DNA of 33,455 nucleotides from Cycloclasticus sp. (GTDB lineage: Bacteria; Pseudomonadota; Gammaproteobacteria; Methylococcales; Cycloclasticaceae): positions 1-33,455 of the forward strand of contig DUCS01000037.1 of NCBI GenBank assembly GCA_012959695.1, written 5' to 3'. Position 1 is the stretch's first letter, and every line of letters begins with the position of its first letter. The notes below the pieces were generated by a model. It was not told where the DNA came from and made no database searches. It saw only the letters and a list, made by a program, of their open reading frames with translations. Position numbers and translations under genes: made by a program. This document shows, one piece after another, positions 1-33,455 of this stretch.

Positions 1-2
1 CA

Positions 3-278
3 GCAAGGCTTACTTTAAGGGCCGGTTATGCGTATGGCAAACGGCCTAATGACAACCATCTTAGTTCAACCACTTTTAGCTTGTTAACGCCAAACCCAAT
101 CCATCAAGCGAGTGTTGGGCTGAGTTGGGAAACTAAGGAAGGTAATCAATTACATGTTGGTTTCGAGCACTTTTTCAAAGAGACGTTGACTGGCCCCTCA
201 GCACTGTTTCCTGGAGCTAGAGAATCTGTAACACCGTATGTCAATGCCTTACATGTCGCTTGGACATGGCCCCTTTAG
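3..278 (+). CDS. C-terminal part of an outer-membrane FadL/OmpP1-like beta-barrel protein (5' end outside window)
   Basis: An open frame enters from the left edge and ends at TAG 276-278, leaving 91 residues. The visible part alternates polar and hydrophobic residues as outer-membrane beta strands do (LTLRAGYAYG, then HQASVGLSWE, NQLHVGFEHF and a last strand ALHVAWTWPL). The loop with TGPSALFPG just before the last strands resembles the end of FadL/OmpP1 long-chain fatty acid or hydrocarbon uptake porins. The terminal residue is Leu rather than the usual Phe or Trp. The family call rests on this C-terminal pattern only; the N-terminal hatch is not in view. The gene converges on thiE and the two stop codons overlap by 4 bases (275-278). 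Another outer-membrane barrel family is possible. Confidence 0.55.
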   Translation, partial: ARLTLRAGYAYGKRPNDNHLSSTTFSLLTPNPIHQASVGLSWETKEGNQLHVGFEHFFKETLTGPSALFPGARESVTPYVNALHVAWTWPL

Positions 279-901
279 GCAAACAAAGTTGTTAATTTTT
301 GGCAGCTGATTACAATGTCGTCAGCTGAAAAAACCTGTTCAACAACAGCAAGAAAATCTGCGCCACTTCTGACCAATACACCTCCGTTGTTTTTGTTAAT
401 ACCGCCAATGGCCACAATGGGAATACTTAATTCATTTTGTGCGGTTTTTAATGTGTCAAGCGTGGCCAGCGGCTTTCCGGGTTTCGTGTTGGAATTATAA
501 AACCGCCCAAAGGCGATGTAATCTGCGCCTTGTTGTTGGGAAGTTATTGCCAGCGATACATCGTGATGGCAAGTAACACCAATAATCGCATTATCACCTA
601 GTAATGCACGTGCTTGTTGTATAAAGCCATCTGTTTGCCCCAAATGCACGCCTTCTGCGTTACAAGCTAATGCAAGCTCAGCCTCATCATTAATAATGAG
701 CGGAACACCGTAGCGTAAGCACAGTGTATGCAAGGTATTAGCGCGTTGGAGCTTTTCTTCTGCAGAGTTGGTTTTATCACGGTATTGCAATAAAGCGATG
801 CCGCCTTGTAATGCCAATTCAACGTTCGAATAAAGGGTTTTAGAGTCTATGTTGTCGGGGGTAATGGCGTATAGGCCTTTGCTCGGCAGCTTATTTTTCA
901 T
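275..901 (-). CDS. thiE: Thiamine-phosphate synthase ThiE
   Basis: 208 residues, the usual length. The enzyme joins HMP pyrophosphate to the thiazole phosphate to give thiamine phosphate in the cytoplasm. Family marks seen in order: KGLYAITPDN at the N-terminus (first strand of the TIM barrel), LLQYRDK (pyrophosphate-site Arg and Lys), IINDEAELA followed by AEGVHLGQTD, GVTCH, the phosphate loop FGRFYNSNTKPGKP, and PIVAIGGIN near the end. FGRFYNSNTK is the variant of the GPIFPTxTK loop common in gammaproteobacteria. Its ATG shares one base with the thiD stop (TAATG at 903-899), so the two genes are translationally coupled. It ends in a 4-base antiparallel overlap with the fadL-like gene. Confidence 0.95.
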   Translation of the reverse strand: MKNKLPSKGLYAITPDNIDSKTLYSNVELALQGGIALLQYRDKTNSAEEKLQRANTLHTLCLRYGVPLIINDEAELALACNAEGVHLGQTDGFIQQARALLGDNAIIGVTCHHDVSLAITSQQQGADYIAFGRFYNSNTKPGKPLATLDTLKTAQNELSIPIVAIGGINKNNGGVLVRSGADFLAVVEQVFSADDIVISCQKLTTLFA

Positions 902-1686
902 TATGTGCGGTTAGGGAAAAGTTGCCCTTTCCCTATTTGTACGGCGTTTCTTAACGAGTGGTCGGTGTATTGTTGGGCGACTTGAATAGCTTTACGAATA
1001 GGCTTTCCCAACGCGATTTGTGCCGCTATAGCAGTTGCTAGTGTGCAACCAGATCCATGAAATTCACCAGCTAACCGTGGCCAATTGCTTTTATCTATCA
1101 ACCGACTGTTATGGAATAAGGTATTGCAAATTAAGTTACCACTGTCGTGCCCACCGGTGATGAGTACGTATTCAACACCTAGAGATAACAACTGTTGCCC
1201 GAGTTGTTCATTACTGGCGGTAGGTGTTAGCCCGGTTAATTGACGAGCCTCTAGTGAGTTTGGCGTTAGCACCGTAACCAGAGGTAGCAAATGCAGTTGA
1301 ATAGACGCTATTAACGCCTTGCTGGCTAATGAAGTGCCATCGCCGCTCGCTAGAACAGGGTCAAATACGACAGGTAGGTGTGGGTGTTGTTGAATCAGTT
1401 GTGCAATGGCCTCTACGCATTTAACTGAGCCAGTTAAGCCAATTTTAATCACATCAATGCTAATGTCGTTGAGCAGCGTGTTCGCTTGTTCAACCATGTC
1501 ATTTGCGCTTAATGGGATAAGCCGGTGAACCGTGGCAGAATCTTGAACAGTCAGGCAGGTAAGCACAGAACAGGGGTGGCAATTAAAGTGAGTTAATACC
1601 TCAATGTCAGATTGCACGCCAGCACCGCCACTTGGGTCGTGGCCGGAAAAACATAATACGGTGGGTATGTGGGCGGTTGTCATCAA
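901..1686 (-). CDS. thiD: Hydroxymethylpyrimidine/phosphomethylpyrimidine kinase ThiD
   Basis: 261 residues. ThiD phosphorylates HMP and then HMP phosphate, supplying the pyrimidine half of thiamine. Ribokinase-fold marks are clear: VLCFSGHDPSGGAGVQ at the N-terminus (substrate and glycine-rich loop), VFDPVLASGDG in the middle, LTPNSLEARQLTG, VLITGGHDSG, and the anion hole FHGSGCTLATAIAA near the C-terminus with the expected Gly-Ser-Gly-Cys. It is the first gene of a thiD-thiE unit and is divergent from metH, with about 98 bases between the starts. That leader is short, and I see no TPP riboswitch core in it. A second Met directly follows the first, so the start could be one codon later. Confidence 0.95.
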   Translation of the reverse strand: MMTTAHIPTVLCFSGHDPSGGAGVQSDIEVLTHFNCHPCSVLTCLTVQDSATVHRLIPLSANDMVEQANTLLNDISIDVIKIGLTGSVKCVEAIAQLIQQHPHLPVVFDPVLASGDGTSLASKALIASIQLHLLPLVTVLTPNSLEARQLTGLTPTASNEQLGQQLLSLGVEYVLITGGHDSGNLICNTLFHNSRLIDKSNWPRLAGEFHGSGCTLATAIAAQIALGKPIRKAIQVAQQYTDHSLRNAVQIGKGQLFPNRT

Positions 1687-1784
1687 TAAAAATTAAAACT
1701 CAGTACGGTCTAGTGTAATAAATAACGAACAACAAGTGTCTGTTAAGCGCGAAAAGCGTAAAATGCGCGTTTATTCTATCTAAA

Positions 1785-4700
1785 ATGTATGGTCTGATGG
1801 CACAAACAGAAAAACATACCCAGCTTTTAAATTCATTAAAAGAACGCATCTTGTTACTGGATGGCGCAATGGGAACGATGATTCAGTCGTATAATTTTAC
1901 CGAAAGTGATTACCGTGGTGAGCGTTTTGCCGATTGGCCGAGTGATGTAAAAGGTAATAACGATTTATTGTCATTAACTCAAGCTGGCACCATTCGCGCT
2001 ATTCACCTCGCCTATTTGGAAGCGGGTGCGGACATTGTCGAAACCAATACGTTTAACTCAACCCGAGTAGCAATGGCTGATTACGACATGCAAGATCTGT
2101 CGTATGAAATTAATGAAGAATCTGCGCGTATTGCGCGACAAGCGGCCGATGATATTGAAGCTAAATACCCTGAGCGCACCTGTTATGTAGCCGGCGTTTT
2201 AGGCCCCACAAATCGCACGGCGAGTATTTCACCAGATGTTAATGACCCTGCGTTTAGAAACATCAGCTTTGATGAATTGGCCGAGGCGTATACCGAATCC
2301 ATTGATGCTTTGCTGAAAGGCGGCGCGGATATTCTGTTAGTAGAAACGATATTTGATACCTTGAATGCTAAGGCGGCCTTGTTTGCGATTGAACAATATT
2401 TTGCAGATCACAAGGTGACCTATCCGGTGATGATATCCGGCACCATTACTGATGCATCAGGCAGAACATTATCTGGCCAAGTAACCGAAGCCTTTTGGAA
2501 TTCAGTTCGCCATATCAACCCCATCAGCATCGGCTTTAACTGCGCTTTGGGCGCGGAAGAATTACGTCAATATATTGAAGAGTTGTCACGTGTTGCGGAT
2601 ACCTATGTAACGGCACACCCCAATGCAGGCTTACCAAATGAGTTTGGTGGTTATGACGAAACGCCAGAAGATATGGCGGGGCATATTCGTGAATGGGCGC
2701 AAAGCGGCTTTTTAAATATTATTGGTGGTTGTTGTGGTACTGGGCCTGAATTCATCACTGCGATGAAAAAAGCAGTGAGCGATTGTGCGCCCAGACAAAT
2801 TCCAGAATTGGAAGTCGCCTGTAAATTGTCAGGTTTAGAGCCGATGAATATCACCAAAGCGTCGCTGTTCATTAACGTGGGTGAGCGGACTAACGTTACT
2901 GGCTCTGCGCGATTCAAACGCTTAATTAAAGAACAAGATTACGAAACAGCTTTAGACGTAGCACGTCAGCAGGTAGAAAACGGCGCACAAGTGATCGATA
3001 TCAACATGGATGAAGGCATGTTGGACTCAAAAGCCGCGATGGTGCGCTTCCTAAGCCTGATTGCTGCCGAGCCCGATATCTCCGTTGTACCCGTGATGAT
3101 TGATTCATCAAAATGGGATATTTTAGAAGCGGGCTTGAAGTGCGTGCAAGGTAAAGCGATTGTCAATTCAATCAGTTTGAAAGAGGGCGAAGAAAACTTT
3201 ATCAACCAAGCGAAAACGATTATGCGTTATGGCGCTGCGGCCATTGTGATGGCGTTTGATGAAACAGGCCAAGCAGACACCTTCGAACGTAAAGTAGATA
3301 TTTGTACGCGTGCTTATAAGGTGCTGACTGAAAAAGCGGGTTTTCCGCCAGAAGACATTATTTTTGACCCGAATATATTCGCGGTCGCCACCGGCATCGA
3401 CGAGCATAACAACTACGCGGTGGACTTTATTGAAGCGACGCGGGTAATTAAACAAACCTTGCCGCACGCGATGGTATCAGGTGGTGTGTCAAACGTATCG
3501 TTCTCATTCCGTGGGAACAACGTGGTGCGCGAAGCAATTCACGCGGTGTTTTTATATCACGCTATTAAAGCCGGTATGGACATGGGCATTGTTAACGCAG
3601 GGCAATTGGCGGTGTATGACGATATTCCAGAAAAACTACGTGAAGCCGTTGAAGACGTGATTCTAAACCGCACACCAGTCAGTGGTGAAAGCGCGACAGA
3701 AAACTTACTAGAAGTTGCTGCAAAGTACCTGGATATTGATTCTGAAGAAGCCGTTAAAGAAGCGGCTGAATGGCGCTCGTGGCCGGTTAAAAAACGTTTA
3801 GAACATGCGCTAGTTAAAGGCATTACCGAATTTATTGAAGAAGATACCGAGCTGGTTCGTCAAGAAGTCGATCGCCCTTTGCACGTAATTGAAGGGCCAT
3901 TAATGGATGGCATGAACGTGGTCGGCGACTTGTTTGGCGAAGGAAAAATGTTTTTGCCACAAGTGGTTAAATCCGCACGGGTAATGAAAAAAGCCGTGGC
4001 GTATTTAATGCCGTATATGGAAGAAGAGAAAGGCGACGTTATTTCCAGCAATGGCAAAATTCTGATGGCGACAGTAAAAGGTGATGTGCACGATATTGGT
4101 AAAAATATCGTGGCGGTCGTTCTGCAATGTAATGGTTTTGAAGTGGTGGATTTAGGGGTGATGGTAGCGGCTGATACGATTTTAAAACAAGCACGTGAAC
4201 ATAATGTCGATGCGATTGGTTTAAGCGGCTTAATAACGCCATCGCTGGATGAAATGGTACACATGGCGAAAGAAATGGAACGCCAAGGCTTTAATGTGCC
4301 GTTGATGATTGGTGGTGCAACTACCTCGCGCGCGCATACGGCTGTAAAAATAGAGCCAAATTATCATGGTGCCAGTGTTTACGTAACAGATGCTTCGCGT
4401 TCAGTGGGCGTGTTAACGAAGCTGCTAGATACACGTGAAGACAATGACTACCAACAAAAAATCCGTGAAGAATATGCCGAAGTGCGTGAGCGCCATAAAG
4501 GTCGTCAGTCCACTAAACGCCAGTTAAATATTGAAGATGCTCGTGCCAATGCAGCCGAGATAGATTGGAGCGCAGAAACGCCGATAAAGCCGAGTTTTCT
4601 AGGCACGAAAGTATTGAATGACTTTCCACTTGATGAGATTGCAAAATTCATTGATTGGTCGCCGTTCTTCCAAACTTGGGAGCTGATTGGTAGTTACCCC

Positions 4701-5510
4701 AAAATTCTTGACGATGAAATTGTGGGCGAGCACGCGCGCGATTTATTCAAAGACGCGCAAGCGATGCTAAAACAAATCATTGATGAAAAATGGCTTACCG
4801 CAAAAGCTGTGTTTGGATTTTATCCAGCCAATAGCCGTGTGGACGATGTCGTGGTTTACGAAGATGAATCACGCGAGGCGGAAAGAGCCGTATTGCACCA
4901 TTTGCGTCAGCAAAACATAAAACCACCGGGGCGTAAAAACTATTGCCTGGCAGATACTGTTGCGCCAGAAAATTCAGGCATTAATGACTATATAGGTGCG
5001 TTTGCGGTAACCGCAGGGATTGGTATAGAAGAACACGTAAAACGCTTTGAAGCCGAGCATGATGATTACCAATCCATCATGATTAAAGCGTTAGCTGACA
5101 GGTTAGCTGAAGCATTCGCTGAATGTTTGCACCAGCAAGTGCGTAAAGAACACTGGGGTTATGCGAAAGATGAGTTGTTAGGCAATGACGAATTAATTAA
5201 AGAAACATACAAAGGAATACGCCCAGCGCCGGGTTACCCTGCGTGCCCAGATCATACCGAAAAAGAGACGTTATTTTCGTTATTAAATGCGACGGAAGAA
5301 GTAGGTATTGAGCTAACGAAAAGTTATGCCATGTACCCAACGGCTGCCGTTAGTGGTTGGTATTTTGCGCACCCCGATGCGCAGTATTTTAATGTTGGTA
5401 AGTTAAAGAAAGACCAAGTAGAGGACTACGCAGAACGCAAAGGCGAATCGATAGATTATGTTGAACGATGGTTAGCGCCAAGCCTTGCTTACGACCCCGA
5501 TGACAATTGA
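1785..5510 (+). CDS. metH: Cobalamin-dependent methionine synthase MetH
   Basis: 1241 residues, full length. It transfers the methyl group of 5-methyl-THF to homocysteine through methylcobalamin. All four modules are visible. The homocysteine domain has zinc ligands Cys253 in GFNCALG and Cys316-Cys317 in GGCCGT. The pterin domain starts near residue 363 ([15 protein letters not shown]). The B12 domain has the DVHDIGKN motif with lower axial His769. The C-terminal AdoMet reactivation domain carries [16 protein letters not shown] second ATG at 1797 (MAQTEKH) is an equally likely start, because neither has a convincing ribosome site. The 3' end overlaps the next gene by 11 bases. No SAM or cobalamin riboswitch can be recognised in the 98-base leader, so regulation is not shown by the sequence. 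Confidence 0.97.
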
Positions 5511-5748
5511 GTTAACGTTTTACACTACCGATGGTTGTCATTTGTGTGAAGAGGCTAAAAGTCTATTGCAACAGTTGTTGGCAAAGCATCCAGAGTGTTA
5601 TCAAATAGAAGTGATTGATATTGCAGATTCTGACGGACTGATTGAGCAGTACGGAACGCGAATACCAGTAGTTAAAACCAGCGCTGGTAACGATGATTTA
5701 GGTTGGCCATTTGATTACGCCAGTTTGTTAGCTTATGTAGAGTCATAA
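5500..5748 (+). CDS. Small glutaredoxin-like (DUF836-type) thiol protein
   Basis: 82 residues from ATG 5500, read in a different frame from metH and overlapping its last 11 bases. A TTG at 5485 could extend it by five codons, but the ATG fits the fold start ([15 protein letters not shown]). It has a thioredoxin-fold redox motif C-H-L-C at about residues 13-16 and a cis-proline segment TRIPVVK, and it ends with a short helix. It is likely a cytoplasmic thiol/disulfide protein of the glutaredoxin-related DUF836 family, whose partners are not known. The overlap with metH suggests coupled translation. A redox link to methionine synthase or cobalamin is an inference only. Confidence 0.8.
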
Positions 5749-5751
5749 CGA

Positions 5752-5916
5752 ATGGACGCTAAACAAAAAGGTATCAGCCGGTTTGCTTATATTATGTTGG
5801 TACTCAGCATTATCGCCGTACTATTAGGTGTAGGCGTTTTTTATTGGTTTATTTTTGATGAGAGCGTGTCCACATCCGTTGGGGCAAAACGCCCTATTAG
5901 CTCGTTACCTTTATAG
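5752..5916 (+). CDS. 54-residue single-pass membrane microprotein, function unknown
   Basis: A short open frame starts 3 bases after the glutaredoxin-like stop and ends at TAG 5914-5916. The N-terminus is short and basic (MDAKQKGISR). One strong membrane span follows at about residues 11-35, rich in Ile, Leu, Val and Gly and ending in aromatic residues. The tail of about 20 residues contains AKRP. The charge pattern predicts the N-terminus inside. The tight spacing suggests coupled translation with metH and the glutaredoxin-like gene. There is no clear Shine-Dalgarno of its own. The last codons form the left arm of a 12-bp hairpin. I do not recognise the family. Its small size makes coding status uncertain, but the membrane span and the spacing argue for a real gene. 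Confidence 0.6.
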   Translation: MDAKQKGISRFAYIMLVLSIIAVLLGVGVFYWFIFDESVSTSVGAKRPISSLPL

Positions 5917-5930
5917 TTAAAGGTAACGAG
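5901..5930 (+). terminator. Perfect 12-bp hairpin between converging genes
   Basis: Arms ctcgttaccttt (5901-5912) and aaaggtaacgag (5919-5930) pair perfectly around a 6-base loop. The left arm lies within the last codons of the 54-residue gene. Only TTTAAG follows on the + strand and there is no U run on the - strand. It is therefore a weak intrinsic terminator or a 3'-end-protecting hairpin for the metH transcript, perhaps also for the leftward GFA transcript. Confidence 0.5.
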
Positions 5931-5948
5931 TTTAAGAAAAGAGGGGGT

Positions 5949-6362
5949 TTACTCAGTCGGCATTTTTGGGAAGTCGGTGGTTTCACATTCTTCCTTTAAC
6001 CACGCCATTTTTGAGTCGCAAAAAAGATTTATGGTCGGCTTGAAGGTGCTTGTATCATCTAATGTGCCTGCTTTAACAATAACAAGGCCTGGCATTACAT
6101 CAGCCTTCGAAAAGAGCTGGGAACCGCAGGTGCTGCAAAAGTGACGTTTAATATCTTTGCCGCTATCAGCTTTAATAACGTACTGTGTTAACGTGTCTCC
6201 AGTGATGGTAAAAGCGTCTTCTGGCACGCCAATATTAATGGAATACGCTGTCCCTGATACTTTTTGGCAGTCGGTACAATGGCATGCCGCAGATATAACA
6301 GGCAGGGCGGTTACTTCGTATTTCATAGCGCCACATAGGCACTGTCCAGTTTGTTTAGTCAT
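5949..6362 (-). CDS. GFA/CENP-V domain zinc protein
   Basis: 137 residues, typical of a single GFA domain. Cysteines that bind zinc in this fold are present: CLCGAMKYEV at the N-terminus, then CHCTDCQKVSGTAY, then HFCSTCGSQLF in the middle. The family is named after glutathione-dependent formaldehyde-activating enzyme, but most members have no proven reaction, so a formaldehyde role should not be assumed. AAGGAG stands just upstream of the ATG. It is the last gene of a leftward run behind purU, 20 bases after it. The neighbouring purU (10-formyl-THF to formate) makes a one-carbon theme possible, but this is inference. Confidence 0.85.
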   Translation of the reverse strand: MTKQTGQCLCGAMKYEVTALPVISAACHCTDCQKVSGTAYSINIGVPEDAFTITGDTLTQYVIKADSGKDIKRHFCSTCGSQLFSKADVMPGLVIVKAGTLDDTSTFKPTINLFCDSKMAWLKEECETTDFPKMPTE

Positions 6363-6382
6363 GGTTTTTCTCCTTGGTTCAT

Positions 6383-7246
6383 TTAATCAAAAACGATACA
6401 ACGATTTTTATATACTAACACCTCGTGCTGCAGGTGATGTCTGATGGCGCGAGACAAAACTATTTTTTCATTATCTTGGCCTTTTCGTTTTAAATCTTCA
6501 ACGTTATCGTTATGCCTGATACGCACGATGTCTTGCTCGATGATGGGGCCCGCGTCTAACTCGCTGGTAACGTAATGACTGGTGGCGCCTATAATTTTCA
6601 CGCCACGTTCGTGTGCGGAATGGTACGGCTTTGCTCCGGGAAAAGCGGGTAAAAATGAGTGGTGAATATTAATTATTTGATTAGGGTACTGAGCAATAAA
6701 GTTAGGACTTAGAATTTGCATATAGCGCGCAAGAACGACTGTGTCTACGCGGTGTTCAGCCAGTAAGTCTAATTGATATTTTTCTTGTTGCTGTTTGTTA
6801 TCAGCGTTAATCGGTAAGTGATAAAACGGTATGCCGGCATTGTCAGCGAATGATTGAAAGTGGGTATGATTGCTGATGATTAAAGGTATTTCCACGTTCC
6901 ACTCGCCAGATTGATAGCGTGACAAAATATCGAATAAGCAATGCCCGTGTTGCGAAACGAAAAGTGCCATTCGTGGTTTAACGTCTGAAAAGGCGATACG
7001 CCAGTTCATATTAAGAACGGAGCCAACTTGTTCATTAAATGCGTTTTCAATCGATTCACGGGCGATATTGAAATTGTCTAATTGCCATTCAACTCGCATA
7101 AAAAAGTGTTTGTCACTCACGTCAACGTGCTGTTCAAGGTCAACAATGTTGCCGTTGTTCTCGCTTAAGAATTGAGTCACTTTAGCAATGATGCCGGGCT
7201 GATCTGAACATTCTGCAAGTAGTGTGGCCGTGGCTTGGTTATTCAA
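6383..7246 (-). CDS. purU: Formyltetrahydrofolate deformylase PurU
   Basis: 287 residues, normal length. It hydrolyses 10-formyl-THF to THF and formate, balancing the folate pools and supplying formate. An N-terminal ACT domain (about 1-85, starting TATLLAECSDQPGIIAKV) is followed by a formyltransferase domain. Catalytic-type segments are visible: the HSFLPAFPGAKPY loop preceded by IINIHH, GATSHYVTSELDAGPII with the conserved Asp, and a C-terminal segment with LKRKGQDNEK. Its start overlaps the end of the HIT gene by 8 bases, which suggests translational coupling. PurU in enteric bacteria responds to methionine and glycine through the ACT domain; the same is likely here but not shown. Confidence 0.95.
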   Translation of the reverse strand: MNNQATATLLAECSDQPGIIAKVTQFLSENNGNIVDLEQHVDVSDKHFFMRVEWQLDNFNIARESIENAFNEQVGSVLNMNWRIAFSDVKPRMALFVSQHGHCLFDILSRYQSGEWNVEIPLIISNHTHFQSFADNAGIPFYHLPINADNKQQQEKYQLDLLAEHRVDTVVLARYMQILSPNFIAQYPNQIINIHHSFLPAFPGAKPYHSAHERGVKIIGATSHYVTSELDAGPIIEQDIVRIRHNDNVEDLKRKGQDNEKIVLSRAIRHHLQHEVLVYKNRCIVFD

Positions 7247-7682
7247 CGGAGTGTCCTTTATTTGGTTTGAAGTCTGCTTGGCTTAGTAAAGCTATTGTTT
7301 TAATAATGTGTTCTTGAAGCTGTTGTTCATCGTATACGATAGCATCGGCAAAGCCCCATACGGGGTTTGGCCAAGCAATATCAGCTTTGTAGCGAACGAT
7401 GTGGTGTAGGTGCAATTGAGGCACCATATTGCCTAACGCGGCGATGTTCATCTTGGCCGCCTGAAACCCATCGTTGAGTGCTTTGCTGAGTTGTAATGAT
7501 TCGACTTGCAGTTGTTGTTGATCTATCGCGCATAGCTGAAACGCTTCACTGATGCCTTCTTGCCGTGGCACAAGAATATACCAAGGGTAGTTAGCATCTT
7601 TGCTCAACAATAAAGCGCACAACGGAAAATCACCTAAGTAATAGGTATCTTCAGTAAGCCTTGGGTGCAGTTCAAATGACAC
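7239..7682 (-). CDS. HIT-domain nucleotide-binding protein with a Gln in place of the first triad His
   Basis: 147 residues with a histidine-triad fold. ILVPRQEGISE lies in the first half and the signature region MVPQLHLHHIVRY at about residues 87-99. Against the canonical H-x-H-x-H-x-x, the first position is Gln89, while His91 (the usual nucleophile) and His93 are kept, followed by His94. PVWGFAD downstream is another shared segment. HIT proteins hydrolyse or transfer nucleotides through a covalent nucleotidyl-His; the substrate here is unknown. The gene starts 2 bases after the moaC stop and overlaps purU by 8 bases, so it sits inside a tight leftward operon. Confidence 0.85.
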   Translation of the reverse strand: MSFELHPRLTEDTYYLGDFPLCALLLSKDANYPWYILVPRQEGISEAFQLCAIDQQQLQVESLQLSKALNDGFQAAKMNIAALGNMVPQLHLHHIVRYKADIAWPNPVWGFADAIVYDEQQLQEHIIKTIALLSQADFKPNKGHSVE

Positions 7683-7684
7683 GG

Positions 7685-8164
7685 CTAATCTTCACGCTTC
7701 CAGTGCCCAGACTTTCCACCTTTCTTTTCAAGTAAACGAACACCTTGAATGGTCATACCGCGATCTACGGCTTTACACATGTCGTAAATGGTTAATAAGG
7801 TGACTTGTGTCGCGTTCAACGCTTCCATTTCCACACCTGTTTTGCCGGATGTAGTGACAGTGGCATGGCAAGCGATGCAGTTATTAGCCGTGTCGGGTTC
7901 AAGTTTAATATCAACATGGGTAATGGGGAGTGGGTGGCAAAGCGGAATAAGCTCGGCCGTTTTTTTGCTGGCCATAATGCCCGCTATGCGCGCAATGCCC
8001 AGCACGTCGCCTTTTTTATTGTCGCCGGCCATCACGCGTTTCAACGTGGCAGCCTCCATTTCAATAAAGCCTTCTGTGACAGCCGTACGGTCGGTATCGG
8101 CTTTTGCGCTGATATCCACCATATGGGCATCGCCAGCAGCGTTAAAGTGTGTAAGTTCTGACAT
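7685..8164 (-). CDS. moaC: Cyclic pyranopterin monophosphate synthase MoaC
   Basis: 159 residues, the usual size. Together with MoaA, MoaC converts GTP to cyclic pyranopterin monophosphate, the first step of molybdenum cofactor synthesis. Recognisable segments: [45 protein letters not shown] (metal/substrate His), [12 protein letters not shown], and [17 protein letters not shown] with [13 protein letters not shown] at the end. It is the first gene of the leftward moaC-HIT-purU-GFA run and is divergent from moaD-moaE across a very short gap. The two halves of the pathway may therefore share one promoter region. moaA is not in the window. Confidence 0.97.
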
Positions 8165-8228
8165 AGTTTAATGTAGTGATTGCGTGATATTATGAGCAAT
8201 TATGACACAAACCAAAGCAGAGAAAGCC

Positions 8229-8462
8229 ATGACCATAAAAGTACTTTATTTCGCCAGTTTACGTGAGCTATTAGGCTGCAATGAAGAGCTGATTAGCGAA
8301 GACGGTTTGAACACGATAGGGGATGTTTGGCAGCGTGTTAGTGACGGTAAAAACGTCACGCAACAGGTTTTGTATTCTATTAATCAAGAGTATGCGCAAG
8401 CAGAATCACTGGTTAAGGCGGGCGATGAAGTGGCGTTTTTTCCACCGGTGACAGGCGGTTAA
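8229..8462 (+). CDS. moaD: Molybdopterin synthase sulfur-carrier subunit MoaD
   Basis: 77 residues from ATG 8229, which starts MTIKVLYFASLREL as the family does. An upstream in-frame ATG at 8202 would add nine residues without a family match, and a purine-rich site (agagaaag) stands before 8229. It has the ubiquitin-like beta-grasp fold and ends in FFPPVTGG. The C-terminal Gly-Gly is thiocarboxylated and donates sulfur to the pterin. Its stop is 1 base from the moaE start, so the two subunits are made together. Confidence 0.93.
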   Translation: MTIKVLYFASLRELLGCNEELISEDGLNTIGDVWQRVSDGKNVTQQVLYSINQEYAQAESLVKAGDEVAFFPPVTGG

Positions 8463-8463
8463 T

Positions 8464-8916
8464 ATGATTAAAATTATTGAGCAGCCTTTTGATCCATGGC
8501 ACGAATTATCAAGCTTTCAATTAGCGATGAGGCGCGATGGTGAATTTGGTGCCTGTGCGAACTTTACCGGCACCATGCGAGATATGAATGAAGGTGATAC
8601 GGTGAATGCAATGGTGCTGGAACATTACCCAGGCATGACTGAAAAGCACCTAGGTAAAATCGTACAAGAAGCTAAAGAGAAGTGGGATTTACTTGAAACC
8701 TTGGTTATTCACCGCGTGGGTGAGTTATTGCCCAATGACCCGATTGTATTGGTGGCGGTTTGGTCCGCGCACCGTAAAGATGCGTTTGAAGCGAGTCGTT
8801 TTATTATGGAAGATTTAAAAAGCAAAGCGCCGTTTTGGAAAAAAGAATCCGTGAGCGGCTCTGGGCAACAGGCAGAAAAAAACCGCTGGGTCGAAAAGAA
8901 CACCAGCGGTTACTAA
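8464..8916 (+). CDS. moaE: Molybdopterin synthase catalytic subunit MoaE
   Basis: 150 residues, normal length. MoaE binds two MoaD tails and puts the dithiolene sulfurs into the pterin. Segments seen: FGACANFTGTMRDMNEGDTV, LEHYPGMTEKHLG, VIHRVGELLPND, VAVWSAHRKDAFEASRFIMED, and KSKAPFWKKE with the active-site lysines near residue 120. It is coupled to moaD. Its last 14 codons contain, read on the other strand, the terminator of the converging ppa gene. Both strands are therefore under selection at this 3' end. Confidence 0.96.
   Translation: MIKIIEQPFDPWHELSSFQLAMRRDGEFGACANFTGTMRDMNEGDTVNAMVLEHYPGMTEKHLGKIVQEAKEKWDLLETLVIHRVGELLPNDPIVLVAVWSAHRKDAFEASRFIMEDLKSKAPFWKKESVSGSGQQAEKNRWVEKNTSGY
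8876..8911 (-). terminator. Intrinsic terminator of ppa embedded in the 3' end of moaE
   Basis: On the - strand, arm aaccgctgg (8911-8903) pairs with ccagcggtt (8889-8881) around a 13-base loop. The arm is followed by a run of seven U (complement of aaaaaaa at 8876-8882, two of them in the stem). This is a classical Rho-independent shape, about 24 bases past the ppa stop. It lies wholly within moaE coding sequence. Confidence 0.75.
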
Positions 8917-8934
8917 TCTAAAAACAGGTGCTGC

Positions 8935-9483
8935 TTAGAAGTGAGGCTTGTCTTCAGCTGTTTCGTAACGCGCAACACTTTCCATGATTTCTTTACCAGC
9001 GCCTTCAAGACCTTGCCAGCCGTTAATTTTTACCCATTTGCCAGCCTCTAAATCTTTATAGTGTTCAAAGAAATGCGAGATTTGGTCTAGCGTAACTTTA
9101 GGGATGTCCTCATGAGATTTAACGTCGTCATAAAGCGGTGTTAATTTTGAAACAGGAACAGCCAATACTTTCGCATCTTCGCCAGCTTCATCGGTCATCA
9201 TTAAAACGCCAATGGGGCGACAACGGATAACAGAGCCGTTCATTAATGGCACGGGCGTGATCACTAACACGTCAACTGGATCGCCATCATCTGATAAAGT
9301 ATGTGGAACATAGCCGTAGTTACATGGGTAATGCATAGCCGTGCCCATAAAACGGTCAACAAATAAAGAACCTGAGTCTTTATCTACTTCATATTTAATA
9401 GGATCAGCGTGTGAAGGGATTTCAATAATAACGTTGATGTCATTTGGTAAATCTTTACCAGAAGGGACTAAATTTAGGCTCAT
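8935..9483 (-). CDS. ppa: Soluble family I inorganic pyrophosphatase
   Basis: 182 residues, close to the usual bacterial length of about 175. It hydrolyses pyrophosphate to two phosphates in the cytoplasm with Mg2+. The family signature [10 protein letters not shown] with its metal-binding aspartates is present. Other marks are [20 protein letters not shown] (Lys and Glu of the active site), [31 protein letters not shown] and [17 protein letters not shown]. It is divergent from the membrane pyrophosphatase hppA, with 183 bases between the starts. It ends 18 bases from moaE, and its terminator lies inside moaE. Confidence 0.97.
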
Positions 9484-9666
9484 GTTCTTTCCTTATCTGT
9501 TTAGTTAATTAAATGCTGTGCTGGATTATACAGAAAGGGGCGTAATTAATTAAGGTTTCTACTTGCAACAAGCATACATGCAGAGTAAAAAAGAGGAGCT
9601 GTTTCGTTAGCGCTGTATTTTTTATAAAAAATAAAAAATAAAACAAAAAACAATCGGGAGCTAAGC

Positions 9667-11673
9667 ATGGAGTTAAGTCATTTATTACCACCCATTATTG
9701 GGTGTTTCGGTTTATACGCGGCCAAGTATGTTTATGGCTTGGTGATGAAGTACCCCGAAGGAGAAGGCAAAGTCGCCAAGATTGCCGAACAAATTCATTC
9801 GGGTGCGATGGTCTTTATGAAACGCGAATACACCATGCTAGCTAAGTTTGCCGCCGTGTTGTTTGTTTTGACGTTTATCTTCCTCGGTTGGGCAACAGCG
9901 CTTTGTTTCTTCTTCGGAGCGGTGGCATCTGGTCTAGCGGGCTACATAGGCATGAACACAGCGACTAAAGCAAATGTTCGAACGACCACTGCTGCGCACA
10001 CAGAAGGTGCGGAAGCTGCACTATCAGTGGCTTTTTTTGGTGGCTCTATTATGGGTCTGGCCGTTGCATCACTGGGCTTAATGGGTCTTGGGTTGATGTA
10101 CTTGTTTTTCGGTAGTGACCCAGAAACATCACACGCGATTCATGGTTTTGCCATGGGCGCATCTGTCGTCGCTTTGTTCTCCCGTGTCGGCGGTGGCATT
10201 TTTACCAAGAGTGCCGATATCGGCGCCGATTTAGTCGGTAAGCTTGAAGCGGGTATTCCAGAAGATGACCCACGTAACCCAGGCGTTATTGCCGATAACG
10301 TAGGCGATAATGTGGGTGATGTAGCGGGTATGGGTTCAGATATTTTTGAATCATATTGCGGTTCTATGATTGCGACGATTGCAATTGCATCGACTATGTC
10401 TGCTGTGGTATTGAGTGAGTTAGGTGCACAGTCCAGCTTGATGTTTTTGCCACTAGCATTAGCTTCAATTGGCTTACTTTGTTCGATAGCCGGCATTGTT
10501 ATAGTTAAACAAAACGCAGCTAAATCTCCAGAAAAAGCCCTGCGTATGGGCACAATGGGGGCATCAATAATATTTATTATTGCGGCATTACTGATGATTT
10601 TGATGATGGACGTTAATACCTATGTTTGGATGGCCGTTTTAGCAGGCGCTGTTGGTGGCATTATTATTGGCCTAGTCACTGAATATTACACAGCGGGTGC
10701 ACCGGTTCAGCATATTGCACAAGCAGGTGAAACAGGCCCAGCCACAGTAATGATTGCAGGCCTTGCTGTTGGCATGCAATCGGTGGCAATCCCTGTGTTT
10801 ACCATTTGTGGTGTGATAGCTGTATCTAGCCATTTTGCTGATTTGTACGGTGTAGGTATTGCAGCTGTTGGTATGTTAGCCACCGTGGGTATCACCATGG
10901 CGATTGATGCTTATGGCCCTGTGGCGGATAACGCCGGCGGCATTGCTGAAATGGGTGGTTTAGGTGAAGAAACGCGCAAAATTACTGACTCATTAGATGA
11001 GTTGGGTAATACCACGGCGGCGATTGGTAAAGGTTTTGCCATTGGCGCAGCAGCGCTGGCAGCGTTGGCTATTATTACGGCGTTTATAGAAACAGTTTCA
11101 GCGCAGATACCTAATTTTTCTTTAGAATTAAATGATCCGCAAGTGCTCATTGGTTTGTTTATTGGGGGGGTTATTCCATTTGTTATTGCGGCATTGACTA
11201 TGACGGCCGTTGGTGATGCAGCCTTTGAGATGATTAAAGAAATTCGCCGTCAATTTAGAGAAATTGATGGTCTGCTAGAAGGCACAGCAGAGCCAGATAC
11301 CGAACGTTGCATCGATATTGCGACAACCGCGGCACTTCAAAAAATGATTGTGCCGGGTGTTATTGCCGTTAGCGCACCACCATTGGTTGGCTTTTTAATT
11401 GGCGCTGAAGCCTTGGGTGGTATGTTGTCGGGCGCACTGCTTTGTTGTGTACTGATGGCACTCATGATGGCCAATGCCGGCGGTGCGTGGGATAACGCTA
11501 AAAAGTATGTTGAAAAAGGTAACTTAGGGGGTAAAGGGTCTGATACGCATACAGCAGTTGTTGTGGGTGATACTGTAGGTGATCCGTTTAAAGACACCTC
11601 TGGCCCATCAATGAATATTCTTATTAATGTGATGGCGATTGTTAGTTTGGTGATTGCGCCTTTATTAGGTTAA
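9667..11673 (+). CDS. hppA: Membrane ion-pumping pyrophosphatase, K+-dependent type
   Basis: 668 residues with about 16 membrane spans, the usual size. It couples pyrophosphate hydrolysis to H+ or Na+ export across the cytoplasmic membrane. The acidic pyrophosphate/Mg site is visible: [18 protein letters not shown], then [20 protein letters not shown], then [17 protein letters not shown]. The late acidic motif has [14 protein letters not shown], then [20 protein letters not shown]. At [14 protein letters not shown] the residue after NTT is Ala451. K+-independent enzymes carry Lys there, so this one should need K+. Whether it pumps H+ or Na+ cannot be read safely by eye. GGGAG precedes the ATG, and a strong terminator follows. 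Confidence 0.96.
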
Positions 11674-11695
11674 ATACCTTTAGGTAGGAAACAAT

Positions 11696-11727
11696 AAAAA
11701 GGCAACTGTATAAGCAGTTGCCTTTTT
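11696..11727 (+). terminator. Intrinsic terminator after hppA
   Basis: ggcaactg (11701-11708) pairs with cagttgcc (11715-11722) around a 6-base loop. It is flanked by aaaaa (11696-11700) and ttttt (11723-11727), which extend the stem and give the U run. It lies 22 bases past the hppA stop. Confidence 0.9.
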
Positions 11728-11785
11728 AGCTTTCTCGAGACTATATTTTCCATATAATAAACATTTTTAAACGATTAATTATTCG

Positions 11786-12562
11786 ATGTTGGCGTACCCT
11801 AATATTGACCCCGTTGCACTCGCCTTAGGCCATGTGAAAATTCATTGGTACGGCGTTATGTACTTGATTGGTTTTGTCGGCGCTTGGCTATTGGGGCGCA
11901 TAAGGGCGAAGAAGATTGGTTGGGCTGTTGAGCAAATCGATGACTTGATATTCTATGCAGCGATGGGCGTGGTGTTGGGTGGCCGCATTGGCTATGTGTT
12001 GTTTTATAACTTTCCTGCGTTTGCCGATAACCCACTTATTTTATTCAAAATTTGGCAAGGCGGTATGTCGTTCCACGGTGGTTTAATTGGCGTGGGTTTG
12101 TCGATGTTATTGTTTGGTCGAAAATACAAACACCGCTTTTTTGAGGTCATTGATTTTGTTGTGCCATTAGTACCTATTGGATTGGGTGCAGGTCGGGTCG
12201 GTAATTTTATAAACGGTGAATTGTGGGGTAAGCCAACGGATTTCAGTTTAGGTATGTTGGTGCCAGGTTTAGGCAATATACCTCGACATCCTTCGCAATT
12301 ATACGAGGCGGCGCTAGAAGGCGTTGTGTTGTTCCTGTTACTGTGGGTATATACCAGCAAACCAAAGCCAATGATGGCGGCAACGGGTTTATTTTTAATG
12401 GGTTACGGGGCGTTTAGGTTCTTAGTGGAGTTTGTTCGCCTGCCCGATGCCCACCTTGGCTATTTAGCATTTAATTGGCTAACGATGGGGCAAATATTGT
12501 CCACGCCAATGATTTTATTAGGAGGCTTTTTAATGATAAAGGCCTATCAAAAAGGATCGTAA
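11786..12562 (+). CDS. lgt: Prolipoprotein diacylglyceryl transferase Lgt
   Basis: 258 residues with about seven membrane spans. It moves diacylglycerol from phosphatidylglycerol onto the lipobox Cys of prelipoproteins at the inner membrane. The hallmark segments are [14 protein letters not shown] near the N-terminus, [22 protein letters not shown], the Lgt signature [13 protein letters not shown], and [28 protein letters not shown] near the end is also family-like. It heads the lgt-thyA-folA cluster, with 3 bases to thyA. A predicted lipoprotein substrate lies at 26092-26640. Confidence 0.97.
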
Positions 12563-12565
12563 CCA

Positions 12566-13360
12566 ATGAAACAATATTTAGAATTGATGCAGGATATCCT
12601 CGATAACGGGACGAATAAAGAAGACCGAACGGGCACGGGTACGCGTTCAGTATTTGGTCGTCAAATGCGCTTTGATCTGTCTAAAGGCTTTCCTTTAGTC
12701 ACCACCAAAAAATTACATTTACGTTCAATTATTCATGAGTTACTGTGGTTTTTAAACGGCGATACCAATACCGCGTATTTAAACGAAAATGGTGTGAAAA
12801 TTTGGGATGAATGGGCTGATGACAATGGCGACTTAGGCCCTGTTTATGGACATCAGTGGCGCTCATGGCCTACACCATCGGGCGGCAATATTGACCAAAT
12901 AAGCGAGGTGTTGGCGCAAATTAAAAACACCCCCGATTCACGCCGTTTAATTGTTAGCGCATGGAATGTGGGCCAAGTGCCGGATATGGCCTTACCACCG
13001 TGTCACTTGTTGTTTCAATTTTACGTGGCGGATGGTCGCTTGTCTTGTCAGCTATATCAACGTTCTGCTGATTTCTTTTTAGGCGTGCCGTTTAATATCG
13101 CCAGCTATGCTTTGTTAACGCATATGGTCGCGCAGCAAGCCGGTTTAGACGTGGGTGATTTCGTTTGGACAGGCGGCGATGTGCATTTGTACAACAACCA
13201 CTTCGAACAAGCTAATTTGCAATTGTCACGAGATACGTTGGCATTGCCACAGTTAAACATTGCTCGACAGCCAGCGTCATTATTCGATTATAACTATGAC
13301 GATTTCGAAATAGTTGGCTACGAATCCCATGCGGGTATAAAAGCCCCCGTCGCTATTTAA
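12566..13360 (+). CDS. thyA: Thymidylate synthase ThyA
   Basis: 264 residues, identical in length to the E. coli enzyme class. It methylates dUMP to dTMP using methylene-THF and releases dihydrofolate. Visible motifs: [19 protein letters not shown] (phosphate Arg), [21 protein letters not shown], the catalytic Cys in [32 protein letters not shown], and GDVHLYNNH. It stands between lgt and folA, 3 and 10 bases from them. DHFR directly downstream recycles the dihydrofolate it makes. Confidence 0.98.
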
Positions 13361-13370
13361 AGATTATCTG

Positions 13371-13868
13371 ATGATTTCAATGATTGTTGCGATGGGTGAA
13401 AACAACGCCATCGGAAAAGATAATGAGCTGCTTTGGCACTTGCCGGAGGATTTTAAATATTTCAAAAAAACCACGATGGGCAAACCTATTTTAATGGGGC
13501 GTAAAACCTATGAGTCCATTGGTAAGCCGTTGCCGGGTAGAGAAAATATCGTGATAACACGCGATAAAACGTTTACGGCTGATGGCGTGACGATTGTGAA
13601 TTCAATTGATGCGGCATTGTCTGCCAGTCAGCAATACGATGAGGTGATGGTTATTGGTGGGGCGAGCTTTTACCAGCAAATGTTACCGATGGTGAAACGT
13701 TTATACTTGACGCTTGTGCATCAAACTTTTGATGCCGATGCCTTTTTTCCTGACATTAACGAAGATGAATGGGTAGAAACGGAACGCCGCGAATACGCAG
13801 CGGATGAACGCCATGCGTATAACTTTTCGTTTGTTACGCTTGATAGAACCGTTGAACGAACAGGCTAA
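13371..13868 (+). CDS. folA: Dihydrofolate reductase FolA
   Basis: 165 residues. It reduces dihydrofolate to THF with NADPH. Seen in order: ISMIVAMGENNAIGKDNELL, WHLPEDFKYFKKTTMGKPIL (acidic active-site residue and folate contacts), MGRKTYESIGKPLPGRENIV (NADPH Arg loop), VMVIGGASFYQQML, and a C-terminal strand pair. Its TAA overlaps the apaH TAG on the other strand (13865-13868). It forms a folate unit with thyA. Confidence 0.97.
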   Translation: MISMIVAMGENNAIGKDNELLWHLPEDFKYFKKTTMGKPILMGRKTYESIGKPLPGRENIVITRDKTFTADGVTIVNSIDAALSASQQYDEVMVIGGASFYQQMLPMVKRLYLTLVHQTFDADAFFPDINEDEWVETERREYAADERHAYNFSFVTLDRTVERTG

Positions 13869-14695
13869 AGACCAGGCGTTGCGAAACAATCGCAAGGCTC
13901 GCTGATACGTTCCTCGTGAACACCCAGTTTTAGCGCTGTTAACGATCCGCCCCATAAGCAGCCACTGTCTAAGCACGTTGCATTATTTTTTGTGTGAAAC
14001 CCCAAGGTAGACCAGTGGCCAAAGAGTATTTTATCACTTGTTGTTTTTCTATTAGGCGCTTCAAACCAAGGTATTAGCCCTTTGGCTTGCGTGCCAAGTG
14101 CGCCCTTGTCTTTAAAGTTCAAACGGCCTTGCGCGTCGCAATATCGCAAGCGGGTGAAGCTATTAATGATGGAACGTAGTCGATCATTGCCGGCTAAGGC
14201 GTCGTCCCAACAATCAGGTTGATTGCTATACATGGCGGCTAAAAAACTATCCAGTTGACGGCCTTGAAAAACGGTTTCAAGCTCACGGGCATAACGTCGT
14301 GTATCAGCCATTGACCACTGCGGCGGAATACCAGCATGAACCATGCTGTAACCGAGTGCTTTATCTTCATGTAAAAAAGGTTGCTTGCGCAGCCATTGAA
14401 TAAGCTCGTCGGCATCGTCGGCATTCAATATATCCGAAAATGTATCCGCTTTATACGGCGTGTGATGGCCGTGTGCAATGGCTAAAAAATGGCAGTCATG
14501 GTTACCAAGAACACTGCGCGCGCTGTTGCCCAGTGACATGATGAAGCGCAATGTTTCTAGCGATTGCGGACCGCGGTTGATAAGGTCGCCGGCAAACCAA
14601 AGCTGGTCGATGCAGGGGTCAAACTTAATCGTGTCAAGTAATCGCCTAAGGGGGTCATAACAGCCTTGAATATCGCCAATGGCGTAGGTTGCCAT
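13865..14695 (-). CDS. apaH: Symmetrical bis(5'-nucleosyl)-tetraphosphatase ApaH
   Basis: 276 residues. It splits Ap4A into two ADP and also acts on Np4-capped RNA in enteric bacteria. Metallophosphatase motifs: YAIGDIQGCYDPL (Asp and His), FAGDLINRGPQSLETL, and SVLGNHDCHFLAIAHG. LGYSMVHAGIPPQWS is the next His motif, and ILFGHWSTLGF lies near the end. The gene is 12 bases downstream of apaG, the order known from enterobacteria. It ends in a 4-base overlap with folA. Confidence 0.96.
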   Translation of the reverse strand: MATYAIGDIQGCYDPLRRLLDTIKFDPCIDQLWFAGDLINRGPQSLETLRFIMSLGNSARSVLGNHDCHFLAIAHGHHTPYKADTFSDILNADDADELIQWLRKQPFLHEDKALGYSMVHAGIPPQWSMADTRRYARELETVFQGRQLDSFLAAMYSNQPDCWDDALAGNDRLRSIINSFTRLRYCDAQGRLNFKDKGALGTQAKGLIPWFEAPNRKTTSDKILFGHWSTLGFHTKNNATCLDSGCLWGGSLTALKLGVHEERISEPCDCFATPGL

Positions 14696-14707
14696 GTGCC
14701 GGTTTAT

Positions 14708-15091
14708 TTAGTGTAGCGTGCGTGGAATGGAGAGTGAAAAAGCGGGAATAAGGGCGGTGAATTTATCGCCGTCAGAATCCAGCATGTGATAACTACCTTG
14801 CATAGCGCCGACAGACGTTTCAATCACCGCGCCACTGGTGTATTGATACGATTCACCGGGCGGTATGTGCGGCTGTTCACCAATGACGCCTTCGCCATGC
14901 ACTTCTTGAGTTTTACCGTTAGCATCGGTAATGACCCAGTGTCGGCTAAGTAATTGGGCTTCTATATCGCCTGCGTTTTTAATGGTGATGGAATACGCAA
15001 AAACATACCGTGCAGCTTCTGGTTCAGATGACGAGGCAATGTAAGTGGTATCGACGGTTACTTGGATATTTTGATGTTTGGAATCGCTCAT
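14708..15091 (-). CDS. apaG: ApaG-domain protein
   Basis: 127 residues, one ApaG/DUF525 beta-sandwich. Family segments: IQVTVDTTYIASSSEPEAAR, YVFAYSITIKNAG, LLSRHWVITDANG, and EVHGEGVIGEQPHIPPGESY with YTSGAVIETSVGAMQGSYHM. The biochemical role of ApaG is unclear; it binds metal or nucleotide in some members. It lies just upstream of apaH on the same strand. Confidence 0.95.
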   Translation of the reverse strand: MSDSKHQNIQVTVDTTYIASSSEPEAARYVFAYSITIKNAGDIEAQLLSRHWVITDANGKTQEVHGEGVIGEQPHIPPGESYQYTSGAVIETSVGAMQGSYHMLDSDGDKFTALIPAFSLSIPRTLH

Positions 15092-15142
15092 AGTCGTATT
15101 TTACAATCTAAAGTAAGATGGTGTTAGACATAAATGAGAGTT

Positions 15143-15147
15143 AAGGG
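15143..15147 (+). promoter_or_regulatory. Ribosome-binding site that favours the TTG start of mpl
   Basis: AAGGG at 15143-15147 stands 7 bases before TTG 15155. It lies downstream of the alternative ATG 15134, which has no comparable site. The protein from TTG begins exactly where E. coli Mpl begins (x-RIHILGICGTFMG). Confidence 0.6.
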
Positions 15148-15154
15148 TAAAAGT

Positions 15155-16510
15155 TTGAGAATACATATTTTAGGTATTTGTGGCACGTTTATGGGTGGCC
15201 TTGCGGTGATGGCGAAGCGTCTAGGGCATACAGTAACGGGATCTGATGCAGGCGTGTACCCGCCGATGAGCACGCAACTTGAGTCAGAGGGGATTGAGTT
15301 GATGCAAGGTTACCGTGCTGACAATTTAGCGGTGAAGCCGGATATGGTGGTGATAGGCAATGCGTTGTCGCGGGGTAACACGGAAGTAGAAGCGGTATTA
15401 AGTTTAGGTTTGCCGTATACCTCCGGCGCGCAATGGTTGGCAGAACACGTGTTGCAAAACCGATGGGTGTTGGCTGTAGCCGGTACACACGGTAAAACCA
15501 CCAGCAGCTCCATGTTAGCGTGGATACTTGAATACGCAGGGTTAAAACCGGGTTTTTTAATTGGCGGTGTGCCGTTAAATTTTTCAACGTCGGCACGGTT
15601 AGGCGAATCGGATTATTTTGTAATAGAAGCGGATGAATACGATACGGCCTTTTTCGACAAACGCTCAAAATTTGTCCATTACCGACCAAAAACTTGCGTA
15701 CTAAATAACCTTGAATTTGATCACGCAGATATTTTCGAAGACCTTGATGCCATCAAACGGCAATTTCATCACTTAGTGAGAACTGTGCCGAATAATGGTC
15801 TGTTAATCAGCCCGTCGGACGATTCAAATGTAGATGATGTATTGTCGCAAGGGTGTTGGACACCGACGGCAACTGTTAATACGGGTGCATCCAGTACAGC
15901 CGAATGGACAGCGGCAAATATCACGGCGGGTGAAGGTGAGTTTGATGTGTATCATCATGGGGAGTTGTCTGGTCGTGTGTGTTGGGACTTAAGCGGGCAA
16001 CACAATGTGTCGAATGCATTAGGCGCAATTGCGGCGGCCGACCATGTTGGTGTTACGCCGGATGTTGCAGTGAAAGCCTTAGCAGAGTTTCAGAACGTAA
16101 AGCGCCGGATGGAAGTGAAAGCGGTGGTTAACAATATTACCTTGTACGATGATTTTGCACATCACCCAACGGCTATTGAAAGCACTTTGGCGGGGCTGCG
16201 GGGGAAAGTTGGCGAGCAACGGATTATTGCCGTGTTAGAGCCGCGTTCAAATACCATGAAAATGGGGGTGCATAAAGCGACCTTATTACCTTCGTTGAAA
16301 CAGGCGGACTGTGCTTTTATTTATATGCCCGAAGGCATGACATGGGAAATGAACATGGAACAGTTTCCGACGGTTCAGTTGTTTAAAACAATGCCGTCAC
16401 TGATTGAGGCGATTGAGAAAGAAGCGAAAGCTAACGACCACGTGTTGTTTATGAGTAACGGTGGTTTTGGTGGTATACACCAACTGGTAGAAGATCGTTT
16501 AGGCGAGTAA
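15155..16510 (+). CDS. mpl: Murein peptide ligase Mpl (UDP-MurNAc:tripeptide ligase)
   Basis: 451 residues from TTG 15155; ATG 15134 would add seven residues. It re-attaches recycled L-Ala-D-Glu-mesoDAP tripeptide to UDP-MurNAc, with ATP, in the cytoplasm. The Mur ligase order is visible: IHILGICGTFMGGLA at the N-terminus, SDAGVYPPMST, the ATP loop AVAGTHGKTTSSSM, VIEADEYDTAFFDKRSKFVH, NNLEFDHADIFEDL, and GQHNVSNALGAIAAADHVGV. LYDDFAHHPTAIESTL and VLEPRSNTMKMG in the C-terminal domain separate Mpl from MurC. A LON-domain gene follows after 9 bases. Confidence 0.95.
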   Translation: MRIHILGICGTFMGGLAVMAKRLGHTVTGSDAGVYPPMSTQLESEGIELMQGYRADNLAVKPDMVVIGNALSRGNTEVEAVLSLGLPYTSGAQWLAEHVLQNRWVLAVAGTHGKTTSSSMLAWILEYAGLKPGFLIGGVPLNFSTSARLGESDYFVIEADEYDTAFFDKRSKFVHYRPKTCVLNNLEFDHADIFEDLDAIKRQFHHLVRTVPNNGLLISPSDDSNVDDVLSQGCWTPTATVNTGASSTAEWTAANITAGEGEFDVYHHGELSGRVCWDLSGQHNVSNALGAIAAADHVGVTPDVAVKALAEFQNVKRRMEVKAVVNNITLYDDFAHHPTAIESTLAGLRGKVGEQRIIAVLEPRSNTMKMGVHKATLLPSLKQADCAFIYMPEGMTWEMNMEQFPTVQLFKTMPSLIEAIEKEAKANDHVLFMSNGGFGGIHQLVEDRLGE

Positions 16511-16519
16511 ATAAACGAG

Positions 16520-17107
16520 ATGCGTTTTCCGACAAGCAATGTGCCCATCTTCCCGTTGTCGGCAGTGTTGTTTCCTGACGGTGTGTTGTCGCTAAAAATA
16601 TTCGAAACACGTTACTTAGATATGGTGAGTCGCTGTTTAAAACAAGACGTGCCTTTTGGTGTTTGCATGATTGTTGACGGACATGAAGTAGGCAAAGCCG
16701 CGAGTTGTTATCAAATTGGCACGTTGGCAAAAATTATTAATTGGGGACAAACCGCCGATGGCGTATTAGAGATTGAAGCCATGGGTTGTCAGCGATTTAA
16801 GATGCTGGATAACCAAACCTCAAAGCAGGAACTCATTACCGCAAATATTCAGCTGTTAGCGGATATTCCCTCTATACCCGTACCCGATGAATTAGTGACG
16901 TTAACCGGTATGCTAAGGAATGTGCTGAGCAAGAACAAACACGCCGATGCCATAGACGATAAGCAGTTTCATGATGCAAATTGGGTTGGTTATCGTTTAA
17001 CGGAAGTCTTGCCAATGGAGAGTGTTATCAGGCAACGATTGCTGGAAATAGATGACCCGATTGAAAGGCTGCACATGATATTGGGCTTATTTACAAACCG
17101 TCAATAA
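16520..17107 (+). CDS. LON substrate-binding-domain protein (no protease domain)
   Basis: 195 residues matching the N-terminal domain of Lon protease only. The family start is seen as VPIFPLSAVLFPDGVLSLKI followed by FETRYLDMVSRCL, then PFGVCMI, GTLAKI and a helical C-terminal half. Stand-alone proteins of this type are common in proteobacteria and are usually placed near peptidoglycan or folate genes. Their function is unknown. There is no ATPase or Ser-Lys peptidase part, and the length is normal for the stand-alone form, so it is not a truncated lon. Its spacing of 9 bases from mpl suggests co-transcription. Confidence 0.88.
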   Translation: MRFPTSNVPIFPLSAVLFPDGVLSLKIFETRYLDMVSRCLKQDVPFGVCMIVDGHEVGKAASCYQIGTLAKIINWGQTADGVLEIEAMGCQRFKMLDNQTSKQELITANIQLLADIPSIPVPDELVTLTGMLRNVLSKNKHADAIDDKQFHDANWVGYRLTEVLPMESVIRQRLLEIDDPIERLHMILGLFTNRQ

Positions 17108-17176
17108 TAAATGATGGTGTTACTTGCATATTGCATTTGTTCAGCTAAATTTAAATAGCTTCAAGGATGTGGCGAT

Positions 17177-17653
17177 ATGATATTCAACCCAAAAACACGC
17201 TCTTATATTAAGGGTCTTGTTCTACTTGTGATGTTCCTATTTGCTGGTTTGGCGACAGCAGCGGAACATAGCAATATTTTATTGAGCATTGACGAGGTGA
17301 AAGCACGGATAGAACAAGGCAACGTAACACTCGTTGACTCCCGTTCACTCGTTGAATTTAAGAAGGGGCATATCAAAGGCGCGGTATCGCTACCAACAGA
17401 TGAGACGTTTACGAAGACGGGCCGTTCAGACTTAGTGGCTACGATAACTGAAATCCGTGACTTAATGAGCGCGGCAGGGATTACATCAGAGTCTAAGATT
17501 ATTATTTATGGCGATAAAACTTTTTTAGATATGTCGCGATTATTTTGGGTGCTTGAAACGTTTGGAGTTAAAGACGTGGCCATCATGAATGGCTTTTTCG
17601 GAGAATGGGTGAAAAAAATTACTCGACACAAAAAGGATTGCAAGCTGTCGTAG
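17177..17653 (+). pseudogene. N-terminal half of a periplasmic tandem rhodanese, frameshifted
   Basis: The gene starts well: AAGGA lies 10 bases upstream, and a Sec signal peptide of about 28 residues ends near LATAA. The first rhodanese domain follows (LSIDEVKARI, VTLVDSRSLVEFKKGHIKGA, YGDKTFLDMSRLFWVLE). As in tandem thiosulfate or mercaptopyruvate sulfurtransferases, this domain has no active Cys. At GFFGEWVKK the frame is lost in a run of seven A (17612-17618), and 18 unrelated residues follow to the stop. The family continues in the -1 frame, which is the second half. Restoring one A would give a protein of about 295 residues. It is either a real mutation, a sequence error in a homopolymer, or frameshifting at the A run. 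Confidence 0.8.
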
Positions 17654-18063
17654 CCTCCGATTTTTATCCAGCATTACAAGAAGAGAAGCTGGCGACCATG
17701 CTGGTGGTTTTTGCATCTATGAAAAACAATAACGAATCCATCATAGATGCTAGAGCCGAAGTGGAATATCAGGGCAAAGAATCACAAACGAGCGTGTATG
17801 GACACATTCCATCTGCAATTAGTATTCCTTGGTATACAAACCTGACAGCAGATTATTCAAAATTCAAACCCATTGCTGAGCTAAAGGAAGTTTATAAAGC
17901 GGTGGATATGAAAAAAATGAACACGGTTTATTGCAACAAGGGAAAAGAGTCAGCGACCAACTACGTTGCCTTACGTATGCTAGGTGCGAATGTGCGGGCG
18001 TATGATGGTTCGTGGCATGAATGGAGTCTCCAGACAGGCTTGCCCATTAGCAAAACTAATTAG
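17605..18063 (+). pseudogene. C-terminal half of the same tandem rhodanese, carrying the active-site Cys
   Basis: This half continues the sulfurtransferase after the A run at 17612-17618, beginning EKNYSTQKGLQ. It is read in the -1 frame relative to the first half. It holds the second rhodanese domain: SIIDARAEVEYQG, GHIPSAISIPWYTN, and the catalytic loop VYCNKGKESATNYVALRMLG with the sulfur-carrying Cys, ending WHEWSLQTGLPI. A start of its own (TTG at 17605 or an inner ATG) has no convincing ribosome site, and the product would lack the signal peptide. I therefore treat it as part of a broken gene, not a separate one. The next gene begins 18 bases later. Confidence 0.78.
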
Positions 18064-18081
18064 CGAAGGTTTATTTTTAGA

Positions 18082-18842
18082 ATGCTCCGATTATCTTATT
18101 TTACCGTTAGGCATCAATTCGTTTTATTGATGATGGTGATGGCGTGTTGCTTAATCATCGGTTATTCAGTGTTTGCGTATTACATAGAAAAAATGAATAT
18201 GCTGAAGAAGTGATTGATGAAATAACGGTAATAAGCCGTGCGTTAAATCACGATTATGCCGAATTAATCATGATGGGTTTGCCGAGCTCAAGTATAGGAA
18301 TCGTTCACAAATGGAAAGTATGGCCAATGATAGAGCATGCAGATTTAAGTGATAAAGCCGGTCGCGGCATATTGCATTATTCAAAATCTAATGCCAATCA
18401 CGAAGTAATTAACATGCCAGCGGGTCTGTCCCATGCAGTAGTTGGTGATCGATTGTTGTTTAAGCGCAGCGTTATGTTTGGTAACGAGACAATTGGTGAA
18501 GTTAGCTATGAGCTGTCTAACGCAAGGTATGAAGAATTAATAAGGGAATTGTACGAGCAATTGGTCATTGTTATTCCAATTGCATTGGGGTTGTCAATAT
18601 TATTGTCTTTATGGTTGCAGCATATTTTTGTCTATCCGCTGCAGAATTTAATGGCCGCTATCAAAGGTATTGGTGTGAAACGTGATTACTCGGCACGTAT
18701 TTCGGTAGCCCATGAGGATAGAAGTGAATTCGCGACACTAGGTAAGAGTTTCAATTCATTATTGTCTCAAGTAGAAACAACGCTGTCGGATATTAAGACT
18801 CGAAAGCCTATGCGCAAGAGTTGGCTTATTATGATGAGTTAA
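18082..18842 (+). pseudogene. Sensor part of a membrane GGDEF-EAL protein, broken by two one-base losses
   Basis: ATG 18082 opens a frame with a first membrane span (QFVLLMMVMACCLIIGYSVF, about residues 12-31) and YYIEK. It then runs to a stop, because one A is missing in the run 18188-18193. The next frame continues with NEYAEEVIDEITVISRAL and a periplasmic sensor of about 130 residues. A second span (VIVIPIALGLSILLSLWL) and a HAMP-like linker ending TLSDIKTRK follow. There a second A is missing in aaa 18803-18805, and the GGDEF domain goes on in the third frame as AYAQELAYYDELT. The piece is not functional as written unless the sequence is wrong at both runs. The sensed signal is unknown. 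Confidence 0.75.
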
Positions 18843-20131
18843 CCAAGTTGCCTAATAGGCGATTGTTAACCGAGCGCATGGAGTACATTTTAGAAATTTC
18901 TAAAAGAGAACGTCGATGCGGTGCGTTATTGTTTATGGATTTGGATCACTTTAAAACGTTAAATGATTCAAAAGGGCACGCGGCAGGTGATGAGTTATTA
19001 CAACACGTTGCCGATAGGCTTAAAAAAGTATTCCGTGCCGAAGATGTCATCGCCAGATTAGGTGGCGATGAATTCGTGATTTTATCTGGGCATCTTGAGG
19101 AATCTGAAGAGTTGGTGATTAACCAAATACACTCGTTAATGTTGAAGTTACGCCATGTATTGGGTGAACCGTTTCAAGTGCAAGGTGAAACGTATCATTT
19201 GACAGCGAGCATTGGCATAACCACGTTCCCTGGTATGGCTGAAAGTCCTGAAGAGTTGATGAAACAGGCGGATACTGCGATGTATAAGGCGAAAGAAGCA
19301 GGGCGTGATGGGTGTAAATTTTATCAACCGCAAATGCAAGAATTTGCTGATGCTAGATTGCAGATTGAGAACGGATTACGTCAGGCCATTGAGGCTGATG
19401 AGTTTGAATTGTTTTATCAGCCACAAGTGGATGAGTTTGGAAGAATTCTTGGCGCGGAGGCATTATTACGTTGGTTTAAAAAGGACGATGGCATGGTGTC
19501 GCCGGCTGAATTTATACCCGTTGCCGAGTTAACGGGTCTTATTGTGCCCATTGGTGAGTGGGTTATGCGCGAAGGGTTCAGGCAATTAAACCAATGGCAA
19601 AAAGCCGGTGTAAATAAGGACTTTAGATTGTCGATAAACATTAGCCCTTACCAATTCCATCAAAGTAATTTTATTGAGCTTGTTAAAGACTTAATCGCCG
19701 AGACAGGCGTGTCAGCGAACAATGTAACGTTAGAGGTAACCGAAGGCATCACGATTAAAGACATGCAATCAATCATTGATAAAATGGCGCAATTAACAGC
19801 GCTTGGGTTTAAAATTTCGATGGATGATTTTGGTACCGGCTATTCATCGCTAACGTACTTGAAACAGCTTCCGCTGAGTGAACTTAAAATTGACCAATCG
19901 TTTGTTCGTGACTTGCACATTGATAAGGCGGATGCGGAAATTGCCGCGACAATTATTGCGATGGCGAATAATTTGAATTTAGAGGTGGTTGCCGAAGGGG
20001 TTGAGGAAGAGAGTCAACTTCGCTTCTTGATTCGGAATGGTTGTGAGGTGTTTCAAGGCTATTATTTCCATCGACCTATGCCAGCTAAAGATCTCGATGA
20101 ATTACTGTTAGGTAACTTAGTTATTTTGTGA
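18821..20131 (+). CDS. GGDEF-EAL cyclic-di-GMP enzyme (catalytic part of the broken gene)
   Basis: 436 open residues in the third frame. The GGDEF domain (about 5-165) has YYDELTKLPNRRLL, ALLFMDLDHFKTLND, GHAAGDELL, and an intact ARLGGDEFVIL, so cyclase activity is possible. The EAL domain (about 185-430) has GAEALLRW, LTLEVTEG-like VTLEVTEGITI, DDFGTGYSSLTYLKQLPLSE, IKIDQSFV-like LKIDQSFVRDL, and VVAEGVEEESQL. These are the residues of an active phosphodiesterase. The TTG at 18821 is inside the LAYYDELT segment and lacks a ribosome site, so it is not a natural start; the true start is 18082. The 3' end overlaps dedA by 15 bases. Confidence 0.85.
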   Translation: MAYYDELTKLPNRRLLTERMEYILEISKRERRCGALLFMDLDHFKTLNDSKGHAAGDELLQHVADRLKKVFRAEDVIARLGGDEFVILSGHLEESEELVINQIHSLMLKLRHVLGEPFQVQGETYHLTASIGITTFPGMAESPEELMKQADTAMYKAKEAGRDGCKFYQPQMQEFADARLQIENGLRQAIEADEFELFYQPQVDEFGRILGAEALLRWFKKDDGMVSPAEFIPVAELTGLIVPIGEWVMREGFRQLNQWQKAGVNKDFRLSINISPYQFHQSNFIELVKDLIAETGVSANNVTLEVTEGITIKDMQSIIDKMAQLTALGFKISMDDFGTGYSSLTYLKQLPLSELKIDQSFVRDLHIDKADAEIAATIIAMANNLNLEVVAEGVEEESQLRFLIRNGCEVFQGYYFHRPMPAKDLDELLLGNLVIL

Positions 20132-20746
20132 GTTGTTGCGGCGAATTTTGCTGATTAATTTCGCGAGTAAGAAAATTAGAACACAAATAAGTAACCAAAC
20201 AGGCCAGTTATCTAACAAACTATTGGGTGCGTTAGAGATGGCGTTTCCAAACAGTAAGCCTGGAAATAGATAAGCGGGCGCCCATAATATTGACGCGATA
20301 ATGTTGATAGGGACGTATTGCTTAAGGGGCATATCCAGTATGCCAGCAATCAGCGGGATAACAGCGCGAATGGGGCCAACAAAACGCCCGATAAGAATAC
20401 TAAATACGCCGTATTTTTCAAAGAAGCGATGGCCTTTCTGCAAAAAACTGGGGCGTTTTTCAAACCACGCTACGGTGTAAATTTTTTCTTTATAGAGTTT
20501 ACCTAAGGCAAAGCTTAGACCATCACCAACAGACGCACCGGCAGCGGCCCATAAAGTGGTGGTAAATAAATCAAGCGTGCCATTGCTGATAAGCGTTCCG
20601 ATGGCGAACATAATGGCAACGCCGGGCACAATAATGCCGACAATAGCGAGTGACTCAACCATGGCGACAAGGAAAATAATCGCACCCGACCATAAGGGGT
20701 AATCAATGACCCATTGAGTAATTAAATTAAGCAGATCTGTCAGCAT
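20117..20746 (-). CDS. DedA family membrane protein
   Basis: 209 residues with four to six membrane spans. Family segments: FLVAMVESLAIVGIIVPGVA (acidic residue and VPG), GASVGDGLSFALGKL, FEKYGVFSILIGRFVGPIRA with the conserved Arg and Pro, PLIAGILDMP, and a basic C-terminal tail. DedA proteins act in membrane homeostasis, probably as proton-coupled lipid-carrier flippases; the substrate here is unknown. It is the last gene of hemL-globin-dedA, 12 bases after the globin gene. It runs 15 bases into the converging GGDEF-EAL gene. Confidence 0.9.
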   Translation of the reverse strand: MLTDLLNLITQWVIDYPLWSGAIIFLVAMVESLAIVGIIVPGVAIMFAIGTLISNGTLDLFTTTLWAAAGASVGDGLSFALGKLYKEKIYTVAWFEKRPSFLQKGHRFFEKYGVFSILIGRFVGPIRAVIPLIAGILDMPLKQYVPINIIASILWAPAYLFPGLLFGNAISNAPNSLLDNWPVWLLICVLIFLLAKLISKIRRNNSQNN

Positions 20747-20758
20747 ACTAAATTACAA

Positions 20759-21172
20759 CTATTTATCTTGGTTACGCATAAAGTCTGCTGTATTGAAGAA
20801 CGCTTGCATCAATTCATCGTGCATGGGTTTTTCAATTTCCATTTTCGATAGTGCAACGTCCATACAGTGCAGCCATTGATCACGTTCTTTGGTGCCAACG
20901 CTAAAGGGCAAATGACGAGCGCGTAGGCGTGGGTGGCCAAATTTTTCGATATACAAAGATGGTCCGCCAAGCCAGCCGCTTAAGAACATGAATAGCTTTT
21001 CTTCAGCTTCGTTTAAATTCGGCGCGTGCATATCGCGGATGGTTTTAACATCAGCAATAGAATTCATCGCTTGATAAAAATACTGGGTCAGTTGGCGAAC
21101 GCCCGCTTCACCACCCAGTTTTTCGTACTGATTCAATTTGTAGACTTGCCCGGGTTTAACGACATCAATCAT
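20759..21172 (-). CDS. Group II truncated haemoglobin
   Basis: 137 residues. The N-terminus contains [20 protein letters not shown] (helix A/B region). Then come [17 protein letters not shown] and [14 protein letters not shown], the typical group II segment with the proximal His. DQWLHCM carries the group II Trp (G8). It is likely a cytoplasmic oxygen- or NO-handling haem protein. Its ATG overlaps the hemL stop (ATGA at 21172-21169), so haem-precursor enzyme and globin are translationally coupled. A flavo-type or full-length globin is excluded by length. Confidence 0.92.
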
Positions 21173-22449
21173 GTGAGTTTTGCAAAAGCGATTTTGGCAG
21201 CGTTTAGCGTATCGTTTATATCCTGTTCGCTGTGTGCTGCGGAAACAAAGCCAGCTTCAAAAGCGGACGGGGCAAGATAAATACCTTGTTCTAGCATCAG
21301 GTGAAAAAACTGTTTGAACCGTTCTTGATCGCACTGCATGACTTGTTCAAACCGGCTGACGTTTTGATCTGTTGAGAAGAATAAGCCAAACATGCCGCCC
21401 ACTTGATTAGTGGTAAAGGGGATGTCGGCTTCATTCGCCAATTGTTGCATGCCATCCAATAATTGCGTGGTTCTGGCGCTAAGTTTTTCGTAAAAACCAG
21501 GTTCGCTAACAAGCTTTAAGGTTTTTAAACCGGCAGACATGGCGATAGGGTTGCCGGATAAGGTGCCAGCTTGATACACAGGTCCTTCAGGCGCGAGCTC
21601 AGCCATAATATTTGCACGGCCACCAAACGCGCCCACAGGCATGCCGCCACCAATGACTTTGCCAAGTGTAGTTAAGTCGGGTTTTACGCCGTAAACCTGC
21701 TGTGCGCCGCCGAGAGCAACACGGAAACCACTCATTACCTCATCAAAAATGAGTACGATGCCATATTGGTCGCAGAGTGTTCTTAAACACTCAAGAAAAC
21801 CAGCTTCTGGGGGTATGCAATTCATATTACCGGCAACGGGTTCTACGATAATGCATGCGATGGTTTCGCCACTTTCTTTTAATGCGTCGGTGATAGCATC
21901 TGCATCATTGTATGCAAGGGTCAGCGTATGGTCTGCCAATGCAGCAGGTACGCCAGGTGAACTGGGTACGCCAAAAGTCAGTGCGCCAGAGCCGGCTTTA
22001 ACCAGTAATGAATCTGAATGCCCGTGATAACACCCTTCAAATTTAATGATGTTATCGCGTCCTGTAAAACCGCGCGCTAAACGAATCGCGCTCATGGTAG
22101 CTTCTGTGCCAGAGCTGACCATGCGAACTTTTTCAATAGAAGGGACTAGCTTACAAACCGTTTCCGCCATTTGGGTTTCAATCACCGTCGGTGCGCCAAA
22201 ACTTAGGCCTTTGTCAGCCGCAAGCTTAACCGCTTCAATCACATCAGGGTGGCTATGCCCTAAGACCATAGGCCCCCATGAGCCAACGTAATCAATGTAG
22301 CTTTTGCCATTGGTATCGGTAATGTAAGCGCCCTTGGCGTGATCGATAAAGACTGGGTCGCCACCAACACCTTTAAAGGCGCGGACGGGTGAGTTGACAC
22401 CGCCAGGAATAGAGTGTTGGGCTTGGTCGAAAAGTGAGTTGTTGCTCAT
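21169..22449 (-). CDS. hemL: Glutamate-1-semialdehyde 2,1-aminomutase HemL
   Basis: 426 residues, normal length. This PLP enzyme makes 5-aminolevulinate from glutamate semialdehyde in the C5 haem pathway. Marks: [20 protein letters not shown] at the start, [38 protein letters not shown], and [38 protein letters not shown] binds the cofactor. [19 protein letters not shown] carries the PLP lysine, and [16 protein letters not shown] completes the set. It is the first gene of a leftward unit with the globin and dedA. A sigma70-like promoter can be read about 30 bases upstream. Confidence 0.98.
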
Positions 22450-22478
22450 GTTAATGTTGCCTAATGAAGAGGTTGGGC

Positions 22479-22507
22479 ATTATAAACATTAATTCTTACA
22501 ATGCTAA
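22479..22507 (-). promoter_or_regulatory. Candidate sigma70 promoter of hemL
   Basis: On the - strand, TTAGCA (22507-22502, 4 of 6 to consensus) and a perfect TATAAT (22484-22479) are separated by 17 bases. Transcription would start near 22472, about 23 bases before the hemL ATG. The leader would be very short. Confidence 0.5.
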
Positions 22508-22571
22508 AAAAGCGGGTAGCGATAAGATGAAGGAATATAGCTGAAGATTAACTCATTTTGTTAATTATTCC

Positions 22572-22730
22572 TTATCTGGGATTTCTCCTTCGATCGCTTA
22601 TTCGTCTATCATCTTCAGAGCTGCTTGTCTCTTCTTTGTCTAATGTGTCGTTATATTCCAACCACATTGCATTAATAATGCCAAACGAGCAAGCCAGTAA
22701 AACACCGAGTATCCAAGCAAAGTACCACAT
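22572..22730 (-). CDS. cydX: CydX, small subunit of cytochrome bd oxidase (orphan)
   Basis: 52 residues, too short for usual gene callers. The start MWYFAWILGVLLACSFGIIN, then AMWLE, is the well-conserved CydX/YbgT membrane helix including the Glu after it. A charged tail of about 27 residues (DKEETSSSEDDRRISDRRR) is longer than in E. coli CydX. AAGGA stands 8 bases before the ATG. In complete operons cydX follows cydA-cydB and stabilises the haems of the oxidase. Here only the last 51 codons of cydB precede it, by 11 bases, and cydA is absent. The gene is intact, but its partner subunits are not in the window. It may be a relic or may serve another bd oxidase elsewhere. Confidence 0.85.
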   Translation of the reverse strand: MWYFAWILGVLLACSFGIINAMWLEYNDTLDKEETSSSEDDRRISDRRRNPR

Positions 22731-22741
22731 GGTTTAGTTCC

Positions 22742-22897
22742 TTAATAAAGTGAGTGATCGTTTTCTTGAATAAAACGAGCGGTTAATTTGCCCCATAACT
22801 GCTTATAGCACCAAGCAGTGTAGATAAAAATAACGGGGACAAAAAAGGCGGCGCACCAAGACATCACCGTTAAGGCATAAGTGCTGGTTAAGATTTC
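22742..22897 (-). pseudogene. cydB: C-terminal remnant of cydB (cytochrome bd subunit II)
   Basis: 51 codons plus TAA remain. They read as the last CydB helix and tail: YALTVMSWCAAFFVPVIF, IYTAWCYKQLWGKL, and the ending QENDHSLY. The codon before the fragment is TAG, and no start or further CydB similarity is seen upstream. The left part of the gene (over 300 codons) and all of cydA are therefore missing. The match fades at about 22897, which marks the breakpoint. The remnant keeps the native spacing to cydX. Confidence 0.8.
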
Positions 22898-23261
22898 CTA
22901 CAAGTTTCAATCGTCTTCTCGTACGGAAAATATACGGAACAATTGCTTTAGAACTGTATTAAATCACTTTAGACTTTATCAAGCAATACCTTTTAATATC
23001 AATAAGTTAGAATGTATTTTATAGAACGTTGTAGGACGCTAAATTAGCACTTTGACGGCAAGAATAAGAGTAATTTCTTTACTTAGGCCGCTTGGGAAAA
23101 CTTTCTCATAGTTATTGTTCCAATTAGTAATATCTATATTCTATATAAGTATATTCAACTTTGATAACGGTTACATCTTTGATTAGCCGAGTTTACTCGC
23201 TTGCGTATTAACAAGTACAGAAGAAAAGAGAAGAAAGCTGATTGGTTTGAATAGCCTAGAG
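22898..23261. other. AT-rich gene-free stretch between the cydB breakpoint and hvfC
   Basis: About 360 bases with no convincing coding frame on either strand. Hand count of 22921-23220 gives about 31% GC, well below the neighbouring genes. There is no transposase, tRNA or terminal repeat that I can see. A short palindrome (gcctag, 2-base loop, ctaggc, 23254-23267) overlaps the hvfC stop and could help end that transcript. The stretch may be eroded DNA left by the event that removed cydA-cydB. Confidence 0.6.
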
Positions 23262-24053
23262 CTAGGCGAGGACAATAATGCCGCGAGAGATGAAGTCATT
23301 AACAATGTTTAGTCCCCCTTCAATAATAATAGCTGGGTTAGGGTATTGTAGGTCGTTTGCTAGTTTGATCAGCAATGCGTTGGTGGTAAGTTCGGTATTG
23401 TCAGCTAAAGCCGTTAGTAAGGCGTGTGTCATTGGCGTGGTTTCAAGGAAACCTGCGCGATTATCATCACTTCTATGCACCACTAGATAAGTGGGCTGTT
23501 CAGGTGCTTCTGTGGGTAATACATCCGGTGATATGGTGTGGACTGGGTATGTGTAGGCCAGCGATAGAGCAGTATGGGCAACACTGAGAACTTGATTAAG
23601 TGGGTCGGTATTTGCAATTTGTTCTGAGTCACCATCTTCCGCGATGGCGACAAACAATTCAGCCCATTCGTAGTGAGCAAGTTCTAACATAAACGGAAAG
23701 TCATCTTTCGCGTCGGGGCTATCATGGCGTTCAGTTTGCAAGTATTGCAAGAACTCCTGAGATATCTCAGAAAAATACGGGCTATGACTCGGGTGGCGAG
23801 CAAAAAAATCGCGGCACAATGCTTCCCAATGTTCCTCTGATGAGATTTGCTTTAACACAGGAAAAGCATCACTGATAACGTTTGAAATATTAGTGAACAG
23901 AAGGTCGCGATACATGTTCATGCGCCGTTCTTCTATATCGGTAGGTCTTGGTGCGTTTTTAGGGTCCCGAATATAGTGTGTGAACGCGTGCTGTGCGCGA
24001 ATAAAAGAGGGGGTGTTATCCGGTTGCACGTTTTTGTTCTTTGTATGAGGCAT
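23262..24053 (-). CDS. hvfC: HvfC/BufC-type DUF2063 partner of the DUF692 oxidase
   Basis: 263 residues. The N-terminal half is the DUF2063 domain (IRAQHAFTHYIRDP, then ERRMNMYRDLLFTNISNVIS and DAFPVLKQI, HWEALCRDFFARHPSHSPYF). FPFMLELAHYEWAEL follows in the middle, and a winged-helix-like C-terminal domain ends the protein. In characterised bufferin/HvfA systems this protein forms a complex with the DUF692 oxidase and presents the precursor peptide to it. It is the last gene of the operon. Its start lies 38 bases inside hvfB in another frame, with no clear ribosome site, so translation is probably coupled. I see no DoxX-type gene after it. Confidence 0.88.
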   Translation of the reverse strand: MPHTKNKNVQPDNTPSFIRAQHAFTHYIRDPKNAPRPTDIEERRMNMYRDLLFTNISNVISDAFPVLKQISSEEHWEALCRDFFARHPSHSPYFSEISQEFLQYLQTERHDSPDAKDDFPFMLELAHYEWAELFVAIAEDGDSEQIANTDPLNQVLSVAHTALSLAYTYPVHTISPDVLPTEAPEQPTYLVVHRSDDNRAGFLETTPMTHALLTALADNTELTTNALLIKLANDLQYPNPAIIIEGGLNIVNDFISRGIIVLA

Positions 24054-24870
24054 GATTTAATTGTGCTTGGTGAATAAGATCGACTTCTTCAAGTAGGTCT
24101 GCGAGCGGCGGAATATTTAAATCACGCTCTAATAAAGTTGGGAATACGCCAAATTCTTGGTAGGCGGTATCGAGTAATTTCCACACCGGATCAATCACGG
24201 TGGTGCCATGTGAATCAATAATGATATCTTCTGACTCGTGATAATGACCAGCGATATGCGCATAAGAGATGCGGTCACCAGGTAGGCCTTTTAGGAATGC
24301 TTCGGCGCTGTATTTATGGTTAACGCTGTTAACGTAAATATTGTTGATATCAATGAGTAATTTGCAGTCTGCTTTTTTAATGACGGCATTTATGAAATCA
24401 ATTTCTTCCATCTCTTTACCTGGTGCAGCGTAGTAAGAGGCATTTTCAATGGCGATTTGTTCGCCAAGAATATCTTGAACTTGAATGATTCTATTGGCCA
24501 CGTAATCAACCGCTTCTTCAGTAAACGGGATGGGCATAAGGTCGTACATATGGCCGCCATCACTGCAATAGGTGAGGTGCTCGGTATATACATTTACTTG
24601 ATGTAGCTTTAAAAAATCTCGAATGTCGCGAACAAATTCTACGTCTAATGGGTCGGGGCTACCAAGGCTAAGCGATAAACCGTGTGATACAAAAGGGAAT
24701 TGTTCGGTTAACGCGCGTAATTGTTTGCCAAATGCGCCACCAATTCGAATCCAGTTTTCAGGTACGATTTCATAAAAATCAACATTACTGGGCGGTTGCT
24801 CAGATAGCGGGCCCGTGAAGGCCCGCCTTAATCCGAGACCTGCTCCCTTAACTGGAAAGGTACTAGTCAT
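24016..24870 (-). CDS. hvfB: HvfB/BufB-type multinuclear non-haem iron oxidase (DUF692, MNIO)
   Basis: 284 residues, a TIM-barrel DUF692 protein. Putative iron ligands are all present: His in FVSHGLSLSLG, Glu in DFYEIVPENW, His in VYTEHLTYCSDGG, Glu in IAIENASYY, Asp in LLIDINNIYVNS, His in YAHIAGH, Asp and His in IIDSHG, and Glu in TLLERD. By knowledge of the HvfB and BufB enzymes, it oxidises Cys of the precursor to oxazolone/thioamide or related Cu-binding groups. It begins 12 bases after the precursor gene and overlaps hvfC by 38 bases. No Shine-Dalgarno is evident before its ATG, so translation coupled to hvfA is likely. Confidence 0.93.
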   Translation of the reverse strand: MTSTFPVKGAGLGLRRAFTGPLSEQPPSNVDFYEIVPENWIRIGGAFGKQLRALTEQFPFVSHGLSLSLGSPDPLDVEFVRDIRDFLKLHQVNVYTEHLTYCSDGGHMYDLMPIPFTEEAVDYVANRIIQVQDILGEQIAIENASYYAAPGKEMEEIDFINAVIKKADCKLLIDINNIYVNSVNHKYSAEAFLKGLPGDRISYAHIAGHYHESEDIIIDSHGTTVIDPVWKLLDTAYQEFGVFPTLLERDLNIPPLADLLEEVDLIHQAQLNHASYKEQKRATG

Positions 24871-24882
24871 TGCTAAGCGGTA

Positions 24883-25254
24883 TTATTTTTTGCCGCCGCA
24901 TTTGCCTTCAGCACATTTGCCTTCAGCACATTTAGCTTCAGCAGCTTTTTCAGATGCTTTAGCAGCAGCACATTTGCCTTCTGCGCATTTGCCTTCTGCG
25001 CATTTAGCTTCTTTAGCTTTTGCAGCCGCTTTGTCGGCGCCACATTTGCCTTCGCCACATTTAGCTTCAGATTTCTTTTCGCCGCCGCATTTGCCTTCAC
25101 CACATTTGCCTTCTGCAAGCACCATGTAACCGGTTTCTAGTTCTGTTGCGCCAAATGGGCTAACGTCTGCGCTTGCTGCTGGAGCAAATGCCATTGATGT
25201 TACGAATGCCGCGCCTAAAGCAGCTACTAATGGTTTTTTTGTAGAATTTTTCAT
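24883..25254 (-). CDS. hvfA: Secreted Cys-repeat RiPP precursor (HvfA/BufA2-like)
   Basis: 123 residues. A Sec signal peptide (MKNSTKKPLVAALGAAFVTS onward) is probably cut after AASA, residue 29. The segment PFGATELETGYMV follows, which is shared by such precursors and may be the docking part. The rest is Lys/Glu/Ala/Gly-rich with ten Cys at 51, 56, 66, 71, 85, 90, 95, 109, 114 and 119. Each Cys lies in E-G-K-C (seven) or E-A-K-C (three). The block EAKCAEGKCAEGKC occurs twice exactly (82-95 and 106-119). There are no Cys before residue 51. AAGGA stands 8 bases before the ATG. In known HvfA the EGKCG cysteines are modified and bind copper. It is the first gene of the hvfABC unit. Confidence 0.92.
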   Translation of the reverse strand: MKNSTKKPLVAALGAAFVTSMAFAPAASADVSPFGATELETGYMVLAEGKCGEGKCGGEKKSEAKCGEGKCGADKAAAKAKEAKCAEGKCAEGKCAAAKASEKAAEAKCAEGKCAEGKCGGKK

Positions 25255-25416
25255 AATAGAGTCCTTTATATTTAATTAGAAATTTCAAACTGTAAATCCA
25301 GTCGTCTTGCATAATTGCCGACGAGAGTGACCGGTTAACTATATGCGATTTAATAGACCATGCAAAGTTAAAAAAACTTACAAGCTTTTTTGCATTGACG
25401 GCATTTACGTTATCTA

Positions 25417-25432
25417 GCTTAGGACGCTAAGC
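25417..25432 (-). terminator. Small hairpin after nth, doubtful terminator
   Basis: gcttag (25417-25422) and ctaagc (25427-25432) pair around four bases, 17 bases past the nth stop. There is no U run next to it on the - strand. It is too weak to call a proven terminator, but it is the only hairpin I see close behind nth. The rest of the 194-base nth-hvfA gap shows no certain operator. Confidence 0.25.
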
Positions 25433-25448
25433 ATGAACTGAGGCTGAA

Positions 25449-26084
25449 TTAGTCGATAGCCTTTTTATTGAATTCACATAGATCCTCTATAACACACGAG
25501 CCACAACGCGGTTTACGGGCAATACAGGTGTATCTACCGTGTAATATTAGTAAGTGATGCGCATCTATCATGAAAGTTTTAGGCACATGCTTAAGAAGTT
25601 TTTTTTCAACGTCTAAAACGTTCTTACCGGGTGCTATTTTGGTACGATGGCTGACTCTAAAGATATGCGTATCGACGGCCATGGTGGGATGGCCAAAGGC
25701 AGTATTAAGTACAACATTTGCTGTTTTTCGACCAACACCAGGCAGGGCTTCAAGTTCCTCACGTGTTTGCGGTACTTCGCTATTATGCAAATCCACCAAC
25801 ATCTTGCAGGTTTTAATGATGTTGGCGCCTTTGGTGTTAAATAGGCCGATGGTCTTAATGTATTCTTTAAGCCCGTCGATACCTAAATCAAAGATGTCTT
25901 GAGGTGTATTAGCGACAGGGTACAGTTTGTCAGTGGCTTTATTGACACCTTTATCCGTTGATTGCGCAGATAAGATAACGGCAATCAGTAATTCAAACGG
26001 TGAACTGTAATTGAGTTCTGTTTCAGGGTCGGGAATGGCTGTGCTGAGGCGTTGAAAAATCTCTAGCCGTTTAGCCTTATTCAT
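25449..26084 (-). CDS. nth: Endonuclease III (DNA glycosylase/AP lyase)
   Basis: 211 residues from ATG 26084, which aligns with the E. coli start (MNKAKRLEI). An earlier ATG at 26117 would add eleven residues and run into the upstream lipoprotein gene. It removes oxidised pyrimidines from DNA. Marks: FELLIAVILSAQSTDKGVN, the helix-hairpin-helix ALPGVGRKTANVVLN with the catalytic Lys, VDTHIFRVSHRT with the catalytic Asp, and a 4Fe-4S site with Cys spacing x6-x2-x5 (CIARKPRCGSCVIEDLC). It lies 7 bases behind the lipoprotein gene. Confidence 0.97.
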   Translation of the reverse strand: MNKAKRLEIFQRLSTAIPDPETELNYSSPFELLIAVILSAQSTDKGVNKATDKLYPVANTPQDIFDLGIDGLKEYIKTIGLFNTKGANIIKTCKMLVDLHNSEVPQTREELEALPGVGRKTANVVLNTAFGHPTMAVDTHIFRVSHRTKIAPGKNVLDVEKKLLKHVPKTFMIDAHHLLILHGRYTCIARKPRCGSCVIEDLCEFNKKAID

Positions 26085-26091
26085 AAGGGGA

Positions 26092-26640
26092 CTATTTGTC
26101 GATAAGCCATTCATCACCTTTTAAAATAATACTGGCTTGCTTTATTTGCGGCACATTAAGGGCGATAGTCGCTTTTAATTGGCTATTTGCAAACGGGGTG
26201 TAATGATCGTAAACCAAGGAGTAATTAACGATAGCGTGTGATTCGTCAACCAGTTCAATGGAGGTTATATCTTGTATGGATTGGCTGACGGCAATCACGC
26301 GAGTATTGCGTAAGATGTCATCGCCCCAAGGCTTGCCAATTAATAATTTTTCACCGACAGGTGTAAATTTTAAATAAACACCAGAACGGCCAGCTTTTTT
26401 GCAACTCACTACGCCAGCATCAACCCATGCTTGTTTATCATCGCAATTCCATCCACGAGAGTCTTCTCCACGTGCATTTGGATTATTGGTAACAATGCTA
26501 ATGGCATAACCTGAGGAAGTATAATTGGCCGTTACTATTTTTAACGCGAGTTTGTTATCTAAAACAGGTGCTTTATGGCAGGCGATCAGCAGGCTGCAAC
26601 TGATGAAAACAAACAGTAATTTGGCTGAATAGTTTAACAT
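26092..26640 (-). CDS. Predicted lipoprotein of unknown function
   Basis: 182 residues from ATG 26640. The frame is open further upstream to 26859, but AAGGAG 6 bases before 26640 and the signal peptide fix the start. The lipobox LLIAC puts the acylated Cys at residue 21, followed by His, so the protein should go to the periplasm-facing membrane after Lgt processing. The mature part of about 160 residues has GWNCDD, VVSCKKAG (two Cys that could pair) and a C-terminal half predicted as beta strands. I do not recognise the family. It is upstream of nth with a 7-base gap and divergent from yrfG. Confidence 0.75.
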   Translation of the reverse strand: MLNYSAKLLFVFISCSLLIACHKAPVLDNKLALKIVTANYTSSGYAISIVTNNPNARGEDSRGWNCDDKQAWVDAGVVSCKKAGRSGVYLKFTPVGEKLLIGKPWGDDILRNTRVIAVSQSIQDITSIELVDESHAIVNYSLVYDHYTPFANSQLKATIALNVPQIKQASIILKGDEWLIDK

Positions 26641-26646
26641 ATCAAG

Positions 26647-26652
26647 CTCCTT
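26647..26652 (-). promoter_or_regulatory. Ribosome-binding site fixing the lipoprotein start
   Basis: AAGGAG on the - strand (26652-26647), 6 bases before ATG 26640. This rejects the longer frame starting at 26859, which would place 73 residues before the signal peptide and overlap yrfG. Confidence 0.8.
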
Positions 26653-26699
26653 AGGCATTAAATTGAATGGGTATTGTAGACGAGTGATTAGGTTAACAG

Positions 26700-27353
26700 A
26701 TGATTGATTGGTCGGAAATAGAAACAGTGATGTTGGATATGGACGGGACCTTATTGGATTTAAGCTTCGATAATTACTTCTGGCGTTCGGTAGTACCTGA
26801 GTATTACGGGCATCAAAAAAACGTCTCGTTTGATGAGGCGGTCGCACATTTAGAGCCAATTTTTAAGGCGCAAGAAGGCTTGTTGAATTGGTATTGTTTG
26901 GATTATTGGACGCGAGAGCTGGGAATAAACATAGCCCAACTAAAAGCGGATACCCAAGCGCATATAAAAGTATTGCCTGATACGCGCGGCTTTTTAGCGC
27001 AACTTCAACAGATGTCTAAACGCTGCATTTTAGTGACGAATGCGCACGTGGATAGTTTAAGCATCAAAATGCAGAAAACGGGTTTAATTGAGTTTTTCGA
27101 CGCGATTGTGTCGTCGCATGATATGGGCTACCCGAAAGAGCAGCAAGGCTTTTGGCAGGCATTTCAAAAACTTGAGTCATTTGATAACGCCACAACCGTG
27201 ATGGTTGACGACAGCTTAAGCGTGCTAAGAGCAGCAGATGTCTTCGGGATTAAACATCTGGTAGCGATTACTCAGCCAGATAGTACCGAACCACCGCGAC
27301 TTGTGAATGAGTATACGGCGGTGGGCAGCATAGGGGAGCTATTCCCAAATTAA
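26700..27353 (+). CDS. yrfG: HAD-family GMP/IMP 5'-nucleotidase, YrfG-like
   Basis: 217 residues. HAD motif I is [20 protein letters not shown], with nucleophile Asp and acid Asp. The stretch after it ([13 protein letters not shown]) is typical of E. coli YrfG and not of other HADs. Motif II is ILVTNAH, motif III the Lys in [10 protein letters not shown], and motif [11 protein letters not shown]. The enzyme dephosphorylates GMP and IMP. It is divergent from the lipoprotein gene by about 60 bases and converges on rhlB, with stop codons overlapping by 4 bases. Confidence 0.88.
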
Positions 27354-28612
27354 CGTCTCGGTGGCCGTGGCTTATGGTGCGATTTTGACTTGCCGTGTCG
27401 GTTGTTAGGCGATGGCTTATACACTTTTTTTGTGGCTGGTTTAACCTCGGGTAACGCAGCACCATCAATACTTTTAAATGGAATTTTATGTGAAATATAC
27501 GCCTCAATATCTGGCAACGAATAAGCAAATGTTTCACAGGCAAAACTAATCGCAATGCCACTAGCGCCAGAGCGCGCTGTTCGACCGATGCGATGCACAT
27601 AGTCTTCAGCGTCTTGAGGTAAATCAAAATTAAACACGTGACTAACGGCCGGTATATGTAGGCCGCGTGCGGCGACATCGGTTGCAATAAGCAAAGCCAG
27701 CTTGCCATCTTGGAAGCTCTTAAGGATGGTTTGGCGTTTCTTTTGGGGGACATCACCCGATAAAACGGCGCTGTCAAAACCATTGCCTTCTAAGAAACGG
27801 TTTACCTTATCGGCATTGTGTTTTGTGTTGATGAAGATAATCGCACGTTCTGGTTTTTCTTCATTTAATATTTGAATCAATAACGGTATTTTTTCGTTGT
27901 CAGCGGGGTAATAAACAGACTCTACGACTTGCTTAGCGGTTACCTGCTCAGGTTCAATGCGCACCATTTCAGGGTCGTTCATGTGTTCATACGCCAGTTC
28001 AGTCACCTTGAACGATAACGTCGCTGAAAAGAGTAAATTCAAGCGTTTTTCAGGCTCAGGCAATCGACGCAATAAATAACGAATGTCATTGATGAACCCA
28101 AGATCAAACATACGGTCAGCTTCATCTAACACGAGGACTTCGGCGGTTCTTAAATTAAATACTTTTTGTTTAAAAAAATCGATGGTACGGCCGGGCGTGC
28201 CGATTAAAATATCAACACCGTTTTCGATGGTTGTGCGTTGTTTTTCATAGTCTGTACCGCCGTAGGCTAGGCCGACGCGAACGTTCGTATGTTTGCCAAT
28301 AATATTAGCGTCATTGGCAATTTGTATGGCCAACTCTCGTGTTGGCGCAAGGATTAATGCTCTAACGCCTGTTTTATTATCAGCCGCCTTGTGACTCAAT
28401 AAGGAGTGATACGTCGCCAATAGAAAGGCAATCGTTTTACCCGTACCGGTTTGAGCTTGGCCGGCAACGTCTTTTCCCGTTAGGCTGACCGGTAATGTTT
28501 GTTCTTGAATCGGGGTGCATTTAGTAAAGCCAGCATCATTAAGGCCATCAATTAACGGCTTCGCTAATCCGAGGGAAGAAAATGTGGTGTCAGTTAAGTG
28601 TGTTTCGGACAT
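27350..28612 (-). CDS. rhlB: DEAD-box RNA helicase RhlB
   Basis: 420 residues, the length of E. coli RhlB. The start [16 protein letters not shown] also matches it. All helicase motifs are present: [10 protein letters not shown] (Q motif), [45 protein letters not shown] and [10 protein letters not shown]. The basic C-terminal tail ([19 protein letters not shown]) suits RNA or RNase E binding. In enteric bacteria RhlB is the helicase of the degradosome. It is divergent from trxA-rho, the arrangement known in E. coli, which supports RhlB over RhlE or SrmB. Confidence 0.93.
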
Positions 28613-28754
28613 GTGTTGGACTTGTTTAAAAGTAAGTAGAAAGAATGAACAGGATGTTAGTGAGTGCTTAAATTTTCATGATAAGCTATGCAGCAGATAT
28701 CCTACTCTATTATGAAGTAGCGATGCACAGTATTAACCGAACGGAGATAAGATA

Positions 28755-29081
28755 GTGAGTGAAAACATAGTTCATACCAGCGATGATACTTTTGAACAGG
28801 ACGTATTAGCGTCAGATCAGCCAGTGTTGGTGGATTTTTGGGCGGAGTGGTGTGGCCCATGCAAAATGGTAGCGCCAATTCTCGATGAAATAGCAGATGA
28901 ATACCTAGGAAAAGTTAAGATTGTTAAATTGGATATTGATTCAAATCCAGCCATGCCGAGACGATTTGGTGTGCGTGGAATTCCAACCTTAATGGTGTAC
29001 AAAGGTGGTGAAGTAGAAGCCACTAAAGTAGGTGCGGTGACTAAGTCACAATTAGCAGCATTTATAGACAGCAATATCTAA
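28755..29081 (+). CDS. trxA: Thioredoxin 1
   Basis: 108 residues from GTG 28755, with GGAG about 10 bases before it. It is the general cytoplasmic disulfide reductant. The active site is [10 protein letters not shown] with C-G-P-C, and the cis-proline lies in [19 protein letters not shown]-like DSNI closes the last helix. Length and order (rhlB, trxA, rho) are as in E. coli. It is followed by its own terminator. Confidence 0.97.
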
Positions 29082-29091
29082 AAAAACATAG

Positions 29092-29127
29092 CGCCTTCGT
29101 CTTTAAATGTAGACGAAGGCGATTTTT
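29092..29127 (+). terminator. Intrinsic terminator after trxA
   Basis: cgccttcgtct (29092-29102) pairs with agacgaaggcg (29111-29121) around 8 bases, followed by A and five T. It lies 10 bases after the trxA stop, so rho is mainly expressed from its own promoter downstream. Confidence 0.9.
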
Positions 29128-29258
29128 AGTGTTAAATTTACATTCGTAAGAAATTCCTAAGCACGCGACTTGCCGTGCGAACAATCAAAACATCCAATTA
29201 AATTACCTGTGCTGGTTTAGCACATAATCCATTTTCTATATAACAATACAAAATTTAC
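29128..29258 (+). promoter_or_regulatory. Leader region of rho with two small hairpins
   Basis: 131 bases between the trxA terminator and the rho ATG. Two stems can be read: gcacg/cgtgc (29161-29165 with 29174-29178) and tgtgct/agcaca (29208-29213 with 29219-29224). rho is known to control itself through its leader in E. coli; these hairpins could take part, which is inference. No strong Shine-Dalgarno is seen before the ATG. Confidence 0.35.
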
Positions 29259-30515
29259 ATGAATCTAACTGAACTGAAGCGTAGACCTGCGGCTGATATT
29301 CTTAAGCTGGCGGAAGAGCTGGGTGTGGATAACACCGGCCGATCTAGAAAGCAAACTACTGTTTTCCATATCCTAAAAAAACTTGCAAAAAAAGGTGAGG
29401 AACTTAATGGTGACGGTGTTTTGGAAGTGCTATCTGATGGCTTTGGTTTTTTAAGGGCGGCAGACGGTTCTTTTTTAGCTGGCCCAGATGATATTTACGT
29501 TTCACCTAGTCAAATCCGTCGCTTTGGTTTAAGAACAGGCGATACGATCTCTGGAAAAATTCGTCCACCAAAAGACAGCGAACGTTATTTTGCTTTATTG
29601 AAAGTTGAGCTGCTTAACTACGAAAAGCCTGAGCACGCAAAACATAAAATTGCGTTTAAAGATTTAACACCGTTATTTCCTAATGAGCGTTTATTCCTTG
29701 AATTAGGTAACGGTACGACTGAGGATTTAACATCACGGGTGATTGATTTAGTATCCCCAATTGGTAAAGGGCAACGTGGTTTGATTGTGTCTCCGCCAAA
29801 GGCTGGTAAAACGATGATTCTTCAGAATTTAGCGGCCTCAATTGCACAGAATAATCCTGAAAGCCATCTGATTGTTTTGTTGATTGATGAACGTCCTGAA
29901 GAGGTGACAGAAATGTCACGTACAGTTAAAGGTGAAGTAATTTCCAGCACCTTTGATGAGCCAGCTTCTCGCCACGTGCAAGTGGCTGAAATGGTCATTG
30001 AAAAAGCCAAACGCATGGTCGAGCATAAAATGGACGTGATTATTTTGTTGGACTCTATTACTCGTTTGGGCCGTGCATATAATACCGTTGCGCCATCATC
30101 GGGGAAAATATTATCGGGTGGTGTGGACGCAAATGCATTAGAGCGTCCAAAGCGTTTCTTCGGTGCGGCTAGAAACATTGAAGAAGGTGGCAGTTTAACG
30201 ATTATTGCGACAGCCTTGGTTGAAACGGGTTCGCGTATGGATGATGTGATTTACGAAGAGTTTAAAGGCACCGGTAATATGGAGCTTCACCTTGAACGTA
30301 AAATCGCAGAGAAACGTATTTACCCTGCGATTAATGTGAACCGTTCTGGTACGCGCCGTGAAGAATACATTGTGGATGCAGACATCCTTCAGAAAACGTG
30401 GATCTTAAGAAAAATTCTTAACCCGATGGACGAAATGGGCGCGATTGAATTCTTATTAGAACGCTTTAAGAAAACTAAAACGAATAGCGAGTTCTTTGAT
30501 TCGATGAAACGCTAA
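29259..30515 (+). CDS. rho: Transcription termination factor Rho
   Basis: 418 residues, matching the E. coli length. It is a hexameric RNA-dependent ATPase that releases RNA polymerase. The N-terminal helical part ([20 protein letters not shown]) is followed by the primary RNA site ([32 protein letters not shown]). The ATPase core has Walker [12 protein letters not shown], Walker [17 protein letters not shown], the Q loop [20 protein letters not shown], the R loop [13 protein letters not shown], and the C-terminal [17 protein letters not shown]. There are no insertions. Confidence 0.98.
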
Positions 30516-30533
30516 GTACACCGCTTTAAAAAC

Positions 30534-30566
30534 AAAAAAAAGAGCTTCAATTGAAGCTCTTTTTTT
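30534..30566. terminator. Bidirectional terminator shared by rho and purD
   Basis: A perfect 20-base palindrome (30541-30560, arms agagcttc and gaagctct) is flanked by seven A (30534-30540) and six T (30561-30566). It has a U run in both directions. It lies 18 bases after rho and 17 bases after the purD stop on the other strand. Confidence 0.92.
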
Positions 30567-30583
30567 GTGGTGTCGGCAGAGGT

Positions 30584-31870
30584 TTATTTGCTTTGTTCGC
30601 GGCTAATGGCGCGATGGCCAATGTCTGTGCGGAAATAAACCTTATCCCATTCAATGGAGCCAACCGCTTCGTATGCTTTTATTTGTGCATCTTCAACGCT
30701 GTAGCCAAGGGCGCAAGCACACAATACACGGCCGCCGTTGGTAACAATTTGGCCATCTTGCATTTTCGTGCCGGCATGGAATGTTTTACTGTCAGCCGTT
30801 TCATTAGGGATGCCGTTAATAGCATCACCTTTGTTGTAGTCAAACGGGTAACCGCCAGACGCTAACACAACACCGACGGATGTGCGTGGATCCCATTCAG
30901 CTGAAATACTGTCGAGGGTGTTATCGAGTGCAGCATTACATAAGTCGGTTAAATCACTGTTTAAACGCATCATGATTGGCTGGGTTTCGGGGTCACCAAA
31001 CCGGCAGTTGTATTCAAGCACTTTAGGCGTACCTTCGGCATCAATCATCACGCCAGCGTACAAAAAGCCGGTGTACGGAATGCCATCTTTAATCATACCG
31101 TCTAGGGTTGGCTGAATGATGGTGTCCATGATGGTTTGGTGCATCTGCGGCGTCACAACCGGCGCTGGCGAGTACGCGCCCATGCCACCAGTGTTAGGGC
31201 CTGTGTCGCCGTTATCACGTGCTTTATGGTCTTGTGATGAGGCCATAGGTAAACCTTGGTGGCCGTTAGCAATGACAATAAAACTGGCTTCTTCACCAAC
31301 AAGAAATTCTTCAACAACCACGCGATGGCCAGCTTCACCAAATGCATTGCCCGCCAACATATCGGTCACCGCCTCAATAGCTTGCTGCTCTGTTTCAGCT
31401 AGAATAACGCCTTTGCCCGCGGCTAAGCCATCGGCTTTCACAACAATCGGCGCGCCCATTGAGCGGATGTAGTCGCAAGCAGGTTTAACCTCGGTAAAAC
31501 TTTGGTATGCAGCGGTTGGTATGTTGTGACGTGCTAAAAAGTCTTTGCAATATGTTTTAGAACCCTCAAGTTGAGCGGCCAATTGAGTGGGGCCAAAGCA
31601 GCGTAATCCATTGGCGGAAAATTGATCAACGATGCCTGCAACCAACGGTGCTTCAGGACCTATGATCGTGAGTTCAATGGATTCTTTTTTGGCAAAAGCC
31701 AATAAGCCATCGATGTCTTCAGCGTTAATGTCGATATTTTTGATGCCGGGTTCTTGTGCAGTGCCTGCATTGCCGGGTGCAACGTAAACAATATTTACTT
31801 TATCAGACTGTTTAGCTTTCCATGCAAGCGCGTGTTCACGTCCACCACCACCTACGATTAATACGTTCAT
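30584..31870 (-). CDS. purD: Phosphoribosylamine-glycine ligase PurD
   Basis: 428 residues, normal length. It makes GAR from phosphoribosylamine, glycine and ATP in purine synthesis. ATP-grasp order: MNVLIVGGGGREHALAWK (N-terminal Rossmann part), YVAPGNAGTAQ, IIGPEAPLVAGIVD, PIVVKADGLAAGKGVILAET (nucleotide lysines), SSQDHKARDNGDTGPNTGGM, and LEYNCRFGDPETQPIMMRL with metal-binding residues. It starts 15 bases after purH, and AAGGA lies 8 bases before its ATG. The purH-purD order is as in E. coli. Confidence 0.97.
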   Translation of the reverse strand: MNVLIVGGGGREHALAWKAKQSDKVNIVYVAPGNAGTAQEPGIKNIDINAEDIDGLLAFAKKESIELTIIGPEAPLVAGIVDQFSANGLRCFGPTQLAAQLEGSKTYCKDFLARHNIPTAAYQSFTEVKPACDYIRSMGAPIVVKADGLAAGKGVILAETEQQAIEAVTDMLAGNAFGEAGHRVVVEEFLVGEEASFIVIANGHQGLPMASSQDHKARDNGDTGPNTGGMGAYSPAPVVTPQMHQTIMDTIIQPTLDGMIKDGIPYTGFLYAGVMIDAEGTPKVLEYNCRFGDPETQPIMMRLNSDLTDLCNAALDNTLDSISAEWDPRTSVGVVLASGGYPFDYNKGDAINGIPNETADSKTFHAGTKMQDGQIVTNGGRVLCACALGYSVEDAQIKAYEAVGSIEWDKVYFRTDIGHRAISREQSK

Positions 31871-31885
31871 TGATTGTCCTTTGTA

Positions 31886-33448
31886 TTAGTGTCTAAAGTG
31901 GCGCATGCCGGTGAAGACCATGGCGATACCGTGCTCATCAGCCGCTTGAATCACTTCGTCGTCACGCATGGAACCACCTGGTTGAATCACTGCGACAATG
32001 CCCGCTTCGGCGGCGTTATCAAGCCCATCTCTGAATGGGAAGAATGCATCCGATGCCATCACAGAACCTGCTACATCAAGGCCTGCATGCTCGGCTTTAA
32101 TGCCAGCGATACGAGCGGAGTTGATGCGGCTCATTTGTCCAGCGCCAACACCAATGGTCATGTTGTTTTTACCGTAAATAATAGCATTAGATTTTACGAA
32201 TTTAGCGACATTCCAAGCAAATAACAAATCGCGCATTTCTTGTTCTGTCGGCTGGCGTTTAGTGACCACGGTTAAATGGGCATACAGCTCGTTGTCAACG
32301 CTTTGGACCAATAGGCCGCCATTAACGCGTTTAAAGTCTTGGCGAGTGGCATTGTTTGTTTCCCAATGTCCACTGTCGAGCAAGCGAAGGTTTTTCTTGC
32401 TGGCAATGACAGCAAGCGCATCGTCATTGATGCCCGGTGCGATAATCACTTCTACAAACTGGCGTTCAGTGATGGCTTTAGCAGTGTCAATATCCAGTGG
32501 GCGATTAAACGCAATGATGCCACCAAAGGCTGACTCTGGGTCAGTTTGGTAAGCGCGGTTATAGGCTTCAAGGATGTTACCCCCTAATGCTACGCCGCAT
32601 GGATTTGCGTGTTTAACAATTACGCAGGCTGCGTCGTCGCTAAATTGTTTAACGCACTCAAGCGCCGCATCGGTATCGGCGATGTTATTGTAAGAAAGCT
32701 CTTTGCCCTGTAATTGCGTGGCAGTGGAAATGCAGCCCGCGCTTGCGTTTTCTTCGGTAAAGAAAGCGGCGTTTTGATGCGGGTTTTCACCGTAACGCAT
32801 GACTTGTTTTTGTTTAAATTGTAAGTTGATGGTGCGAGAAAATTCAGCTTTGTCACCGTTTTCTTGAATGCTGCCTAGGTAGTTAGCAATGGCGCCATCG
32901 TATTGCGCGGTGTGTTCAAACGTTTTAACCGCAAAATTAAAGCGGCTAACGTCGTCCATGCCGCCGCTTGCTTTAATGCTGTCGATGGTTTTTTGATAAT
33001 CACTCGGGTCAACAATGATGGTGACGTCTTTGTGGTTTTTTGCCGCGGCGCGAATCATCGTTGGGCCGCCAATATCAATGTTTTCAATGGCTGTTGCCAA
33101 GTCGCAATCAGGATTAGCAATCGTTTGTTGGAAAGGGTAAAGGTTAACCACAACAAGGTCGATAGGTTTGATGTCGTTGTCTTGCATCACGGCTTGGTCA
33201 ATATCACGACGGCCTAAAATGCCACCATGAACCTTAGGGTGTAACGTTTTAACACGGCCGTCCATCATTTCAGGAAAGCCAGTGTAGTCACTGATTTCTA
33301 CAACCGGGATATTGTTTTGTTGTAACAGCTTAGCGGTGCCGCCAGTTGAAATGATCTCAACGTTTAGGTCGCTTAGTTGCTGACAAAATTCAATGATGCC
33401 AGTTTTATCAGAAACGCTAATGAGTGCGCGAGAGATTGTGTTGCTCAT
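31886..33448 (-). CDS. purH: Bifunctional AICAR transformylase/IMP cyclohydrolase PurH
   Basis: 520 residues, full length, with its start 7 bases inside the right edge. The N-terminal MGS-like cyclohydrolase domain shows [50 protein letters not shown] and NLYPFQQTI. The C-terminal transformylase domain has LRYGENPHQ-like [30 protein letters not shown] (catalytic Lys-His), [14 protein letters not shown], and [20 protein letters not shown] with [11 protein letters not shown]-like [17 protein letters not shown]. It carries out the last two steps to IMP. Its promoter and any PurR operator lie outside the window. Confidence 0.97.
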
Positions 33449-33455
33449 GCTGTGG

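Follow-up and report, generated by a model that had tools for sequence, protein, structure and literature searches.

An hvfABC-type operon with a ten-cysteine precursor in Cycloclasticus, and a leucine in its MNIO enzyme that travels with Cys-Ala motifs

The operon and its surroundings

Three genes in the order hvfA, hvfB, hvfC were found at positions 23262–25254, all on the reverse strand, in the window analysed here, a 33,455-nucleotide stretch (contig DUCS01000037.1) of Cycloclasticus sp., a marine bacterium that degrades oil. The precursor gene hvfA (24883–25254) encodes 123 aa, hvfB (24016–24870) an MNIO (DUF692) enzyme of 284 aa and hvfC (23262–24053) a DUF2063 and RRE-like partner of 263 aa. 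A 12-base gap (24871–24882) separates hvfA from hvfB, and hvfB and hvfC overlap by 38 bases (24016–24053); the ORF coordinates thus bear out the layout given in the first-pass annotation. The host genome is 1.7 Mb in size and 80% complete. The nearest named relatives of the locus belong to Cycloclasticus, the closest being the Bathymodiolus heckerae symbiont with 92% identity in the MNIO. Two further ORFs, one on the forward strand (24815–25129) and one in a reverse-strand frame (24873–25118), look like by-products of the hvfA repeats.

The product of hvfA starts with a Sec-type signal peptide, judged by eye to cover approximately residues 1–29 (25168–25254, reverse strand), followed by the stretch DVSPFGATELETGYMVLA (25114–25167) and the core (24886–25113). 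The core holds ten E[G/A]KC[G/A] motifs in clusters of 2, 2, 3 and 3, namely EGKCG four times, EAKCG once, EGKCA three times and EAKCA twice. Hence all ten Cys fall in the E-G/A-K-C repeats noted earlier, each is preceded by Lys, and five are followed by Gly and five by Ala. The protein passed the KCGExKCG repeat model NF050137 (60.5 bits against a cut-off of 19.5; 8.5e-17) and fell below the cut-off of the HvfA equivalog model NF050188 (55.9 bits against 95), so it is referred to here as HvfA family, not as a strict HvfA equivalog. No match was found in Pfam, DUF2282 included.

The 15 operons of the genus encode HvfA proteins with similar N-termini. In a wider set of 88 operons with a KC-rich precursor (selection described below), a leader-like F..L..GY motif was recovered in 68 precursors with one strict regular expression, and 18 of the 20 missed show, by eye, a looser PF...GY form. 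The leader DVSPFGATELETGYMVLA is likely to be recognised by HvfC. A second precursor was not found in the host genome, where all three NF050137 matches were parts of the same hvfA. In a congener (G003, locus L085), hvfA contains six 45-base repeats that hardly differ from one another, which points to a recent expansion.

HvfB matched the Pfam family MbnB_TglH_ChrH (PF05114, 3.2e-101) and passed NF003818 (424.2 bits against 360). It was below the cut-offs of the bufferin enzyme model BufB (NF050167, 262.3 bits against 310) and the methanobactin enzyme model MbnB (TIGR04159, 40.5 bits against 325). The best match by sequence to a solved structure was PDB 3bww (9.7e-68). The residues that we take to be iron ligands or their neighbours (H63, E142, D174, N176/N177, H205, H209, D219, H221, E248 and D250) were identical in all 88 aligned relatives. 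R15 and R16 were each kept in 86 of the 88. HvfC contained DUF2063 (PF09836, 1.4e-26) and NGO1945_C (PF22106, 1.4e-21) and passed NF050145 (277.3 bits against 142), and its DUF2063 and RRE-like C-terminal domain are the combination found in PME type 1 partners. Its best structural match by sequence was PDB 3dee (1.6e-07).

The family models therefore agree with the first-pass annotation that the operon is of the hvfABC type, with MNIO and DUF2063 proteins and a Cys-rich precursor that is secreted, the DUF692 and DUF2063 profiles being matched as foreseen. The precursor gave no match to DUF2282, which that annotation had named among the profiles to search, and the enzyme scored under the BufB cut-off. 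The precursor belongs to the EGKCG (Lys-Cys) captophorin/oxazolin class and is not a DUF2282 or Buf2 bufferin.

On the hvfC side, hvfC and a hemL-like gene for a class-III aminotransferase flank an orphan-looking cydX (22572–22730, reverse strand; TIGR02106, 66.2 bits; PF08173), and approximately 530 bases next to hvfC contain no ORF of 50 aa. Directly upstream of hvfA is nth, encoding endonuclease III (25449–26117, reverse strand). In three other loci (L018, L053 and L060), hvfA is likewise preceded by an ORF that resembles nth by eye, so the neighbourhood may be old. An ORF of 255 aa (26092–26859, reverse strand) overlaps both nth and a forward-strand ORF that appears HAD-like by eye, and it had no match in Pfam or NCBIfam.

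Distribution, HvfX and the upstream element

An MNIO match was found in all 18 genomes of the genus examined, host included, and 15 carried the full hvfABC set. Of the remaining three, one (G012) had an hvfB fragment at a contig end, with Leu at the site described in the next section, and two (G013 and G016) had a distant MNIO only. The gene order was the same in the 15 operons with 12–22 bases between hvfA and hvfB, and the 38-base overlap was identical in seven. Of 369 gammaproteobacterial genomes sampled, 117 had HvfB over the cut-off, so the system is an ordinary one. Operons of the hvfABC type number in the thousands and are a known, widespread kind. Five congeners contained a second, distant MNIO (L097, L098, L100, L101 and L102; 35–38% identity), with Asp at the site discussed below in four of the five. 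In G017, the distant MNIO follows a Buf2-like precursor with Cys-Lys motifs.

The locus had been described as a minimal form, with no DoxX-type gene. There is none at the locus, but the single DoxX match in the host genome, on contig C19, passed the HvfX model NF050144 (229.4 bits against 80), and HvfX was found in 14 of the 18 genomes of the genus, including 10 of 10 of good quality. Since HvfX is encoded elsewhere in the genome, minimal form is here a matter of location: a gene set may seem reduced to three when the fourth gene is unlinked. In two congeners assembled as a single contig, hvfX and hvfB lie far apart, at 1,977,337 and 2,152,001 (G001) and at 128,184 and 2,105,745 (G007), respectively. 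On C19, a sodium/bile-acid-type transporter gene precedes hvfX and a glutamate-synthase-like gene follows it; the transporter gene is a neighbour in 12 of the 14 hvfX loci, host included. The row of genes that includes hvfX in the host locus (L151, G000:C19:23500-28000) also comprises merR-like, merC-like and transporter genes. Fusions of MerC and bufferins are known (PMC12452194).

Upstream of hvfA, the element TGTAAG-N17-GGTCTAT (25353–25382, reverse strand) was conserved in the genus, GGTCTA being present in all 15 operons and TGWAAG in 14. The strict motif occurs once in the host genome. It looks like a promoter for an ECF sigma factor. Of the 73 loci outside the genus, 15 had TGWAA and GTCTA at the matching distance before hvfA, where simple base shuffles predict 0.29, though 12 of the 15 are from Pseudoalteromonas or Shewanella and so do not amount to 15 independent cases. 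GGTCTAT alone was not enriched (3 of 73 loci, 2.04 expected). A sigma-70 reading, TTTGCA-N17-TATAGT, is also possible, and 7 such sites were found in the region against 7.4 expected, but only the TGWAA/GGTCTA part of the conserved block recurs in Pseudoalteromonas and Shewanella.

The first-pass annotation saw no sigma factor gene beside the operon and we also found none there, though the conserved ECF-like element precedes hvfA. Two ECF-like sigma genes in the host genome were over the cut-off, one beside an RseA-like gene, which we infer to be RpoE itself, and the other beside a DUF3379 gene. The latter is a candidate only for the regulator of hvfA; a literature search found no paper on DUF3379 together with a sigma factor. 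A loosened form of the motif gave a single match, of chance appearance, in the surroundings of the two ECF genes and no match near hvfX. Related systems are controlled by ECF factors, in Caulobacter by sigma-F, with the sequence GTAACC-N16-CGAA (PMC3511200), and in Haemophilus by RpoE2 (PMC7907618). A passage on Neisseria sigma-E (PMC3240639) included no motif. The conserved element offers a route to the regulator.

Leu251 and the residue after cysteine

In the alignment, codon 251 of hvfB (TTA, 24118–24120, reverse strand) is at the site of Phe250 of FonB, the fontiphorin enzyme, and encodes Leu in place of the usual Phe. According to PMC13097082, Phe250 interacts with Lys3 and Gly5 of the substrate in a model, and Phe is conserved at this site in a logo of 100 sequences. 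The Leu thus falls at a specificity site already named in the literature.

To compare operons, rows with identical hvfB, under 50% identity or under 250 aa were left out, as were 20 of the 108 distinct hvfB loci (all with Phe) that had no ORF with at least two KC within reach. In the 88 operons that were kept, the site was Phe in 81 and Leu in seven. The residue after Cys in the precursors of the Phe operons was Gly in 654 of 663 cases, Ala in five and another residue in four, while in the Leu operons it was Gly in 45 of 66, Ala in 20 and Ser in one. At least two Cys-Ala or Cys-Ser per precursor were present in six of the seven Leu operons and in none of the 81 Phe operons. For control, association with this trait was ranked over every column of the enzyme alignment, and Leu251 was first among 1104 column-residue pairs (MCC 0.92, the next 0.71), in a test that was not blind as the Leu had been noticed beforehand. 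Across the 88 operons, Leu in the enzyme and Cys-Ala in the precursor travel together.

One Leu operon (G004; L008, identical to L089) is without any Cys-Ala, and a single Cys-Ala was found in seven Phe operons, five among the 88 and two among the loci left out. A likely precursor in which most Cys follow other residues was seen in eight of the 20 loci left out, and two of these account for one Cys-Ala each. No precursor was recognised in the other 12, several of which end at a contig end.

The search was extended with codon patterns. In 369 genomes of the class, two of them from this genus, there were 106 matches, 99 with Phe, not all confirmed as hvfB, and seven with Leu. The Leu matches were in hvfB in two cases, the host and G017; the other five were discarded as stretches without a recognisable MNIO. 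Codons for E[G/A]KC-Ala-EGKC were found in two of the 369 genomes, both of this genus. Six Leu rows were inspected among the matches listed outside the genus in 301 genomes of the order, and only that of G614 was hvfB; those of G643, G537, G479, G397 and G153 were not, and a further row listed, from G421, closely resembles the G397 and G153 rows in sequence. The G614 locus (L153, G614:C1:252800-257300) is perhaps a decaying or orphan operon, as no precursor was found upstream of its hvfB and no intact partner ORF was recognised downstream.

In a tree of the 15 genus operons, G003 grouped with the six Leu rows in a clade of seven (support 89/90). The residue in G003 is nonetheless Phe, encoded by TTC where the other eight Phe genomes of the genus have TTT, and there is no Cys-Ala among the 14 KC motifs of the G003 precursor. 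Recombination was considered as the source of this Phe and rejected, since hvfB was 87–95% identical to that of G005 in every 90-base window. The seventh Leu operon, L049, lies outside the genus, and four of its eight Cys are followed by Ala. On the tree of the 88 operons, the site changed between Leu and Phe at least three times and the Cys-Ala trait at least four times. This leaves two or three independent contrasts, with on average 1.8 of 2 in the same direction, and the sign test (median p 0.5) cannot reach significance with so few.

Two explanations have to be weighed. One is that the enzyme and precursor co-evolved at a single contact, a change from Phe to Leu opening the pocket for Ala and allowing Cys-Ala to spread, and Phe returning once the repeats had been homogenised to Cys-Gly. 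We put the chance of this just short of even. The other, to which we give a substantial chance that is nonetheless below one half, is that the link reflects shared ancestry or drift of the repeats and has no functional meaning. The placement of six of the seven Leu operons in one clade, the fast turnover of repeats evident from the near-identical units in G003 and the finding that FonBC, with its Phe, accepts EAKCAEGKCA in vitro (PMC13097082) are all consistent with ancestry or drift, and the last means that Leu is not strictly needed. The distant second Leu operon, the return of G003 to Phe with loss of Cys-Ala and no sign of recombination, and the rank of Leu251 among all column-residue pairs argue against it. 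If the co-evolution reading is correct, Leu251 would matter for the turnover of Cys-Ala sites, and the genus would hold a natural evolutionary record of a substrate gate in thiooxazole-forming MNIOs. Of the two proposed routes of ring closure, one makes use of the residue that follows Cys, and the gate would provide a handle for choosing between them. The matched changes in enzyme and substrate, with a reversal within the lineage, make a ready-made test of how MNIOs select Cys.

Proposed role and comparison with known systems

The first-pass annotation expected oxazolone/thioamide groups on the Cys, with a loss of 4 Da for each. The mass change stands, whereas the structure has been revised, the modification of HvfA having been reassigned to 5-thiooxazole (PMC13097082, PMC13419390). 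As this was done by the group behind the original HvfA report, mentioned in PMC13419390, and by another, we regard oxazolone/thioamide pairs at this locus as very improbable. 5-Thiooxazole is present in fontiphorin, oxazolin and gonophorin, and copper binding was observed for the first and the last of these (PMC13097082).

We are confident that the locus is an oxazolin/captophorin-type RiPP operon that works broadly as follows. HvfC would bind the precursor HvfA and present it to HvfB, whose iron cluster, with O2, would convert each Lys-Cys pair to a Lys-derived 5-thiooxazole with a loss of 4 Da per Cys, at up to ten sites. Sec would carry the modified HvfA into the periplasm, where its thiol-bearing rings would bind copper and keep the free metal low. 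The unlinked DoxX-like membrane protein HvfX would be the fourth component. Transcription is probably from the ECF-type promoter just upstream of hvfA. The enzyme site packing around the position that follows Cys is Leu251 in this clade, which would suit a precursor through which Cys-Ala motifs have spread.

A secreted, Cys-rich precursor of this kind is probably copper-binding. The host genome contains two genes of the pMMO/AMO-A family, probably for copper enzymes; these copper monooxygenase A-type genes fit a need to manage copper and prove nothing. They could also be served by a copper-acquisition agent, a chalkophore like methanobactin, supplying particulate hydrocarbon monooxygenases instead of buffering an excess, and the authors of the Microbulbifer study were hesitant about a copper-protective role for an EGKCG RiPP (PMC12538549). 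We nevertheless consider acquisition quite unlikely here, because the precursor begins with a signal peptide, the annotated neighbours (nth, cydX, the class-III aminotransferase gene and a globin gene) include no uptake receptor or exporter, and 5-thiooxazole pathways are reported to respond to an excess of copper, to gold or to oxidants by induction (PMC13097082).

Bufferins, in a scheme where the EGKCG class is Buf_EGKCG, are reported to enhance growth under copper stress (PMC12452194). A Legionella operon of the bufferin type responds to gold as well as copper (PMC5413113). The main task could instead be to protect the cell from oxidants such as hypochlorite, or from other metals such as gold or mercury, with copper binding secondary. 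RpoE2 controls a doxX/DUF2063 cluster of Haemophilus influenzae under hypochlorite (PMC7907618), and the mer-like genes in the row with the host hvfX point the same way. However, merC was present in only four and merR in two of the 14 hvfX loci, host included, some of which were cut by the ends of contigs or stretches, and we judge this alternative improbable, though worth keeping in mind. In the literature searched, no paper had Cycloclasticus, copper and RiPPs as its subject, judged by title and the start of the abstract, and none of the captophorin matches listed named Cycloclasticus in its title.

Compared with known systems, the operon shares a secreted precursor, an MNIO, a DUF2063 partner and the expected thiooxazole chemistry with the Buf1 and Buf2 bufferins of Caulobacter; it differs in having no DUF2282 match, no Cys-Lys motifs, an enzyme under the BufB cut-off and no sigma/anti-sigma gene found adjacent. 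With the oxazolin operon hvfABCX of H. influenzae it has in common that the HvfB and HvfC models are passed, the EGKCG repeats and HvfX in the genome, but hvfX is unlinked, HvfA is below the equivalog cut-off and there are ten Cys of the modified type instead of six. The bulbicupramide operon mmrABC of Microbulbifer (PMC12538549) likewise combines EGKCG cassettes with an MNIO and a DUF2063 protein and is kept through a marine genus. The Cys-Ala motifs and Leu251 would set the Cycloclasticus operon apart. Fontiphorin fonABC (PMC13097082) has the same EGKCG repeats, a DUF2063 partner, only three genes and an MNIO with Arg15/Arg16 and the catalytic-type Asp. In Cycloclasticus, Leu replaces Phe at the Phe250 site, five of the ten motifs end in Cys-Ala and there are ten sites where fontiphorin has seven.
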